A stretch of 64,000 bases of DNA from Bordetella parapertussis (GTDB lineage Bacteria; Pseudomonadota; Gammaproteobacteria; Burkholderiales; SG8-41). A program made the position numbers and the translations under genes. Where the stretch lies: positions 146,766-210,765 of the forward strand of contig CAMDRT010000003.1 of the NCBI GenBank assembly GCA_945906815.1, in the 5' to 3' direction. This document shows positions 1 through 64,000 of this stretch, one piece after another; positions within the stretch are counted from its first letter, which is position 1, and every line of letters begins with the position of its first letter. The notes under the pieces were generated by a model. The model saw only the letters and a program-made list of their open reading frames with translations, was not told the DNA's origin and made no database searches.

Positions 1-111
1 CTTGAAGAAGGGTCGTCGCCCGGGCGCAAACGGCGTGGTGCTGACGAAGGCCTTCAGCAGCTGCATGCCCTGCTGTTGGGTAATCACGGCTGACTTCTCG
101 CTGGTGTCCAT
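1..111 (-). CDS. N-terminal fragment of a possible cupin protein (cut by window edge)
   Basis: Only the first 37 codons are in the window, running off its left end. The ATG at 111-109 has a good AGGAG Shine-Dalgarno about 8-9 bases upstream, which makes a real start likely. The peptide has a PFAPGRRPFFK stretch near its end, which I recall from small single-domain cupin proteins of Burkholderiales that continue with a YRDLG motif. That match is from memory and the cupin fold itself lies outside the window. It is transcribed divergently from the CoA-transferase gene, with about 200 bases between them. Confidence 0.5.
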   Translation of the reverse strand, partial: MDTSEKSAVITQQQGMQLLKAFVSTTPFAPGRRPFFK

Positions 112-316
112 CGCACGAGGCTCCTGTTGAGTCGGCTGGAAAGTGACGTTGGGATATTTCAATGCTGGTCCACGCGCTCGCAACTTATCCCTCACCCGGC
201 CAACAGTCAACCCTGTGACACGCGGTGAGTTATTATGACCTATCCATTTTTTCACCCTCTCTGCAACAGCAGCGGCGCCCGCAGCCATGCGCTGCGGCAA
301 AACCAGGAGCCCGATC

Positions 317-1720
317 ATGATCCAGGATGCTTTAAGTACGCTGTTACCCATTGCCGGCTGGCCGGCGGAACGTGCCAGTGCGGTCGAAATCAGTGGCGGC
401 CTTGATCCGATTTTACCGACGCCGTTTCGCATCGCCGAAACGGCTGCTGCGTCGCTGGCGGCGGTGGGCCTGGCTGTCAACGATCTTTGGGAATTGCGCA
501 CCGGGCGCCGCCAGGCAATTGCCGTCGATACGCGCCAGGCGACCGCTTCGCTGCGCAGTGGCGCTTATTTGAATATGGAAGGCACACCAGTGCCCAACGG
601 GCGCCATTCGGTCATGGGCACCTATCCGGCAAAGCATGGCCGCTGGAGCTATCTGCACTGCAATTTCCCCAATCATCGCGCCGCCGTGCTCAAAGTGCTG
701 GGCGTGCCTGAAGAGCGCGAGGCGGTGCGCAAGGCGGTGGCGCAGTGGGACGCGCTCGAACTCGAGGAGGCGATCATCGCCGCCCACGGTGCCGGTGGCA
801 TGGTGCGCACCATGGACGAGTGGGCGCTGCATCCGCAGGGCATCGCGATTGCCGCGCTGCCGCTGATGGAGATTGTCAAGATCGGCGACAGTGCGCCAGA
901 ACCGCTGCCTGGCGGTGAGCGGCCGTTATCCGGTATCCGCGTGCTCGACCTGACACGCGTCATCGCCGGGCCGACCTGTGCGCGCACGCTCGCCGAGCAT
1001 GGCGCCGAGGTGCTGAAAATCACCGGCGCGCATCTGCCGAGTCTCGGGCGTCAGGAATACGACACCGGCCATGGCAAGCTCTCTGCGCAACTCGATTTGC
1101 GCGAGGCGCAAGCGGTGGAGATTCTGCGCGGGCTTGCGCGCAAGGCAGATGTGTTCTCGCAAGGGTACCGTCCGGGAACGCTCGGCAGTCGCGGCTTCAC
1201 GCCCGAGGCGCTGGCGCAAATGCGGCCGGGCATGGTGGTGGTGTCGCTCTGCGCGTTCAGCCACGCTGGGCCGTGGGCATCGCGCCGTGGCTTTGACACC
1301 GTGGTGCAGACGGTCAGCGGCATCACCCATCGCCAGGGCGTGGTGTTCCCGGGCACCGCACCTGGCCCGCAATTTTATCCGGTGTCGGCGATCGATTTCC
1401 TGACCGGCTACCTGATGGCGTTCGGTGCGATGGTAGCGCTGGCGCGCCGCACGCGCGAGGGCGGCAGTTGGCTGGTGCGTATCTCGCTGGCGCAGGTGGG
1501 GCGCTGGCTGGTGGAGCGCGGGCAGGTGCCGGAGGCCGAACTCAAGGACGTGCCGCAAGAGTTCACGCCCGCGGAACTCGAACGCTGGTTGATGACCAGC
1601 AACACGCCGGTCGGCCGCTTGCGGCACCTCGCGCCCGTGCTGCGCCTGTCTGAAACACCGCCGCGCTGGGATCGGCCTACTGTGCCGTTGGGCTACCACC
1701 AGCCGGTGTGGCCGGCGTAG
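317..1720 (+). CDS. Class III CoA-transferase (CaiB/BaiF family)
   Basis: Moves CoA between carboxylic acids in the cytoplasm; the substrate is unknown. The family Rossmann start GIRVLDLTRVIAGP is at residues 206-219, followed by the RPG, GPW and GFDTVVQ segments; the aspartate in the last is the probable acyl-accepting nucleophile. The ATG at 317 is preferred to the in-frame ATG at 287 because AGGAG (305-309) sits 7 bases upstream. The protein is about 467 residues against roughly 400 for the family, because some 200 residues precede the Rossmann start. That part (for example DTRQATASLRSGAYL) resembles the small-domain half of the family, so the domain order looks permuted or doubled. It ends 11 bases before a convergent Bug receptor gene. 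Confidence 0.85.
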   Translation: MIQDALSTLLPIAGWPAERASAVEISGGLDPILPTPFRIAETAAASLAAVGLAVNDLWELRTGRRQAIAVDTRQATASLRSGAYLNMEGTPVPNGRHSVMGTYPAKHGRWSYLHCNFPNHRAAVLKVLGVPEEREAVRKAVAQWDALELEEAIIAAHGAGGMVRTMDEWALHPQGIAIAALPLMEIVKIGDSAPEPLPGGERPLSGIRVLDLTRVIAGPTCARTLAEHGAEVLKITGAHLPSLGRQEYDTGHGKLSAQLDLREAQAVEILRGLARKADVFSQGYRPGTLGSRGFTPEALAQMRPGMVVVSLCAFSHAGPWASRRGFDTVVQTVSGITHRQGVVFPGTAPGPQFYPVSAIDFLTGYLMAFGAMVALARRTREGGSWLVRISLAQVGRWLVERGQVPEAELKDVPQEFTPAELERWLMTSNTPVGRLRHLAPVLRLSETPPRWDRPTVPLGYHQPVWPA

Positions 1721-1731
1721 CCCCATAGTCC

Positions 1732-2706
1732 CTACTGCTGCGGCACCTTTGCGTCGCGCACCACGCGCGCCCATTTGTCGGTTTCCAGCTTGATGAACGC
1801 GGCGAACTGCTGCGGCGTCGAGGACGCGGTATCGACGCCGTGTTCGGCGAGACGGCGCTGCGTGTCGGGAGCGCTCAGCACCTTGCCCAGGTCTGCGTTG
1901 AGTTTGGCGATGATGGGTTTGGGCGTGGCGGCCGGCGCGCACAGCCCGTACCATACCGTCACCTCGATCGGCACGCCGGCTTCGGTCATCGTCAGTACGT
2001 CCGGCAGGTGCATGCTGCGCTTGGGCGAGGTCACGGCGAGCGCGCGCGTGCGTCCCGATTTCATCAGCGGCAATTGCGAGGACATGTTGTCGAACATCGA
2101 CTGTATGTGGCCACCCAGCAAATCGATTAGCGCAGGCCCGCTGCCCTTGTACGGCACATGCACAAAGTCGATGCCGGTGGTCAGGCGAAACAATTCCATC
2201 GTCAGGTTCGGCGAACTGCCGGTGCCGGGAGAAGCGATAACCGTCTTGCCGTTGTTGGCCTTGGTGTAGGCGATGAACTCACGCACCGATTTCACCGGCA
2301 CTGCGGGGTTCACCACCAGCACGTTGGGCGTGGTGCCGATGGTCGTGACCGGCGCGAAATCCTGGTAGTGGTCGTAGGGCAGCTTCTTGTAGAGCGAGGG
2401 CGCAATACCATGCGACCAGATGCCGCAAAACAACACGGTGTAGCCATCCGCTGGCGCCTTGGCCACGATGTCGGTGCCGATGGTGCCGCCCGCGCCCGCG
2501 CGATTGTCTACGATCCATGTTTGCCCCAACAGCTCGCCCATTTTCAGCGACAGAATGCGCGCGCTGACATCCACCCCGCCGCCCGGCGCGAAGCCGATCA
2601 CAAAACGCACGGGTTTGGTGGGGAATGTTTGCGCCTGTGCCACACTCGTTGCAAGGGTCAGCAGCGCAACGGTCAGCGCGATCATTTTTGAATTTCGTTG
2701 GGACAT
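1732..2706 (-). CDS. Bug/TctC-family periplasmic solute-binding protein 1
   Basis: Periplasmic receptor of the tripartite tricarboxylate transporter (TTT) type, which usually binds small carboxylates and hands them to a TctAB membrane pair. The 324-residue product has a signal peptide of about 25 residues ending AQAQ, then the family opening KPVRFVIGFAPGGGVD, the AGAGGTIGTDIVAKAPADGYT loop and the VPYKGSGPALIDLLGG ligand-pocket segment. AAGGA lies just upstream of the ATG at 2706. No TctA or TctB gene is anywhere in the window. The gene faces the CoA-transferase, so its ligand may be an acid activated by that enzyme, but this is inference. Confidence 0.9.
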   Translation of the reverse strand: MSQRNSKMIALTVALLTLATSVAQAQTFPTKPVRFVIGFAPGGGVDVSARILSLKMGELLGQTWIVDNRAGAGGTIGTDIVAKAPADGYTVLFCGIWSHGIAPSLYKKLPYDHYQDFAPVTTIGTTPNVLVVNPAVPVKSVREFIAYTKANNGKTVIASPGTGSSPNLTMELFRLTTGIDFVHVPYKGSGPALIDLLGGHIQSMFDNMSSQLPLMKSGRTRALAVTSPKRSMHLPDVLTMTEAGVPIEVTVWYGLCAPAATPKPIIAKLNADLGKVLSAPDTQRRLAEHGVDTASSTPQQFAAFIKLETDKWARVVRDAKVPQQ

Positions 2707-2929
2707 GGGTAATCCTTATGTAAGCAGCCGTGCCTGTGACACGCTGTCGGGCCGCATCATGCCACAATCAACGGTAGCATAAAATAATGAATTAAAACAA
2801 TTGTGTATGAGATGTCTTCCCGTCGCGCGCTGCATGTGCCGCGGTCACAGCAGCGGCTAATGCACTATTACATCAGCTCGCGCTGCCCCTGCACCGTCGC
2901 GCGCAGGAGACCGGATACAATCGCGGCCT

Positions 2930-4210
2930 ATGTCCGATTCTCCAACCCCGCGCGCTGAAGCCAGCGCAGCACGCGACTCACCCCAAAGTTTCGCCGCGCT
3001 GCGCCACCCGCAATATCGCACCTACTTCATTGCCAATGCACTGGCGATGATGGCGGACAACATCGAGCACGTCATCAGCTATTGGGTGCTCTACCAGAAA
3101 TTTCATTCGCCCACGCTCGCGGGCATCGCCATACTCACGCACTGGCTGCCGTTTTTGCTGTTCTCGGTGTATTCCGGCGCGCTCGCAGACCGCTACGACA
3201 ACCGGCGGCTGATACAGTTGGCGATGGTGCTCTACATGATCGCCTCGCTCGGCTGGGCGCTGTTGTTTTTGACCGACGCCACGCAGCAGTGGCATGCGGT
3301 GGTGCTGCTCACCATCCACGGCATCGCTGGCGTGTTGTGGATACCGGCGAGCCAATTGCTGATACACGATATTGTCGGTGGCAAGAACCTGCAAAGTGCC
3401 GTGCGGCTCAATGCCACCAGCCGCCAGCTCGGCATACTGATGGGCCCGGCGGTGGGTGGCGCGCTGATGCTGATGTGGGGCGCGGCGGCAGGGCTGCTGA
3501 TCAACATGCTGATTTATCTGCCGCTGATCGTGTGGCTGGGTAAAACAACGCACGGTCAACGCCAGCCGCCAGCGGCGGATCCCCCCGTGGGAGCGCCGCG
3601 CAGGGGAGGGCTCGCCGATACGCTGGCCACATTGCGTCTGGCGCAAGGCAATCGTATTTTGATCAGCATGATCGCACTCGCGGGTGTGTCGTCGTTTTTT
3701 GTCGGCAACGCGTTTCAGGCGCAGATGCCGGAATTCGCGCACGATCTGGGCACCGAGAAAGCCGAGTTCTCCTACAGCGTGCTGCTCGCCGCCAACGCCG
3801 GCGGCGCCTTCATCGGCGGCATGATCCTTGAAGCGCGCTCCCTGCTGCAGGCGAACGCGCGCACCGCTATCATACTTACCATCCTGTGGTGCATCGCCAT
3901 CGCCGGCTTCGCAATGACCGACAATTACCCACTCGCTGTGGCGCTGATGTTCGTCGCCGGATTTCTGAATCTGACCTTTAATGCGATGGCGCAAACCCTG
4001 GTGCAAATACACGCACCGCCGCAACTGCGCGGCCGCATGATCGGCCTCTACAACATGTCGAACAACGGCCTGCGCGCATTCAGTGGATTGACCGTCGGCC
4101 TGCTGGGTGCGGTGATCGGCATCCACTGGTCACTGGCGCTTAGCGCATTGGCGCTGCTGATGATCGCGAGTATCTTGCTGGCATTTGCGATGCGTACGGA
4201 ACATCGCTAG
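2930..4210 (+). CDS. MFS transporter (MFS_3-like exporter)
   Basis: Inner-membrane major facilitator of 426 residues with about twelve hydrophobic segments. The loop between helices 2 and 3 carries SGALADRYDNRR, the classic MFS motif. The opening ALRHPQYRTYFIANAL is typical of the MFS_3 (transmembrane secretion effector) group that includes EntS-like exporters, so export is more likely than uptake. It stands alone between two Bug receptor genes, and substrate cannot be told. No clear Shine-Dalgarno precedes the ATG; the next in-frame starts are well inside the first helix, so the start is kept. Confidence 0.85.
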   Translation: MSDSPTPRAEASAARDSPQSFAALRHPQYRTYFIANALAMMADNIEHVISYWVLYQKFHSPTLAGIAILTHWLPFLLFSVYSGALADRYDNRRLIQLAMVLYMIASLGWALLFLTDATQQWHAVVLLTIHGIAGVLWIPASQLLIHDIVGGKNLQSAVRLNATSRQLGILMGPAVGGALMLMWGAAAGLLINMLIYLPLIVWLGKTTHGQRQPPAADPPVGAPRRGGLADTLATLRLAQGNRILISMIALAGVSSFFVGNAFQAQMPEFAHDLGTEKAEFSYSVLLAANAGGAFIGGMILEARSLLQANARTAIILTILWCIAIAGFAMTDNYPLAVALMFVAGFLNLTFNAMAQTLVQIHAPPQLRGRMIGLYNMSNNGLRAFSGLTVGLLGAVIGIHWSLALSALALLMIASILLAFAMRTEHR

Positions 4211-4237
4211 GCGTGATCTATAAAGTATGCGCCTAGC
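4206..4237 (+). terminator. Hairpin at the end of the MFS gene
   Basis: Perfect 8-bp inverted repeat GCTAGGCG (4206-4213) and CGCCTAGC (4230-4237) with a 16-base loop. It overlaps the MFS stop codon. Only a weak T-run (CTTTG) follows, so termination strength is doubtful. Confidence 0.35.
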
Positions 4238-4321
4238 CTTTGCCATGGACTGGATAGCGTCATGGCATGCGCATGTATGCTGCAGCGGGATGATTAAGAG
4301 TAGATTCTAACCGGAGGCCTC

Positions 4322-5296
4322 ATGAAATATCGCATGCTGGCTGCAGCGTCACTGTGGTGCTGCACGAGCGTGGCGCACGCCCAGGGTTGGTCACCGCAGA
4401 AGAATGTCGAGATTATCGTGCCCAGCGCGCCCGGCGGCACCAACGACAAGCTCGCGCGGCAGATCGAACGTACTCTGGTCACTGGAAAACTCGTGAGCTC
4501 TACCGTGACGGTGGTGCACAAAGCGGGTGCCGGTGGCCAGATTGCCTATGCGTATATAGGCCCGCACACTGGCGATCCTCATTACTTGTTGATCGTAGCC
4601 CCCACGCTGCTTACCGCGCACATCACCGGCATGAGCAAATTGAACTACACGGACTTCACGCCGATCGCCTCGATTTTCAATGATCACATGGTGCTTGCAG
4701 TCAACGCGGCATCCCTGGTGAAGACCGGCAAGGACCTGATAGCACGGATGCGCAAGGAACCGCAGGCGGTGCCGCTAGGCTTCTCTTCGGCGCTCGGCAA
4801 TCATCACCATATTGCCGCAGGGCTTTTCATGATGGGTATCGGCGCCCGCGTGAGAGAGCTGAAACCGGTCATCTTCAAGGGTTCGGCGGAGGCCATTGCC
4901 GCGCTGCTCGGCAGCCACCTCGAACTGGTATCCACCGGCGCCGGTAATGCCGTGCCTCACGCCGCTACGGGCAAGCTGCGCATCGTCGGCGTTTCCGCCG
5001 GCCAACGTATGTCCGGCGCGATGGCGGGCGTCCCCACCTGGAAGGAGCAGGGTGTGGACCTGGTCTATGGGAGTTGGCGCGTCCTCATCGGCCCCAAAGG
5101 ACTGTCGTCCGAGCAGGTAGCCTACTGGGAAAACGTGCTGCGCAAGGCCAGCGAAACCGCGGAATGGAAAGCGGAGCTCGAGCGCTACTACTGGTCGGAC
5201 TACTTTGTCAGCGGCGCAGCCCTGAGGAAGAATCTCGAGAAAGAATACGCCGATTCGAAAGCGGTGCTGGTCGAAGTGGGGCTGGTCAAACAGTAG
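4322..5296 (+). CDS. Bug-family solute-binding protein 2 (NDK subtype)
   Basis: Secreted binding protein of 324 residues with a signal peptide ending AHAQG at about residue 21. It differs from the classic type: the ligand loop reads SAPGGTNDK instead of APGGxxD, a GAGGQIAYAY segment replaces the usual IGTxxVA loop, and FKGSAEAIAALLG replaces the YKGxGPAxxDLxGG pocket. The same variants occur in the two genes at 58.3-60.3 kb, so the three form a subtype. A GGAGG Shine-Dalgarno lies a few bases before the ATG. It stands alone on the plus strand, facing the ALDH gene. Confidence 0.88.
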   Translation: MKYRMLAAASLWCCTSVAHAQGWSPQKNVEIIVPSAPGGTNDKLARQIERTLVTGKLVSSTVTVVHKAGAGGQIAYAYIGPHTGDPHYLLIVAPTLLTAHITGMSKLNYTDFTPIASIFNDHMVLAVNAASLVKTGKDLIARMRKEPQAVPLGFSSALGNHHHIAAGLFMMGIGARVRELKPVIFKGSAEAIAALLGSHLELVSTGAGNAVPHAATGKLRIVGVSAGQRMSGAMAGVPTWKEQGVDLVYGSWRVLIGPKGLSSEQVAYWENVLRKASETAEWKAELERYYWSDYFVSGAALRKNLEKEYADSKAVLVEVGLVKQ

Positions 5297-5321
5297 CGCT
5301 TCGCGGATGGCGCTCTATCCC

Positions 5322-5338
5322 GTCGCTTGCGCAGCGAC
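5322..5338. terminator. Small hairpin between convergent genes
   Basis: Inverted repeat GTCGCT-TGCGC-AGCGAC between the converging Bug receptor and ALDH genes. No T-run is visible on either side, so it could simply be a chance palindrome. Confidence 0.25.
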
Positions 5339-5359
5339 AGCCGCTGCTTACAACTACGA

Positions 5360-6871
5360 TTAGCGAAACCGTATGCCCTGCGCCAGCGGCAAATCCCGTC
5401 CCCAGTTGATGGTATTGGTCTGGCGGCGCATGTACTGTTGCCAGGCGTCCGATCCTGCTTCGCGGCCGCCGCCGGTTTGTTTTTCGCCGCCGAAGGCGCC
5501 ACCAATCTCCGCGCCGGAGGTGCCGATGTTGATATTGGCGATACCGCAATCGCTGCCACGCGCCGACAGGAATTGTTCGGCGTGGTCGATGCGCTCTGTG
5601 AACAGCGCCGAGGACAGGCCCTGGGGCGCGGCATTTTGCAGCGCGATGGCCTCCTCGAACGTATCGAACGTCATGACATACAGAATAGGTGCAAAAGTTT
5701 CGCGCTGCACCACATGCCAGTGGTTTTGCGCGCACACGAGGGTCGGTTGCACGAAGTAGCCCGGGCCGGGCAAGGTGTCGCCACCGTAGTGTAGGCTGCC
5801 GCCCTGTGAGCGAACTTCCGCAATGGCGGCGCGAAAATGTGTCACCGCTTGCGCATCGATCAGCGGGCCCATCAGCGTCCCCGGCTCCAGCGGATCGCCG
5901 ACCTTGACCTGCTTATAGGCCGCGATAAGCCGCTCCAGCAATTCGTCATAGCGCGCTGCGTGCACCAGCAGGCGTCGCGTGCTGGTGCAGCGCTGGCCGG
6001 CCGTGCCCACAGCGCCGAACAGCAGTGCGGGAATGGCAAGATCCAGATTCGCCGAGTCGTCGACGATGAGCGCGTTGTTGCCGGAGCATTCCAGCAGCGA
6101 TTTGCCCATGCGCCGCGCCACGGTCTGTGCCACGGCAGCGCCGACAGCGCTCGATCCGGTAAAGGACAACAGCGCCACTCTGGTATCGGCGGCCAGGCGT
6201 TCCACGATCGCGTTGCGGTCCGACAACAACAACGAAAACACGACGGGGCAATCCAGCTCGCGCATCGCCTCCACACAGAGCTGGTGTACCGCTATCGCGC
6301 ACAGCGGCGCGTTCGGCGAAGGCTTCCACACCACGCTGTTCCCGGCAATGGCGGCGATGAGCGCATTCCACGCCCATACCGCTAGCGGGAAGTTGAATGC
6401 GGTGACCACGCCCACCACGCCGAGCGGGTGCCATTGTTCGTACATGCGATGATGTGGTCGCTCAGAGTGCATGGTCTTGCCGTACAGCATGCGTGCCTGG
6501 CCTACCGCGAAATCGGCGATGTCGATCATCTCCTGCACTTCGCCGTCGCCTTCCTGTTTGATCTTGCCGGTTTCCAGCGCCACCAGCGTGCCGAGCGCGT
6601 CTTTATGTTCGCGCAGCTTGTTGCCCATTACGCGTACCAGCTCGCCGCGCCGCGGCGCTGGCAGCTCACGCCATGCCGCAAAACTTGCTGCGGCGCTTGC
6701 CAGCGTCTGCTCATAAGCATCGAGCGTGCAGCCTCGAACATGGGCAAGCACCTCGGCGCACGCGGGATCCAGTGTCACGTAAGCGTGAGGCGCATCAAAC
6801 GGTAGCCCAGCCGGCTGCCAGGCGCTGTTGTCCTTCAGCAGCGCCAGTAGCGCGCCGCTAAGCTTGTTCAT
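5360..6871 (-). CDS. ALDH7-type aldehyde dehydrogenase (aminoadipate-semialdehyde type)
   Basis: NAD(P)-dependent oxidation of a semialdehyde, most likely 2-aminoadipate 6-semialdehyde (piperideine-6-carboxylate) from lysine breakdown, by resemblance to the ALDH7/AmaB/Pcd group. The 503-residue protein shows the catalytic cysteine in GTAGQRCTST (Cys295), the general-base glutamate at Glu261, and the ALDH7 hallmark GTSGAEIGGAFGGEK near residue 460. The usual LELGGNNA around the base reads LECSGNNA. It lies 5 bases downstream of the arginase/OAT fusion, so it is almost certainly cotranscribed. An alternative role is oxidation of glutamate semialdehyde, but PutA next door already supplies that activity. 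Confidence 0.85.
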   Translation of the reverse strand: MNKLSGALLALLKDNSAWQPAGLPFDAPHAYVTLDPACAEVLAHVRGCTLDAYEQTLASAAASFAAWRELPAPRRGELVRVMGNKLREHKDALGTLVALETGKIKQEGDGEVQEMIDIADFAVGQARMLYGKTMHSERPHHRMYEQWHPLGVVGVVTAFNFPLAVWAWNALIAAIAGNSVVWKPSPNAPLCAIAVHQLCVEAMRELDCPVVFSLLLSDRNAIVERLAADTRVALLSFTGSSAVGAAVAQTVARRMGKSLLECSGNNALIVDDSANLDLAIPALLFGAVGTAGQRCTSTRRLLVHAARYDELLERLIAAYKQVKVGDPLEPGTLMGPLIDAQAVTHFRAAIAEVRSQGGSLHYGGDTLPGPGYFVQPTLVCAQNHWHVVQRETFAPILYVMTFDTFEEAIALQNAAPQGLSSALFTERIDHAEQFLSARGSDCGIANINIGTSGAEIGGAFGGEKQTGGGREAGSDAWQQYMRRQTNTINWGRDLPLAQGIRFR

Positions 6872-6876
6872 GCCGC

Positions 6877-8997
6877 TTAAGCCGCCCGCCGCAGTTCGCC
6901 ACCCATGTCGCTGAACACATGGCGAATCTGTTGCAGCGCCCAGTTGAGTTGTTCGCGCGTTATGGTCAGCGGCGGCGCAAAACGCACCACGCTGCCGTGG
7001 GTGTCCTTGCTCAGGATGCCGCGCGCCATCAGCCGGTCGCAGACTTGCCTCGCGCTGGCGTGCGCGGGGTCGATGTCTACCCCGATAAACAGTCCCAGGC
7101 CGCGCACCTCGCGTATCAGCGGGCTGCGGATGCAGCGCAGCTCGGTCAACAGATAGCGGCCCAAGTGAGCCGAGTGCTCGGGTAAATGTTCTTCGACAAT
7201 GACGCTTAGCGCCTCCAGCGCCACAGCGGCGGCGAGGGGATTGCCGCCGAAGGTGCTGCCGTGATCGCCGGGTTTGAATACTTGCATCACCTCGCGCCGC
7301 GCGACGAAGGCGGATACTGGCAGCACGCCGCCGCCCAGGGCCTTGCCCAGGATCACGCCGTCGGGATGCACATCCTCGTGCTCACAGGCCAGCAATTTGC
7401 CGGTGCGCCCAAGACCGGTTTGAACTTCGTCGCAGATCAGCAGCACTTGGTGCTCGCGGCAAATGCGTTCGCATGCGGTCAGATAGCCGCGCGGCGGTAC
7501 GATGATGCCGGCTTCGCCTTGCACCGGCTCCACCAGAAATGCCGCGGTGTTGGGCGTGATTGCACGCGCCAGCGCTGCGCTATCGCCGTAGGGGATGCGC
7601 TTGAAGCCGGGCGCGTAGGGACCGAAGCCGTCTTTGTATTGCGGCTCCGACGACATGGCGATGATGGTGGTGGAGCGGCCGTGGAAGTTACCCTCACAGG
7701 CAATGATTTCCGCCTGCTCGGCCGCAACGCCTTTGACCTTGTAAGCCCATTTGCGCGCGGCCTTGATCGCCGTTTCCACCGCTTCCAGCCCGGTGTTGAC
7801 GGGCAGCGCCTGGTCCAGACCGGTGAGCTCGCACAAGCGTTGCAGCAGGTGCGGCAAGCGGTTGTTGTGATATGCGCGCGAGGTGACCGCCAACTCGTGC
7901 GCCTGCCGCGTCAACACCGCGACGATGCGCGGGTGGGCATGGCCCAGGCTCACTGCGGAATACGCCGACATCATGTCGAGATAGCGCCGGCCCTGTTCGT
8001 CCCACAGATAAACCCCCTGCCCCTTGGCAAGCACCACCGGCAAGGGATCGTAATTGTGCGCGCTATAGCGCTGCTCCAACGTCATCATCGGCGGCGTAAC
8101 TGCGTTACCGGCGCCGAGCACGGCACACAGCAGATCGACGACGACACGCACCGTCTTGCCGTTCTCGTCCCGATACGGGTCGTATTCGGCAATCTCCAGC
8201 GCCTGCAAACCCGGATGGCCGCGCAACGGCGCCAAGGCTGACACCAGTTCCGTCGCGCGCAAGCCCGCGGGCGACGGCGTGCTGACGCCTGGCGCATCGT
8301 GCGGATCGATCGCGTCCACATCCACGGACACGCCAAATCCCGCGGTGCCGCGTTGTACGATAGTGAGCGCTTCCTGCATCACGTCGTGCAGCCCGCGCTG
8401 CGCGACTTCTTCCATGAAATACACGCGCACGCCCATGGCCATAAGCAGCGCATATTCTTCAGGCTCAAAGCTGCGTACACCGACGACAGCGACGTGGTCG
8501 GGCTGCAGGAGAGGTTTGCCCTGGGTTAACAATTCCGGGCCTGCGCCCAGCAAACATGCCAGCGGTATACCGTGCAGCGCACCGCTGGGGCTGGTTTCCG
8601 GCGTGTGACCGTCGAGATGGGCGTCGATCCACAGCATGCCCAGCGGCTGGCCCGCCATGGCCAGTGCGACACCGCGCCAGGTGCCGAGCGCGCAACTGTG
8701 GTCGCCACCGATGATCACCGGAAAGGCGCCGCCCCTCATCGCTGCGGATACCGCATTTGCCGTACGCGCCGCGCAGCTGGCAACATTTGCAACCTTATCG
8801 TCACCTTCAGCCGGCGTTATGGTTGCCGTCCACACGGCGTCGCGGTCCGCGCACTTCAGTTTTTCCGCAACACCTATCGCTTCGAGCACGCCAGGTCCGT
8901 CGCCACAGCCCGGATCTGGCGCGCCTATGCCGCTGGCAACGCCAATGATGGCGATATTGCGCCGCAGTTCACTGGGTTCCACATAAACGCGCGACAT
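6877..8997 (-). CDS. Arginase / ornithine aminotransferase fusion
   Basis: One continuous 706-codon frame holding two complete enzymes. Residues 1-300 are an arginase/ureohydrolase with metal ligands in GGDHS (His100), DAHLD (Asp125, His127, Asp129) and SVDVDAIDP (Asp226, Asp228), plus EIAEYDP. Residues 305-706 are a class III ornithine aminotransferase with AHNYDPLPVVL, the cofactor aspartate in DEVQTGLGRTG (Asp523) and the PLP lysine in LGKALGGG (Lys552). The joint is in-frame; a methionine at 305 marks where a free aminotransferase would start. The predicted route is arginine to ornithine plus urea, then ornithine to glutamate semialdehyde. PutA is encoded 57 bases upstream and can oxidise that product to glutamate. 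I know of no characterised protein with this fusion. Confidence 0.9.
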   Translation of the reverse strand: MSRVYVEPSELRRNIAIIGVASGIGAPDPGCGDGPGVLEAIGVAEKLKCADRDAVWTATITPAEGDDKVANVASCAARTANAVSAAMRGGAFPVIIGGDHSCALGTWRGVALAMAGQPLGMLWIDAHLDGHTPETSPSGALHGIPLACLLGAGPELLTQGKPLLQPDHVAVVGVRSFEPEEYALLMAMGVRVYFMEEVAQRGLHDVMQEALTIVQRGTAGFGVSVDVDAIDPHDAPGVSTPSPAGLRATELVSALAPLRGHPGLQALEIAEYDPYRDENGKTVRVVVDLLCAVLGAGNAVTPPMMTLEQRYSAHNYDPLPVVLAKGQGVYLWDEQGRRYLDMMSAYSAVSLGHAHPRIVAVLTRQAHELAVTSRAYHNNRLPHLLQRLCELTGLDQALPVNTGLEAVETAIKAARKWAYKVKGVAAEQAEIIACEGNFHGRSTTIIAMSSEPQYKDGFGPYAPGFKRIPYGDSAALARAITPNTAAFLVEPVQGEAGIIVPPRGYLTACERICREHQVLLICDEVQTGLGRTGKLLACEHEDVHPDGVILGKALGGGVLPVSAFVARREVMQVFKPGDHGSTFGGNPLAAAVALEALSVIVEEHLPEHSAHLGRYLLTELRCIRSPLIREVRGLGLFIGVDIDPAHASARQVCDRLMARGILSKDTHGSVVRFAPPLTITREQLNWALQQIRHVFSDMGGELRRAA

Positions 8998-9054
8998 GGG
9001 CCACCTCCCCTAAATAAACACTTAGAGCCTGTCCGCGGAGGTTCGTTCACCCGC

Positions 9055-12000
9055 CTAATCGAGTGCGCTCAGTCCGGTGTTGCCGCCGATGGCCGCGGTG
9101 TTGACCGACACCGTGCGTTCCGTGGCGAAACGCAGCAAATAATTGGGGCCGCCGGCTTTGGGCCCGGTGCCGGACAGGCCTACGCCTCCAAAAGGCTGCA
9201 CGCCCACCACCGCACCGATCATGTTGCGATTGACGTAGATGTTGCCGACCCGTACATGGTCCTGAATATGACGGATGGTGGAATCCACACGGCTGGCGAT
9301 ACCCAGCGTCAGGCCGTAGCCGCTGCCATTGATGGCATCGATGACCTTGTCCAGGGCTGTACGTTGATAGCGGATCACATGCAATACCGGCCCGAACACC
9401 TCCCCTTCCAGCATGTCCAGGCTTGGAATCTCGAATACACTCGGGGCCACGAACGTTCCCTTTTCTGCACCCGGCGGTGCGCGCAGCTCGCACAGTGGTT
9501 TTGCGAGGCTGCGCATTTTTTTAACATGCTGTTGCAGTTCCGCTTTTGCCGCGGCATCGATCACCGGGCCGACATCGGTGGCGAGGTGGATGGGGTCACC
9601 GATGACCAGTTCCTGCATAGCGCCGCATAATAGTGGCAGCAGCCGGCCGGCGATTTCCTCCTGCACGAACAGCACGCGCAGTGCGGAGCAGCGTTGTCCG
9701 GCGCTGTTAAACGCGGATTGCAGTACGTCGCCGACCACCTGTTCGGGCAAGGCGGAACTATCCGCAATCAGGGCGTTTTGCCCGCCGGTTTCGGCGATAA
9801 AAGGTGCAATGGCGCCACGACGCGCGGCCAACCGCCGATGAATGGATTGCGCGGTAGCGGTGGAACCGGTGAACACCACGCCGTTGATACGCTCGTCGCT
9901 CGCCAAGCGTGCGCCCAAGGCCGCCCCAGCGCCAGGTACGAACTGCAGCACAGATGCGGGTATGCCGGCGCGATGCAGCAGGCGCACCACATGAAATCCG
10001 ACCAGCGGCGTTTGCCGCGCCGGTTTGGCGATGACGGCGTTACCCGCTGCCAGTGCGGCGGCAATCTGGCCGACAAATATCGCCAGCGGGAAGTTCCACG
10101 GGCTGATCGCCGCGAACACGCCGCGGCCGTGCAGCGCAAGCTGGTTCAGTTCTCCGGTCGGACCCGGCAGCGTGCGTGGCGTTGCAAAATCGCGCCGCGC
10201 CAGCGCGGCATAGTAGCGACAATAATCTGCCGCTTCGCGCACTTCGGCCAGCCCGTCCGGGAGGGTCTTGCCGCCTTCGCGAGCGAGCAAGGCCATCAGT
10301 GTTACACGCTCGGCTTCGATCAGGTCTGCGGCGCGCTCGAGGATTGCGGCGCGCTCCGTCGCCGGCGTGGCGGCCCAAGGCGCAGCAGCGGCAGTCGCGC
10401 CGGCCAACGCCTGTTGCAACGCCGCGTCATCGGCTTCTGTCACACGGCCGACGATACATTCCCCGTCGGCTGGCGATCTGATTTCGCGGTTGGCGCCGGG
10501 ATACAGCACGCCGTCGATCAGCGCGGCTGCTTCGTAGGGGCGTTCAAGCGCCAGACGTATTTGCGCAATCAAGGGCTCCACCGCACGCGTGTCGGCAAAG
10601 CTCAAACCCTGCGAATTGTGCCGCTCGGCGCCATACATAGCGCGCGGCAATGCGATGCGCGGATGGGGTTTGACTGTGAGCGCACGCAGCGCCGTCACCG
10701 GATCTGCGATCAGTTGGTCGACCGCCAGCGTGGGGTCCGCAACACTGTGCACAAAGGACGCGTTCGCACCATTCTCCAGCAAGCGCCGCACCAGATAAGG
10801 CAGCAACGCTTCGTGGCTGCCCACCGGGGCGTAGACCCGACAGGGCACGCGTAGCGCCGCATCGGCAAGTAAGCGGTCGTAGAGCGCCTCGCCCATGCCA
10901 TACAGGCGCTGAAACTCGAAGTCGCCTTGGCCGCCGCTCAGCGCCAGTATCGCGGCCACCGTGTGGGCGTTGTGCGTAGCAAACTGCGGCAGGAAAGCAT
11001 CACGTGCCGATAGCAGCCGTTTGGCACAGGCCAGATACGACACGTCGGTGGCGGATTTGCGCGTAAATACGGGATAACCGGCCAGGCCCTGCACCTGTGC
11101 GCGCTTGATCTCGGTGTCCCAATAGGCGCCTTTGACCAAACGCAGCGGCAGACGCTTATTCTGGCTGCGCGCGAGTTGTACCAGCCAGTCAAGCACTGGC
11201 AACGCACGCTTTTGGTAGGCTTGTACCGCCAATCCCAGGCCGTGGTACTGCGCGAGGTCGGGATGGCCAAACACCCGCTCGAAAATGTCCAGAGACAATT
11301 CCAGGCGTTCGCTCTCTTCGGCATCGACTGTTAGCGCAATGCGGGCGCGCTGCGCCGCACGCGCGAGGTCGAGCAGACGAGGCACCAGTTGCGCCAGCAC
11401 CCGTTCCCGCTGCGCGAATTCATAGCGCGGGTGCAATGCCGACAACTTGACGGAAACACTGTTCGCCGTTCCGCTGAGCGCGGCTATTGCCTGCAGGTAC
11501 GCGTCCATATAGGCATGCACCGCGGCTTCGGTCATCGCCGCCTCGCCCAGCATATCGAAGGAGTGGCAGTAACCGGCGCGTGCTGCGCTGCGGCTGCGCT
11601 CCAGCGCTTCGCCTATGTGGCGTCCCATGACAAACTGCCCGGCGAGTATGCGCATGGCTTGGGTGATCGCTACACGAACGGCCTGGGCGCCGCTTTTTGC
11701 GAGCAATTTTTTCAGCGCGGCAAACATGCCTTCAGCGGCGTCGCTTTGACTATCCATCAGGCGTCCGGTCAGCACCAGCGCCCAGGTGCCGGCATTGGTA
11801 AACAAGGAGTCGCTGCGCCCGAGATGCTGCTGCCAATCACCCTGCGCAAGCGTGTCGCGAATAAGAAGATCTGCCGTGTTGGGGTCCGGCAGGCGCAGCA
11901 GCGCTTCGGCCAGGCACATCAGCAACATGCCTTCCTGCGTCGACAGCTTGAATTCGCGCAAAAAGGATTCGATATCGACCGCACGCGTATCCCTGCTTCT

Positions 12001-12159
12001 GACGGCTTCGACCAATGCCCTGGCTGTGTTTGCGGTGGCTAGCGCCTGCTGGCGATCGAGCGCCGCGAGCGGCAGCAGCCGCTCGACGACCTCGGTTTCG
12101 TCGGCCAAATACGCGTCGCGGATGGCCTGGCGCAAGCTGCCGATGTGGGTATCCAACAC
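9055..12159 (-). CDS. putA: PutA: proline dehydrogenase / P5C dehydrogenase, short form
   Basis: Bifunctional flavoenzyme that oxidises proline to pyrroline-5-carboxylate and then glutamate. The product is 1034 residues. The FAD-binding PRODH barrel includes RLVKGAYWDTEIKRA and is preceded by a helical arm; the C-terminal aldehyde dehydrogenase has the FISPWNFPLA-like segment AISPWNFPLAIF, ETGGQNALI and the catalytic cysteine in GQRCSALR (Cys824). It lacks the N-terminal ribbon-helix-helix DNA-binding domain found in the roughly 1320-residue enterobacterial protein, so it should not repress its own gene. It starts 9 bases after the cysteine-synthase-like gene and feeds the same glutamate pool as the downstream fusion enzyme. 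Confidence 0.95.
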   Translation of the reverse strand: MLDTHIGSLRQAIRDAYLADETEVVERLLPLAALDRQQALATANTARALVEAVRSRDTRAVDIESFLREFKLSTQEGMLLMCLAEALLRLPDPNTADLLIRDTLAQGDWQQHLGRSDSLFTNAGTWALVLTGRLMDSQSDAAEGMFAALKKLLAKSGAQAVRVAITQAMRILAGQFVMGRHIGEALERSRSAARAGYCHSFDMLGEAAMTEAAVHAYMDAYLQAIAALSGTANSVSVKLSALHPRYEFAQRERVLAQLVPRLLDLARAAQRARIALTVDAEESERLELSLDIFERVFGHPDLAQYHGLGLAVQAYQKRALPVLDWLVQLARSQNKRLPLRLVKGAYWDTEIKRAQVQGLAGYPVFTRKSATDVSYLACAKRLLSARDAFLPQFATHNAHTVAAILALSGGQGDFEFQRLYGMGEALYDRLLADAALRVPCRVYAPVGSHEALLPYLVRRLLENGANASFVHSVADPTLAVDQLIADPVTALRALTVKPHPRIALPRAMYGAERHNSQGLSFADTRAVEPLIAQIRLALERPYEAAALIDGVLYPGANREIRSPADGECIVGRVTEADDAALQQALAGATAAAAPWAATPATERAAILERAADLIEAERVTLMALLAREGGKTLPDGLAEVREAADYCRYYAALARRDFATPRTLPGPTGELNQLALHGRGVFAAISPWNFPLAIFVGQIAAALAAGNAVIAKPARQTPLVGFHVVRLLHRAGIPASVLQFVPGAGAALGARLASDERINGVVFTGSTATAQSIHRRLAARRGAIAPFIAETGGQNALIADSSALPEQVVGDVLQSAFNSAGQRCSALRVLFVQEEIAGRLLPLLCGAMQELVIGDPIHLATDVGPVIDAAAKAELQQHVKKMRSLAKPLCELRAPPGAEKGTFVAPSVFEIPSLDMLEGEVFGPVLHVIRYQRTALDKVIDAINGSGYGLTLGIASRVDSTIRHIQDHVRVGNIYVNRNMIGAVVGVQPFGGVGLSGTGPKAGGPNYLLRFATERTVSVNTAAIGGNTGLSALD

Positions 12160-12168
12160 GGGTTCCGA

Positions 12169-13209
12169 TCAGCGATTCACAACGCTAGGCGGCAGCAGCG
12201 GCGCCTGATGTTCGAGCCACGCCGGCACTGGTAAATCCTTCGAGCGCAGAAATGCCGGATTGAACAGGCGCGACTGGTAACGGCTACCCGAGTCGCACAG
12301 CACGGTCACGATGGTATGCCCTGGTCCCAGCTCGCGCGCCATGCGCACCGCCCCCGCGACGTTGATGCCGCTGGAGGCGCCCAGGCACAAGCCCTCGTAT
12401 TCGAGCAAATCGAAAACCATTTGCACGCTTTCCCGGTCTGCAATACGGTACGCGAAGTCCACTGTGAGTCCTTGCAGGTTTTGCGTGATCCGGCTTTGTC
12501 CGATGCCTTCTGTAATCGACGAGCCCTCGGCCCGCAGTTCGCCATGGGCGTAGTAATGGTATAGCGCAGCGCCTGGCGGGTCTGCCAAACCGATTTTGAC
12601 CTCGGGCTTACGTTCACGTAGCGCCATGGCCACGCCCGCCAGCGTGCCCCCAGTGCCGACGGCACAGATGAATCCATCGATCTTGCTGGCCGTGTCGCGC
12701 CAGATCTCCGGCCCGGTGGTTTCGTAATGACCCTGGCGGTTGGCGATGTTGTCGAACTGCTGCGCCCAAATAGCGCCGTTGGCTTCACTGCGCGCCAGCG
12801 CGCAGGCAAGCCGCTCGGCGACATGTACGTAATTATTCACTTGGGCATACGGCACGGCGGGCACTTCGTACAACATCGCGCCGCACAAACGCAGCGTATC
12901 CTTCTTTTCCTGGGACTGGGTGTCGGGAATGACTATCGCTGTGCGATAGCCCCGCGCATGGGCGACCAGCGCAAGGCCGATACCGGTATTGCCCGCGGTG
13001 CCCTCAACAATCACCCCGCCGGGCTTAAGGGTGCCGCGGCGTTCCGCGTCCATGACGATGGCGAGCGCGGCCCGGTCTTTCACCGAGCCGCCAGGATTGA
13101 GAAACTCGGCCTTGCCCAGTATCTCGCAGCCAGTGGCTTCGGACACGCGGCGCAGCCGGATCAGCGGGGTGTTACCGATGGCCTCGCTAAAACCGTTACG
13201 TATCGTCAT
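12169..13209 (-). CDS. Cysteine synthase-like PLP enzyme (CysK/CysM family)
   Basis: Fold-type II PLP enzyme, likely O-acetylserine or O-phosphoserine sulfhydrylase, cytoplasmic. The PLP lysine lies in PGGSVKDRAAL near residue 40, the phosphate loop is GTGGTLAG, and the substrate loop reads EGTAGNTGIGL where CysK has EPTSGNTG. The ATG at 13209 is chosen over the in-frame TTG at 13215 because GAGGAG stands 9 bases before it and only 3 before the TTG. It is the first gene of the minus-strand amino-acid operon, an unusual place for a biosynthetic enzyme. A beta-elimination or beta-replacement role on another amino acid is possible. Confidence 0.82.
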   Translation of the reverse strand: MTIRNGFSEAIGNTPLIRLRRVSEATGCEILGKAEFLNPGGSVKDRAALAIVMDAERRGTLKPGGVIVEGTAGNTGIGLALVAHARGYRTAIVIPDTQSQEKKDTLRLCGAMLYEVPAVPYAQVNNYVHVAERLACALARSEANGAIWAQQFDNIANRQGHYETTGPEIWRDTASKIDGFICAVGTGGTLAGVAMALRERKPEVKIGLADPPGAALYHYYAHGELRAEGSSITEGIGQSRITQNLQGLTVDFAYRIADRESVQMVFDLLEYEGLCLGASSGINVAGAVRMARELGPGHTIVTVLCDSGSRYQSRLFNPAFLRSKDLPVPAWLEHQAPLLPPSVVNR

Positions 13210-13461
13210 TTGCAAGCGCTCCTCAAAGCATCAAAGGGGCAGTCGTCTTGCCGTCGACCGAGCAGCCGTTCGGGCGTACTGGTGGTTCGAGCGCAGCTTG
13301 CTACAGCGTGTCCACGCCCCCAGCGACTACCAGGTCTTTGGACAGCGCAACGCAACTAAAGATTCAGCAGGCGGCTGCGCGCCACAGTGGTGCCGGGGAA
13401 CGTACCGTATGCCGCGATATCTAACCTTTTATCTGGATGACCTTGTATACCGGGTGGTTAT

Positions 13462-13866
13462 ATGACAAACGAACGATTTCAGGCTTTGCTGGATTTCATT
13501 ACGCGTCAACGCTGGCAGGATTTGCTGGGTTTCATGGCTGGCCTGTGGATGTTCCTTTCACCGCAGCTCATGGACTATAGACACCTGACTGCTGCGGCGT
13601 GGAGCGCCTACGTCATCGGGGGCATGCTGGTGGTGGCTGCGTTTGTGTCGTTCTTCCGCCCCACTATGTGGGAAGAAATGCTCGCCATTGTGCTCGGCGC
13701 GTGGTCGATTGTTTCACCCTTTGCACTGGGGTTTGCGGCAGACATGGGGGTGGCTCTCAATGCCGTGTTGGTTGGCGTGCTGGTCATCGGGCTTGCGCTC
13801 TGGGGTCTGGTGGAGGACGCTGACGTTCGCCGGTGGTGGCACGACCACATGCATCACGCAGGTTGA
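13462..13866 (+). CDS. SPW-repeat membrane protein
   Basis: A 134-residue inner-membrane protein with about four hydrophobic helices. Two internal repeats carry the SPW signature, WMFLSPQL near residue 28 and WSIVSPFALG near residue 81, each after a conserved glutamine or glutamate-rich turn (RWQDLLGFMAG, MWEEMLAIVLG). This matches the SPW_repeat family, of unknown function. The 250-base gap upstream is shared divergently with the cysteine-synthase-like gene. There is no sign that it belongs to the aromatic operon, which starts 276 bases later. Confidence 0.8.
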   Translation: MTNERFQALLDFITRQRWQDLLGFMAGLWMFLSPQLMDYRHLTAAAWSAYVIGGMLVVAAFVSFFRPTMWEEMLAIVLGAWSIVSPFALGFAADMGVALNAVLVGVLVIGLALWGLVEDADVRRWWHDHMHHAG

Positions 13867-14142
13867 CGGCGCGCTAGAACTCAAGCGCGCGGATCGGGAC
13901 ACGCGGTTTTACTAAGCGGCACCGCCGCTGGAGCGCCGTAGCGAATCCAGTGTACCCGCCACTGGATAAAAAATTCAGGGGCTGTGTGCCCGACAACGGC
14001 ACGCCGCCGCGTTTTGTGGCACTGTAGTCCTCCTGGTTCAGTGAAGTAACCGCGGCCTCGGCGGTAGAGCCCGCGGGATGGGTCTGCGCAAAAGCTGGAT
14101 TAACAACAATGGTCGACAACGCTGGTCGCGGAGCGGTGGCCG

Positions 14143-15240
14143 ATGAAGTTCGCACCTTGGGACAACCCGATGGGCACCGACGGTTTCGAATTCGTCGAAT
14201 ATGCCGCGCCCGATCCACGTGCGCTTGCCGAAGTGTTCGAACGCATGGGATTTCGCGCCATCGCGCGGCATCGCCACAAGAACGTCCTGCTTTACCGCCA
14301 GGGCCAGATCAATTTCATAGTCAATGCGGAGCCGGATTCCTTTGCGCAACGGTTCGCGCGCCTGCATGGTCCCAGTATCTGCGCCATCGCATTTCGCGTT
14401 GAGGACGCCAAGCAGGCGTACGAGCGCGCCGTAACCCTCGGCGCATGGGGCTACGCCGGCCAAGCCGGGCCAGGTGAACTTAATATCCCGGCCATCAAGG
14501 GAATTGGCGACTCCCTCATCTATCTGGTTGACCGCTGGCGTGGCAAGCGCGGTGCGCGCGAAGGCGACATCGGCAATATCGGCTTCTTCGACGTCGATTT
14601 CGAACCACTGCCGGGCGCCGAATTGAATCCTCGCGGGCATGGGCTGTTGGAAATCGATCACCTGACGCACAACGTGCATCGCGGGCGCATGGTGGAATGG
14701 GTGGAGTTTTACCAGCGCTTGTTCAATTTCCGCGAGATCCGTTATTTCGACATCGAGGGGCAGGTGACCGGCGTGAAGAGCCGTGCGCTTACCAGCCCTT
14801 GCGGCAAGATACGCATCCCCATCAACGAGGAAGGCAAGGAAAAGGCCGGCCAGATTCAGGAGTACCTCGAGCGCTACCACGGCGAGGGCATCCAGCACAT
14901 CGCGCTGGCGTCGAACGACCTGCCGCGCAGTGTCGACGCATTGCGCGCGTCCGGGATCAAGCTGCTGCACACACTCGACACCTATTACGATCTGATCAAC
15001 CAGCGTATGCCGGGGCATGACGAAAATGTCGCCGAGCTGAAGCGGCGCAGAATCCTCATCGACGGCAAGCCGGGCGAGCTGCTGCTGCAGATCTTCAGCG
15101 AAAACCAACTGGGACCGATATTTTTTGAATTCATCCAGCGCAAGGGCGACCAAGGGTTCGGCGAAGGCAATTTCAAGGCGCTTTTCGAGAGCATCGAGCT
15201 CGACCAGATCCGCCGTGGCGTATTGAAGACGGAGTCATAG
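14143..15240 (+). CDS. hppD: 4-hydroxyphenylpyruvate dioxygenase
   Basis: Converts 4-hydroxyphenylpyruvate to homogentisate with non-haem iron. The 365-residue protein has both vicinal-oxygen-chelate halves. Iron ligands are visible as His173 (EIDHLTHNV), His252 (GIQHIALAS) and Glu329 ([10 protein letters not shown]), and the C-terminal [13 protein letters not shown] is intact. It opens with the family start [18 protein letters not shown]. It is the first gene of a tight aromatic amino-acid catabolic operon, with homogentisate dioxygenase starting one base after its stop. The 276-base gap upstream shows no recognisable regulator gene. Confidence 0.97.
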
Positions 15241-15241
15241 C

Positions 15242-16537
15242 ATGCCATTCGGGTATCAGACCGGTTTCGGCAACGCGTTCGCGAGCGAAGCTTTGCCCGG
15301 TGCATTGCCGCTAGGGCGCAACTCGCCGCAGCGCTGTCCCTACGGCCTCTACGCCGAGCAGTTGTCCGGTAGCGCCTTCACCGCGCCGCGCCACGCCAAC
15401 CGGCGCACATGGCTATACCGCATCCGGCCGGCCGCTATGCATCGTCCATTCCGACCGCTCGAGTGCGGCTTGCTCACCCATAACTACACTCACGTGTCGA
15501 CGCCGCCTGATCCGTTGCGTTGGGATCCGCTTCCCCTGCCCGATGGTCCGGCCGATTTCGTGGAAGGTCTGGTGACCATGGCAGGCAACGGCGATCCGCA
15601 CCAGCAAAGCGGCTGCGCCATTCACTGCTATGCCGCAAATCGCAGCATGACGCAACGCGCGCTCTACGATGCGGATGGGGAATTGCTGATCGTTCCGCAA
15701 TCCGGCACGCTGCGTCTGGTGACCGAACTCGGCGTGCTGGAAGTCGAGCCCCAGGAAATCGCACTGGTGCCGCGCGGTGTGCGCTTCCGTGTTGAACTGC
15801 CGCAGGGGACAAGCCGCGGTTACGTGTGCGAAAACTTCGGCGCGCCCTTCCAGCTCCCCGAGCTCGGTCCCATCGGCGCCAATGGCCTGGCGAACGCGCG
15901 CGATTTCCTGGTGCCGCAAGCGGCCTACGAGGACATCGAAGGGCCGCACGAACTGGTGGCGAAATTCATGGGCCGCTTGTGGTCGGCAGAGATGGACCAT
16001 TCGCCCTTCGATGTCGTCGCCTGGCACGGCAACCATGTGCCCTGCAAATACGATCTGCACCGCTTTAACGTCCTGGGATCGATCAGCTTTGACCATCCCG
16101 ACCCGTCGATCTTCACCGTGCTGCAAGCGCCGTCCGATACCGTGGGCAGCGGCATGATCGATTTTGTGGTGTTTGCACCGCGCATCCTCGCCATGCAGGA
16201 TACTTTCCGGCCACCCTGGTTCCACCGCAACATCGCGAGCGAATTCATGGGGCTGATCCAGGGCCGCTACGACACGCGTGCCGAGGGCTTCGTGCCGGGC
16301 GGCGCCAGCCTGCATAATTGCATGACCGGTCACGGACCGGATGCAGCGACTTTTGAGCGTGCCACCCACGCCGACCTCGCACAACCGGAGATCCTCCGCG
16401 ACAGCCTGGCATTCATGTTCGAGACGCGGCTGGTGCTGCGCCCGACACGCCACGCGCTCGAGTCGCCGCAGCGGCAACGCGATTATTACCGCTGCTGGCA
16501 GGATCTGCAGAAGCACTTCGATCCGCATCGTCCATGA
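15242..16537 (+). CDS. hmgA: Homogentisate 1,2-dioxygenase
   Basis: Opens the homogentisate ring to maleylacetoacetate. The 431-residue protein begins with the family signature [19 protein letters not shown]. By comparison with the human enzyme the iron ligands are His328 and Glu334 in [12 protein letters not shown] and His364 in NCMTGHGPD. The genes for the next two steps, maleylacetoacetate isomerase and fumarylacetoacetase, are not in this window, so the pathway must be completed elsewhere. Its stop overlaps the phenylalanine hydroxylase start by 4 bases (ATGA), which suggests translational coupling. Confidence 0.97.
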
Positions 16538-17394
16538 CACCCAAACGCGCGTCCAGCAAGCATGGCTTGGCGGCTGACGCCACGGCGCCGCGTGCGGATT
16601 GGAGCATCGACCAGGGGTGGGAGCGCTACACGCCTGGGGAGCACGCGGTGTGGCGCACGCTGTATGAACGTCAGACCAGGCTGCTGCCGGAGCGCGCGTG
16701 CGACGCCTATGTCGCGGGCATGCGCGATCTGCCGATCAGTGGCGATGCGATCCCGGACTTCCGGCGTCTGAGCGAGGTCCTGATGCGGCGTACGGGGTGG
16801 CAGCTCGTTGCGGTACCGGGGCTGGTGCCGGACGCAGTGTTCTTCGAGTATCTGGCGACCCGGCGTTTCCCGGCCGGAAATTTCATCCGCAAGGCGGATC
16901 AACTCGACTACATCGACGAGCCGGACGTGTTCCACGACGTGTTCGGCCACGTGCCCATGCTGATGAACCCGGCGATGGCCGACTACCTGCAGGCCTACGG
17001 CATAGGCGGGCTGCGCGCGCAAAAACTTGGCGTGCTGTCGAACCTCGCACGCGTTTATTGGTATACGGTGGAATTCGGCTTGGTGTTGCAGCCGCAGGGC
17101 TTGCGCATCTACGGCGCGGGCATCGTGTCGTCGTTCAGCGAGTCGGTGTACGCGCTCGAAGACCCTGCACCCCATCGCATCTGGTTCGATCTGCCGCGCG
17201 TGATGCGCACGCACTATCGCATCGACGATTTCCAGGAAAGCTATTTCGTGGTGCACGACCTGGACGAGTTGCTGCGGCTGGCAAAGATCGACTTCGCACC
17301 GTTTTACGACGCCGTGCGCGACCGGAACGAGATCCGTGCTGGCGACGTGCTGCCCGAAGACCGGTGCGTCGCGCGCGGCAGCGGACGCGGTTAA
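16534..17394 (+). CDS. phhA: Phenylalanine 4-monooxygenase
   Basis: Tetrahydropterin- and iron-dependent hydroxylation of phenylalanine to tyrosine. The 286-residue monomeric bacterial form has iron ligands His134 and His139 in FHDVFGHVP and Glu180 in YWYTVEFGL, with no regulatory ACT domain. The start overlaps the previous stop (ATGA). No pterin-carbinolamine dehydratase (phhB) or tyrosine aminotransferase is next to it. The enzyme supplies tyrosine, which after transamination becomes the substrate of HPPD two genes upstream. Confidence 0.97.
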
Positions 17395-17420
17395 CAGAGA
17401 CATCACGGAAGGAACATCGC

Positions 17421-19202
17421 ATGGCGCAAGACGATGCAGTGAAGCTGATGAAAACCCTGTCGCCACGGCGCAATACCAGCACGGCGCGTACGCTCGACGA
17501 GCTGGTCGCCGAGCAAATGGCGCACTTCGGCGTCGATCCGTCGACCGAGCTCGGGCAAAGCGTCGCGCGCCTGGCGGCGCAGCTCTATCAGAGCCAGGCT
17601 GACGTCGATCACCTGTGGCGCACCACGCTGACGTCGATCGCTGCGCTTAACCGCGCCGATCGCATCGCCCACTTTAACGCTAAAAAATTTCTCTCGTTCC
17701 AGCTCGCCAAGCTGCTTGACACGCTGCAGAATCCGTTTCGCAGCAACTATCAGTCGCTCGGTTTCAGTTATGCCACGCAGGTGGCCAAGGGGCCGTATGC
17801 GATGTTCGACAACGTGACGGCGATTTTCTCCGCGACGCCAGTTATCACACGCACAGCGACCTATATCTACGCCTGTGCCGAGTGGATCGAGGATGCGTTC
17901 CAGGGCAAAGAGCTGCTGCTGGAAATTTATTCACGGCTGCTCAATCCGACCAGTGTGTCGCTGGCAAATTTCATCGTCGACATCGAAGCCGGCCCCTACG
18001 CAAAGGAGTATTTCGCCTGGAATTTCAACTCCGGCATGGCCGCCATCGACGGCGTGCTGTCGCACCTGCTGGGGCGCGACGACATCCTCATCACCAGCCG
18101 CAATGTCTACGGCGGCGCGCACCAACTGATCCACGACTGGTACGCCAAGCCCGGCAACCTCGCCGTGGCGGTGGAAACCTTCGACGGATTTGGCGGCGAA
18201 GATTTTCAGGCGTGCTGGCAACACGCGCAGCAAAAGCATGCCGAACGGCTCGCCGCGGGACGACAAGCCTATGTCTATCTCGAATCGCCGTGCAACCCGC
18301 ACGGCTATTTTCTCGATGTGCCTGACATCTGCCGCCGCGCGCATGCAGCGGGGCTGCGGGTCATCCTCGATGCCACTGTCGGCACGCCGTTCCTGGTGCA
18401 GCCGCTGCAGCGCGAGAATCCGCAGGAGCGGCCCGACTTTATCATGCACAGCTATACCAAAGATCTGTCCGGCGTGGGCTCGACCATCGCCGGCGTGATC
18501 ATCGGGCGTAACGAAGACATGTTCATTCCCAAAGGTCAGTCGATCAACGGCCGCGCCTGGAACGAAACCATGTTCTGGAACGTGTACTACGTGAAGGGCG
18601 CGTTTTTGAACGCCGACGCGGCGTTCGAGGTGATCCAGGGGATGCGCACGCTGACCGGGCGCATGCTGCAAAAGTGCATCACCACGCAAATACTCGTGCG
18701 CTTTTTCGCGTCACACCCGCAGATCAACGTGCATTGTAATGCGCTGCCTGGCGATCCGAATCACGCCATCGGCGGGCGGCTGGCGTTTCTTGGTCTGCCG
18801 GCGCCGCTGTTCACGATCGACATCGACGGTGTGCCGCGCGATGTATTCGAGCGCTTTTTCGATTCGCTCGCGCCGGCGTTCGACCACATGATCAGCCTCG
18901 GACAATCGAATACCATCGTCAGTTGTCCCGCCCTAACCACGCATTCCGAACTGAGCGTAGCGGCCCTGGCGCAAGCCGGCATCCGCCCCACCACCATACG
19001 CTTTGCGGTCGGCGACGAAGACCCGCACGACCTGATGGGGCATTTTCTCGCTTCATCGCGGCTGATGCTTGATCCCTGCATCCCCGGGTTTTCTTCGCGC
19101 TTCATGGCACCGCAAGACGTCGACGCCCTGATCAAGCACACGTACGTCGCGGCCCATCAGGCGTACATACACTCAAAACCAAAATTCGCAACATACGCCT
19201 GA
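17421..19202 (+). CDS. Long Cys/Met-metabolism-type PLP enzyme
   Basis: Fold-type I PLP protein of the cystathionine gamma-synthase / methionine gamma-lyase group. The PLP lysine is Lys347 in HSYTKDLSGVGST, and the aspartate of RVILDATVGTPF sits where the family binds the pyridine nitrogen. The ATG at 17421 follows GGAAGGAA; the frame is open for more than 700 bases upstream but that part overlaps phhA out of frame. At 593 residues it is about 200 longer than typical members, mostly from a helical N-terminal part of about 170 residues. It is the last gene of the phenylalanine/tyrosine operon, 26 bases after phhA. Reaction and substrate are unknown; aromatic or sulfur amino acids are possible. 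Confidence 0.82.
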   Translation: MAQDDAVKLMKTLSPRRNTSTARTLDELVAEQMAHFGVDPSTELGQSVARLAAQLYQSQADVDHLWRTTLTSIAALNRADRIAHFNAKKFLSFQLAKLLDTLQNPFRSNYQSLGFSYATQVAKGPYAMFDNVTAIFSATPVITRTATYIYACAEWIEDAFQGKELLLEIYSRLLNPTSVSLANFIVDIEAGPYAKEYFAWNFNSGMAAIDGVLSHLLGRDDILITSRNVYGGAHQLIHDWYAKPGNLAVAVETFDGFGGEDFQACWQHAQQKHAERLAAGRQAYVYLESPCNPHGYFLDVPDICRRAHAAGLRVILDATVGTPFLVQPLQRENPQERPDFIMHSYTKDLSGVGSTIAGVIIGRNEDMFIPKGQSINGRAWNETMFWNVYYVKGAFLNADAAFEVIQGMRTLTGRMLQKCITTQILVRFFASHPQINVHCNALPGDPNHAIGGRLAFLGLPAPLFTIDIDGVPRDVFERFFDSLAPAFDHMISLGQSNTIVSCPALTTHSELSVAALAQAGIRPTTIRFAVGDEDPHDLMGHFLASSRLMLDPCIPGFSSRFMAPQDVDALIKHTYVAAHQAYIHSKPKFATYA

Positions 19203-19680
19203 GCACGAGTGCATGGGGTACGCTGTAATAGTGGCCAGCGAACTCTGTGCAGTTCTGGCGGTGCATTTGTTGGGCATGGAAAATGCGAGTGCATTGCGAT
19301 GACAGCAGCTCCGTAGCCGGGTCAAGGGCAGGCTGCAGTCGTACCCTTCACTATCCATGCAACATTCCCCAAATCGGTCACGCTCAGTGTGAAATCGCGT
19401 TCACGATGCCGTGAAATACGCACTGAAAGCATCGATTGAGACTTTCTTGTGCCCGCAGCATGGGAAGCAGGAAACTATTTAGCCCGGTACATGACTAATT
19501 TTTGACGCGCATTATTGGCAGCGCTGCGGGGAAATAGGCTGTTCAACGCAATGCTCGTATCGCGCGTTAAGGTAGAGGCGTAACACCGGAACTGCAAAGG
19601 AGGCTGAATAGTTGCCGCGGATTTTTGCTGGAAGCGCCCGATTGCCTAGCGGGTGATTCTGACATTACAGGAGAGATGCC
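19203..19680. other. 478-base intergenic region upstream of prkA
   Basis: No convincing gene or RNA is seen. It contains a 5-bp inverted repeat GTGAA-ATCGCG-TTCAC (19389-19404) followed by a second half-site GTGAAAT at 19411, which could be an operator. It ends with an AGGAGAG Shine-Dalgarno before the prkA ATG. No clear sigma-54 promoter (GG-N10-GC with the usual flanks) was found. Confidence 0.4.
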
Positions 19681-21606
19681 ATGATCGACTTGTTCGAAAG
19701 CTATAAGACACGGTATGCCGGATCGCAGGACGAGGAAATGTCGATTGAAGACTACCTTGGTCTGTGTAAACGCGATCCTGGGGCTTATTGCGGTGCGGCA
19801 GAGCGCATGCTGGCTGCGATCGGGCAGCCCGAGACGGTCGATACGCGCAATGATCCGCGCCTGTCGCGCCTCTTCTCCAACCGCGTGATCAAACGCTATC
19901 CCGCCTTCACCGAGTTTTACGGCATGGAGGATGTGATTGCGCAGATCGTCGCCTTCTTCAAGCACGCGGCGCAAGGGTTGGAGGAGCGTAAGCAGGTGCT
20001 TTATCTGCTGGGGCCGGTCGGCGGCGGCAAGTCGTCGATTGCCGAACGGCTCAAGCAATTGATGGAGGCCAAGCCGATTTATGTGCTCAAGGGCTCGCCG
20101 GTGAACGAATCCCCCTTGGGGCTGTTCGCGCCTGCCCAGTACGGGGCGGTTCTTGAATCGGAATACGGCATCCCGCAGCGCTATCTCAGCGGCATCATGT
20201 CACCCTGGGCACTGAAGCGGTTGACGGAATTCGGCGGTGATATTTCGCAGTTTCACGTGGCGCGGGTGCAGCCGTCGGTGCTCAGGCAAATTGCGATTTC
20301 CAAGACCGAGCCCGGCGACGAGAACAACCAGGACATCAGTTCGCTGGTGGGCAAGGTCGATATCCGCAAGCTCGACCAGTATTCGCAAAATGATGCGGAC
20401 GCTTACAGTTACTCCGGCGGACTATGCCTCGCCAACCAGGGTTTGCTCGAATTTGTCGAGATGTTCAAAGCGCCGATCAAGATGCTGCATCCGCTGCTTA
20501 CCGCCACCCAGGAAGGCAACTTCAAGGGCACGGAGGGCATTTCAGCGATTCCGTTCAACGGCATCATACTCGCGCATTCCAATGAATCGGAATGGCAGAC
20601 CTTTCGCAACAACAAGCACAACGAGGCGTTTCTCGATCGCATCTACATCGTCAAGGTGCCGTACTGCCTGCAGGTGTCCGAGGAAGTGAAGATTTACAGC
20701 AAGCTGCTGACCAACAGCTCGCTCGCCAGCGCCCCCTGCGCACCAGGGACCCTGGAGATGATGGCGCAGTTCTCGGTGCTGTCACGTCTGAAAACGCCGG
20801 AAAACTCCAGCATCTACTCCAAGATGCGGGTCTACGACGGCGAAAGCCTGAAGGATCAGGACCCCAAGGCCAAGGCCTACCAGGAGTACCGCGACTACGC
20901 CGGCAGCGACGAGGGCATGAACGGTGTGTCGACCCGTTTCGCCTACAAGATCCTGTCGTCAGTATTCAACTACGACCAAACCGAGGTGGCCGCCAACCCG
21001 GTGCACCTGATGTACGTGCTCGAACAGCGCATCGCTCGCGAAGACTTGCCCGAGGAAATGCAGCGCCGCTACCTGGATTTCATCAAAGGCTGGCTGGCGC
21101 CACGCTACGCCGAATTTATCGGCAAGGAAATTCAAACCGCCTACCTAGAGTCCTATGCCGAGTATGGGCAGAACATCTTCGACCGTTACGTCACCTACGC
21201 CGATTGCTGGATTCAGGACGAGGATTTTCGCGATCCGGAGACGGGTGAGTGTTTCGACCGCGCGGCGCTCAACGCCGAGTTGGAAAAGATCGAGAAACCC
21301 GCGGGGATCGCTAACCCCAAGGATTACCGCAATGAAATTGTTAACTTCGTGCTGCGCGCCCGCGCCAGCCGCGGTGGTAAGAATCCGACCTGGAATAGCT
21401 ACGAAAAGCTGCGCGAGGTGATCGAGAAGAAGATGTTCTCCAATACCGAGGATCTGCTGCCGGTGATTTCGTTCAACGCCAAGGCCTCGGCCGAGGACAT
21501 CAGCAAGCACCAGAATTTTGTCTCGCGCATGGTCGAGAAGGGCTACACCGAAAAGCAGGTGCGCCTGCTCTCTGAGTGGTATCTGCGGGTGAGGAAGTCG
21601 GCCTGA
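19681..21606 (+). CDS. prkA: PrkA-family AAA+ serine kinase (YeaG type)
   Basis: Cytoplasmic stress-associated protein of 641 residues. The Walker A loop GPVGGGKSS is at residues 111-119, and the AAA+ core is followed by the C-terminal kinase-like domain, with the typical ending of GYTEKQVRLLSEWYLRVRKS. In enterobacteria YeaG acts with YeaH during stationary phase and nitrogen or acid stress; kinase activity was proposed for PrkA, though a protease role has also been reported for the Bacillus protein. GGAG lies just before the ATG. It heads a three-gene unit with DUF444 and SpoVR. Confidence 0.95.
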   Translation: MIDLFESYKTRYAGSQDEEMSIEDYLGLCKRDPGAYCGAAERMLAAIGQPETVDTRNDPRLSRLFSNRVIKRYPAFTEFYGMEDVIAQIVAFFKHAAQGLEERKQVLYLLGPVGGGKSSIAERLKQLMEAKPIYVLKGSPVNESPLGLFAPAQYGAVLESEYGIPQRYLSGIMSPWALKRLTEFGGDISQFHVARVQPSVLRQIAISKTEPGDENNQDISSLVGKVDIRKLDQYSQNDADAYSYSGGLCLANQGLLEFVEMFKAPIKMLHPLLTATQEGNFKGTEGISAIPFNGIILAHSNESEWQTFRNNKHNEAFLDRIYIVKVPYCLQVSEEVKIYSKLLTNSSLASAPCAPGTLEMMAQFSVLSRLKTPENSSIYSKMRVYDGESLKDQDPKAKAYQEYRDYAGSDEGMNGVSTRFAYKILSSVFNYDQTEVAANPVHLMYVLEQRIAREDLPEEMQRRYLDFIKGWLAPRYAEFIGKEIQTAYLESYAEYGQNIFDRYVTYADCWIQDEDFRDPETGECFDRAALNAELEKIEKPAGIANPKDYRNEIVNFVLRARASRGGKNPTWNSYEKLREVIEKKMFSNTEDLLPVISFNAKASAEDISKHQNFVSRMVEKGYTEKQVRLLSEWYLRVRKSA

Positions 21607-21639
21607 GCGATATATTCGCCATCCACCAGAAGAATTCCG

Positions 21640-22917
21640 GTGTTTCACCTGATTGACCGCCGCCTGAACGGCAGCAACAAAAGCGCTGCCAACCGCGAAC
21701 GCTTTCTGCGGCGCTATAAGGCGCAGTTGCAAAAATCGGTAAAGGACATGATCGGCGAGCGTTCCATCGCCGACATGGACAAGAGCGGTAATGTTCGTAT
21801 ACCCGCCCGGGACATTGCGGAGCCGCGGTTCCGCCACGGCCCCGGCGGCGACCGCGAGACGGTGCATCCGGGCAATCGCGAATTTATCAGGGGCGACACT
21901 ATCCAGCGGCCTAATGGTGGCACGGGTGGCACGGGTGGCGGGGGCGGCACGGGCGGCGAGCCTGGCTCAGGTGAGAGCGTCGACGACTTCGTTTTCAGCC
22001 TGTCGCGCGAGGAATTTCTCAACATCTTCTTTGAAGACCTGGAATTGCCGCGCCTCATGCGCAACGCCCTGGGGCAGGCGATGCAAAAGAAATGGATCCA
22101 TGCCGGATTCGTCACGCAGGGCGCACAGTGCAACCTGTCGATACTGCGTACCATGAAAATGGCGCTGGGCCGGCGTATCGCACTGTCGGCGGCGATTCGC
22201 GAACGGATCAAGGAAGCGCGTGCACGCCTGCAACGTGCGCACGAGGCGCATGCACCTGCCGAGGACGTTGCGGCGCTCGAAGCCGAGATTGTGCTGCTGG
22301 AGCAGCGGCTGGCGCGCGTGCCGTTTCTTGATGAGCTGGATCTGCGCTTTCGCAATCGTGTCGCCATTCCCGCGCCCATCTCACGCGCGGTGATGTTTTG
22401 CCTGATGGATGTTTCGGCCTCAATGGACGAGAACCGCAAGGATCTTGCCAAGCGTTTCTTTGCGCTGCTGTATCTGTTCCTGGCGCGCAATTACCAGCAC
22501 GTGGAAGTGGTGTTTATCCGCCACACCGACGAGGCTGCGGAAGTGGACGAGAATACGTTTTTCCACGATCAAAGCAGCGGCGGGACCGTGGTGCTCACCG
22601 CGCTCGAACTCGCGCACCGCATAGCGTGCGCACGCTATGCGGGCGGCGGCTGGAACCGCTACCTGGCCCAGGCCTCGGATGGCGACGCCTTTGGCGCGGA
22701 TGCCGGCAAGAGCGCGCGTTTTGTCGAACAAAACCTGTTGCCGTTGCTGCGCTACTTCGCTTACATAGAGGTGTGCGAAGCCGCCGGCTCGCATGCGAGC
22801 AGCCTGTGGGCCGGCTACGAGCCGGTGGAGCGCGAGAATTTCGCCATGCGGCGCGTTGGGCAGCGTACGGAAATTTATCCGGTGTTCCGCGATCTGTTCA
22901 GGAAGGAGCACGCGTGA
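21640..22917 (+). CDS. DUF444 protein (YeaH/YhbH family)
   Basis: Partner of PrkA in a conserved stress cluster, biochemical role unknown. The 425-residue protein has the family opening HLIDRRLNGSNKSAANRERF, a Gly/Thr-rich low-complexity linker at about 88-103, and a von Willebrand A-like domain with the metal-binding start MDVSASMDENRKDLAK near residue 255. The start is GTG at 21640, 33 bases after prkA, with only a weak AGAAG upstream. Its TGA overlaps the GTG of spoVR. Confidence 0.92.
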   Translation: MFHLIDRRLNGSNKSAANRERFLRRYKAQLQKSVKDMIGERSIADMDKSGNVRIPARDIAEPRFRHGPGGDRETVHPGNREFIRGDTIQRPNGGTGGTGGGGGTGGEPGSGESVDDFVFSLSREEFLNIFFEDLELPRLMRNALGQAMQKKWIHAGFVTQGAQCNLSILRTMKMALGRRIALSAAIRERIKEARARLQRAHEAHAPAEDVAALEAEIVLLEQRLARVPFLDELDLRFRNRVAIPAPISRAVMFCLMDVSASMDENRKDLAKRFFALLYLFLARNYQHVEVVFIRHTDEAAEVDENTFFHDQSSGGTVVLTALELAHRIACARYAGGGWNRYLAQASDGDAFGADAGKSARFVEQNLLPLLRYFAYIEVCEAAGSHASSLWAGYEPVERENFAMRRVGQRTEIYPVFRDLFRKEHA

Positions 22918-24362
22918 ATCCGATTTCGAGTGGTTCCGACTGGAGCTTTGAGCTCATCGAGCGCTATGAACATGAAATCGGCCGCTGTGCCGCGGAATTC
23001 GGCCTCGACACGTACCCGAACCAGATCGAAATCATCTCCTCCGAACAGATGCTTGACGCCTACTCCTCGACCGGGCTGCCCACCGGCTATCAGCACTGGT
23101 CCTATGGCAAGGAGTTCATCGCCAACGAGCAGGCCTACCGCAAGGGACAGCAGGGCCTCGCCTACGAAATTGTCATCAACTCGGATCCCTGCATCGCCTA
23201 TTTGATGGAAGAGAACTCGATGATGATGCAGGCGTTGGTGATTGCCCATGCGAGCTTCGGCCATAACTCGTTCTTCAAGGGTAACTTCCTGTTTCGCCAA
23301 TGGACGCAAGCCGATGCCATTCTGGACTACCTGGTGTTTGCGCGCCGCTACGTCATGGATTGCGAGGAGCGTTATGGCGTTACAGCGGTGGAAGAAATGC
23401 TCGATTCCAGCCACGCCCTGAAGGACTACGGCGTGCATCGCTACACGCGCCCGCCGCCGCTCTCGCTCAAGGCGGAAAAGGCGCGCGGCGAGGCGCGCCG
23501 CGAGCACACGCGCCGGGAATACAACGACCTGTGGCGCACCCTGCCTGCCGCGCGCGAGCCGGCGCGGCGTGGGGAAGCAGCGTCGTTTCCCGCGGAGAGC
23601 GAGGAAAACATTCTGTGGTTCGTCGAAAAATTCTCACCGAGCCTTGAGCCCTGGCAGCGCGAGATCGTGCGTATCGTGCGCAAGATTGCGCAGTATTTCT
23701 ATCCTCAGGGGCAAACCAAGGTCATGAACGAAGGGTGGGCCACGTTCTGGCATTACACGCTGCTCAACCGCCTTTACGACAAAGGACTGGTCAACGACGG
23801 TTTTATGATCGAATTCCTGCAAAGCCATACCAATGTGGTGGGCCAGCGCGGTTTCGACCAGCCCGGCTACGGCGGCATCAATCCCTATGCCCTTGGATTC
23901 TCAATGATGCAGGATCTGCGCCGCATCTGCGAAAAGCCCGACGTGGAGGACCGGCGCTGGTTCCCCGACATCGCCGGCGCCGACTGGTTGAAGGTGCTGA
24001 ATTTTGCGATGCGAAATTTCAAGGATGAATCGTTCATTTCGCAATACCTGTCGCCCCGACTGATACGTGAATTTCACTTATTTGCGGTCGCCGATCACCA
24101 CCAGCGGCCCACGCTTGAAATCGACAGTATTCACGACGACGCGGGCTACCAGCGTGTGCGCCAGCTCTTGTCCGCGCAGCACCAGCGCGACATGCAGGTG
24201 CCCGACATTCAGGTGGTGCGCTACGAAAAGGATGGCGATCGCTCCATGGTACTGGTGCACCAGATGCAGCGCGGCCGCCCGCTGGCCGCAGGCGAGGCCA
24301 GCGAGGTGTTGAAGCACCTCGAAAGGCTATGGGGTTTTCGCGTGCGGCTGGAGGCGGTATAG
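22914..24362 (+). CDS. SpoVR family protein (YcgB type)
   Basis: A 482-residue protein of the SpoVR family, required for spore cortex in Bacillus and of unclear function in non-sporulating proteobacteria. The GTG at 22914 overlaps the DUF444 stop (GTGA) and has a strong AGGAAGGAG 4 bases upstream; the open frame runs much further 5-prime but only as a shadow of the DUF444 gene. Family motifs include NEGWATFWHYTLLNRLYDKG and NPYALGFSMMQDLRR. The three genes prkA, DUF444 and spoVR commonly travel together, which supports one joint function. Confidence 0.94.
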   Translation: MNPISSGSDWSFELIERYEHEIGRCAAEFGLDTYPNQIEIISSEQMLDAYSSTGLPTGYQHWSYGKEFIANEQAYRKGQQGLAYEIVINSDPCIAYLMEENSMMMQALVIAHASFGHNSFFKGNFLFRQWTQADAILDYLVFARRYVMDCEERYGVTAVEEMLDSSHALKDYGVHRYTRPPPLSLKAEKARGEARREHTRREYNDLWRTLPAAREPARRGEAASFPAESEENILWFVEKFSPSLEPWQREIVRIVRKIAQYFYPQGQTKVMNEGWATFWHYTLLNRLYDKGLVNDGFMIEFLQSHTNVVGQRGFDQPGYGGINPYALGFSMMQDLRRICEKPDVEDRRWFPDIAGADWLKVLNFAMRNFKDESFISQYLSPRLIREFHLFAVADHHQRPTLEIDSIHDDAGYQRVRQLLSAQHQRDMQVPDIQVVRYEKDGDRSMVLVHQMQRGRPLAAGEASEVLKHLERLWGFRVRLEAV

Positions 24363-24460
24363 GAAATGGGAAGCGGATCTTCTCTTACTTCGTGACCAGC
24401 AAACATGGCACTACAAACCGCCCTGCGGATGCGGATTGGACAGCGCTGCCTGCGCCACTG

Positions 24461-25405
24461 CTACTGCGGCTTGATGCCGGCGACGACCGCGACTTCCTTC
24501 CAGCGCGCGATCTCGCTGCGGATGCGTGCGGCGAATTCATCAGACGGCTCGCCGGCGGGTTCGCCCCCGATGTCGAGCAGCCGCTGCCGTACCTCCGGAA
24601 TACGCAGTACTGCAGCGACGTCATCGCGGATGCGCATCACCAGTTCCTTCGGTGTGCCACCCGGCGCGAACAGCGCGAACCAGGTGTCGGCGGCTTCGAA
24701 TCCCGGCACATCTTGCGGAATAAGGGGCGCTTGCGGAAACGCCACCGAGGGTGAAGTGACCCCGAGTATGCGCACGCGGCCCGAGCGCATCGCGGCTTGC
24801 GCCGAGCTGACAGCGCCGATCGCGAGGTGCACGTGCCCGCCCATGGCGTCGATCATCATCGGTGCCGCGCCCTTGTAGGGCACGGTCTCGATTTTCACGT
24901 TTGCCAGCATGTTGAACAGATGACTCGACAGCGATGTCCCGGCGTTCGCCATGTTGATCTCACCTGGACGCGCGCGCGCCAGCGCAACCAGTTCGCGGAT
25001 GTTCTTTACCGGCAGCGAGGGGTGCGCCACGATCACCACCGGTGAGCGTGTGATGCGCGTGATCGGCACGATATCGTTTAGCGGATCAAACGGCAGCTTT
25101 GCCCACATCGCCGGCCCCTGAGAAAATTGTGTGGAATTTATCAGTAGCGTGTGGCCGTCGGGTGGGCTCTTGGCGACAATATCGGTGCCAAGCACCGTGG
25201 CAGCACCCGGCCGCGGATCGATAATCACCTGCTGTTTCCAGCGCTCGGACAGCGGCGGGCCGATGACACGGCCATTGGCATCGCTGCTGCCGCCCACCGG
25301 AAACGGAATGACCAATCGCACCATCTTGCCGGGGAACGGTTGCGCATAGCCGGACGAGGCTGCTGCAAGCGTGACCACCGCAATGATAAAAGTGCAAGAA
25401 CGCAT
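24461..25405 (-). CDS. Bug-family solute-binding protein 3
   Basis: Classic-type TTT receptor of 314 residues. The start is placed at ATG 25405, where GGGAGGG precedes by about 6 bases and a clean signal peptide begins (MRSCTFIIAVVTLAAASSGYAQ); the open frame extends 30 codons upstream without a leader. The core has RLVIPFPVGGSSDANGR and IETVPYKGAAPMMIDAMGG. It is a single gene converging on spoVR, with no enzyme genes beside it, so its ligand cannot be guessed. Confidence 0.88.
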   Translation of the reverse strand: MRSCTFIIAVVTLAAASSGYAQPFPGKMVRLVIPFPVGGSSDANGRVIGPPLSERWKQQVIIDPRPGAATVLGTDIVAKSPPDGHTLLINSTQFSQGPAMWAKLPFDPLNDIVPITRITRSPVVIVAHPSLPVKNIRELVALARARPGEINMANAGTSLSSHLFNMLANVKIETVPYKGAAPMMIDAMGGHVHLAIGAVSSAQAAMRSGRVRILGVTSPSVAFPQAPLIPQDVPGFEAADTWFALFAPGGTPKELVMRIRDDVAAVLRIPEVRQRLLDIGGEPAGEPSDEFAARIRSEIARWKEVAVVAGIKPQ

Positions 25406-25712
25406 GGTGGCCCTCCCATTGTTCCGATTCATTTTTCTGATCGCCGGCGTGCGGCGGTTACCGGCGCGCCACGTCGCTATGCGGACGGCGCCCATCGGTG
25501 ATTGAGATTGAGAGGCTAGGCCAGCTTGCGCGATACGTCAACTCGCGCTGCGTGTTGGATTACTCCGGCGCAATCCCCGTATCGGCAAGGATCTTGCCGC
25601 TACGCGCCCGTGTAATCACTGCCGAAAGACGGGGTCACCTTGTCTTTTGTTGTGACTGCGACAAGCGGGTTGGCCCCATCCCGGCCAGAGCAAGGATGGG
25701 GGTGCTGGTTCG
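25406..25712. other. 307-base gap with a short palindrome
   Basis: No supportable gene. At 25625-25647 there is a nearly symmetrical palindrome, AAAGAC-GG-GGT-C-ACC-TT-GTCTTT, which recalls REP-like or transposase-associated repeats. A 75-codon open frame here has no Shine-Dalgarno and no family likeness. Confidence 0.3.
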
Positions 25713-26423
25713 TTACTGGTAAATCAGGTGGGCGGTCGAGGTGACGGCGAATTGGACGTCTATGGAAATCAAAGTGAGCGGTCCGGTCGAAGCAATTCGG
25801 TAACGGCTTTGCTGGGTAGCGGTCAGAACGTTGGATGTGTTGTAACTTTGAGTAATAAAATTCACGATGGCGGTAGATGCGGTGTCGGCCTCAACGACAT
25901 AGCTGAAGACGCGGGTGCCAGACAAAACAGACTTGGTGCTGTTGGTGTAGATGTTCTCGGTTCCAAGGGTTCCGGTGCTGCCTACCGCTACCGATAGCGG
26001 AATGCTGGGAGGCGTGACAAATACGCCATAGCTGCTGCCGGCGGAGTTGAATCCCAATGGGACGTAATTGGTGTTGTAGTATGTGGTTGTGGTCACGGCG
26101 GAGGATGCGGGGGTGCAGTTGGATAGGCTGGTTGTAAATGTGCTCACTACGGACAGGAGGGCTGACACCCCTTCAAAAGTCGCTCCGCCAGCGGCAGCGG
26201 CGGCGGTGACGGTGGCGCTGCCATTGCAATTACCGGAAACGGTAAAGTTCTTAGTAAAACCGGTGGCTATCAGCGTGCTATATGCGCTTTGCGCGGGAAA
26301 CGACAAAGTTGAAGTGACCGGTCCGCTCGGTGCTGCTGGGCCGCCACCACCCCCACCACCACCTCCGCAACCGGTTAGTAGTGCGACAAGGCATAAACCA
26401 ATAAAGGACTTGTGAATATTCAT
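25713..26423 (-). CDS. Hypothetical Gly-rich lipoprotein
   Basis: Predicted outer-membrane lipoprotein of 236 residues. The signal peptide ends with a good lipobox, LLTGC (Cys19), followed at once by a run of nine glycines and a Pro/Ser linker. The mature part is rich in Ser, Thr and Ala with few charges and looks beta-rich, with two internal cysteines (NCNG near 65, NCTP near 102) that may form a disulfide. No family is recognised. It is divergent from the Xre regulator gene, with 73 AT-rich bases between, and its codon use is more Thr/Ser-rich than that of its neighbours. Confidence 0.7.
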   Translation of the reverse strand: MNIHKSFIGLCLVALLTGCGGGGGGGGGPAAPSGPVTSTLSFPAQSAYSTLIATGFTKNFTVSGNCNGSATVTAAAAAGGATFEGVSALLSVVSTFTTSLSNCTPASSAVTTTTYYNTNYVPLGFNSAGSSYGVFVTPPSIPLSVAVGSTGTLGTENIYTNSTKSVLSGTRVFSYVVEADTASTAIVNFITQSYNTSNVLTATQQSRYRIASTGPLTLISIDVQFAVTSTAHLIYQ

Positions 26424-26453
26424 ATATCCCCCTAGTTAGATGCTAATTGAATA

Positions 26454-26468
26454 ATTCCAAAATGGAAT
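26454..26468. promoter_or_regulatory. Palindromic operator candidate upstream of the Xre gene
   Basis: Perfect inverted repeat ATTCCA-AAA-TGGAAT. A further TGGAAT half-site occurs at 26478-26483 and the palindrome GAATATTC at 26465-26472. The cluster lies between the divergent lipoprotein and Xre genes and is strikingly AT-rich, so it is a likely autoregulatory site. Confidence 0.45.
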
Positions 26469-26496
26469 ATTCTATTTTGGAATATAGCATGGACGG

Positions 26497-26766
26497 ATGC
26501 TTTATGGAACCCGTTACGACATTCTGCGCGAAGAACTCGCCGCAGCTCGCGCTCGGGCAGGTTTGACGCAGTCAGCGCTGGCCCAGCAATTGGGGGTGGC
26601 GCAGTCTTTTGTATCGAAAATCGAAACCGGTGAGCGTTATCTTGACGTCCTGGAGTTCTTGCGCTGGTGTGAAGTCACGCAGACGGATACGTATGCCTTG
26701 TTGTGCAAGGTTCAGAAGATCAAATCCCGAGTGAGCGCGAGAGCACCAGGGCGATCGCGATTTTAG
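26497..26766 (+). CDS. Xre-family helix-turn-helix regulator
   Basis: An 89-residue DNA-binding protein. Residues 11-60 form a lambda-repressor-like HTH (ARARAGLTQSALAQQLGVAQ, then SFVSKIETGERYLDVLEFL). The C-terminus is short and basic. No partner toxin is adjacent, so it may be a solitary regulator or the remains of an accessory module. No good Shine-Dalgarno precedes the ATG. The palindromic sites 30-45 bases upstream are natural candidates for its own binding. Confidence 0.8.
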   Translation: MLYGTRYDILREELAAARARAGLTQSALAQQLGVAQSFVSKIETGERYLDVLEFLRWCEVTQTDTYALLCKVQKIKSRVSARAPGRSRF

Positions 26767-26908
26767 TCAAAAGGGGAATAGGGGCCAGCTAGGCGTTTTC
26801 GATCAGTGCTTCCGGGGGTTGTACGTTGGTTGCCCATCGAAAAATCAACACTGAAGGTCTGATGTGGGCTCCGCCTTGGACATGTCAGCGCATCGGCTAG
26901 AGTTGATC

Positions 26909-26957
26909 GCGGGTCGCGATAGCTCATAACGGGATGTGTTTGCCTCTGCGGTAGGCC
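26909..26957 (+). repeat. 49-base leader repeat, copy A
   Basis: Matches copy B (28334-28383) at about 42 of 50 positions, starting GCGGGTCGCGATAGC. It lies 38 bases upstream of the first ATG of the decayed nuclease gene. Confidence 0.6.
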
Positions 26958-26995
26958 AAGGCGCTGAACTTGCCGCCGGTCTTGGAAGCAACAGT

Positions 26996-27392
26996 ATGAC
27001 TGCCCCACAAGCGCCAATTATCCTGGCCGGCTATGCCGACTGGCAGATTGGCCGCGATATCTTAGGCCGGTAGGCCAGCCAAGGCTGGGGCAGTAAGGTT
27101 ATCGACCGGCTGGCTACCGACCTGCGCGACGCATTTCCCGAGATGAAAGGCTTTTTCCGCGCCAACCTGATGTACATGCAGGCGTTTGCCGAGGCCTGGA
27201 GCGAGGCCGCAATCGTCCAACAGGCCGTTGGACAATTGTCCTGGGGGCACAACGTGCTGCTGATCACGCGCCTGAAAGAGCGCGCTTCGTCTGCGTTATC
27301 CTCAGCAGGCCAGCCAGGAAGGTTGGTTGCGGCCCACGCTGGAACTGCAAATCAAGAACCGTTTGTTTGAGCGGCAAGGTCAGGCAGTCATA
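26996..27392 (+). pseudogene. Decayed YhcG/DUF1016 nuclease gene
   Basis: Broken remnant of the YhcG-like PDDEXK nuclease family. From ATG 26996 the frame gives ADWQIGRDILGR and then an in-frame TAG (27071-27073). It resumes as QGWGSKVIDRLATDLRDAF and MKGFFRANLMYMQAFAEAW, then QLSWGHNVLLI. After about 27290 the reading shifts by a base to WLRPTLELQIKNRLFERQ and stops matching near 27390, where the converging antitoxin gene begins. Compared with the family it also lacks about 30 N-terminal residues, and the catalytic nuclease domain is absent. Family assignment is from remembered motifs. It belongs to the accessory pocket with the Xre gene and HigBA-like pair. Confidence 0.75.
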
Positions 27393-27428
27393 TGCCTTTG
27401 CCTTTTCGGTGTCGGCGCTCTGCGTGCG

Positions 27429-27749
27429 CTACGCTGCTTTTCGAATCCGCGCTTCCGGCGCCTTCTTCACCAGCACTTCAACTCGCATGCCCGCGCGCCC
27501 CAGCATGTTCACCAGCGCATCGAGACTGAATTTATCTATCTTGCCGCGCAGCAAGTCGTTAAGCCGTGGCTGCGTGATGCCGAGCGCGCGGGCGGCTTCG
27601 GTTTGCGTGGTGCCGTTGCGCTTCACGTAGCGTTCCACGCGCGTCATCAACTCAGAGCGTAAATGCAGGTTTTGCGCCTCTTCGGGAGAGAACCCGATAT
27701 CGAGGAACACGTTGCCGCTACTGCGTTCCATCTTTAACCGTTCAGTCAT
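27429..27749 (-). CDS. Xre-type antitoxin (HigA-like)
   Basis: A 106-residue antitoxin candidate. After a short N-terminal part with DIGFSPEEAQNLHLRSEL comes an HTH with TQTEAARALGITQPRLNDLL, then FSLDALVNMLGRAGMRVEV, which is typical of the antitoxins paired with Gp49/HigB-like toxins. It is the second gene of the pair; its ATG overlaps the toxin stop by 4 bases (ATGA). It would neutralise the toxin and repress the shared promoter. Confidence 0.85.
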   Translation of the reverse strand: MTERLKMERSSGNVFLDIGFSPEEAQNLHLRSELMTRVERYVKRNGTTQTEAARALGITQPRLNDLLRGKIDKFSLDALVNMLGRAGMRVEVLVKKAPEARIRKAA

Positions 27750-28075
27750 TTCGATCTCCTTTCGTTCACCAGCGCTCTAAATCGCATGCGCGCAAGCTCA
27801 ACATCCGGCTTTGGCGTGGTGCGTGATTTCTTCTCAAAGGCATGCAGCACGTAGATCGCCTCGGAGAACTTCGCCACGTAAATCAGCCGATACGCGCCAT
27901 TCTCGCGCACCCGTATTTCCCTTACCCCGATACCGATGGATGGCATCGGTTTCCAGTCCTCTGCTTCCAAACCATCTTGCACTCTCGCCAGTTGCCGACC
28001 TGCCCGCTGCCGGGCCAGTGGCGTGAATTCCCTGACGGACTGCCTGCTGTTGCCCATCCACGTAACAGGTTTCAT
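27746..28075 (-). CDS. HigB/Gp49-like toxin
   Basis: A 109-residue RelE-superfamily toxin, expected to cleave mRNA at the ribosome. It opens MKPVTWMGNSRQSVREFTP and carries the core MPSIGIGVREIRV and AYRLIYVAKFSEAIYVLHAF followed by EKKSR, the usual signature of this group. Full-length homologues begin MKPV, which supports the ATG at 28075. It is encoded first, as in HigBA. The promoter lies almost on top of the start codon. Confidence 0.88.
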   Translation of the reverse strand: MKPVTWMGNSRQSVREFTPLARQRAGRQLARVQDGLEAEDWKPMPSIGIGVREIRVRENGAYRLIYVAKFSEAIYVLHAFEKKSRTTPKPDVELARMRFRALVNERRSK

Positions 28076-28185
28076 GAGATTATATCTAAAATGATATAGC
28101 GGTCAATGGCAAACGGCAATCGTCCAGTAGCGCTATCCAGCAGCGCGGCCAGGTGTTCAATCAAGCGCGCACTGTGGGTAATCAT
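28072..28185 (-). CDS. Possible 37-codon ORF upstream of the toxin
   Basis: A short frame runs from ATG 28185 with AAGG about 7 bases upstream, and its TGA overlaps the toxin ATG as ATGA. The peptide starts MITHSARLIEHLAALLD. It may be a leader peptide, the tail of a lost gene or chance: the toxin promoter lies inside it, which argues against translation from the same transcript. Confidence 0.25.
   Translation of the reverse strand: MITHSARLIEHLAALLDSATGRLPFAIDRYIILDIIS
28079..28106 (-). promoter_or_regulatory. Toxin-antitoxin promoter and operator
   Basis: On the minus strand TTGACC (28106-28101), a 16-base spacer and TATAAT (28084-28079) form a near-consensus sigma-70 promoter. The perfect inverted repeat TATATC-TAAAAT-GATATA (28081-28098) covers the -10 and spacer, fitting repression by the antitoxin. 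The -10 box ends 3 bases before the toxin ATG, so the transcript would be leaderless or nearly so. Confidence 0.65.
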
Positions 28186-28395
28186 GTCACTACCTTAAGG
28201 TTGCCTGCGTAGCACCTGTCCCGCTGCGCTTTCGGTTCGCGCCGTGGCAACAGGTGCGCTTCCCATAAATCGTCACTGCTCGCCTTGCGTCTGGCGTTCA
28301 ATCCCGGTTAAATTGTGCCATACCCACTCCGGCGCGGGTCGCGATAGCGCATAACGCGGACCTGTTTACTTCTTCGGCAGGCCTGATCACACGCG
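28107..28395. other. Gap between toxin promoter and acyl-CoA ligase
   Basis: Contains an 8-bp inverted repeat, GCACCTGT (28212-28219) and ACAGGTGC (28250-28257), 30 bases apart, and leader repeat copy B. Apart from the doubtful 37-codon ORF, no gene is seen. Confidence 0.4.
28334..28383 (+). repeat. 50-base leader repeat, copy B
   Basis: Second copy of the repeat at 26909-26957, about 84 percent identical. It ends 12 bases before the acyl-CoA ligase ATG. The two copies bracket the nuclease remnant and HigBA-like pair. Confidence 0.6.
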
Positions 28396-30036
28396 ATGGC
28401 GCACTTCAGCACCCACCTCACACAGGAACAGATCGAACGCTACACCGCCAGCGGCGCGTGGCCGAATCGTTTGCTGACGGATTTTCTCGACGACGCAGTG
28501 GCTGCGGCGCCTGACAAAACCGCGATTATCGATAGCCGTGGCGCCATTACCTATCGCGAGCTTGCCTCACAAGTGGCGCGCTGCGCGGGCGGCCTGCTGG
28601 CGTTGGGCCTGCGCGCGGGCGAGGTGATGGCTCTGCAGTTGCCGAACTGGAAAGAATTTTTAATTCTGCATCTGGCGGCTACGCGTATCGGCGTCGTCAG
28701 CAGTCTGATAACGCCGGGGAGCCGCGAGCGCGAACTCGCGCACATGCTCAAGCTGTCGGACGCGTGTTTGCTGGTGATACCCGATATCTTTCGCGGCCAT
28801 GACTATCGCGCGATGGCGGCGCGGCTGCGTGCGGATGTGCCGCAATTGCGGCAGGTGATGGTGGTGGGCCAGCCCGCCGCGGCGTATGAGATGGCGTGGG
28901 AGGCATTCATGGCAACCCCGCGTGCGTCGCCGGATGTGCCGCGCCCCGGTGCCAACGAGGTCACCGAAATCGTGTTCACCTCCGGCGCCACGGGTGAGCC
29001 CAAAGGCGTGATGCACACCAGTAACACCATCGTTGCGCCGCAATTGGCGCTCGCCGCGTCGCTGCAACTGAGGCCTGACGACGTGATTCATATCGCCTCC
29101 ACCATCGCGCATCAGACGGGCTTTCTCAACGGCGTGCGCCTGCCCATACAACTGGGTGCGACGGTGGTGTTGCAGGACGTATGGCGTGCGGAACAATTGA
29201 TCGAATGGATAGCCCGGTATCGCATCACCGTCTCCAGCGGCAGCGCCACGTTTTTGCTGGATATGTTGCGCGCGAAAAATATTGCGCAGTGTGATTTATC
29301 ATCGTTCAGGATTTTTCGCTGCGGCGGCGGACCCATACCGCGCACGCTGCTGCACGAAGCGCGCGCCAAGCTGCCGCATGTGGGCATACACTGTGGTTGG
29401 GGACAGACGGAAAACGCTGTGGTGACATTAACGCGCATCGGCGCGCCGGAGGAAAAACTGCTCAATACCGACGGTTGCGCGCAGCCCGGCATGGCAGTGC
29501 GGGTGGTCAATGACAGGAACGATTTGCTGGCGCCGGGCACGGAGGGCCGTTTGCAGTGCCGTGGCCCCTTCATGTTTGTGGGCTATGTCAAGCAGGAAAC
29601 GCTGACGCGTGAAAATTTCGATGGGGAGTGGTTCGATACCGGCGATCTGGCGACACTGGATGCCGAAGGCTATGTGCGTATCACCGGGCGCCTCAAGGAC
29701 ATCATCATTCGCGGTGGCGAGAACATCCCGGTCAAATACGTGGAAGACATTCTGTACGAAGATGCGCGGGTGCGCGATGCGGCGATTGTGGGTATGCCCG
29801 ATGCCCGTCTCGGCGAACGTGCGTGCGCGTTTGTGATCTGCCGCGATGGCCAAGCGCTGGCGTTGCATAATATGCAGGCGTTTTTGGCGGAGCGCGGGGT
29901 GGCCAAGATGTATTGGCCCGAGCGCCTGGAGATCGTTGAGGAATTGCCACGTACCGCCAATGGCAAAATACGCAAGGCGGATTTGCGCGCGCGGCTGGCG
30001 CGCGAGGCACATGCCGCCGCAGCTATAACCACCTGA
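28396..30036 (+). CDS. AMP-forming acyl-CoA ligase
   Basis: Activates a carboxylic acid to its CoA thioester with ATP. The 546-residue ANL-family protein has the AMP-binding loop FTSGATGEPKGVMHT at about 194-208, the GWGQTE motif, GDLATLDAEGYVRITGRLKD with the hinge, and the C-terminal lysine in RTANGKIRKADL. The overall layout resembles cyclohexanecarboxylate- and medium-chain ligases. It starts a plus-strand unit with a crotonase (9 bases after) and a Bug receptor (35 bases further), suggesting that the receptor brings in the acid that this enzyme activates. There is no evident Shine-Dalgarno. Confidence 0.9.
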   Translation: MAHFSTHLTQEQIERYTASGAWPNRLLTDFLDDAVAAAPDKTAIIDSRGAITYRELASQVARCAGGLLALGLRAGEVMALQLPNWKEFLILHLAATRIGVVSSLITPGSRERELAHMLKLSDACLLVIPDIFRGHDYRAMAARLRADVPQLRQVMVVGQPAAAYEMAWEAFMATPRASPDVPRPGANEVTEIVFTSGATGEPKGVMHTSNTIVAPQLALAASLQLRPDDVIHIASTIAHQTGFLNGVRLPIQLGATVVLQDVWRAEQLIEWIARYRITVSSGSATFLLDMLRAKNIAQCDLSSFRIFRCGGGPIPRTLLHEARAKLPHVGIHCGWGQTENAVVTLTRIGAPEEKLLNTDGCAQPGMAVRVVNDRNDLLAPGTEGRLQCRGPFMFVGYVKQETLTRENFDGEWFDTGDLATLDAEGYVRITGRLKDIIIRGGENIPVKYVEDILYEDARVRDAAIVGMPDARLGERACAFVICRDGQALALHNMQAFLAERGVAKMYWPERLEIVEELPRTANGKIRKADLRARLAREAHAAAAITT

Positions 30037-30045
30037 GGAACTGCC

Positions 30046-30828
30046 ATGGCTTTTGCATGTATCAATCTCAATGTCGGCGACGATGGCGTGGCCGTGCTCG
30101 AGTTAAACCGGCCCGAGCGTCTGAACGCTTTTAACCGGCAGATGATCGCGGAATGGCGCGAGGCGTTGACACAAATCGCCGACGACAGCCGCATTCGCGC
30201 AGTGGTGTTGACAGGTGCGGGGCGCGCGTTCTGTGCCGGCGGCGATGCGGATGAAATGACCGAGATGCAAAACGCTTCCAACGGTGAGCGCAAGGATTAT
30301 CTGTGGCGCAGCATCCAGAAGATTCCGCTGGCGATGGAGCGGCTGGAGCTGCCGGTGATCGCCGCCGTCAATGGCACGGCACGTGGCGCGGGACTGGATA
30401 TGGCGCTGATGTGCGACATCCGTATCTGCGGCACCTCATCCACTTTTGCTGAAAGCTACATCAACATGGGTGTGATTTCTGGCGATGGCGGCACCTGGTT
30501 TTTGCCGCGCGTGATCGGCGTGTCGCGCGCGCTTGAACTGTTGTGGACCGGGCGCCTGGTGGATGCCGTCGAAGCCGAGCGCATCGGGCTGGTGAGCCAG
30601 GTGGTGGCGGACAGCGATGTGCGCAGTGCCGCGCTGACCCTGGCGCGCCAGATCGCGGCGCAGCCGCCGCAGGCGGTGGCACTGATGAAGCGCGCGGTGT
30701 ATCAGGGGCTAGCCGGAGGGACGCTGGCCGCGCATCTCGATATGATTTCATCGCACATGGCGGTGGTGTTTGATACGCCGGAATTTAATGCGCGGTTGAA
30801 CGCGTTTCATGCGCGGCGCAAGTCCTGA
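30046..30828 (+). CDS. Crotonase-fold enzyme (PaaG-like isomerase/hydratase)
   Basis: A 260-residue enoyl-CoA hydratase/isomerase family protein. The oxyanion hole is formed by GRAFCAGGDADEM and NGTARGAGLDMAL. The two classic hydratase glutamates are not conserved: the first aligns with Asp118, the second with a tyrosine. Instead Asp147 in SGDGGTWFLPR sits where PaaG-type isomerases have their catalytic aspartate, so isomerisation is as likely as hydration. GAGGAA precedes the ATG. It acts on the CoA ester made by the ligase just upstream. Confidence 0.85.
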   Translation: MAFACINLNVGDDGVAVLELNRPERLNAFNRQMIAEWREALTQIADDSRIRAVVLTGAGRAFCAGGDADEMTEMQNASNGERKDYLWRSIQKIPLAMERLELPVIAAVNGTARGAGLDMALMCDIRICGTSSTFAESYINMGVISGDGGTWFLPRVIGVSRALELLWTGRLVDAVEAERIGLVSQVVADSDVRSAALTLARQIAAQPPQAVALMKRAVYQGLAGGTLAAHLDMISSHMAVVFDTPEFNARLNAFHARRKS

Positions 30829-30863
30829 GTCCTGACAGGGCTATGTAACTATTTGTTTTTATT

Positions 30864-31829
30864 GTGCAATTCGTATTGCATGTAGGTTTGTTGCTGACCG
30901 CTCTGGGTTGCGTTTACGCCGCGCGGGCGCAAACGTTTCCCGGCAAACCGGTACGCGTGATCGTCGGTTTCGCCAGCGGTGGTGGCACCGACACCATCGC
31001 GCGCGTGTTGAGCCGCAAGCTCGCCGACACCTGGCCGCATGCGCTGGTGGTTGAAAATCGTCCCGGTGCCGATGGCTCAATTGCCACCGAAATCGTCGCC
31101 CGCTCGCCCGCCGATGGGCACACGCTGGTGATGATCACCAATGCGCACACCATTACGCCGTTTCAAAGAAAGCTCAGTTACGATCCGGTGAGGGATTTCG
31201 CGCCGGTGACGCTGACCGCAACCACGCCGAACCTGCTGGTGGTGCATCCCTCGCTGCCGGTGAAAACGGTGAAGGAATTCATAGCCTTTGCCAGGGTACA
31301 TGGTGGCCAATTGGCGTTTGCCTCCAGCGGCACCGGCACCTCGCCTTATCTGGCGATGGAATTGTTCAAGGTGATGACCCGCATCAACCTCGAGCACGTG
31401 CCGTACAAGGGCACCGGTGCCGCAGTGATTGACCTGATGGGCGGGCATGTGCAAGTGATGTTCGGCTCGGTGTCCGGCACCTTGCCCTTCGTGCGTTCCG
31501 GCAAGCTGCGCGCGTTGGGCATCAGCAGTGCGCAGCGCTGGCCGACGCTGCCGCAGATTCCGACAGTGGCCGAGTCCGGCGTGGCCGGCTTTGAAGCGGC
31601 TACCTGGTACGGCATGCTCGCTCCCGCGGCAACGCCCCCCACCGTGGTGTCAAAACTGCAAACCGACGTGGCCGCCGCGCTGCATGCATCCGATGTGCTC
31701 AAGTATGTCGCGGATCTCGGCTTTAATGCGGTGGGCAATACCCCTGCGGAATTTGCCGAGGTGATTCGCCACGACCTCGCGCGGTGGGGAAAATTGATAC
31801 GCAGTTTGGAAGAAAAAAATAAACTGTAG
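30864..31829 (+). CDS. Bug-family solute-binding protein 4
   Basis: Classic type, 321 residues, from a GTG start at 30864 with a signal peptide ending ARAQ at about residue 22. Core motifs are VRVIVGFASGGGTDTIAR, PGADGSIATEIVARSPADG and VPYKGTGAAVIDLMGG. No upstream alternative start exists in frame and the Shine-Dalgarno is weak. As third gene of the ligase-crotonase unit it is the best candidate receptor for the acid that these enzymes degrade. Confidence 0.88.
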   Translation: MQFVLHVGLLLTALGCVYAARAQTFPGKPVRVIVGFASGGGTDTIARVLSRKLADTWPHALVVENRPGADGSIATEIVARSPADGHTLVMITNAHTITPFQRKLSYDPVRDFAPVTLTATTPNLLVVHPSLPVKTVKEFIAFARVHGGQLAFASSGTGTSPYLAMELFKVMTRINLEHVPYKGTGAAVIDLMGGHVQVMFGSVSGTLPFVRSGKLRALGISSAQRWPTLPQIPTVAESGVAGFEAATWYGMLAPAATPPTVVSKLQTDVAAALHASDVLKYVADLGFNAVGNTPAEFAEVIRHDLARWGKLIRSLEEKNKL

Positions 31830-31853
31830 GTCGGGATAGCGCCCGCCCGGCGC

Positions 31854-32687
31854 TCAATCCCCCTCAAACACCGGCTTTTGCTTGTTGGCGAACGCGTGGT
31901 AGGCGCGATGAAAATCCTGTGTCTGCATGCAGATGGCCTGCCCTTCGGCCTCGGCTTCTATCGCTTCGTCCAGCCCCATGTTCCACTCCTGATGCAGCAG
32001 CTTCTTAGTCATGCCGTGGGCGAAGGTGGGGCCGTCGGCCAGCGAGCGCGCCATATCGTGCGCGGCAGCCAGCACTGTTTCGGGTTCGTGCAGCGCGTTG
32101 TAGAAACCAAAGCGCTCGGCTTCCGCGCCGCCCATCGAGCGGCCGGTATAGAGCAAATCTGCAGCGCGGCCCTGGCCGATGATGCGCGGTAACAGCGCGC
32201 ACGCGCCCATGTCGGCGCCGGCGAGCCCCACGCGCACGAACAGGAACGCCACTTTGCTGCGCGCGGTGCCGTAACGGATGTCCGCCGCACAGGCGATCAT
32301 CGCGCCGGCGCCGGCACAGATGCCGTCGATGGCGGCGACGATCGGCTGTGGACACGCGCGCATGGCTTTCACCAGATCGCCGGTCATGCGCGTGAACTCG
32401 AGCAGGCCCGGCATTTTCATCTGTGTCAGTGGTCCGATGATTTCATGCACATCGCCGCCGGAACAAAAATTGCCGCCCGCGCCGGTGACCACCACGGTCT
32501 TTACATCATCAGCGTAAGCCAGTGCACGAAAGGTGTCGCGCAACTCGGCATACGATTCAAAGGTGAGCGGATTCTTGCGCTCCGGTCGATTGAGCGTAAC
32601 GGTGGCGACTTTGCCTTGCACCTCCCACTTGAAATGGCGGGGTTTGAAATCGGCGGCTTTGGTCATAGGGGGATGTTCTTTAAACAT
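31854..32687 (-). CDS. Enoyl-CoA hydratase family protein
   Basis: Crotonase-fold protein of 277 residues, with [12 protein letters not shown] and [18 protein letters not shown] forming the CoA and oxyanion sites. At the catalytic position it has Asp159 ([14 protein letters not shown]), again not the hydratase glutamate. Start choice is uncertain: ATG 32687 or ATG 32666 (MTKAADF), neither with a good Shine-Dalgarno. The SDR gene lies 99 bases upstream on the same strand, separated by a repeat hairpin. Confidence 0.85.
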
Positions 32688-32707
32688 TAAATAAAAACAA
32701 ATACTTA

Positions 32708-32771
32708 GACGCAGATTAACGCAGATTAACGCAGATTGAAAACCACGCTGTTATCTGCGTCAATCTGCGTC
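32708..32771. repeat. GCAGATTAAC tandem and inverted repeat
   Basis: Left arm: GCAGATTAAC at 32711-32720 and 32721-32730, then GCAGATTG. Right arm at 32752-32771 is its inverted copy (TATCTGCGTCAATCTGCGTC), matching 18 of 20. It can fold into a long hairpin between two codirectional genes. Similar ATCTGCGT arrays are, from memory, widespread in unrelated bacterial genomes. Confidence 0.75.
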
Positions 32772-32786
32772 AAATGATTTGGAGCT

Positions 32787-33533
32787 TCAATCCTGCATCG
32801 TCAACCCGCCGCTCACGCTCAACACCTGCCCCGTGAGGTACGAGGATCTATCGCTGGCGAAAAACAAAATCGCGTCGGCCACTTCCGAGGGCTTGCCGAA
32901 ACGGCGAAACGGTATTGCGCGCATCAGCGCCTCGCGTTGCTTGTCCGGGGTTGATGCCAGCAGCGGCGTATCGGTGGGGCCGGGGCACACGCAGTTGACG
33001 TTGAGTTTGTAGCGCGCTGTTTCACGCGCCAGCGATTTGGTAAACGCAATCACCGCACCCTTGCTGCCGGCGTACACCGCTTCGCCACCACTGCCGGCGC
33101 GCCCTGCGTCGCTCGCTACATTAACGATTTTTCCGGCAGCGCGCGCTATCATTTTTGGCAGGAAGGCATGGGTTACGCGCAAGGTGCCGGTGTAGTTAAG
33201 ATTAATCAATTTTTCCCACAACTCGGGCGTGGTGTTCACGAACGGCTCGACCTTGCTCCAGCCCGCGACGTTGACCAGAATGTCCAGTGCGTCGGCGCGT
33301 GCATACACCACGTCGCGAAAGCGCGCGATGGCTGCGTCATCGGTGACATCGAGCGGCACGAAGCTGGCGTCGTGGCCTGCTGCCCTGAGCTCGCCGGCGG
33401 CCTGTTCGCCGCCTGCGATGTTGATGTCGCCGAGCACCAGCGCTGCACCAGCGGCAGCGAACGCTTGTGCCGTGGCGAGCCCGATGCCGGACGCCGCACC
33501 GGTGATAACCGCGGTTTTTCCATTGAGTTTCAT
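32787..33533 (-). CDS. SDR-family oxidoreductase
   Basis: Classical short-chain dehydrogenase of 248 residues. It has TGAASGIG at 11-18, NVAG at 88-91, and the catalytic set Ser141, Tyr154 and Lys158 (VYAGSKGAV). Asp36 after the second strand (LVLGDIN) favours NAD over NADP. In this setting of CoA-ester enzymes it is a likely 3-hydroxyacyl-CoA or related alcohol dehydrogenase. Upstream it is divergent from the acyl-CoA dehydrogenase gene. Confidence 0.88.
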   Translation of the reverse strand: MKLNGKTAVITGAASGIGLATAQAFAAAGAALVLGDINIAGGEQAAGELRAAGHDASFVPLDVTDDAAIARFRDVVYARADALDILVNVAGWSKVEPFVNTTPELWEKLINLNYTGTLRVTHAFLPKMIARAAGKIVNVASDAGRAGSGGEAVYAGSKGAVIAFTKSLARETARYKLNVNCVCPGPTDTPLLASTPDKQREALMRAIPFRRFGKPSEVADAILFFASDRSSYLTGQVLSVSGGLTMQD

Positions 33534-33638
33534 GGGGATTTTGTCTCGTTGCCGTTTTAGTTTAGGGATGATGTGAGCCGCTATTTTACGCCACGACTTT
33601 TGCTGCGCCTATCGGGGATGTGATAACGTCATGCGGTG

Positions 33639-34820
33639 ATGAACGACAACCTGTTTCTGGAATGGCCTTTCTTCGACGCGTCGCACCGCCGTCTCGCCAG
33701 CGAACTCGAGGCGTGGGTGACATTGCATCGCCACACCCTGGAAGCGGAGGGTGTAGCAGCTACACAGGCGGTGCGCGACATCGCGCGTCTGCTGGGCGCG
33801 GGCGGTTGGTTGCGTTACCTGCTGCCCGCCGCGCTCGGCGGCCCCAACACAAGTGCGGGGCGCGTGGACGTGCGCAGCCTGTGCCTTGCGCGCGATGTGC
33901 TGGCGCGGTGTTCGGGGCTGGCCGATTGCACCTTTGCGATGCAGGGGCTGGGTGCAGTGCCGCTGCTGCTGTTCGGATCGACGGCACAGCAGCGTGGGTA
34001 TCTGCCGCGTATCGCCGAGGGCTCATGCATTACCGGCTTCTGCCTGTCAGAGTCTGCAGCGGGGTCGGATGTGTCCGCGTTGCAAACCAGCGCGCGGCGC
34101 GACGGTGACGCTTACATACTGAACGGGCGCAAGACGTGGATATCCAACGCCGGTGTTGCCCACACCTACATTGTGTTCGCACGCACCGGTGAAGCGCCCG
34201 GGGCAAAAGGATTGTCGGCATTTGTGGTGGATGCAAACACGCCGGGCTTAAGCGTGCCCGAATCGATACAGGTGGTGGCGCCCCATGTCATCGGCACGGT
34301 GGCCTTTGATGATTGCCGCGTGGCGGCGAGTCAAATGCTGGGCAAACCCGGCGAAGGCTTTAAAGTGGCGATGGCCACACTCGACGTGATGCGTGCCACG
34401 GTCGGTGCTGCGGCACTGGGCTTTGCGCGGCGCGCGCTGGCGGAGGCCAGCACGCATGTGCGCGCACGCCATGTGTTCGGTCAGCCGCTGGCACAGTTTC
34501 AGGCGACGCAGATGCGCATCGCCGACATGGCGCTTGAGGTCGAAACGTCGGCGTTGCTGGTGTATCGCGCAGCGTGGACCAAAGATACGCTGCGCGATCG
34601 CGTGACGCTTGAAGCAGCTATGGCCAAGCTGCACGCCACCGAAGCCGCGCAGCGCGTGATTGACTCCGCGGTGCAACTCTTCGGTGGACTGGGTGTGACC
34701 GTGGGCAGCACGGTCGAGCGGCTGTATCGCGAGATTCGTCCGTTGCGGATTTACGAGGGCACCAGCGAGATTCAGAAATTGATTATTGCGGGGCAGGTGT
34801 TGGGGAAAGCGAAGACTTGA
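33639..34820 (+). CDS. Acyl-CoA dehydrogenase
   Basis: FAD enzyme that desaturates an acyl-CoA at the alpha-beta position, passing electrons to ETF. The 393-residue protein has [15 protein letters not shown] and the WISNAG segments for FAD, and the catalytic glutamate in [10 protein letters not shown] at about residue 373. An ATG at 33639 and a GTG at 33636 are adjacent; either may be used. Its 3-prime end overlaps the converging lipoprotein hydrolase gene by 38 bases. Confidence 0.92.
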
Positions 34821-35700
34821 GGCGAGCGCCGGTGGCGGACCCTCCGTTTATAAATCCGGCGACGTCGTCGATTACCGGCCCGAATCCAGGCCATCTGCGC
34901 AAGGGTGTTGCCAGCGCGCCCAACACCATGCGATGCCCCATGCCGGGATAAACGATCACGCGCGCCGGCACGCCGTGCTGCTGCAGGCGCGCCGCCAGAC
35001 GGGTACTGTTTCCCGGATTGACCACATCGTCGTCTGCGCCCGTCACCAGCAAAGCCGGTGGCGCCGCGGGCGACGCGAAATGGATGGGCTGGGTGGTGAT
35101 CGGTGTATCGGGAAAACCAAACACCGCCTGGGTGACCGCGCCGGTCAGCGGCAGAAAATCATACGGTCCGGCAAGGCCGATCAGCCCGCGCACGCGGCGC
35201 GGGTCTACGCCTGCGGCGCGCAGATAAGCCGGATTCAGCGCCAGCATCGCTGCGTTGTAAGCACCGGCCGAATGACCCATCAGAAACACCCGCTGCGGGT
35301 CGCCACCGTATGCTGTGATGTGCTGGTATACCCACTGCACCGCCGTCGCGCAGTCCGCCAGAAAGTCGGGATAGCGCGCCTCGGGATAGAGCCGGTAGTC
35401 GGGCACCACGACGACATAGCCTTGGGCGGCGAGTGCTTCGCCGACGAATAAATAATCCGCGCGCGCGCCACTGTCCCAATTGCCGCCGTAGAAAAACACC
35501 ACCACGGGTACGGCGCCCTGCGCAGCGCCGGGACGGTAGACGTCGAGTTGGTGGCGCGCCAGCGGGCCATAGCTGACATCGGTTTTGACACTGTAGGTGC
35601 TGGACGGCACCCAACCGTTAAGCAAGGCCAGTGGCGAGCAGCCTTGTAGCAGCACCGTGCCGCCAGCCAGTGTGAGAGCAAGAATAGTTCTGCGGTTCAA
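34783..35700 (-). CDS. Lipoprotein alpha/beta hydrolase (carboxylesterase type)
   Basis: Predicted membrane-anchored esterase of 305 residues. It starts at TTG 35700, required for the signal peptide, which ends in the lipobox LLQGC (Cys21). The oxyanion motif is FFYGGNWDSG (HGG-like with Tyr), the nucleophile lies in GHSAGAYN, the acid in TGADDDVV and the histidine in GMGHR. This is close to the carboxylesterase/lipase group that acts on short acyl esters. It is the last gene of the long minus-strand catabolic stretch, and could release acids from esters outside the inner membrane. Confidence 0.85.
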   Translation of the reverse strand: MNRRTILALTLAGGTVLLQGCSPLALLNGWVPSSTYSVKTDVSYGPLARHQLDVYRPGAAQGAVPVVVFFYGGNWDSGARADYLFVGEALAAQGYVVVVPDYRLYPEARYPDFLADCATAVQWVYQHITAYGGDPQRVFLMGHSAGAYNAAMLALNPAYLRAAGVDPRRVRGLIGLAGPYDFLPLTGAVTQAVFGFPDTPITTQPIHFASPAAPPALLVTGADDDVVNPGNSTRLAARLQQHGVPARVIVYPGMGHRMVLGALATPLRRWPGFGPVIDDVAGFINGGSATGARLKSSLSPTPAPQ

Positions 35701-35719
35701 AGCACGCCCCGCGGTTACG

Positions 35720-35751
35720 CGTTCACCCGCTCACCCGTTCACCCGTTCACC
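35720..35751. repeat. CGTTCACC octamer array
   Basis: Four tandem 8-base units CGTTCACC (second CGCTCACC), trailing into TTCACGCCTCACC. It sits in the 69-base gap between carboxyltransferase and hydrolase genes. Relatives of this motif occur at 44.75, 49.56 and 54.08 kb. Confidence 0.7.
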
Positions 35752-35769
35752 CTTCACGCCTCACCGCCC

Positions 35770-37305
35770 TCAGTAACTCGTCGGCCAATTGCGCAGCAAA
35801 TGCTCGCCCACGCCGTTTTTCAGCCGCATGCGATGCACTTCCAGTGTGCGGATCAGGTAGTCGCGGGTGTCGCGCGGGTCGATCACATTTTGCGCTTCGT
35901 ATAGTTCCGCCAATCCCCAGGCGGAGGTGTCACGTTCGACTTCGGCCTTGAGTTTTTTGAAGCGCTCGGGGTCGTCCTCGAATTTCACGCCATACAGCAC
36001 GTTGACTGACACTGCCGGGTCCATGAACCCCAGATCTGCCATGGGCCAGCAGGCGATTTCATCGGCGTTTTTGCCGCCCGCCATGTTGATAAACGCCTGA
36101 CCGTAATTCTTGCGCATCATCACGGTAATTTTCGGCACAGTCACCAGCGTCATCGCGTTCATCCAGTTAATCACCTTGCCGGGCATGCCACGCAGTTCGC
36201 CCTCGACGCCGATCAAAAAGCCCGGCACATCGACCAGAAACACCAAGGGTATGTTGTACGAATCGCACAGCACCATGAAGCTGGTGACTTTGTTGCACGC
36301 ATCGGCGTCGAGTGCGCCACCCTTGTAGAGCGGATTGTTGGCGATGAAGCCCACGCTCTTGCCGTCGAGCCGCGCCAGCACGGTGGCGATGGATTTGCCG
36401 TAGCGCTCTTTCAACTCGAATGTCGAATCGGTATCCGCCACCGCTTTGATAATTTTGCGGACGTCGTACACCTGATTGCGCGACTCCGGCATTATGTCCA
36501 GTATGGTTTTAGCGGCTTCGTCGGAACCTGGGGGCACTGGCGCTTCAGGTGGCGGCGCCATGTGGTGACTGGGCAGATAAGATAGAAATTTCTTGATCGC
36601 GTCGAGACACTGCTCGTCAGTATCCACCGCCATATCGGCAAGGCCGGAAATGCCGGTCAGCAGCTTCCAGCCGCCCAACTCCTCTGCACTGATCGGTTTG
36701 TTGATCGCGATCGAGGTGACGTTGGGGCTGGCGATGGCCATGATCGCGCCCTTGCGCATGACCACGAAATCCGACATCGCCGAATACCAGGTCGATGAGC
36801 CGTAGCACTGGCCCAGCAGCGCGGAACACCACGGCGCTTCACGCAGGCGCTGATACTCGGTGGGATCCTGCGCGATGATGGCGCGGCCTGCGGCACCCAT
36901 GCGGTCGGGCATGCGCGCGCCGCTTGATTCGCCCAGCAACACCAGCGGCATGCCACGCCGGGTTGCGGTTTGCTTCACGTGTTTGATTTTTTTCATGTTG
37001 ATCACCGCGCTGGAGGCGCCCATCACGGTGAAGTCGTTCGACACCAGCCCCACTTCGCGGCCATGGATTTTGCCAAAGCCCGCGATTTTTCCATCCGCCG
37101 GCGTCTTGTGCTTGGCCTCGGGCCGGTTGCTGCGCGCGAAACGGCCGGACTCGATGAACGAGTCTTTATCCAGCAAATAGTCGATGCGCTGGCGCGCGTT
37201 GAGGTGCCCTTCGGCCTTGCGCTTGGCGAGTTTTTCCGGCCCACCCATGCCTGTGGCCTCAGCGGTTCTTGCCTGGAACTCCTGCATTAGTTTTTCAAAT
37301 GCCAC
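35770..37305 (-). CDS. Acyl-CoA carboxylase carboxyltransferase subunit
   Basis: Beta subunit of a biotin-dependent acyl-CoA carboxylase (propionyl-, methylcrotonyl- or geranyl-CoA type), 511 residues. Both crotonase-like halves are present: SSAVINMKKIKHVKQ and GESSGARMPDRMG in the N half, and the acyl-CoA loop VDVPGFLIGVEGE and KITVMMRKNYGQAFINMAG in the C half. It starts at GTG 37305 with AAGG upstream. No biotin carboxylase/carrier subunit is in the window, so it must pair with a protein encoded elsewhere or act as a decarboxylase component. It lies among Bug receptors and acyl-CoA dehydrogenase genes. Confidence 0.9.
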   Translation of the reverse strand: MAFEKLMQEFQARTAEATGMGGPEKLAKRKAEGHLNARQRIDYLLDKDSFIESGRFARSNRPEAKHKTPADGKIAGFGKIHGREVGLVSNDFTVMGASSAVINMKKIKHVKQTATRRGMPLVLLGESSGARMPDRMGAAGRAIIAQDPTEYQRLREAPWCSALLGQCYGSSTWYSAMSDFVVMRKGAIMAIASPNVTSIAINKPISAEELGGWKLLTGISGLADMAVDTDEQCLDAIKKFLSYLPSHHMAPPPEAPVPPGSDEAAKTILDIMPESRNQVYDVRKIIKAVADTDSTFELKERYGKSIATVLARLDGKSVGFIANNPLYKGGALDADACNKVTSFMVLCDSYNIPLVFLVDVPGFLIGVEGELRGMPGKVINWMNAMTLVTVPKITVMMRKNYGQAFINMAGGKNADEIACWPMADLGFMDPAVSVNVLYGVKFEDDPERFKKLKAEVERDTSAWGLAELYEAQNVIDPRDTRDYLIRTLEVHRMRLKNGVGEHLLRNWPTSY

Positions 37306-37355
37306 GCTGCGCCTTAGTCATAAATATAAATAAAAACAGAGGGTTACGCTGAGCG

Positions 37356-38324
37356 TCAATCGACGCGCGCACCTGTGGCCTTGACTACCTTGGCCCATTT
37401 TTCGAGTTCGGAATTCATGAGTTCGGCTGCCAGCGCAGGTGCGCCGTATTTGAGTGTAGCGCCGTGTGACAGCAATCGCGTGCGCACGGTGTTGTCTTCC
37501 AGCGACTTGTTTAACTCGGTGTTGAGCCGCGTGGTGATCGCGGCAGGCGTGCGCGCGGGCACCAGTATGCCCCACCATGAACTCGCCTCGAATCCGGGAT
37601 AACCGGATTCCGCAAACGTCGCCAGTTGCGGTGCGGCATCCGAGCGCTGCGCACTGCCGATGGCGATGCCGCGCAGTCGGCCGGAATCAAGGTGCGGCTT
37701 CATCGAGGTGATGGCGTCCACCACCAGCGGGATGAAGCCGGCCATCGCATCGATCATTGCCGGCCCCGCGCCCTTGTACGGTATATGCGTGAGGTCGGCC
37801 TTGGACGCGAGCTTGAACAACTCGGCGGCAAAATGGGAGGAAGTGCCGATGCCTGCAGTGCCGAAATTAAGCGTGCCGGCGCGCGCACGTGACAGCGCAG
37901 CCAGCTCTTTGGCATTGCGCGCCGGCAGCGACGGATGCGCGCCCAGCACCAGGGGTATCACCCCAATCAAACCCACATGCGCGAAATCCTTGGTGGTATC
38001 GTAGGAAAGCTTGGCATAGAGGCTATGATTGATCGCCTGCGTGGTATAGGTTTGAATATAGGCTGTGTAGCCATCGGCGGGCGCGGCTGCCACCAGTCCG
38101 GACGCGAGCGTCGTACCGGCGCCACCGCGAAAATCAATGATGAACTGCTGGCCGAGCAACTCGCCCATGCGCGGCGCGATGCTGCGCGACAAAAAATCTC
38201 CGGTGCCGCCGGGCGCGAACGGTACCACCATGCGGATGGGCTTGGTGGGGTAGGTCTGTGCGTGCGCCGACACGGCCAGCGCCAATACTACATTGCACAC
38301 TAAAATCTTCACCGTTTGTAACAT
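37356..38324 (-). CDS. Bug-family solute-binding protein 5
   Basis: Classic type, 322 residues, signal peptide ending AHAQ at about residue 23, then KPIRMVVPFAPGGTGDFLSR, RGGAGTTLASGLVAAAPADG and IPYKGAGPAMIDAMAG. GAGGGGAG precedes the ATG. The carboxyltransferase gene follows within 50 bases, so the two are probably cotranscribed. Confidence 0.88.
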   Translation of the reverse strand: MLQTVKILVCNVVLALAVSAHAQTYPTKPIRMVVPFAPGGTGDFLSRSIAPRMGELLGQQFIIDFRGGAGTTLASGLVAAAPADGYTAYIQTYTTQAINHSLYAKLSYDTTKDFAHVGLIGVIPLVLGAHPSLPARNAKELAALSRARAGTLNFGTAGIGTSSHFAAELFKLASKADLTHIPYKGAGPAMIDAMAGFIPLVVDAITSMKPHLDSGRLRGIAIGSAQRSDAAPQLATFAESGYPGFEASSWWGILVPARTPAAITTRLNTELNKSLEDNTVRTRLLSHGATLKYGAPALAAELMNSELEKWAKVVKATGARVD

Positions 38325-38341
38325 GCGCTCCCCTCCTCATT

Positions 38342-38450
38342 GTCATTCCAGCGCAGGCTGGAATCTAGATCGTAAATTCTTCCGCAGGAACATAATTCAG
38401 CTGCTTCGCATGATTGAGCACACTGGATTCCGGGTCAAGCCCGGAATGAC
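38342..38450. repeat. GTCATTCC...GGAATGAC intergenic repeat
   Basis: A 109-base element whose ends are inverted (GTCATTCC 38342-38349, GGAATGAC 38443-38450). It contains two hairpins, CATTCCAGC-GCAG-GCTGGAATC and ATTCCGGG-TCAA-GCCCGGAAT. It fills the gap after the acyl-CoA dehydrogenase gene and may end its transcript. From memory such elements are dispersed in many proteobacterial genomes. Confidence 0.75.
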
Positions 38451-38461
38451 GGCTTGTGAAT

Positions 38462-39610
38462 TTACGCATCCCGCAGCATATGCCGTGCGATCACCAATTG
38501 CTGGATCTGGCTGGTGCCTTCGAATATGCGGAACAGGCGCACGTCGCGATACAGGCGTTCAACGGCGTAATCCTGCATATAGCCCGCGCCGCCATGTATC
38601 TGCACCGCGCGATCGGCAACACGCCCCACCATTTCGGACGCAAACAATTTGCAGCACGACGCTTCCATCGTGATGTTGACGCCGGTGTCGCGCTTGCGCG
38701 CGGCTTCCAGCACCATGCTGCGTGCGGCGTAGATTTCGGTCTTGGAATCAGCGAGCATCGCCTGTATTAACTGAAACTCCGCGATCGGTCTGCCGAACTG
38801 CTTGCGCTCGCGCGCGTAATTCAATCCTTCATCGAGCAGGCGCTGCGCGATGCCGGTACACACCGAGGCAATGTTGAGCCGTGCGCGATCCAGCACCTTC
38901 ATCGCGGTTTTGAAGCCCATGCCCTCTTTGCCGCCGATGACATGCTCCGCCGGCACGCGCACGTTGTCGAAAATCACATCGGCGGTATGCGAGCCGCGCT
39001 GGCCCATCTTGCGGTCGGGCTTGCCGACAAAGAGACCCGGCGTATCGCGCTCGACGATGAATGCCGATACGCCGCTTGCGTCGTTGGTATGGGGATCGGT
39101 GCGCGCCATCAGGGTAAAAATGTGTGACTCGGGCGCGTTGGTGATGTAGCGCTTGGCGCCGTTCACCACATAGTGATTGCCCTCGCGCCGCGCGCTGGTG
39201 GTGAGCGACGCCGCATCCGAACCCGAGCCGGGCTCGGTTAGTGCGAACGCACCGATGATCTCGCCGGTAGCGAGCCGCGGCAGATACTTTTGCTTCTGCG
39301 CCTCGGTGCCGTCAATGACGATGCCCATGCCGCCAATGCCATTGTTGGTGCCCATGATCGAACGAAACACCGGCGACGCCTCGCACAACGCCATGCTGGT
39401 GAGCGCCTCTTCCTCCGTTGTGAGGCCCAGGCCGCCGTATTCTTCGGGAATGGTGAGCCCGAACAAACCCATGCGCCGCATCTCGCCCATGATGTCAGTG
39501 GGTATTTCATCAGTCTCGCTGACTTCACGCTCGCGCGGAATCAGTTTCTCGCGCACCAGGCGCGCGATGGTGTCGAGGAGGATTTGGAAGGAAGCGGGGT
39601 CGCGAATCAT
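38462..39610 (-). CDS. Acyl-CoA dehydrogenase
   Basis: A 382-residue short/medium-chain type enzyme. It shows FALTEPGSGSDAASL and KRYITNAP for FAD and substrate, DRARLNIASVCTGIAQ, and the catalytic glutamate Glu364 in FEGTSQIQQ. It is complete at both ends and 10 bases downstream of a Bug receptor gene, so both should be on one transcript. The dispersed repeat starts a few bases after its stop. Confidence 0.93.
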   Translation of the reverse strand: MIRDPASFQILLDTIARLVREKLIPREREVSETDEIPTDIMGEMRRMGLFGLTIPEEYGGLGLTTEEEALTSMALCEASPVFRSIMGTNNGIGGMGIVIDGTEAQKQKYLPRLATGEIIGAFALTEPGSGSDAASLTTSARREGNHYVVNGAKRYITNAPESHIFTLMARTDPHTNDASGVSAFIVERDTPGLFVGKPDRKMGQRGSHTADVIFDNVRVPAEHVIGGKEGMGFKTAMKVLDRARLNIASVCTGIAQRLLDEGLNYARERKQFGRPIAEFQLIQAMLADSKTEIYAARSMVLEAARKRDTGVNITMEASCCKLFASEMVGRVADRAVQIHGGAGYMQDYAVERLYRDVRLFRIFEGTSQIQQLVIARHMLRDA

Positions 39611-39620
39611 CGGCTATTTC

Positions 39621-40589
39621 TCACTGCAACTCCACATGCGCATCATGGATCACCTTAGCCCACTTCGCGATTTCGGATTTGATATGCGCCGAGAATTGTT
39701 GCGGCCGGTCGCCCACCGGTTCCGCGCCTAGGTTCAATAACCGTTCCTTCATGTCCGGCAGTTGCAGTATGCGCTGCGTCTCACCGGCCAGTTTGTCGAT
39801 CACCGGCTTGGGCGTGCCCGTGGGTGCAACCAGGCCAAACCACGCACTGGAGTTGTAGCCCGGCAAGCCGGATTCGGCGATGGTGGGCAGGTCGGGCATG
39901 GCGGGCGAGCGCCTGGCCGAGCTTACCGCGAGTGCGCGCAACTTGCCGGCCTTCACCTGCGGCAGATAGACCGGCAGGTTGTCGATGGTAGCGATGATCT
40001 GCCCGCCGATCACATCCGCCATCACCCCTGCGCTGCCTTTGTAGGGAATGTGCTGAATGGTGGTGCCGGTCGCGGTCTTGAGCATTTCCATCGACAGGTG
40101 CGCGGTGCTGCCGTTGCCGGGCGAGCCATAGTTGAGTTTGTTCGGGTTCGCTTTCAGGTGCACGATGAATTCCTTGACGCTTTTCACCGGCACGCTGTTG
40201 TTGACCACGAAGATGTTCGGCACCAGCGCCACCAGACTCACCGGTGCGAAATCTTTCGCCGCGTCCCACGGTAGCTTGCGATACAAGCCGGGATTGATGC
40301 CGTGCGTGCCCGCGGTCACCATCAGCAGCGTGTGGCCGTCGGGTGTGGCCTTGGCCGCGACATCGGTGCCGATGTTGCCGTTGGCCCCCGGACGGTTGTC
40401 GATGATGACGGGCTGTGACCATGCTTCGCTCATCTTCTGCCCGAGCGCGCGCGCAAGAATGTCGGTGGTACCGGCGGGTGTGTAGGCGACGATGATGCGG
40501 ATGGGTTTGCTTGGGTATGATTGCGCAAAGGCCGTGAGGGGCAGTGCGAAAATCAATGCTAAGTTGATGTTATTAAATGATATTTTCAT
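39621..40589 (-). CDS. Bug-family solute-binding protein 6
   Basis: Classic type, 322 residues with signal peptide ending AFAQ at about residue 23. Motifs are KPIRIIVAYTPAGTTDILAR, PGANGNIGTDVAAKATPDG and IPYKGSAGVMADVIGG. GGAG stands before the ATG. It is upstream of and probably cotranscribed with the acyl-CoA dehydrogenase, and separated by only 15 bases from the small unknown gene before it. Confidence 0.88.
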   Translation of the reverse strand: MKISFNNINLALIFALPLTAFAQSYPSKPIRIIVAYTPAGTTDILARALGQKMSEAWSQPVIIDNRPGANGNIGTDVAAKATPDGHTLLMVTAGTHGINPGLYRKLPWDAAKDFAPVSLVALVPNIFVVNNSVPVKSVKEFIVHLKANPNKLNYGSPGNGSTAHLSMEMLKTATGTTIQHIPYKGSAGVMADVIGGQIIATIDNLPVYLPQVKAGKLRALAVSSARRSPAMPDLPTIAESGLPGYNSSAWFGLVAPTGTPKPVIDKLAGETQRILQLPDMKERLLNLGAEPVGDRPQQFSAHIKSEIAKWAKVIHDAHVELQ

Positions 40590-40604
40590 CGCTGCTCCAA
40601 CAAC

Positions 40605-40964
40605 TTATATAAAATTTCGGATGAACTCGTAATATGCCCGAGGCCCTGCTGTCGCATGGCGGTTCACCGAGCGTTTTATTTTGTCGACGCGATTGAGGTA
40701 TTCCTTCAGCGTGAGATCGTTCACTTTGCCGATACGCTCTTCGCCCACAAACACACACCAGGCAATGATGCCTTGCGCCAGCGGGTGGCTGGTAATTTTT
40801 TCGTTTTTGGCAAAGCCGCTGCGTTGTTTGAGCGCTGTCTTGCCCGCATCGAGCGCAAACACACACAGCTTATCGGTGAGATCGGGATGAAGTTCGTACT
40901 GTTCCTTAAGCCCCGCCTCAATGTTTTGACACACGTCGAGGTGTGCATCATCTTCTAGTGCCAC
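40605..40964 (-). CDS. Conserved small protein of unknown function
   Basis: A 119-residue soluble protein with no signal peptide and no recognised domain. The start is GTG 40964 with a textbook AGGAGG 7 bases upstream, so the gene is real. Its core includes FALDAGKTALKQRSGF, HPLAQGIIAWCVFVGEER and KVNDLTLKEYL, ending GPRAYYEFIRNFI. I recall similar uncharacterised proteins in Burkholderiales, but no function. It lies between Bug receptor genes inside the minus-strand catabolic stretch, which hints at a link but does not prove one. Confidence 0.75.
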   Translation of the reverse strand: MALEDDAHLDVCQNIEAGLKEQYELHPDLTDKLCVFALDAGKTALKQRSGFAKNEKITSHPLAQGIIAWCVFVGEERIGKVNDLTLKEYLNRVDKIKRSVNRHATAGPRAYYEFIRNFI

Positions 40965-41004
40965 GGTCCGGCCTCCTGTGTATGCCTGTTCAATGGCCTT
41001 GATC

Positions 41005-42009
41005 TTATTCGCCTTTGATCCCTGCCGCTTTAATCACCTGCGCCCACTTGGCGATTTCGTTGTGGATGAACGCGGTGTATTGCTGCGGCGTGTTGCCCAC
41101 CGGATCAGCGCCCTGATCCTGCAGGCGTGCGCGCAGGTCGGGCAGGTTCACCGCGCGCACGATGCTGGCGTTGAGCTGCTCGATGATAACGCGTGGGGTC
41201 TTGGCGGGGGCGGCAATGCCGAACCACGAGGTCACATCAAATCCCGGAAGGCCGCTTTCCGCGAGCGTTGGTATGCCGGGCACCGCGGCAGTGCGCCGCA
41301 AACCGGATAACGCGATGGGCCGCAGCTTGGCGTTGCGCACATGCTGAATCGCCGCCGGTATGTTGGCGAAATAAAATGAAATCTCGCCGGAGAGCAGCGC
41401 CACCATGCCTGCGCCGCTGCCCCTGTACGGCACGTGCGACCACTGGACGCGGGTCATGTACTGAAATAGTTCCGCCGACAAGTGCGGCGTGCTGCCGACG
41501 CCGCTGGAGCCAAAATTGATTTCGCCGGGGCGCTGTTTGGAAAAGGCGATCAGTTCCTTGACGCTGCGCGGCGGAAACGACAAATGCTGCACCAGCAGGT
41601 TTTGCGATTCGGCCACCAGTGAAATAAAGGCGAAATCGCGCACCGAATCGTACTGCGGCTTGGCCAGCGCGGGGTTGGTGGCATGCGCGGGCGCATTCAG
41701 CAGTAGGGTGTAGCCATCGGGCGCGGCGCGCGCCACGTATTCCGTCGCGATCAGGGTGCTGGCGCCGCCGCGATTTTCCACCACCACCTGCTGACCGAGA
41801 AACTCCGCCATCTTCGGCGCCACCATGCGCGCAACGATATCGTTGGTGCCGCTAGGCGGGAAGCCGATGATGAAGCGGATCGGTTTGAGCGGATAGGCCG
41901 GTGCCGAGCCTGCCGCACCCGGCGTCTGCGCGTGCGCGCCGCCGCTCAGCAAACCGCAACTGGCCGCAACCCACCAGCACGTGCGGTTCAATCCCCCAAC
42001 CCTCACCAC
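41005..42009 (-). CDS. Bug-family solute-binding protein 7
   Basis: Classic type. The open frame runs to 42147 but that would overlap the preceding gene by 130 bases; GTG 42009 (or GTG 42006, TTG 41991) lies just after the upstream stop and yields a short signal peptide ending AHAQT. The core has KPIRFIIGFPPSGTNDIVAR, NRGGASTLIATEYVARAAPDG and VPYRGSGAGMVALLSG. It closely resembles the next gene, including the shared FPPxGTND and LNAPxHATNP segments and the identical tail KAAGIKGE, so the two are a tandem duplication. Confidence 0.85.
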   Translation of the reverse strand: MVRVGGLNRTCWWVAASCGLLSGGAHAQTPGAAGSAPAYPLKPIRFIIGFPPSGTNDIVARMVAPKMAEFLGQQVVVENRGGASTLIATEYVARAAPDGYTLLLNAPAHATNPALAKPQYDSVRDFAFISLVAESQNLLVQHLSFPPRSVKELIAFSKQRPGEINFGSSGVGSTPHLSAELFQYMTRVQWSHVPYRGSGAGMVALLSGEISFYFANIPAAIQHVRNAKLRPIALSGLRRTAAVPGIPTLAESGLPGFDVTSWFGIAAPAKTPRVIIEQLNASIVRAVNLPDLRARLQDQGADPVGNTPQQYTAFIHNEIAKWAQVIKAAGIKGE

Positions 42010-42016
42010 GGGTCCG

Positions 42017-42985
42017 TTACTCGCCCTTGATGCCCGCCGCCTTGAGCACTTTCGCCCACTTGGTAATTTCGTTCTGCACGTAAGCGGTGTTTTGTTCCGG
42101 CGTGTTGCCGATGGGGTCGGCGCCGAGATCCTTGAAGCGCGCCGCAAGGTCAGGTGATTTCAACGCGCGCAGGATCTCGCTGTTGAGGCGATCAATCAGC
42201 GGGCGCGGCGTCTTGGCCGGCGCAGAGACGCCGTACCAAGTCGTCACTTCATAGCCGGGAATGCCGCTTTCCGCCACTGTCGGCATTTCGGGAATCGCAC
42301 TCGAACGTTTGGCGCCCGTCACCGCAAGGCTGCGCAGCTTGCCCGTGCGCACGTAGCCGATGACCGACGGCACGTTGCCAAAATAAATGGAAAACTGTCC
42401 GCCCAGCATTTCGATCAGCGCCGGGCCAGCGCCCTTGTAGGGAATATGCACCCATTTCACCCCGGTCATGTACTCGAACAACGCGGCCGACAAATGCACC
42501 GTGGTGCCGACGCCCGAGGAGCCGTAGTTGATCTCACCCGGCCGTGCTTTCGAGAATGCGATCAGTTCCTTCACGCTGCGTGGCGGCAGCGACGGATGCG
42601 TCACCAACAGATTCTGCGATTCCGCTGCCACCGTGATAAACGCGAAGTCGCGTAGCGGGTCGAAGTTGAGCTTCATCATCGACGGATTGGTGGCGTGTCC
42701 CGGCGCGTTCAACATGATGTTGTAGCCGTCGGGCGCCATACGCACAAACATCTCGCTGGCGATCGCGGTGTTGGCGCCGCCGCGATTCTCGATCACAAAC
42801 TGCTGCCCCATTTGCTCGGTCAGTTTTTGCCCCAGTGCGCGCGCCACGATGTCGTTGGTGCCGCCGGGGGGGAAACCGACGATGAAGCGGATGGATTTCG
42901 TGGGATAGGTCTGTGCGTGGATGGCGCCACTGGACATCACTGCACATGCACCCACGACTGCCGCTACGATTTGCTGCTTGCTCAC
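42017..42985 (-). CDS. Bug-family solute-binding protein 8
   Basis: Classic type, 322 residues, GTG start with AAGGAA upstream and signal peptide ending IHAQ at about residue 25. It shows KSIRFIVGFPPGGTNDIVAR, ENRGGANTAIASEMFV, LNAPGHATNPSMMK and IPYKGAGPALIEMLGG. It begins 17 bases after the small aconitase X subunit, so this receptor and its tandem copy most probably import the substrate of the aconitase X enzyme. Confidence 0.88.
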   Translation of the reverse strand: MSKQQIVAAVVGACAVMSSGAIHAQTYPTKSIRFIVGFPPGGTNDIVARALGQKLTEQMGQQFVIENRGGANTAIASEMFVRMAPDGYNIMLNAPGHATNPSMMKLNFDPLRDFAFITVAAESQNLLVTHPSLPPRSVKELIAFSKARPGEINYGSSGVGTTVHLSAALFEYMTGVKWVHIPYKGAGPALIEMLGGQFSIYFGNVPSVIGYVRTGKLRSLAVTGAKRSSAIPEMPTVAESGIPGYEVTTWYGVSAPAKTPRPLIDRLNSEILRALKSPDLAARFKDLGADPIGNTPEQNTAYVQNEITKWAKVLKAAGIKGE

Positions 42986-43002
42986 GGAATTTCCTTCTTG
43001 GT

Positions 43003-43419
43003 TTAGACGCGTTTGACCACACTCACTGACTTACGCTGGGGGTCTACCCGCACAATATCGCCAGTCTTGATTACAGCATAGGGTAATTTTGACCAGCCCT
43101 CGGTAATGGTGATGCCGGCGAATACCGCGCCTTGCACCATCACCGGGTTGGTCACGCCAAACACAAACGCGCGCGGCGCGATGCCCTTGGCCTTGATGTC
43201 GTAGAACGCCCAACCGGCGGCGATGCCGCCTTTGGCGCTGGGTGTGATGTAGATGGCGTCCCTGATGTTGTGACCTTCGAGCGCGTGGCCTGGTCGTGAG
43301 ATGACGCCGCTCCAGCGGTCGAGGTCGTAGCGCGGACTGAAGCCTTCAGTGGAAATCAGCGCGACGCCTTCGACCACTTCGCCGAAAGCGCGTTTCACTT
43401 TGAACGCAACGCGATTCAT
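43003..43419 (-). CDS. Aconitase X small (swivel) subunit, DUF126
   Basis: A 138-residue partner of the large subunit, forming the swivel domain that closes over the active site of aconitase X dehydratases. The ATG at 43419 overlaps the large-subunit stop (ATGA); the longer open frame is not used. Segments ISRPGHALEGHNIRDAIYI and NPVMVQGAVFAGITITEGW fit the family. The usual serine-bearing loop (GRGSSSGS or GKGSTVGS in characterised members) reads AKGGIAAG at residues 62-69, so the conserved serine is replaced by Gly65. This places it outside the cis-3-hydroxyproline and mevalonate-phosphate dehydratase types known to me. Confidence 0.85.
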   Translation of the reverse strand: MNRVAFKVKRAFGEVVEGVALISTEGFSPRYDLDRWSGVISRPGHALEGHNIRDAIYITPSAKGGIAAGWAFYDIKAKGIAPRAFVFGVTNPVMVQGAVFAGITITEGWSKLPYAVIKTGDIVRVDPQRKSVSVVKRV

Positions 43420-44660
43420 GCGGCGTCTTGGCCGGTGCAGGCAATGTCCACGCAAGCTGCGGTACGACGCAAAATGGCGTTGAACTTGTGCGCACCGATG
43501 ATATTGACCAACTTGGCGGAGTTGGTCACCAGATTGCTCCAGCCGTTTTGCACGCGCATCTGCGCGATGTTTTGCAGAATATAAAAGCACACGCCTTCGA
43601 GCACGAGGGCGCCGGACTTTTGTATGGTGTCGAGGTAACCGAGTTTATGGGCGGCGCTTTTCACGCCGTTGCTGGTGGTGATGTAAAGCTGGCTGCCTGG
43701 CGCGAGTTTGCGTCCGTCGAGCAATTCGGCGAGCCGCTTCATTTCAAACAGCGATTGTTGCGGCCCCGAGAACACCACCAGATTCAGCGGATTGCCGTGT
43801 GTGGCATAGCTGGCGTAAACGCGTTCGAGGTCCCGATTGGTGATAGTCATGACTTCTTTCGGCTTGCGCCCGCCGAAAGCCACTTTGAGCGTGGGCGCTT
43901 CGGGGGTGACGCCGACCATGTGAAACATGCCGATCGAGCCGTAGCTCGCGAGCGCACAGGCGAGTTGCTTCAATTCATCGGATGTGGGCGTGCGTTTCAC
44001 GCCGTTGAATACCGGCACCGCGTAGTAATCCTGATGGCCGGCGCCCACCAGCTTGCCCAGTGCGCCCCAATCGGCAAGATCCTGGAGATCGGCTTTGATA
44101 TTGACCTGAAACACGCCTTTGCGCCGGGCGTCGAGGTGATAGCCGTACTCCGGCACGCGGCCGGTAAGTGCCGCCGCCAGTGCCGCCGGCCCGGCTTCAA
44201 AATTGCTGCGCGCACCAAACACCGAGTTGGCGTAATTCACCGTGCCGGTGTCACCCCACGCGACGTGTTCGCCCAGATGCGGCTGGTAAATCGTCTGGTA
44301 ATTGATGCAGGTGTCGGCAGTAACGACATTCATGCGCTGCAAATACGCGATGAGCTGTTTTTCCTTGCGCGCCTCGTTGGGATCCTGCTTTAACTGCGCG
44401 ACATAATCGAAATCGATGCAGCGCGCGTTAGTGGTGGTCGGTGTCACGCAACGCGCGCCGGCGTTCGCGACACGTTCGACAAAGGCTTTGCCCGAATCGC
44501 CCATGACTTCGATGTCACCCATCATGTGCACATTGGTGACCGGCACGAAGCGTTTGGCGCCGAAGAATTTGCCGACTTCCAGTTGCAGCGCGAGCGCATC
44601 TTTCGCGGCGGCACCCATGTCGCCTTTGAGTATGCGTTTTTCTTCAGCGCTAAGTAGCAT
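43416..44660 (-). CDS. Aconitase X large (catalytic) subunit, DUF521
   Basis: A 414-residue iron-sulfur dehydratase subunit. It carries NVHMMGDIEVMGDSGKAF, then TADTCINYQTI, and the family block AWGDTGTVNYANSVFGAR followed by SNFEAGP. Cys118, Cys358 (EGVCFYIL) and Cys403 (ACVDIACTG) are the likely cluster ligands by position. Characterised aconitase X enzymes dehydrate cis-3-hydroxy-L-proline in bacteria or phosphomevalonate in archaea. Here the partner genes (amidohydrolase upstream, DUF126 and two Bug receptors downstream) suggest a different carboxylate. The start ATG is at 44660. Confidence 0.88.
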   Translation of the reverse strand: MLLSAEEKRILKGDMGAAAKDALALQLEVGKFFGAKRFVPVTNVHMMGDIEVMGDSGKAFVERVANAGARCVTPTTTNARCIDFDYVAQLKQDPNEARKEKQLIAYLQRMNVVTADTCINYQTIYQPHLGEHVAWGDTGTVNYANSVFGARSNFEAGPAALAAALTGRVPEYGYHLDARRKGVFQVNIKADLQDLADWGALGKLVGAGHQDYYAVPVFNGVKRTPTSDELKQLACALASYGSIGMFHMVGVTPEAPTLKVAFGGRKPKEVMTITNRDLERVYASYATHGNPLNLVVFSGPQQSLFEMKRLAELLDGRKLAPGSQLYITTSNGVKSAAHKLGYLDTIQKSGALVLEGVCFYILQNIAQMRVQNGWSNLVTNSAKLVNIIGAHKFNAILRRTAACVDIACTGQDAA

Positions 44661-44751
44661 AGTAACGTTTTGTTTTAAAAGGATATTTTATGTTTTACTG
44701 GGTCGCTGCCATCGCCATGATCTTCGTATTCACATGCAGTGGGCTTTACGT

Positions 44752-44768
44752 GTTCACCCGTTCACGTT
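44752..44768. repeat. Short copy of the GTTCACCC motif
   Basis: GTGTTCACCCGTTCACG in the 109-base gap between the aconitase X large subunit and the amidohydrolase, related to the octamer array at 35720. Confidence 0.45.
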
Positions 44769-44769
44769 G

Positions 44770-46119
44770 TTACAAGTAATCAATTTTCTTCCAGTCGCCC
44801 GGATTGACGTTTACCACATGCTTGCTGCGGCCGGCACGCCGGTCGGCATAAATGCGGCCTTCCTTCATGACCATCTGAATGTTCTTTTTTTCCTGCAGCA
44901 GCGCGATGTTTTTCAGCGGGTCGCCCTTGACCGCGATGATGTCGGCGAGTTTACCGGCCTCCACGGTGCCGAGTTCTTTTTCCATTTTCAGCGCGTGCGC
45001 GGCGTTGCGTGTGGCGGTGAGAATCGCATCCATCGGCTTCATGCCGAGGCTGACGTAAATCGCCAACTCGCGCGCGTTGGTGCCCATTTCCGGATCGAAC
45101 CCCATATCCGTGCCCATCGCAATCTTGACGCCGGCTTTGTGCATTTTTTGAAATGTGTCGAAGCAGTACGGCTGCAAGGCCTTCATTTTATTGATGACAA
45201 ACTGCGAGGTGCCCTGATCGAGGCGGTTCTGGATGGCGTGATCGGTGCGGTGCAGTAGCGTGGGCGTCATCCACACGTTGGCGTCGGCAATCCTGTCGAT
45301 GACTTCTGCGTCGTGAAACACCATATGCTCGATCGTGTCGGCGCCCGCCGCCAGCGCCATGCGCTGCCCGCCCGGCGTGAAACAGTGTACTGCCGCCGCT
45401 TTGTGAAAGGCATGGGCTTCATCGACGATGGCGTCGATTTCTTCCTGTGTCATATTGCGGATGTCGGGCTCTTCCTTGTCGGTGCCGCCGCCACCGGTGG
45501 CGCAGGTCTTCACGATGTCGCAACCCGCCAGCAGATTGGTGCGCGCGAGTTTGCGCAATTCCCAGGGGCCGTCGGCGGTCTGAAAGCCGAGGCGCTGCGC
45601 TGCGCGCGGCTGAATCAGATCCAGATGTGAACCGGTGATGGTGGTAAAGCCGCCGATGAACATGCGCGGGCCTTCGATGATGCCGGCGTTGATCGAATCG
45701 CGCACCGCGCACAGATGCGCGGTGAGCAGCCCGCGATAGGAATTGAGCCCCAGATCGCGCAGCGTGGTAAAGCCCATATCAAAGCACAACTGCGCATGGA
45801 ATAAGCCATACATCTGCTGCAATTCAGGCGTGATTTCCCACTGTGCAACGCGATAATTGTGAAAGGTCAGGCAGTTGAACATCATGGTGTGCAGATGCAC
45901 GTCCATCAGACCGGGCATCAGCGTGAGCCCGGCGCAATCGATGACTTCGGCGCGGGCGGGAATTTTCACCGTGGTCCTGGTGCCCACCTGCTTGATGCGG
46001 CGGCCCTGCAGCACGATCACGGGATCTTTCACCGGCGTGCCGCCGTTGCCGTCAATCAGCGTCGCGCCTTGGATGACTTTGAGGGGCCCTTTTTCCGCAG
46101 GCACTTTCATTTCAAACAT
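44770..46119 (-). CDS. Metal-dependent amidohydrolase (prolidase/imidazolonepropionase-like)
   Basis: A 449-residue TIM-barrel hydrolase of cyclic amides or peptides, cytoplasmic. Metal ligands are His75 and His77 (MDVHLHT), Lys204 (DIVKTCATGG, likely carbamylated), His245 (AVHCFTPGG), His265 and Asp338 (GTDMGFD). The ATG at 46119 is preferred; ATG 46110 and 46146 are alternatives and none has a good Shine-Dalgarno. It is the first gene of the minus-strand aconitase X unit, 109 bases ahead, so it may form or consume the substrate of the dehydratase. Its first eight codons and upstream region are duplicated at 47.6 kb. Confidence 0.85.
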   Translation of the reverse strand: MFEMKVPAEKGPLKVIQGATLIDGNGGTPVKDPVIVLQGRRIKQVGTRTTVKIPARAEVIDCAGLTLMPGLMDVHLHTMMFNCLTFHNYRVAQWEITPELQQMYGLFHAQLCFDMGFTTLRDLGLNSYRGLLTAHLCAVRDSINAGIIEGPRMFIGGFTTITGSHLDLIQPRAAQRLGFQTADGPWELRKLARTNLLAGCDIVKTCATGGGGTDKEEPDIRNMTQEEIDAIVDEAHAFHKAAAVHCFTPGGQRMALAAGADTIEHMVFHDAEVIDRIADANVWMTPTLLHRTDHAIQNRLDQGTSQFVINKMKALQPYCFDTFQKMHKAGVKIAMGTDMGFDPEMGTNARELAIYVSLGMKPMDAILTATRNAAHALKMEKELGTVEAGKLADIIAVKGDPLKNIALLQEKKNIQMVMKEGRIYADRRAGRSKHVVNVNPGDWKKIDYL

Positions 46120-46207
46120 GAGGGGAAATCCCGCTAAAAATGCCATTGCGCAAGGCGCGGATGGCGTCACCCACGGTAGTAAATCGCTGCGGCATTGTCA
46201 AGCTGAA
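46095..46207. repeat. 113-base direct repeat, copy 1
   Basis: Covers codons 1-8 of the amidohydrolase and about 90 bases upstream. It matches 47611-47723 at 108 of 113 positions with no gaps. Confidence 0.95.
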
Positions 46208-46557
46208 GCCGCGACATCAGGCGCATCACGCCAGGCTGACGGCGACTCGTGGCTTAAACCTCACTTCATGCGCTTTTTGAATTCAATGCATGGGTCAGGC
46301 TGCCCGGATGCTGCCGTGCGCACAACCTGTGGGTAAGCGAATGCGCAATTCAAACCGCCATCGGGATCTGAAGCCGTGCCAGCCGTAACTGCTCAATTGC
46401 GCGACCGCAGGCGCGGCCTCCCCTGCCCGCTCCGCCGGTGTCGAGTCACTCGCGGTGAAAAGGACAGTCGCCCAAAAACACGGACACTTGCGGGTTCTGT
46501 TGTCATCCGCTTCGAAAAGCGGACACGGGTTCGGTTCCGTATTCCACCGCCATTTCA

Positions 46558-46591
46558 AAATACCAACCCATTCTCCGGTTGGTATTTTTTT
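46558..46591 (+). terminator. Strong intrinsic terminator
   Basis: Perfect 11-bp stem AAATACCAACC / GGTTGGTATTT with an 8-base loop CATTCTCC, then TTTT. It points rightward but has a shorter T-run leftward too. No gene ends just upstream, so it may end a small RNA or insulate the toxin-antitoxin cassette. Confidence 0.8.
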
Positions 46592-46787
46592 GCCTACGGC
46601 CGAGTGTTCACGGGGGCTGGCGTGGATTCCTGCGGACTTCGCTACAGAGTCTGGCACCGGCATTCGGCCCCGTTTTCTCTCTCTGTTGGCCATTTCTCTC
46701 TGATACCCCACCCCGAATTTTTCGGAGAAGTCCGCAAGCAGAAATAAAACTTCCTTATAAATCAATGCCCGCTTGCGGACTTATTCT

Positions 46788-46817
46788 TTGACAAACTGTA
46801 ACACTTAGTGTCACAAT
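46788..46817 (+). promoter_or_regulatory. Promoter and operator of the RelE/Xre pair
   Basis: Consensus -35 TTGACA (46788-46793), 18-base spacer, -10 CACAAT (46812-46817), 5 bases before the toxin ATG. The inverted repeat TGTAACAC-TTA-GTGTCACA (46797-46815, 7 of 8 paired) fills the spacer and overlaps the -10, as expected for autorepression by the antitoxin. Confidence 0.65.
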
Positions 46818-46822
46818 AAAGT

Positions 46823-47206
46823 ATGAGACGCGTTTTTAAGATCCGCTACTTCGCTCGCTGGATGCGCAAGACTGATCTCAGTGACGAGACGCTCTGCTCT
46901 GCAGTTATCGAAATGACTCAAGGGTTGATCGATGCTGATCTGGGCGGCGGGATCGTCAAAAAACGGGTGGGGCTTTCCGGCCGCGGTAAACGGGGTGGAG
47001 CCAGAACTCTAGTTGCGACCAACAAGGGAAATCGATGGTTTTTTGTATACGGTTTTGAAAAAAATTACCGTGCAAACATATCGGATGATGAGCTGGAAGC
47101 GTTGAAAGACATTGCCGAGCAGCTATTGGCGAGAACTGGTAAACAACTGGACGTAGCCTTGAATGATGGGTCCTTAACGGAGATATGCCATGACCAAAAA
47201 ATCTAA
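46823..47206 (+). CDS. RelE/ParE-superfamily toxin
   Basis: A 127-residue toxin of the group often annotated RelE-like (PF06296). The fold core is FKIRYFARWMRKTDLSDE, then LGGGIVKKRVGLSGRGKRGG followed by ARTLVATNKG and RWFFVYGFEKN. The basic GRGKRGGAR loop is typical of RNA-binding toxins. It is the first gene of a two-gene operon; its end overlaps the antitoxin start by 17 bases. AT content is higher than in neighbouring genes, which fits recent arrival. Confidence 0.88.
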   Translation: MRRVFKIRYFARWMRKTDLSDETLCSAVIEMTQGLIDADLGGGIVKKRVGLSGRGKRGGARTLVATNKGNRWFFVYGFEKNYRANISDDELEALKDIAEQLLARTGKQLDVALNDGSLTEICHDQKI

Positions 47207-47513
47207 GGCCAAGAGCCTCATTTTTAAAGCTGTCCATGAAACAGCAAGCGATCTTCATCGTCTCGGCTTTATCGATAAGCGAAAAATGCGCAAATTTAAT
47301 GTGCTTTGCCTAGATCCCATCCCCGCATATGATTGCGAAAAAATTCGCGCCCTAAGGGACCACCTTCAGTTAAGCCAAGCCGTTTTAGCTTCGGTGTTGA
47401 ACACCAGTCTATCAACAGTACGCAAGTGGGAAGTGGGCGACAAGCATCCTAGTGGCCCCTCGCTGAAGTTGCTTAACCTGCTGGATCGCAAAGGCCTTGA
47501 GGCAGTAATTTAA
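47190..47513 (+). CDS. HTH antitoxin partner
   Basis: A 107-residue protein with a C-terminal Xre-type HTH (LRDHLQLSQAVLASVLNTSL, then STVRKWEVGDKHPSG), the usual antitoxin of this toxin group, and a basic N-terminal part (MTKKSKAKSLIFK) that probably wraps the toxin. It overlaps the toxin gene by 17 bases in another frame, so the two are translationally coupled. It should repress the promoter at 46788 through the palindrome there. Confidence 0.88.
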   Translation: MTKKSKAKSLIFKAVHETASDLHRLGFIDKRKMRKFNVLCLDPIPAYDCEKIRALRDHLQLSQAVLASVLNTSLSTVRKWEVGDKHPSGPSLKLLNLLDRKGLEAVI

Positions 47514-47610
47514 TTGGATTCCCAAGTCCAAGTACGACGCAGCCAGCACAAAGCAACCCACATTCGCCCGCATTAGCAATTCATGCATGGTGTGTCGCCG
47601 GTTGCCCACA

Positions 47611-47723
47611 CCGCGGGCGCTTTCATTTCAAACATGAGGGGAAATCCCGGTAAAAATGCCATCGCGCAAGGCGCGGATGGCGTCACCCACGGTAGTAAAT
47701 CGCTGCTGCATTGTCAAGCTGAA
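47611..47723. repeat. 113-base direct repeat, copy 2
   Basis: Near-identical to 46095-46207 in the same orientation. The amidohydrolase start is copied but the frame reaches a stop soon after codon 8, so no protein is made. It lies in the 294-base gap between the antitoxin and ptsI, which otherwise shows nothing. Confidence 0.95.
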
Positions 47724-47807
47724 AGCCCCCGCTTGGCGTTGCTTTGGGGTGGTGGGCGCCGTAGTTAAGCGCATGCTGGCGCACACGGGTCATCTCACGC
47801 AGCAGGA

Positions 47808-49550
47808 TCAGGCCGTGTTGAGTTTTGCGAGCAATGCCTTCAAGCGCGCGGGGTCGCTCGCTTTTAACAGCCGGCGCGCGGCAGGCTGGGTCGCGCCGGC
47901 ATCGGTATTGAGCACTTGTTGCTTGACGTCGGGCACGTGCGCCGCGTGCATCGAGAATGCGCGCAGACCGAATCCCAGCAACAGGCGCGTGAATGCAGTA
48001 TCACCGGCCATTTCGCCACACATGGTGACCGGGACACCGGCCTTGTTGGCGCGTTTGATAATGCTGGCGAGCAGCGTCAGTATCGCCGGATGCAAGGGGT
48101 CATACAGATAGGCTACGGCTTCGTCGGTGCGGTCGATGGCCAGCGTGTACTGAATCAGGTCGTTGGTGCCGATGGACAGAAAATCGAGCTTGCGCAGAAA
48201 CACATCCAGTGCCAGCGCCGCCGCAGGCACTTCGATCATGCCGCCGATTTTGATGTCGCGGTTGTAGGGCAGGCCGTCATCATCTAGGTTCGCTTTGGCG
48301 CGCGCGATCAAGTGCAGGGTTTGATCGATTTCACTGGAACTCGCCAGCATCGGGATCAAAATACTGATATGACCAAAGTGCGACGCGCGCAGCAGCGCCC
48401 GTAACTGGCTTAAAAAACGCTGGGGTTCGGTCAAACACAGGCGAATCGCGCGTAAGCCCAGCGCGGGATTGGCACCGACGGGCGCGCCTTCGTCGGTTTG
48501 TTTGTCCGCGCCGAGGTCATAGGTGCGTATGGTGACCGGCAACCCTTTCATTGCCAGCGCGACATTGCGGTAGGCCTCGAACTGCTCTTCCTCGTCGGGC
48601 AGGTCGCTGCGGTTCAGAAACAAAAACTCGCTGCGAAAAAGCCCAATCCCAGTAGCGCCGTTGGCGAGCGCCTGGGCAACGTCCTCGGGCAATTCAATGT
48701 TAGCGTGCAGTGCCACAGCGACGCCGTCGCGGGTGACGGCATGCGTATCGCGCAAGCGCGACAGCTTGCGGCGTCCGGCGTCGAATTCGCCTTTGCGCCG
48801 CTGATACTCAGCCAGCACGCGCGCATCGGGGGCGACTATCAACACGCCGTTCGAGCCATCGACAATAAGGCGGTCGTTTTCGCGCACCAGTTCGCGCGCG
48901 CGGTGCAGCGCCACGATGGAGGGGATATTCAAACTGCGCGCGACCACCGCGGTGTGCGAAGTGGCGCCGCCCACGTCGGTGATGAAACTCGCGAAATGGT
49001 GGCGCTTGAACTGCACCACGTCGGCAGGGGAAAGATCATGCGCCACCAGGATCAATTCCTCCTCGGAATCTGTCACCGGAGGCGGCACATAACCCGGCTT
49101 TCCGGCTAGCGCTTTTAACACGCGCTCGACCACCTGAATCACATCATTGCGGCGTTCGCGCAAGTAGCTGTCCTCAATCGCGTCAAACTGCGCGAGCAGC
49201 ACATCGGCCTGCACCTTGAGCGCCCATTCGGCATTGCATTGCTCGGCCGCAATGATGCGGTGCGGTTCCACCGACAGCGTGGCATCGTCAAGGATCATAC
49301 GATGCAGATCCACAAATGTGGCGAACTCGGCGGGTACGCCAGCAGGCATATCCGTGCGTAGTTCATCCCGCAGTTTGTCAAATTCGGCGCGCACCGCCTG
49401 GATCGCCTCATCGAAAAGCAGTGACTCGGCAGCCACCAGCGGCGGCGGTACCAGGTAACGGTTAACCTCCAGCGAGGCATGCGATACCAAATGCGCGCGC
49501 CCGATGGCGATGCCGCCGGATACGCCGATGCCGTGGAGGGTGAAACTCAT
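47808..49550 (-). CDS. ptsI: Phosphoenolpyruvate-protein phosphotransferase (enzyme I)
   Basis: First phosphate carrier of the PTS. The 580-residue protein has the active-site histidine His199 in GGATSHTAVVARSL, and the PEP-binding barrel with LFRSEFLFLNR, GTNDLIQYTLAIDR and MCGEMAGD. It starts with GIGVSGGIAIGRAH. It is last in the EIIA-HPr-EI set; no sugar permease follows, so the set is most likely the regulatory PTS seen in betaproteobacteria. A repeat-filled gap of 92 bases separates it from HPr. Confidence 0.97.
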   Translation of the reverse strand: MSFTLHGIGVSGGIAIGRAHLVSHASLEVNRYLVPPPLVAAESLLFDEAIQAVRAEFDKLRDELRTDMPAGVPAEFATFVDLHRMILDDATLSVEPHRIIAAEQCNAEWALKVQADVLLAQFDAIEDSYLRERRNDVIQVVERVLKALAGKPGYVPPPVTDSEEELILVAHDLSPADVVQFKRHHFASFITDVGGATSHTAVVARSLNIPSIVALHRARELVRENDRLIVDGSNGVLIVAPDARVLAEYQRRKGEFDAGRRKLSRLRDTHAVTRDGVAVALHANIELPEDVAQALANGATGIGLFRSEFLFLNRSDLPDEEEQFEAYRNVALAMKGLPVTIRTYDLGADKQTDEGAPVGANPALGLRAIRLCLTEPQRFLSQLRALLRASHFGHISILIPMLASSSEIDQTLHLIARAKANLDDDGLPYNRDIKIGGMIEVPAAALALDVFLRKLDFLSIGTNDLIQYTLAIDRTDEAVAYLYDPLHPAILTLLASIIKRANKAGVPVTMCGEMAGDTAFTRLLLGFGLRAFSMHAAHVPDVKQQVLNTDAGATQPAARRLLKASDPARLKALLAKLNTA

Positions 49551-49555
49551 GTGTG

Positions 49556-49636
49556 CGTGAGGCGTGAGGGGTAAAGCGAGAGGCGCATGGCGACAAGATT
49601 ACCACGGCGCACGCCTCACCCCTTACGCTTCACGCC
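49556..49636. repeat. GTGAGGC-type repeat hairpin, ptsI-HPr gap
   Basis: Left part reads GTGAGGCGTGAGGGGTAAAGCG, right part CCTCACCCCTTACGCTTCACG and then CCTTACGCC, so the two sides are imperfect inverted copies built from GTGAGGC-like heptamers. Confidence 0.65.
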
Positions 49637-49642
49637 TTACGC

Positions 49643-49912
49643 CTATTCGCCCTCGCCGAACTTGTCCGCAATCAGCGCGGTAACCGCCAGCATCGCGGGG
49701 ACTTCGTCGGTGCCATGGGTTTCGACGGTGATGCGCGTGCCTTTGGCCGCCGCGAGCATCATCACGCCCATGATGCTCTTGGCGTTGACGCGGCGCCCGT
49801 TGCGCGTCACCCACACTTCGGCGGTGAACTGTCCGGCGACTTGTGTCAGTTTTGCCGAAGCCCGCGCGTGCAGCCCGAGCCGGTTAATGATTTCAACTTC
49901 CTGTTGCAGCAT
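49643..49912 (-). CDS. HPr phosphocarrier protein
   Basis: An 89-residue phosphocarrier between enzyme I and EIIA. His15 in RLGLHARASAKL is the phosphorylation site, and Ser46 (AKSIMGVMML) matches the regulatory serine used by HPr kinase. ATG 49912 is chosen since HPr proteins start with this short first strand; the open frame continues 39 codons upstream as shadow. Its first 20 bases overlap the end of the EIIA gene, so translation is probably coupled. Confidence 0.95.
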   Translation of the reverse strand: MLQQEVEIINRLGLHARASAKLTQVAGQFTAEVWVTRNGRRVNAKSIMGVMMLAAAKGTRITVETHGTDEVPAMLAVTALIADKFGEGE

Positions 49913-50324
49913 GATGCAGGGTAGTAACCGCAGGCGCTGCTGCTGGCACGCGCAGTACCCCCTCGCAGCCGCCGCTGATGGCCTTGTTGACCATGACCTC
50001 GAGCGCTGTTTCGCGGTAGGTGAGTGCACGCATCAGCATCGGCAGGTTGACGCCTGCCACGGCGTCCACTTTGCCGGGAACGATCAGCGTGGCGGCAATA
50101 TTCGAGGGCGAACCGCCGTACATATCGGTGAGGACCAACACGCCGTCGCCGTCATTGAGTTCTTGCACTAGCGCCTGCGCCTGCGGCAACAACAACTGGG
50201 GGTTATCCTGCGGCGTCAGGCAGAGTTGACGTAATTGCGCCGGGCGTTTGTTGAGCATATGCAGCGCTGTTTGAATCAGGCATTCGCCCAGCGTGCCGTG
50301 TGTAATGAGCAGTATGCCGATCAT
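49893..50324 (-). CDS. PTS EIIA, mannose/sorbose family
   Basis: A 143-residue EIIA(Man)-type domain with the phosphorylated His9 in MIGILLITHGTLGE and the conserved LTDMYGGSPSN loop. There is no IIB domain fused and no IIC/IID permease in sight, so it is a regulatory acceptor, probably a nutrient signal for storage or carbon metabolism. It precedes HPr and EI in the usual betaproteobacterial order and follows gshB after 149 bases. Confidence 0.93.
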   Translation of the reverse strand: MIGILLITHGTLGECLIQTALHMLNKRPAQLRQLCLTPQDNPQLLLPQAQALVQELNDGDGVLVLTDMYGGSPSNIAATLIVPGKVDAVAGVNLPMLMRALTYRETALEVMVNKAISGGCEGVLRVPAAAPAVTTLHHAATGS

Positions 50325-50473
50325 TGCGGTAGAGCTACGGTAATCATGAATCGGTGAAATTCTACGCTATTGCGCTGCAACACAGAATGCGAAAAAGGGG
50401 AGAAATCCCAAGATCGCGGTATTGGTGCCGCTTCGGCGCCCGAAAAAATACCGTAACCAATTGTTTTAATTGT

Positions 50474-51415
50474 CTATTTTATTTCTAATTCCAGGGCGTC
50501 CATGAATAATCCAGCCACATTACAGCCCGTTTGCTGGGTGATTTCCTGAAAGCAGGTAGGGCTGGTGACATTAATTTCCGTGAGGCAGGTGCCGATGACA
50601 TCCAGTCCCACCAGCAGTAGCCCTTGCGCATGCAATAGCGGCGCCAAGGTTTCGGCGATTTCGCGGTCGCGGGCGCTGAGTTCGCGCGCGACACCAGTGC
50701 CACCCGCCGCCAGATTGCCGCGCGTCTCGCCCGCCTTGGGGATACGCGCGAGGCAAAACGGCACCGGCTTGCCGCCGATCAGCAACACACGTTTGTCGCC
50801 ATCGGCAATCTGCGGCAGGTAGCGCTGCGCCATGATGGTGCGTTTGCCGAGTTGCGTGAGCGTTTCAATGATGACACTCACGTTCGGGTCATCGTGGCGC
50901 ACTCTGAAAATAGACGCGCCGCCCATGCCATCGAGGGGTTTGAAAATCACATCGCCGTGTTCGGCGAGAAAATCCCGTAACACTTTTTCTAGGCGAGTGA
51001 CCACCGTCGGCGCTATGAATTGCGCATAACGCGCAATCGCCATTTTTTCATTGTGATCACGGATCGCGCGCGGACGGTTGAATACGCGTGCGCCCTGTGC
51101 TTCCGCCGCCTCCAGCAGATAGGTGCTGTACACGTACTCCATGTCGAACGGCGGATCCTTGCGCATCACCACCGCGTCAAACTGCGCGAGATCGGTTTCG
51201 GCTGCGGCTTCGCTGCGATACCACGCTGCTGTGTCAGCGGTGAGATGCAGTCGCGCGGCCACACCCGCCACGCGGTGCTTGTGCCAGAAAATGTCCTCCT
51301 GTTGCAGCGTATACAATTCGCAGCCGCGTGCCGCGGCCTCGCGCATCATCGCAAACGTGGTGTCTTTGTAAATCTTGAATTCGTCGAGTGGATCGACGAC
51401 GAACGCGAGCTTCAT
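50474..51415 (-). CDS. gshB: Glutathione synthetase
   Basis: ATP-grasp enzyme that joins glycine to gamma-glutamylcysteine. The 313-residue protein opens MKLAFVVDPLDEFKIYKDTT and has MRKDPPFDMEYVYSTYLLE, PLDGMGGASIFRV and the C-terminal INVTSPTCFQEI, all family signatures. Its ATG overlaps the gshA stop (ATGA), so glutathione biosynthesis is encoded as a coupled pair. Confidence 0.96.
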   Translation of the reverse strand: MKLAFVVDPLDEFKIYKDTTFAMMREAAARGCELYTLQQEDIFWHKHRVAGVAARLHLTADTAAWYRSEAAAETDLAQFDAVVMRKDPPFDMEYVYSTYLLEAAEAQGARVFNRPRAIRDHNEKMAIARYAQFIAPTVVTRLEKVLRDFLAEHGDVIFKPLDGMGGASIFRVRHDDPNVSVIIETLTQLGKRTIMAQRYLPQIADGDKRVLLIGGKPVPFCLARIPKAGETRGNLAAGGTGVARELSARDREIAETLAPLLHAQGLLLVGLDVIGTCLTEINVTSPTCFQEITQQTGCNVAGLFMDALELEIK

Positions 51416-52710
51416 GCTGCGGCTTCGGTAGGGAGCAGCGATGCCGTGCGCTCCAGCTCAATCGAAGCCGCCAGCAAGGCGAGGCGCGCTATCACGCCAT
51501 AGGCGTAGAAACGATTGGGCGCGCAATCCGGATCATCCGGGTCCGGCGACGAGCACGGCTCGGCGAACGCCAGCGGTTCAAACTGCATGCCCGGTGCGTT
51601 GAGATTCTGATCCGTGCCGCGTTGCGTGTTCAGCCGGTAAAAACCGCCCACCACAAAGCGATCCATCATATACACCACCGGCTCGGCCACCGCGTCGCGC
51701 ACGGTCTCGAAGGTATGCACGCCTTCCTGCACCAGCACCTCCTGCACTTGCATGCCTTCCTTCACCACCGCCATTTTGTTGCGCTGCTTGCGATTCAGCC
51801 CGCGCACTTCGGAGGCGTCCTTCACCGTCATGATGCCCATGCCGTAGGTGCCGGCGTCGGCCTTGACGATTACAAACGGATCATCGGTGATGCCGTACTC
51901 CTTGTACTTGGCGCGTATGTCGTTGAGAATTTCAGACACATATCCCGCCAGGCATTCCTCACCCTGATGTTCCTGAAAATTAATCTTGCCGCACTTCTCG
52001 AAATAAGGATTGATCAGCCACGGATCAATGCCCAGCAATTGCGCGAAGTCTGTCGCCACATCGTCATAGGCCGCGAAATGGATGGATTTGCGGCGCACTG
52101 CCCAGCCTGCATGCGGTGGCGGAAACAGCGGTTGTTCAAGATGACGCAACATCTCGGGTATGCCCGCCGACAGGTCGTTATTCAGCAGCACCACGCAGGG
52201 GTCGAAACCCTCCAGGCCCAGGCGGTTGCCGGAGCGCCGCAACGGCTCCAGCGTGAGTTTTTTGCCGTCGGGCAAATCCACATCCCGCGGCGCGTCCAAT
52301 CCCGGCAACAGGCTGCCGATGCGCACGTTCATGCCCGCGTGGCGCAAAATGCGCGCGAGGGTGGCGACGTTTTGCAGATAGAACTGATTGCGGGTGTGAT
52401 TCTCGGGAATCAGCAGTGCGTCTCGCGCTTCGGGACATATTTTTTCCACCGCCATCATCGTGGCTTGCACGCACAGCGCATGAAAATCCGGATTCAAATT
52501 ATTAAAGCCGCCAGGAAACAGATTGGTGTCCACCGGCGCTAATTTGACGCCGCTGTTGCGCAAATCCACTGAGCCGTAAAACGGCGGTGTGTGCTCCAGC
52601 CACTGGCCGCGTAGCCAATGCTCGATGGCGACCGACTTGGCGAGCAATTGGCGCTCCAAACCCAGCGGCAGTCCGGACAGGGCAGTGGTAAGTCGGGGAA
52701 CGGCTGTCAT
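51412..52710 (-). CDS. gshA: Glutamate-cysteine ligase, proteobacterial type
   Basis: First step of glutathione synthesis. The 432-residue protein belongs to the short type found in betaproteobacteria and acidithiobacilli rather than the E. coli GshA fold; features include IVKADAGTYGMGIMTVKDAS, SVDLRNSGVKLAPVDTNLFP and NRFYAYGVIARLALLAASIE. ATG 52710 follows GAGGAG; the TTG at 52722 is too close to that signal. Forms a unit with gshB. Confidence 0.92.
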   Translation of the reverse strand: MTAVPRLTTALSGLPLGLERQLLAKSVAIEHWLRGQWLEHTPPFYGSVDLRNSGVKLAPVDTNLFPGGFNNLNPDFHALCVQATMMAVEKICPEARDALLIPENHTRNQFYLQNVATLARILRHAGMNVRIGSLLPGLDAPRDVDLPDGKKLTLEPLRRSGNRLGLEGFDPCVVLLNNDLSAGIPEMLRHLEQPLFPPPHAGWAVRRKSIHFAAYDDVATDFAQLLGIDPWLINPYFEKCGKINFQEHQGEECLAGYVSEILNDIRAKYKEYGITDDPFVIVKADAGTYGMGIMTVKDASEVRGLNRKQRNKMAVVKEGMQVQEVLVQEGVHTFETVRDAVAEPVVYMMDRFVVGGFYRLNTQRGTDQNLNAPGMQFEPLAFAEPCSSPDPDDPDCAPNRFYAYGVIARLALLAASIELERTASLLPTEAAA

Positions 52711-52751
52711 GGCTCTCCTCAAACGGCTATTTTAGTGTGGCGCGGTGTGGG

Positions 52752-54080
52752 TTACAAAACATAACGCGCGAGGTCTTCGCTTTGCGCCAACGCCTGCAGA
52801 CGAGTGTCCACATACGCGCGGTCGATGGCAATGGTCTGATGCGACTGCCGGGTGGCGTTAAACGAAATATCCTCCAGCAGCTTTTCCATCACTGTATACA
52901 GCCGACGTGCGCCGATGTTCTCGGTTTTCTCGTTCACCTGCCACGCGATTTCGGCGAGGCGCTGGATGGCGTCCGCGCCGAATTCGAGTTTCACTTCTTC
53001 GGTGGCGAGCAGGGCTTCGTATTGCTTCACCAGACTGGCATGTGTGTTGGTGAGTATCTGCTCGAAATCGGATACCGACAGGCTCTTTAATTCAACCCGT
53101 ATCGGAAAGCGGCCCTGCAGCTCCGGAATCAAATCCGAGGGCTTGGCCAGATGAAACGCGCCGCTGGCGATAAACAAGATATGATCGGTTTTGATCATGC
53201 CGTACTTGGTGCTCACCGTGGTGCCTTCCACCAGCGGCAGCAAATCGCGTTGCACGCCCTGACGTGATACATCGGCGCCGGAGGTTTCCTGGCGCGCGGC
53301 GATTTTGTCGATTTCATCCAGAAACACGATGCCGTTTTGCTCGACGTTGTTCACCGCCTGCATCTTTAATTCTTCGTCGTTGACCAGCTTGCCCGCTTCC
53401 TCATCGGTGAGCAGGCGCATCGCCTCGTGCACCTTGAGTTTGCGCGTGCGCTTTTTGCTGGTGCCGATATTTTGAAACATACCCTGAATTTGCGCGGTCA
53501 AGTCTTCCATGCCCGGCGGCGCGAGGATCTCCATATGTGCCGGCGCAACCGAAACGTCGATCTCGATTTCCTTGTCGTCGAGTTCGCCTTGACGCAGCTT
53601 TTTGCGAAATTTCTGGCGCGTGATGCTTTCGCCTGCCTCGGCATTCACGCCCAAATCGCCTGCGGGCGGGGGCAGCAACACATCCAGCACGCGCTCCTCT
53701 GCCAGGTCTTCCGCCTGCCGCCGCACTTTGCGCGTGGCCTGGCTGCGCGCGTCCTTGATCGCGGTTTCCACCAGATCGCGAATGATGGTATCAACGTCGC
53801 GTCCGACGTAGCCGACCTCGGTGAATTTTGTCGCTTCTATTTTAATGAACGGTGCGTCGGCCAGCCGCGCCAGCCGCCGCGCAATTTCAGTCTTACCCAC
53901 GCCGGTGGGGCCGATCATTAAAATATTCTTGGGCGTAATTTCCTGACGCAACGGCTCGGCCACCTGCTGCCGCCGCCAGCGGTTGCGCAAGGCAATCGCC
54001 ACTGCGCGTTTGGCTTCGTCCTGACCGATGATATAGCGGTCAAGCTCGTGAACGATTTCCTGGGGGGTCATGGTTGTCAT
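52752..54080 (-). CDS. hslU: HslU, ATPase subunit of the HslUV protease
   Basis: AAA+ unfoldase of 442 residues. Walker A is GPTGVGKT at 57-64, the pore loop is GYVGRDVD, the I-domain follows, and Walker B is [12 protein letters not shown]. The end [11 protein letters not shown] inserts into HslV. ATG 54080 (or 54071) begins the family N-terminus [17 protein letters not shown]; the frame upstream runs through repeat DNA. It lies 70 bases after hslV. Confidence 0.97.
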
Positions 54081-54081
54081 G

Positions 54082-54150
54082 GGGTGAGGCGTGAGAGGTG
54101 AGGCGTGAGGCGTCAGGGTAGGGTCGCGGTTGCCCCTCACACCTAACGCT
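54082..54150. repeat. GTGAGGC-type repeat hairpin, hslV-hslU gap
   Basis: GGTGAGGCGTGAGAGGTGAG then GCGTGAGGCGTCAGGG on the left, and CCCCTCACACCTAACGCTTC on the right, inverted. It fills nearly all of the gap between the two protease genes. Confidence 0.65.
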
Positions 54151-54693
54151 TCACTCCAAGACCTCGATCACATGCTGCTGATTGGTATAAATACAAAGGT
54201 CACCGGCAATTTCCAGTGATTTCTTCACGATATCGCGCGCTGCAAGATCGGTATTTTCCAGCAACGCGCGCGCGGCTGCCTGTGCAAATGAGCCACCGCT
54301 GCCGATGGCGACGATGCCAAGCTCCGGCTCCAGCACGTCGCCCACGCCGGTGATGATCAGCGTATGCTCGCGATCGGCCACGGCGAGCATCGCTTCGAGA
54401 CGGCGCAGCATGCGATCGGTGCGCCAATCCTTGGCCAGTTCCACTGCCGAGCGCATCAGGTTGCCCTGATGTTTTTCGAGCTTGGCCTCAAACCGTTCGA
54501 ACAGAGTGAACGCATCCGAGGTGCCGCCGGCAAAACCGGCGAGAATTTTGTCGTGATACAGGCGGCGGATTTTGCGCGCGGTGGATTTCACCACCACGTT
54601 GCCGAGCGTGACCTGGCCGTCGCCGCCGAGTGCCACAACGTTGCCGCGCCGCACCGAGAGTATGGTGGTGCCGTGAAAGACTTCGGGATTCAT
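54151..54693 (-). CDS. hslV: HslV, peptidase subunit of the HslUV protease
   Basis: Proteasome-like threonine peptidase of 180 residues. The mature N-terminal nucleophile is a threonine in [12 protein letters not shown], exposed after removal of the short prosequence MNPEVFHG. Further family segments are [15 protein letters not shown]-like [17 protein letters not shown] and [16 protein letters not shown]. It assembles with HslU encoded just downstream. Confidence 0.97.
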
Positions 54694-54775
54694 GGAGTTT
54701 ACGCAGAAAGATTTCGGCTAGATGCGGCCGAATGCAGGCTATTCAAGGAGGGGCTCACCGAGCATTATATCCCCG

Positions 54776-55468
54776 CTACTCCACCTTGAAGACGATGGGC
54801 ACGACGTAGGGCGCTGCCACCGGCTGTGCGGCCTGGCGCGCGGGCACAAAGCGCCATGATTTCACCGCGCTGAGCGCAGCCTCATCCAGCGATGGATGGC
54901 CGCTGGATTTTTCAAGTCCCACGCTGGCAGCCACACCTTCCACCGTAACCCACACCCGAACCAACACCGTGCCCTGGTCGCCACGCCGCCGTGCCGCCAA
55001 CGGATAGGGCGGGCGCGGATTGTTGAGGTACGCGGCGTCCGAACGCGGCGGCGTGACGGTTACAGCCGTGGGCGCAGGCGCGGCGGGTTGCGGGCGTAAC
55101 ACATCAGGTGGCGGCGCAGGCTTTTGTTCCGGCACCACGCTTGCGGCAGGCGCCGGTGGTGCCTCAGGTGACGAGGTCAGTATGGCCGCGGTTCGCGGCG
55201 GCTCGGCAGGGCGCACTTCGCGCGGCTGTGTCTTTGGATGTGCTGGTGGCGCGGGCCGCGTTGCCATCGGCAAAGGCGTGGGCGGCACGAGTTTCGGTGG
55301 CGGTGCTCTAAGTTCAACCATCAGCGGAATCGGCGGCATATCCTTGGGCGCCCGCCCGCCCTGCACTAGCGTGAGCAGCAGCAAGTGCGCAGCCGCACTG
55401 CCCGCCAGGCACCACCACAGCAGCAGGGTGTTTCCCGGGTGAATTTTTTGCGTCGCGTCCAGGGCCAT
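54776..55468 (-). CDS. TonB-family energy transducer
   Basis: Inner-membrane protein of 230 residues linking the proton motive force to outer-membrane receptors. One N-terminal helix (TLLLWWCLAGSAAAHLLLLT), a long Pro/Ala-rich periplasmic spacer at about 45-150, and a C-terminal TonB domain with PPYPLAARRRGDQGTVLVRV and LDEAALSAVKSWRFVPA. ATG 55468 is preferred to the adjacent TTG. No ExbB, ExbD or TonB-dependent receptor is in the window. The metal-like gene set follows directly downstream on the reading side at lower coordinates of hslV. Confidence 0.88.
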   Translation of the reverse strand: MALDATQKIHPGNTLLLWWCLAGSAAAHLLLLTLVQGGRAPKDMPPIPLMVELRAPPPKLVPPTPLPMATRPAPPAHPKTQPREVRPAEPPRTAAILTSSPEAPPAPAASVVPEQKPAPPPDVLRPQPAAPAPTAVTVTPPRSDAAYLNNPRPPYPLAARRRGDQGTVLVRVWVTVEGVAASVGLEKSSGHPSLDEAALSAVKSWRFVPARQAAQPVAAPYVVPIVFKVE

Positions 55469-55501
55469 CAAATACTATGCATACAGATACCCCAGCGGGG
55501 A

Positions 55502-56035
55502 CTACTTGCCGCCGGTGAGCACCGCGTCGGTGAGCCGGTAATACAGCCCCATCGGATCGTCTTTGAGTACCGCGAGCTTTCCTTTGAGCAGTATCGGCTC
55601 GAAGCCGTATTTGACCGCTGACTTGGCTTGCACTTCGACCATTTGCTCCGGTCCGCCGGGCAAACAGAACCCGCACGACGGCGGCAGCGCGGTGAGTATG
55701 AAGCGCACCTGCTTCTCACCCATGTCCAGCGGCATCATGAAACCCTGAATCTGGACTTCTTTTTTGTCGAGCGCCGCAATCGACTTGGCGAATTCCGGCA
55801 CGAACTTGTCTTTTTGTTTGACCGGCTTGACTTCGCCCAGCATTTTCCAGGACAGCACGCCCTTCATTTCGGGCAACGGCTTGTCGGCCCACTGCGCCTG
55901 GTTTTGTGCATCGGCCAGGGGGTCTTTGGCATAAACGTCTTTGCCCGCAGCAGGGCCTTTTTGCTGCGCCCACGCTGCAGCAGACGCGCCCAGCGTCAGC
56001 GTAAAAACTGCGGCCAGGAATTTCATCGTGTTCAT
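55502..56035 (-). CDS. DUF3299 periplasmic protein
   Basis: A 177-residue exported protein. AAGGAG lies 7 bases before ATG 56035, and the signal peptide ends AAWAQ at about residue 24. The DUF3299 core has VQIQGFMMPLDMGEKQVRF and PPSCGFCLPGGPEQMVEV; the Cys-x-x-Cys pair could bind metal or copper. Function is unknown; in vibrios a DUF3299 gene belongs, as I recall, to a zinc-regulated gene cluster with a MacB-like ABC transporter. Confidence 0.85.
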   Translation of the reverse strand: MNTMKFLAAVFTLTLGASAAAWAQQKGPAAGKDVYAKDPLADAQNQAQWADKPLPEMKGVLSWKMLGEVKPVKQKDKFVPEFAKSIAALDKKEVQIQGFMMPLDMGEKQVRFILTALPPSCGFCLPGGPEQMVEVQAKSAVKYGFEPILLKGKLAVLKDDPMGLYYRLTDAVLTGGK

Positions 56036-56139
56036 TGCTTGCTCCTTCGGGTGAACCGCCTGCTGCGGGAGCATACCCGCAATCACATTTCTGTCAATAA
56101 CATATTGTTTTTATTGTCTATTTTGCAAGCGCTGGTGCA

Positions 56140-56406
56140 TCAATGCTTATGCCGCATGCCGCACAGCTTGCCCACACCCAGGCCTTTGCAGTCTTTGGTG
56201 AGTTGCGCATGGCATTGCTTTTCGCTGTTGCCGCTTTGCAAACACTTGGCGGCGGCGGTATGCGCGTCGGCCATCGCCAGATGATCCTGAACGTCTTTTT
56301 GCACTTGCGCTGCGGTATGCGGATTTTCCTGCTTTTTTTCCTGCGCCCACACGGGCGCGCTCATCCACAGGGCCGTCAGCACGATAAAAATTAAACGCAC
56401 GCTCAT
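56140..56406 (-). CDS. Small exported His/Cys protein
   Basis: An 88-residue secreted protein with GGGAGG before the ATG and a signal peptide ending VWAQ at about residue 22. The mature part has four cysteines (AAKCLQSG, KQCHAQ, KDCKGLG, KLCGMRHKH) and histidines at HTAAQ, DHLAMADAH and the C-terminal HKH, which suggests metal binding. No family is recognised. It sits between the ABC permease and the DUF3299 gene and is likely cotranscribed. Confidence 0.78.
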   Translation of the reverse strand: MSVRLIFIVLTALWMSAPVWAQEKKQENPHTAAQVQKDVQDHLAMADAHTAAAKCLQSGNSEKQCHAQLTKDCKGLGVGKLCGMRHKH

Positions 56407-56452
56407 GTGGCGCCTCCCATTGTCCGCATTGTCAGAATTGTCCGCTATGACA

Positions 56453-57664
56453 CTAGCCGCGCGCCAAAGTGCCTGCGATGTCCGTGCGATAGGCGCGCCA
56501 CGCCGGAATCAATGCCGCGACCACACCCACGCCCGCCGCCAGCGCCAGCACCCACCATTCGGCCGCAACCCAGGTCCAGCCGGTGACCGACACCTGTTGT
56601 GCCGCTTTTAATGCGTAGCCCAGCAATTCCGCCAGTACATGGCCCAGCACGATGCCGAGCACGCCGCCGATCAGTGCCAGCAGCAAACCTTCGAACAGCA
56701 ATAACATCATCAACGTCAGCGGACGCGCCCCCAGCGTGCGCATCACCGCCAGATCGTAGCGCCGCTCATTCAGCGCATTGTACAGCGCGATGAATACCGA
56801 CAACCCGGCGCTGAACACCAGTACCAGCGCAAAGCCGCGCAGCACCTCGACACCCACGCCGATGATGCTGAACAGGCGCGCGGTTTCATAGGCAGGCGAG
56901 GCCGCCTGCAGCGCAGAATTATTGTTCACGTAGCGCGGCAGCATCGCGGCGGCGATCGGTGACGCGTATTGCAGCAACAGCGCGGTGTACTCTTTTTCTT
57001 CTTCTTTCATCGCGTTGGCGATGTCACTGATATCTTTAATCTCCAGGTGCGAAGCGTGCATCGCCCACACGCTTTCCACGCTACAAATCACCAGCCGGTC
57101 GAGCACCGAGCCGCCGCGCGCGAGTATGCCTGCCACCACATACGGATGCTCCTCGTGCGCATCGCCCTTATCGCCCAGCCCATGCGCGCCGTGAAATTTG
57201 TCGCCGAGTTTCAGGCCGCTACGTTGCGCCACTTCCGCCCCGATCACCGCTTCCAGCGGTTTTTCCCAGCGCTTGCCGGAAGCAAACTTGGCGTCGTAAT
57301 GCGCCAGATAATCGTGCGTAGTGCCGACGATGCGCGCACCCTTGTAAGCATCACCCAGCGCCAGCGGAATCGCTTTTTTCACCATGCGGTGCTTGGCGAT
57401 TTCCAGCGCCTGCTGGTAGGGAATATTGCCCGTCGGCACGTCCAGGTGATAAATGCTCGACAAAATCACCTGCATCGGACTGCCCTTGGCGCCGATCACC
57501 AAGTCGATGCCCTGTGCGTCGCGCCGCATGCGCTGATCGAGTTGCGTGGTGGCGAGCAGCAACAACACGATCGTCGCCACCCCCAACGCCAACAGCAGAA
57601 TATTCAACAGCGTGTTGAGGCTGCGCGCTTTAAGATACGCAAAGCTGATGGTGGCGAGGTTCAT
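56453..57664 (-). CDS. ABC transporter permease (FtsX/MacB type)
   Basis: Inner-membrane protein of 403 residues with the MacB/FtsX layout: one N-terminal helix (TLLNILLLALGVATIVLLLL), a periplasmic domain of about 230 residues, and three C-terminal helices, the last before RTDIAGTLARG. The ATG at 57664 overlaps the stop of the ATPase gene (ATGA). Such permeases do mechanotransmission rather than classic substrate passage. A His-rich stretch, HGAHGLGDKGDAHEEHPY, lies in the periplasmic part. Confidence 0.88.
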   Translation of the reverse strand: MNLATISFAYLKARSLNTLLNILLLALGVATIVLLLLATTQLDQRMRRDAQGIDLVIGAKGSPMQVILSSIYHLDVPTGNIPYQQALEIAKHRMVKKAIPLALGDAYKGARIVGTTHDYLAHYDAKFASGKRWEKPLEAVIGAEVAQRSGLKLGDKFHGAHGLGDKGDAHEEHPYVVAGILARGGSVLDRLVICSVESVWAMHASHLEIKDISDIANAMKEEEKEYTALLLQYASPIAAAMLPRYVNNNSALQAASPAYETARLFSIIGVGVEVLRGFALVLVFSAGLSVFIALYNALNERRYDLAVMRTLGARPLTLMMLLLFEGLLLALIGGVLGIVLGHVLAELLGYALKAAQQVSVTGWTWVAAEWWVLALAAGVGVVAALIPAWRAYRTDIAGTLARG

Positions 57665-58314
57665 GCTGGCGCCGCCACCGCGGCTGAAGCCAGTTCGTAA
57701 TGATTCGCTACTCGCGCCTTGATGCGCTGGTCGTGGGTGGCAATCACCAGCGTTGCGCCACACGCAAGGGCTTGCGCCTGCAGCAAATCTAGCACCTGTA
57801 AACAGCGCGTATCGTCTAGATTCGACGTCGGTTCGTCGGCCAGCAACAGGCGCGGTTTATTCACTACCGCACGCGCTACCGCCACGCGCTGCGCCTGCCC
57901 GTGCGACAACTCATGCGGACGTGCGTGGGCTTTGTCGGCCATATCCAGACTGCCCAGCACCTCGCGCACCCGCGCTGCGTCCTGCGCCGCGCCTGCCAGG
58001 TATTGCGCCAGCAGTAAATTGTTCATCACCGAGAGGCTGCCGATCAGATGCAGGCGCTGCAACACGATGCCCACCTGTTTGCCGCGAAAACGATCCAGCG
58101 CGGAAGGCGTCAGTGCCAGCACATCCTGATCCGCCACCGTCACCTGTCCCGCAGTCGGGCGCAGTATGCCCGCCAGCACATGCAGCAGCGTGGTCTTGCC
58201 GCTACCCGAAGGCCCCAGCATCAGCCACTGCGCGCCCTGCTCGGCGTGCCACGACGCGACCTGCAGTGCCGCGGCGCTGTCATAGGCGTGGGTCAGGTTT
58301 TGAATGGAAAACAT
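57661..58314 (-). CDS. ABC transporter ATPase (MacB/LolD type)
   Basis: A 217-residue ATPase: Walker A GPSGSGKTT at 34-42, signature LSHGQAQRVAVARA, Walker B LLLADEPTSNLD. Its permease is encoded next with a 4-base overlap. With the small His/Cys protein and DUF3299 it forms a four-gene set that may serve metal handling in the envelope. Confidence 0.92.
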   Translation of the reverse strand: MFSIQNLTHAYDSAAALQVASWHAEQGAQWLMLGPSGSGKTTLLHVLAGILRPTAGQVTVADQDVLALTPSALDRFRGKQVGIVLQRLHLIGSLSVMNNLLLAQYLAGAAQDAARVREVLGSLDMADKAHARPHELSHGQAQRVAVARAVVNKPRLLLADEPTSNLDDTRCLQVLDLLQAQALACGATLVIATHDQRIKARVANHYELASAAVAAPA

Positions 58315-58342
58315 TTTGGGTTACTGCTGAGGGAGGGGCATT

Positions 58343-59332
58343 CTACCGTGCCATTCCCAATTCCGTCAGCACCGCTTTCATGTCGGCGTAATCTTTGTCG
58401 AGGTCTTTTCGAAATTGTGCACTGGTGACGAAATCATCCGACCAGTAGTTGCGCTCCAGCTCGTTTTTCCACTCCGGGCTGTGCGCTGCTTTGCGCAGCG
58501 CGTTTTCCCAGTAGGCTACCTGTGCCGCGGTGAGGCCCTTCGATCCCACGATTGAACGCCAGCCGCCGTAGACCAGATTTACCCCTTGTTCTTTCCACGT
58601 CGGCACGCTGGCGAACACACCGGGCAGGCGTTTATCCGCCGACACCCCTAGCACACGCAGGCGGCCGCTTTGCATATGCGCGGCTACATTACCGGCTGCG
58701 GTGGTGACCAGGTCAAGATGCGCACCCATCAATGCGGTCACCGCTTCGGCCGAGCCTTTGAATGCCACGGGTTTCAAATCGCGTGGGCTGCCGCCGGCCG
58801 ATTTCATCAGCAGGCCTGCCGCAATATGGTTGTGGCTGCCCAGCGTGGTGGCGAAGCCGAGGGCGATCGATTGCGGGTCCTTCTTCAGGCGCTCAATCAG
58901 TTCCTTGCCGGTTTTGAGCGGCGCGTTGGCGTTTACCGCAAACACCACGTAGTCGTTGAACAGCGAGGCAATCGGCGTGAAGTCGCGGTAGCTCAGTTTG
59001 CTGGCGCCGACGATATGGCCGCTGAGCAGCCCGGTCGTGCCCACCAGCAGGTAATGTCCGTCGCCCACGTGCTGATTCATGTAGGCGTAACCTATGTTGC
59101 CGCCGCCGCCGGGTTTGTTCACCACCGTCAGCGTGGTGGGTACGAGTTTCAGTTCATGCAGTAATTTCTCGATCGAGCGTCCGGTCTTGTCGTTGCTGCC
59201 GCCGGGCGCGGAGGTCACCACGATCTCGACATTTTTGGTGGGCACCCACGCCGGTTGCGCCCACGCGCCAGTGCCGTGCAGCAGGCCCGGCAGCAGAAAA
59301 AACGTGGTTAAGGTTTTGGAAAAATAGTTCAC
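58343..59332 (-). CDS. Bug-family solute-binding protein 9 (NDK subtype)
   Basis: 329 residues, GTG start with GGGAG upstream, signal peptide ending AWAQ at about residue 26. It has TSAPGGSNDKTGRSIEK, GGGGNIGYAYMNQHVGD, DFTPIASLFNDYVVFAVNAN and FKGSAEAVTALMGAHLDLV. It is highly similar to the adjacent gene and to the one at 4.3 kb. Lack of any TctAB neighbour means it must share a transporter encoded elsewhere. Confidence 0.88.
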   Translation of the reverse strand: MNYFSKTLTTFFLLPGLLHGTGAWAQPAWVPTKNVEIVVTSAPGGSNDKTGRSIEKLLHELKLVPTTLTVVNKPGGGGNIGYAYMNQHVGDGHYLLVGTTGLLSGHIVGASKLSYRDFTPIASLFNDYVVFAVNANAPLKTGKELIERLKKDPQSIALGFATTLGSHNHIAAGLLMKSAGGSPRDLKPVAFKGSAEAVTALMGAHLDLVTTAAGNVAAHMQSGRLRVLGVSADKRLPGVFASVPTWKEQGVNLVYGGWRSIVGSKGLTAAQVAYWENALRKAAHSPEWKNELERNYWSDDFVTSAQFRKDLDKDYADMKAVLTELGMAR

Positions 59333-59344
59333 GACATCTCCCGG

Positions 59345-60322
59345 TTATTTCGCCAATCCGACATCCACCAGCACTTTTTTTGTATCCGCATAATCTTTTT
59401 CCAGTTCTTTTCTGAACTGCGCACCAATGGCAAAATCCTCGAGCCAGTAATTTTTTTCCAGATCGAATTTCCAACCAGGATTTTGCGCCACCTTGCGCAT
59501 TGCATCTTCCCAGAACGCCAACTGCGCGGCGGGCAGATTGCGCGGGCCGAACACGCCGCCCCAACTGCCCGACACCACGTCGTGGCCGAGCTCCTTCCAC
59601 GTCGGCACCTGCGCCAGCGCGCCGCCAAAGCGCCGCGGCGTGGCGGCCGCGAGCACGCGCATGCGCCCCCCGCCCAGATGCACCACCGAATTGATGGCGC
59701 CGAGGATCGCCACATCGATGTGCCCGCCGAGCAATGCGCTGACGGCTTCGGCGGAACCTTTGAACACCACGGTTTTAAGATCGCGCGGGCTGCCGCCCAC
59801 AGCCCGGATCAACATGCCGGCGCCGATGTGACGGCTGTTGCCAAACGCGCTGGCGAAGCCGATCGACAGCGACTGCGGCTTGGTTTTCAAGCGCTCCAGC
59901 AGATCCTGGCCGGTCTTGAGTGGCGAATCCGCATGCACGGCGAACACGATGTAATCGTTCATCAGCGAAGCGATCGGCGTGAAATCCGTGTAATTCATGT
60001 GGGAGGCGCCGATGATGTGATTGCTGATCATGGTCGAGCCGCCCAGCAGCAGATAGTGGCCATCGCCGGGACGCTGATTGGTGTAGGCCATGGCGATGCT
60101 GCCGCCGCCGCCCGCCTTGCTGACGACCGTCATCGAGGGGGATATCAGTTTGGTCTCGGCCAACGCCTTTTCGATTTCGCGCGCGCGCTTGTCGTTGCTG
60201 CCGCCGGGCGCGGAGCCGTGAACGATCTCGACATTGCGTAGCGGCACCCACGCTTGAGCGTGGCTTGCCGAGGCGTAAACTGCGCTCAGCAGGGCAACCA
60301 ATAGGTATTTGTTTTTAAACAT
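59345..60322 (-). CDS. Bug-family solute-binding protein 10 (NDK subtype)
   Basis: 325 residues. ATG 60322 is chosen: AGAGG precedes it and a signal peptide ending SHAQ begins there. The loop reads HGSAPGGSNDKRAREIEK and the pocket FKGSAEAVSALLGGHIDVA. It lies 12 bases before the paralog and 55 bases after the acyl-CoA dehydrogenase pair, so receptor and enzymes are likely one transcription unit acting on the same acid. Confidence 0.88.
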   Translation of the reverse strand: MFKNKYLLVALLSAVYASASHAQAWVPLRNVEIVHGSAPGGSNDKRAREIEKALAETKLISPSMTVVSKAGGGGSIAMAYTNQRPGDGHYLLLGGSTMISNHIIGASHMNYTDFTPIASLMNDYIVFAVHADSPLKTGQDLLERLKTKPQSLSIGFASAFGNSRHIGAGMLIRAVGGSPRDLKTVVFKGSAEAVSALLGGHIDVAILGAINSVVHLGGGRMRVLAAATPRRFGGALAQVPTWKELGHDVVSGSWGGVFGPRNLPAAQLAFWEDAMRKVAQNPGWKFDLEKNYWLEDFAIGAQFRKELEKDYADTKKVLVDVGLAK

Positions 60323-60377
60323 ATTTCCTCTGAGACTACTGGCCGTAGAGGGGTTACGGCCAGTGGCCAGTATCCCG

Positions 60378-61472
60378 CTAGGCCGCACTCAACAGCGGCC
60401 AACACGCATCGGCGCCCGCTTGCTGCACCGCGCGCCCCAAGCGCAGGGCCCAATACACCTCGCTGCCGAATTCCTCGCGCCACGCCAGTGCGCGCAGGGT
60501 GAAATGATGCAACGCATATTCGTCGGTGACGCCGATCGCACCATGTACCTGGTGGGTGATCGCCACCGCCTCGCGCGCCGCGTCTGCCGCGCGAATTTTT
60601 GCGGCAGCTATTGCCATCAGCACTTGCTGCGCCGCCCCGCTGCTGTGGTCGCGTGCCAGCCGTTCGACCACGCCCGCTGCGGAAAGCGCCGCCGCTACCG
60701 CTGCCGCGACTTCGCCGCCGCAACGCGCGAGCTCCTGCTGTAGCGCCTGAAATTGCGCAATCTTGCGCCCGAACTGGGTGCGTTGCCTGGCGTATGCGCA
60801 GGCCAGATCGAGCGCGCGTTCGAGCGCACCGCTGATTTGCACGGCACGCAGCAGTGCCCCGCGCGCATGCAGGTGCTCGCGCGTCATGCCGGCGCCGGCA
60901 GGCGCGGCTGCAACTGCAGTGACCTGGTCGAGCAATACCTCGTCGCGTGGCTCATACCCCAGATTGCGTCCCGGCGTGATGCGGCATGCAGCGGCATCGA
61001 CCGCGACCACCATCCACCCGCAGGGTGCATCCGCCAGCAGTACCAGTTGGGTGGCGATGCGCGCGAACGGCACGCGCTTCAAGGTGCCCGACACGCGCCA
61101 CCTATTACCGTCCTGCGTAGCGGTCACGGTGTCGTCGAGCAGCGCGCCGATGCTCAGCGGCCCTTGCGGTACGCTCAGCCCTGCGCCTGAGAGTAGCCAA
61201 GCGGCGAGCGCCGTTTCAGCCAGCGGTACCGGCGCCGCATGACGTGCCGCGATACGCAGCAGTGCAGCGGCATCCGACAGCGTACCGCCCGCGCCACCCG
61301 CCTCTTCTGGCACGCCGACCAGTGGCAGTTGCGCGCGTTCCAGTTCTGCCCACAACGCCGCCGACCAGCCGTCTCGTTTGGCAGCGTCGAGCATTTTTTG
61401 AGTGACGTGATCGGTGAACAGACGTGTCGCCGCGTCGCACAGCATGGCACGAACGTCAGGCGAGGTATTCAT
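60378..61472 (-). CDS. Acyl-CoA dehydrogenase, beta-like subunit
   Basis: A 364-residue member that resembles the smaller partner of two-subunit acyl-CoA dehydrogenases (FadE27/29-like): weak FAD loop, no EGT-type catalytic glutamate, but the flavin-side helices ACAYARQRTQFGRKIAQFQ and HQVHGAIGVTDEYALHHF are kept. The ATG at 61472 overlaps the stop of the next dehydrogenase (ATGA); the longer frame is not used. The pair probably forms an alpha2-beta2 enzyme. Confidence 0.85.
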   Translation of the reverse strand: MNTSPDVRAMLCDAATRLFTDHVTQKMLDAAKRDGWSAALWAELERAQLPLVGVPEEAGGAGGTLSDAAALLRIAARHAAPVPLAETALAAWLLSGAGLSVPQGPLSIGALLDDTVTATQDGNRWRVSGTLKRVPFARIATQLVLLADAPCGWMVVAVDAAACRITPGRNLGYEPRDEVLLDQVTAVAAAPAGAGMTREHLHARGALLRAVQISGALERALDLACAYARQRTQFGRKIAQFQALQQELARCGGEVAAAVAAALSAAGVVERLARDHSSGAAQQVLMAIAAAKIRAADAAREAVAITHQVHGAIGVTDEYALHHFTLRALAWREEFGSEVYWALRLGRAVQQAGADACWPLLSAA

Positions 61473-62647
61473 TTCAGCGCTCCCAGCAAGCGACGCGCGA
61501 TTAGCGTGCGCAACACCTGCGTGGTGCCGCCGCGCAGGGTGGACACCGGCGCACTGAGGATGCACTCCGCGAGATAGCGCTCAAACGTATCCGTCGCATC
61601 CAGCGTCGGTTCCACTGCCACCAACAGGCGTGCGGCATCGATAATTTCGCGCTCGTAGAAGGTGCCCATGTCTTTCACCAGCGCCGCTTCGGTCGCCAAA
61701 TCAACTGTGCCCTGATTACCCGACGCGGGGTCCAGCGCGAGCGCGATCGCCAGTGACATGCGGCGCAGCGTCCACAGTCGCGCGCTGAGGCGGCCCACCA
61801 TCTCATGCGCGCGCGCATCGTCTGTTGCCCCCAGCCGGCGGATCAGTTCAACCAGCAGCGGCAGGGTGGTCATGTAGCGCTCCGGCCCGCTGCGCTCCAG
61901 CGCCAGTTCCGAAGTAATCTGCTTCCAGCCCTGGCCGATGTCGCCCAGCACATGGCTGTCCGGCACGAACACCTGGTCGAGAAACACTTCGTTAAAGTGA
62001 TGTTCGCCATTCATGAAGCGTATCGGCCGCACCGTGACACCCGGTGATGTTTTGATATCGATGATGAGCTGCGACAAGCCCTGATGGCGATCGTCCGTAA
62101 GTGGCGAGGTGCGGCACAACACAAAGAACGCATCCGCCTCATGCGCCCAACTGGTCCACACTTTTTGTCCGCTGACGCTCCAGCCGCCCGCCACTTTTTC
62201 CGCGCGCGTACGCACCGATGCGAGATCCGAACCGGCGCCGGGCTCACTCATGCCCAGCGCAAATGCCATTTCGCCGCGCGCGATCGCCGGCAAGTATTTT
62301 TGTTTCAGATACTCGCTGCCATGTCGCAACAGACTCGGCCCCGTCTGCCGGTCGCCAAACCAGTGCGCCGCACAGGGCGCCGCCGCCGCGAGCATTTCCT
62401 CGGTCACCACAAAGCGTTCGAGAAACGAGCGCGCCTGCCCGCCGTAAGCTTTGGGCCAGGTCAGCCCGATCCAGCCGCGCGCGGCGACTTTCTGGGTGAA
62501 CGCGCGGTCGAATTCAGCGTGCCCCAAATGCGGCAGGTAGCTGCCCGTGGCGATTTCCGCGCGCAAAAACGCGCGTACTTCCTCCCGTAGCTCGAGCGCT
62601 GCAGGGGGAAGTTCGAGTGACGAAAAGTCTATGTTTTCGAAGAACAA
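61469..62647 (-). CDS. Acyl-CoA dehydrogenase, alpha-like subunit
   Basis: 392 residues from a TTG start at 62647. It has the FAD loop LGMSEPGAGSDLASV, the KVWTSWAHEAD segment and FMNGEHHFNEVFLDQVFVP, as in the larger FadE26/28-like subunits of steroid or branched-chain dehydrogenases. The C-terminal loop reads RGGTTQVLRTL in place of EGTSEI, so the base must come from elsewhere. Together with the overlapping downstream gene this suggests a heteromeric enzyme for a bulky acyl-CoA. Confidence 0.87.
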   Translation of the reverse strand: MFFENIDFSSLELPPAALELREEVRAFLRAEIATGSYLPHLGHAEFDRAFTQKVAARGWIGLTWPKAYGGQARSFLERFVVTEEMLAAAAPCAAHWFGDRQTGPSLLRHGSEYLKQKYLPAIARGEMAFALGMSEPGAGSDLASVRTRAEKVAGGWSVSGQKVWTSWAHEADAFFVLCRTSPLTDDRHQGLSQLIIDIKTSPGVTVRPIRFMNGEHHFNEVFLDQVFVPDSHVLGDIGQGWKQITSELALERSGPERYMTTLPLLVELIRRLGATDDARAHEMVGRLSARLWTLRRMSLAIALALDPASGNQGTVDLATEAALVKDMGTFYEREIIDAARLLVAVEPTLDATDTFERYLAECILSAPVSTLRGGTTQVLRTLIARRLLGALK

Positions 62648-62716
62648 AGCGACGCCTGCTGGAGGTGAATTTTGCTGCTGTTGTCCCGCTAGGGGATCAC
62701 GCCTGCAAACCGCTGT

Positions 62717-63475
62717 TCAAGCCATCGCGGGTCGATGTGCGCGCAGGAACGAGCGCACCTGGCGCACTGCCACGGGAATCTTGTCCTTGGCGTCCTTCCA
62801 CGGAAAGAAGGTCACTTCGGAGTGCGGCGCGAGCATCACCGACTCCATGGCGACGGCGTAAGGGTGCGGCGTGGAGTCGTCCGGCATCACCAGTAGCGGC
62901 GTCTGGCACGAACGCACGAAATCGCGCGATACGCTGTAAACGAAATCGGCGGCGGCGCCTAGGTACATGCGGGTGAGAAAACGATCGACCATGGCCATCG
63001 AGATCTCGGGCCGGCGCTGGGTGAGCTCGGGACCCCAGCCTTGCATGTTGTTGTCGTAGGAGTTGGTCGGCAACTCTTTGCGCCACCCGCTGGGCTGCGA
63101 CGCCACGGCGGCAACGATGCGATCCGGCGCCCGCTTTAACAGGTTCCATATGAATGGGCCGCCGATACAGAAGCCCAGTACCATGAAGTGCTGGATGCCC
63201 AAATGATCCATCAGTCCGAGATGGTCGTCGGTGTAGGAGTCCCACGGCCGGTCAACTTCCAGCGGGCCGGAGGACTGACCGCCCGCGGCGTTGCGCAAGT
63301 CAGCCGTGATGCAGCGATATTCGTTCTGGAGTTCCTGCGCTGGATTGAACGGCGCGCCCTTGGCGTTCCAGGCGATCGTCGAGTTCAAGCCGCCGCCGGG
63401 AATGAGCAGCAACGGGAAGCCGGTGCCGGCCTCCTGGTAGTGGATGCGGACGTTTCCTCTTTCGTAAAACGGCAT
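62717..63475 (-). CDS. Alpha/beta hydrolase with a cysteine nucleophile motif
   Basis: A 252-residue cytoplasmic alpha/beta-fold protein. The oxyanion strand LLLIPGGGLNSTI and helix elbow VLGFCIGGPFIWN are clear, but the elbow has Cys where esterases have Ser. The C-terminal segment TFFPWKDAKDKIP lacks the histidine normally found in GAGH; histidines at TPHPYAVAM and APHSEV are nearby. It may use Cys as dienelactone hydrolase does, or may not be a hydrolase. GGGAAA precedes the ATG. It is 69 bases upstream of the dehydrogenase pair. Confidence 0.82.
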   Translation of the reverse strand: MPFYERGNVRIHYQEAGTGFPLLLIPGGGLNSTIAWNAKGAPFNPAQELQNEYRCITADLRNAAGGQSSGPLEVDRPWDSYTDDHLGLMDHLGIQHFMVLGFCIGGPFIWNLLKRAPDRIVAAVASQPSGWRKELPTNSYDNNMQGWGPELTQRRPEISMAMVDRFLTRMYLGAAADFVYSVSRDFVRSCQTPLLVMPDDSTPHPYAVAMESVMLAPHSEVTFFPWKDAKDKIPVAVRQVRSFLRAHRPAMA

Positions 63476-63650
63476 GGCTGTTTCCCCTTTTCCGGTCTGT
63501 GGTTACGCAAACGCGCGCGGCTCGCAGTGCCGGACTGCCGCGCGGATGTGAGATTGCTACCACACGGGGGCGGAGTCAAGCTCCTGCTCCCGCTTCAGAC
63601 TCATACCCCATTGGAACATGCTCACCATGCAAGGCAGTTGACTAAGCCGC

Positions 63651-64000
63651 TTACAATTGCGGCATATTCGCCGCCTTCACTACCCGGGTGTAAAGCGCAA
63701 TTTCAGAGTGGATGAATTGCGCGAACGCCTCCGACGATCCGCCCTGCGGCTCTAGCCCTTCGACCTGATAGCGGTCGCGTATTTCTTTGCTGGCGAGTAC
63801 TTTAGCGGTCTCGGCATTGAGCTTCAAAATAATGTCGCGCGGTGTTTTTATCGGCGCCATAAAGCCGAACCAGGTCGAGGCTTGGTAACCCTTGAGGCCT
63901 TGCTCGTCGAAGGTCGGCACTTCGGGTATTGCCGCGAAGCGCTTCAGGCTGCCGATCGCCACCGCGCGTATGCGGCCGCTCTTCAGATGCGGTATCAACG
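63651..64000 (-). CDS. Bug-family solute-binding protein 11 (C-terminal part, cut by window edge)
   Basis: The last 115 residues of a classic-type receptor running off the right end. Seen are IPHLKSGRIRAVAIGSLKR, AIPEVPTFDEQGLKGYQAST and WFGFMAPIKTPRDIILKLNA, the conserved C-terminal lobe of the family. The start and ligand loop are outside the window. It lies 175 bases upstream of the alpha/beta hydrolase gene on the same strand. Confidence 0.88.
   Translation of the reverse strand, partial: LIPHLKSGRIRAVAIGSLKRFAAIPEVPTFDEQGLKGYQASTWFGFMAPIKTPRDIILKLNAETAKVLASKEIRDRYQVEGLEPQGGSSEAFAQFIHSEIALYTRVVKAANMPQL

Follow-up and report, generated by a model that had tools for sequence, protein, structure and literature searches.

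The window, a stretch of 64,000 nucleotides of Bordetella parapertussis DNA, carries on its minus strand an amidohydrolase gene, the genes for the large and small subunits of an aconitase X (AcnX) and two tandem genes for Bug/TctC receptors (Table 1). The original prediction described these as one compact minus-strand unit: the five genes are there, and their order is kept beyond this strain, but the run is longer than had been claimed, and it lacks a cupin gene found in relatives. Past the second Bug gene the run continues through an ORF without Pfam match, a third Bug gene, an acyl-CoA dehydrogenase gene, a fourth Bug gene and a carboxyltransferase gene, to end at 35770. The third Bug receptor is the best match to the Bug gene lying right behind AcnX in most clade-A relatives; the acyl-CoA dehydrogenase is present in 20 of 28 such relatives, and the orthologues of the carboxyltransferase match mmdA with scores below the mmdA cut-off.

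Table 1. Features of the AcnX locus, in window coordinates
Feature	Position	Strand	Basis or remark
Carboxyltransferase, methylmalonyl-CoA decarboxylase/acyl-CoA carboxylase type	35770..37305	-	PF01039
Bug/TctC receptor, fourth	37356..38324	-	Pfam scan
Acyl-CoA dehydrogenase	38462..39610	-	PF00441/02770/02771; conserved cluster member
Bug/TctC receptor, third	39621..40589	-	Pfam scan
Bug/TctC receptor, second	41005..42147	-	PF03401, E 2.5e-70; true start probably within ORF
Bug/TctC receptor, first, directly downstream of AcnX	42017..42985	-	PF03401, E 8.5e-67
AcnX small (swivel) subunit, 138 aa	43003..43419	-	PF01989, E 4e-19
Loop AKGGIAAG, small-subunit residues 62-69	43213..43236	-	Alignment
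Arg30-Tyr31-Asp32, small subunit, in place of Trp/Leu-Gly-Gly substrate loop (At Trp35, Tk Leu27)	43324..43332	-	
AcnX large subunit, 414 aa	43416..44660	-	PF04412, E 4.6e-114, full length
Lys383, large subunit, catalytic; = Lys361 (Tk) / Lys530 (At)	43512..43514	-	76/76 in class
Cys358, large subunit, cluster ligand; = Tk Cys342	43587..43589	-	77/77 in class
Asp137-Thr138-Gly139, large subunit, in place of Glu-Ser-Asn/Ser (Tk Glu129-Ser130-Ser131)	44244..44252	-	
Cys118, large subunit, cluster ligand; = Tk Cys110 / At Cys273	44307..44309	-	79/79 in class
Gap, 109 bp; cupin site in relatives	44661..44769	-	Cupin gene missing in window
Amidohydrolase, Xaa-Pro-dipeptidase/arginine-carboxypeptidase-like, 449 aa	44770..46119	-	PF01979, E 3.3e-39 (scan of ORF 44770-46170; start 46119 taken from relatives)

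Both AcnX subunits pass the curated Pfam cut-offs (PF04412, 381.7 bits against 31.5, for the large one; PF01989, 68.7 bits against 27, for the small one), and an ATGA overlap joins the stop of the former to the start of the latter. A 195-aa ORF was considered as the small subunit and rejected, the gene start lying at 43419. In the predicted models, both subunits have the AcnX fold, matching the crystallised TkAcnX: the large one (pLDDT 91.3) reaches a TM-score to 7cnr_A of 0.90 by target length and 0.84 by query length, the small one (pLDDT 95.4) a TM-score to 7cnr_D of 0.91 and 0.86, respectively.

The small subunit had been predicted to lack the conserved serine loop and to read AKGGIAAG in its place, which proved correct. 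Gly65 aligns with the catalytic serine of TkAcnX (GKGSTVGS; Ser62(S)) and AtAcnX (SRGSCTGS; Ser70), and this position is occupied by Gly in 118 and by Ser in 42 of 160 small-subunit rows. A strain-specific mutation or a frameshift behind the loop was rejected, the frames being intact and the loop common to the class, hereafter the KGG class. Some loci sit on one and the same contig, so that the 118 Gly rows reduce to 106 distinct sequences.

Sequence comparison reveals a linked set of class-wide changes: Ser to Gly, Glu to Asp, Trp/Leu to Arg, and amine-binding Asp to Met. When both subunits were typed at each locus, 115 loci combined Gly with Asp at the cluster-water residue of the large subunit, 42 combined Ser with Glu, and none was mixed. 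Arg is found at small-subunit position 30 in 115 of the 118 Gly rows (the remaining three are gaps) and in none of the 42 Ser rows; among 119 large subunits, 79 show the Asp137-type triplet and 40 keep Glu-Ser. Met47 in the window replaces the amine-binding Asp (Asp203) of the hydroxyproline enzymes, Ile66 occupies the site of TkAcnX Thr63, in the carboxylate site, and the third cysteine of TkAcnX (position 283) is Gly in the window, and Gly or Ala across the class. Tyr360 is paired with the third cluster cysteine of AtAcnX in pairwise alignment, the position being gapped otherwise in multiple alignments.

Judged from its sequences, the KGG class is large and mainly beta-proteobacterial; its serine base is lost, but the AcnX scaffold is preserved, together with the catalytic lysine and two cluster cysteines out of three. 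When 399 genomes of the window's order were sampled, at least 33 carried the class. Sequences with the AKGG loop form a separate clade: a single, strongly supported branch of the tree divides the class from the hydroxyproline and phosphomevalonate dehydratases. In one pairwise comparison, of the window with locus L003, dN/dS values of 0.11 and 0.13 indicate purifying selection. The sample comprised the best 80 of 82 matches of a close-relative search, the loci for the best 30 of 44 matches of a further search, and 7 plasmid records fetched from 160 with a match; genes of relatives were called by ORF heuristics, without a gene finder. Two loci (L001, L085) were excluded as copies of the window, and fragments were dropped from the alignments (4 of 121 large-subunit rows, shorter than 300 aa, and 1 of 113 small-subunit rows, shorter than 80 aa).

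The claim that neither known AcnX reaction, on hydroxyproline or on phosphomevalonate, fits this pair also held, the residues specific to either substrate being absent. With the type IIb phosphomevalonate dehydratases (TkAcnX, 7CNR/7CNS; ApPMDh) the window shares the two-subunit architecture and the fold of both subunits; equivalents of TkAcnX Cys110, Cys342 and Lys361 are retained, as are Gly48 and Asn79 of the phosphate site, whereas Ser62/Thr63 and the third cysteine, Cys283, are missing, Glu129 is replaced by Asp and Leu27 by Arg, and Val49, Ser50 and Asn53 of the phosphate site are changed. Phosphomevalonate dehydratase was rejected on the loss of the third cysteine and of the serine base. 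Type IIa hydroxyproline dehydratases belong to the same family, and they too potentially have only two cluster cysteines (PMC8184944); in the window, however, their base Ser, the amine-binding Asp203 and Trp35 are replaced, the hydroxyproline-dehydratase model scores 211 against a cut-off of 700, and the pair does not lie in a hydroxyproline cluster. Residues, model score and tree all speak against this assignment, which was rejected.

Types IIc-IIf, described as bacterial and of unknown function (PMC8184944, PMC10040528), are two-subunit enzymes which, like the window's, carry none of the landmark residues by which the two known enzymes are told, taking as landmarks those named in the main text of PMC8184944. 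The KGG class very probably belongs among them, and supplies signature residues for part of these types. It has Asp where the accessible text of PMC10040528 places a glutamate highly conserved among all AcnX. In the accessible parts of PMC8184944 and PMC10040528 we found no report of serine loss in AcnX, and a literature search, in which subscription journals were little covered, returned nothing that deals with an AcnX lacking the serine or with the window's gene cluster.

The best NCBIfam match of the amidohydrolase is NF051886, Xaa-Pro dipeptidase (305.3 bits, under the curated cut-off of 500). It shares family and aligned HxH, K, H, H and D motifs with its PDB relatives 2qs8 and 3mtw (Cc2672), amidohydrolases of the Xaa-Pro dipeptidase/arginine carboxypeptidase group, for which COG1228 is presumably the label; we take these motifs to be the metal ligands of the superfamily. 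In relatives, a cupin of about 160-180 aa sits between this gene and the AcnX large subunit. The original prediction had set beforehand that gene order should extend beyond this strain, and the order amidohydrolase-cupin-AcnX, tight and on the same strand, is indeed found in 20 of 28 clade-A relatives. No close copy of the cupin was found elsewhere in the window's genome, and its relocation was rejected, the best other cupin being 38% identical. Among 82 class loci spanning 6 kb or more (some of them represented by a partial large subunit only), 19, all in clade A, have a close amidohydrolase, a match being at least 30% identity over at least half of the query. Locus L033 has a distant relative of the amidohydrolase (28% identical, below the 30% threshold of the count), with a proline racemase nearby. 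In five clade-A relatives TctA takes the place of the amidohydrolase, accompanied by TctB in the three whose contigs extend far enough. Being found in one sub-clade only, and substituted by TctA in these five relatives, the amidohydrolase cannot define the AcnX reaction.

The two receptors had been regarded as the cluster's own. At least 150 Bug genes (426 candidates, 150 scored) are present in the window's genome of 4.77 Mb, and, the genome being so rich in them, adjacency is weak evidence for this claim. The genome's five TctA permeases are all encoded outside the window's contig, and a set of Bug with TctA/TctB is absent at the locus. In the five clade-A relatives, as in two Aromatoleum, AcnX has TctA/TctB genes beside it; next to other class members we found transporters of the sodium:sulfate-symporter/citrate-transporter, sugar-transporter-family MFS and DctM types. 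Carboxylate-transport genes near class members thus come from several unrelated families. Depending on the sub-clade, AcnX is otherwise paired with an SSADH-like ALDH, with a choline-sulfatase-like sulfatase, with a ferredoxin, with genes of the oxaloacetate-decarboxylase type, or with the trio of amidase, Gfo/Idh oxidoreductase and DHDPS. Attempts to identify the substrate from neighbourhoods gave no answer, partners varying among sub-clades; because the neighbourhoods are so unlike, one common substrate for the class is not assured.

From the sequences we infer that the AcnX pair is an iron-sulfur dehydratase or hydratase acting on neither hydroxyproline nor phosphomevalonate but on another carboxylate. 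Its substrate would be a small hydroxy-carboxylate that the cell imports and that probably bears two carboxylate groups; the earlier suggestion of a cyclic amide or acylated hydroxy acid is a guess. The substrate carboxylate may be gripped by Thr138 and Lys383, and a second acidic group held by Arg30, while the hydroxyl would sit on the open iron, aided by Asp137 in the role of Asp165 of mitochondrial aconitase. A non-serine base would remove the proton, the simplest candidates, by sequence position, being Tyr31 and Asp32 of the new Arg-Tyr-Asp loop. We consider an active hydro-lyase of this kind, with mechanism and cluster roles as proposed, an evenly balanced proposition. It is favoured by the exact co-variation, the retained residues, the single tree branch, the fold of both models, the low dN/dS, the carboxylate transporters near class members and the conserved amidohydrolase-cupin-AcnX order. 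An amide or peptide may be the source of the acid in the window's sub-clade, where the amidohydrolase, with the cupin in relatives, would set it free; later steps would fall to the acyl-CoA dehydrogenase and the carboxyltransferase. The uptake-hydrolysis-dehydration route originally put forward is supported only in part: the pair is set apart from the hydroxyproline and phosphomevalonate dehydratases, while the hydrolysis and uptake steps are weakened by an amidohydrolase limited to one sub-clade and by the weakness of Bug adjacency. Only tentatively can the full scheme be put forward: an aconitase-superfamily subfamily would have swapped the serine alkoxide for a Tyr/Asp base on the swivel-subunit Arg-Tyr-Asp loop and remodelled the pocket around the cluster, with two Cys, Asp and possibly Tyr360. 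It would use this site to dehydrate a dicarboxylate taken up from outside, as part of an undescribed catabolic pathway that an amidohydrolase and a cupin supply in one lineage.

Serine alkoxide is the accepted general base in aconitase and the proposed one in AcnX, and AtAcnX Ser70Ala is nearly inactive (PMC8184944); serine loss could therefore mean a different chemistry, or none. The AcnX scaffold of the KGG class might thus serve a lyase, isomerase or epimerase working without serine-type alpha-proton abstraction, a possible but on the whole unlikely solution: serine is gone in all 115 loci with the class Asp, alongside other active-site changes, and DHDPS-family, SSADH-like, galactarate-dehydratase-family and biotin-carboxylase-type neighbours fit several reactions, yet the class retains what dehydration requires, with two cysteines, the lysine, an acidic residue at the position of the cluster water and a hydroxyl where the carboxylate binds. 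That the pair is catalytically dead and retained as a binding or regulatory protein, as the loss of the serine base and the near inactivity of the Ala variant might suggest, is most improbable, since the class shows no variation in the cluster cysteines and lysine, which a dead enzyme would not need, and the single pair tested has a low dN/dS.

Dehydration of a carboxylate as proposed may also proceed with the amidohydrolase-cupin pair as a mere neighbour serving another pathway. This is a serious possibility, if somewhat short of even: the close pair is limited to clade A, five loci of which carry TctA/TctB instead, and the window keeps the amidohydrolase without the cupin, but the tight same-strand order in 20 of 28 relatives speaks for a link. 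Release of hydroxyproline from peptides by an Xaa-Pro-dipeptidase-like amidohydrolase, for AcnX to act upon, is very unlikely. It would agree with the best, below-cut-off NCBIfam match, with the potentially two-cysteine type IIa enzymes (PMC8184944) and with the proline racemase near the distant amidohydrolase relative of L033; against it stand the replacement of amine-binding Asp by Met, of ring-packing Trp by Arg and of base Ser by Gly, the low model score, the separate tree group, and the occurrence of proline racemase, at the 30% identity threshold, in none of the 19 loci with a close amidohydrolase.

The same swap recurs in more than 100 relatives, so that the serine-less AcnX looks like a separate enzyme type. 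The KGG class offers a concrete test of the necessity of serine in the AcnX scaffold and hints at an uncharacterised carboxylate catabolism in largely environmental bacteria. By contig titles, its carriers are largely lake, groundwater and other environmental genomes.

The loop AKGGIAAG (residues 62-69) of the AcnX small subunit, in which the original prediction saw no conserved serine, is real and typical of a whole AcnX class, here called the KGG class. Sequences were taken from 77 loci of public genome contigs, from class and phylum samples, the latter contributing the 30 strongest out of 44 matches, and from seven plasmid loci; 4 large- and 1 small-subunit fragments were dropped for length. 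The remaining 117 large and 112 small subunits were aligned with TkAcnX, a phosphomevalonate dehydratase, and AtAcnX, a cis-3-hydroxyproline dehydratase, residue positions being assigned via the crystal structures in the accessible part of PMC8184944; small-subunit residues follow full-length numbering, the window row beginning at residue 7. The small-subunit base position is Gly in 74 of 114 rows and Ser in 40, and 79 of 119 large-subunit rows read Asp-Thr-Gly at TkAcnX Glu129-Ser130-Ser131, Glu and Ser being retained in 40. Widening the set by 46 loci (order search and follow-up) gave 118 Gly rows (106 distinct sequences), 42 Ser rows and no other residue. The large subunit provides an independent check: Gly pairs with Asp in 115 loci, Ser with Glu in 42, and no locus is mixed. 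Where AtAcnX and TkAcnX carry the substrate-loop Trp and Leu, respectively, 115 of the 118 Gly rows have Arg and the remaining three a gap; none of the 42 Ser rows has Arg there.

Sequences with the AKGG loop also stand apart from the rest, the separation that the original prediction had proposed to check: a branch of length 1.39 (SH-aLRT 100) divides all 79 KGG-class members from the other sequences in a maximum-likelihood tree calculated for 119 large subunits, which was built by a quick method without bootstrap and midpoint-rooted for drawing only. The tool warned that long branches, TkAcnX with the KGG class among them, meet in this tree, which makes any nearest neighbour of the class provisional. 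Structure models of both window subunits (pLDDT 91.3 large, 95.4 small) are closest to TkAcnX, with TM-scores of 0.90 by target length to 7cnr_A and 0.91 to 7cnr_D, respectively. Against locus L003, a single pair, dN/dS is 0.11 for the large subunit, 0.13 for the small one and 0.07 for the amidohydrolase.

The class retains two cluster ligands, Cys118 and Cys358, Lys383, and a hydroxyl (Thr138) in the carboxylate site. Missing are the base serine, TkAcnX's third cysteine (replaced by Gly or Ala) and, from AtAcnX, the amine-binding Asp (Met47) and the ring-packing Trp (Arg30); small-subunit Arg30-Tyr31-Asp32 and large-subunit Asp49 are near-invariant gains. Asp137 is the same residue type as Asp165 of mitochondrial aconitase, whose role is given to AtAcnX Glu292 in the accessible text of PMC8184944; that of PMC10040528 calls this glutamate highly conserved among all AcnX, to which the KGG class is an exception. 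Judged by sequence, all parts for cluster-assisted dehydration except the serine are present, and we infer a probable hydro-lyase. In it the substrate hydroxyl would be handled by Asp137 and Lys383 and the carboxylate by Thr138 and Lys383; Arg30 would hold a further acidic group, and the proton would go to Tyr31 or Asp32. Neither hydroxyproline nor phosphomevalonate is a likely substrate; what chiefly still speaks for a proline-type compound is locus L033, outside the window's sub-clade (clade A), where a distant amidohydrolase relative (28%) and a proline racemase lie nearby. The window amidohydrolase is of the Xaa-Pro-dipeptidase-like kind, with aligned metal-ligand motifs, and in clade A such an enzyme could plausibly release the acid.

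Heterodimeric bacterial AcnX types IIc-IIf, of unknown function, were already recognised (PMC8184944, 2021; PMC10040528, 2023, both as far as accessible), and the KGG class very probably falls among them, as compared by text descriptions rather than the defining figure. The literature searched, including the accessible parts of these two papers, yielded no report of the linked serine loss, of the Asp or of the amidohydrolase-cupin-AcnX cluster.

Genes of the AcnX cluster in the window
Feature	Coordinates	Strand	Remarks
Amidohydrolase	46119-44770	minus	first gene of cluster order
AcnX large subunit	44660-43416	minus	Pfam AcnX, well above cut-off
AcnX small subunit	43419-43003	minus	ATGA overlap with large subunit; Pfam AcnX swivel domain, well above cut-off
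Bug	42985-42017	minus	
Bug	42147-41005 (ORF)	minus	
ORF, 119 aa	40964-40605	minus	no Pfam match
Bug	40589-39621	minus	
Acyl-CoA dehydrogenase	39610-38462	minus	
Bug	38324-37356	minus	
Carboxyltransferase	37305-35770	minus	

The whole genome contains one AcnX large-subunit match. Gene order is conserved beyond this strain, but as an order including a cupin that the window lacks: among 28 close clade A relatives (large subunit 74-96% identical), 20 show amidohydrolase-cupin-AcnX (in L002 only the amidohydrolase end), while in the window the gap is 109 bp, where relatives have about 620 bp, and no cupin from the rest of the genome comes closer than 38% identity. L021 has the cupin without the amidohydrolase. 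In five relatives the place directly upstream is taken by TctA, and TctB is also present in the three of these with long enough contigs; two contigs do not extend into the upstream region. Of the 28 relatives, 20 have the acyl-CoA dehydrogenase and 20 the carboxyltransferase, some contigs ending early. Upstream of the window cluster, 113-bp direct repeats (46095-46207, overlapping the amidohydrolase gene start, and 47611-47723; 96% identical, 1516 bp apart) enclose plus-strand RelE toxin (46823-47206) and HTH antitoxin-like (47190-47513) genes, apparently a toxin-antitoxin insertion or duplication.

Across 82 KGG-class loci of at least 6 kb, a close amidohydrolase (19) and the cupin (20) are confined to clade A, and a GntR regulator (13) occurs in both main branches. 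Other neighbours are ferredoxin (10), SSADH-like ALDH and sulfatase (9 each), DHDPS, amidase and a sodium:sulfate-symporter/citrate-transporter gene (6 each), and oxaloacetate-decarboxylase-type genes (4). In one branch (L032, L035, L040, L047, L053, L055, L057, L068, L069, L071, L077) a small ferredoxin-like gene, named by eye, lies just upstream of the large subunit, perhaps serving cluster repair or assembly.

Bug genes do adjoin AcnX, in the window and in 51 of the 82 loci, but the claim that they are its own receptors is weakened: the 4.77 Mb window genome alone holds at least 150 Bug/TctC genes (150 scored of 426 candidates) versus 5 TctA permeases, a strong orphan-receptor expansion, so adjacency carries little weight. 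Since Bug genes are so abundant, TctA/TctB beside AcnX, as in clade A and Aromatoleum, is the stronger transport link.

A small-subunit profile matched 39 of 399 same-order genomes at E 1e-6 or better, in 43 places. The Gly loop is present in all 30 best loci (30 genomes) and three further genomes, thus in no fewer than 33 of the 399, counting the window genome; two further matches among those read (L171, L172) are serine types, the reading covering all but eight of the places. Matches in same-genus genomes (L163-L165) belong to a different KGG-class branch, with loop AKGGVAT; L164 has TctA/TctB about 5 kb away, and L163 a galactarate/altronate dehydratase gene nearby. On the MAG contigs L002, L003, L019, L049 and L066, titled Bordetella parapertussis, AcnX falls together with sequences from uncultured Burkholderiales/Betaproteobacteria, and the title looks like a naming error.
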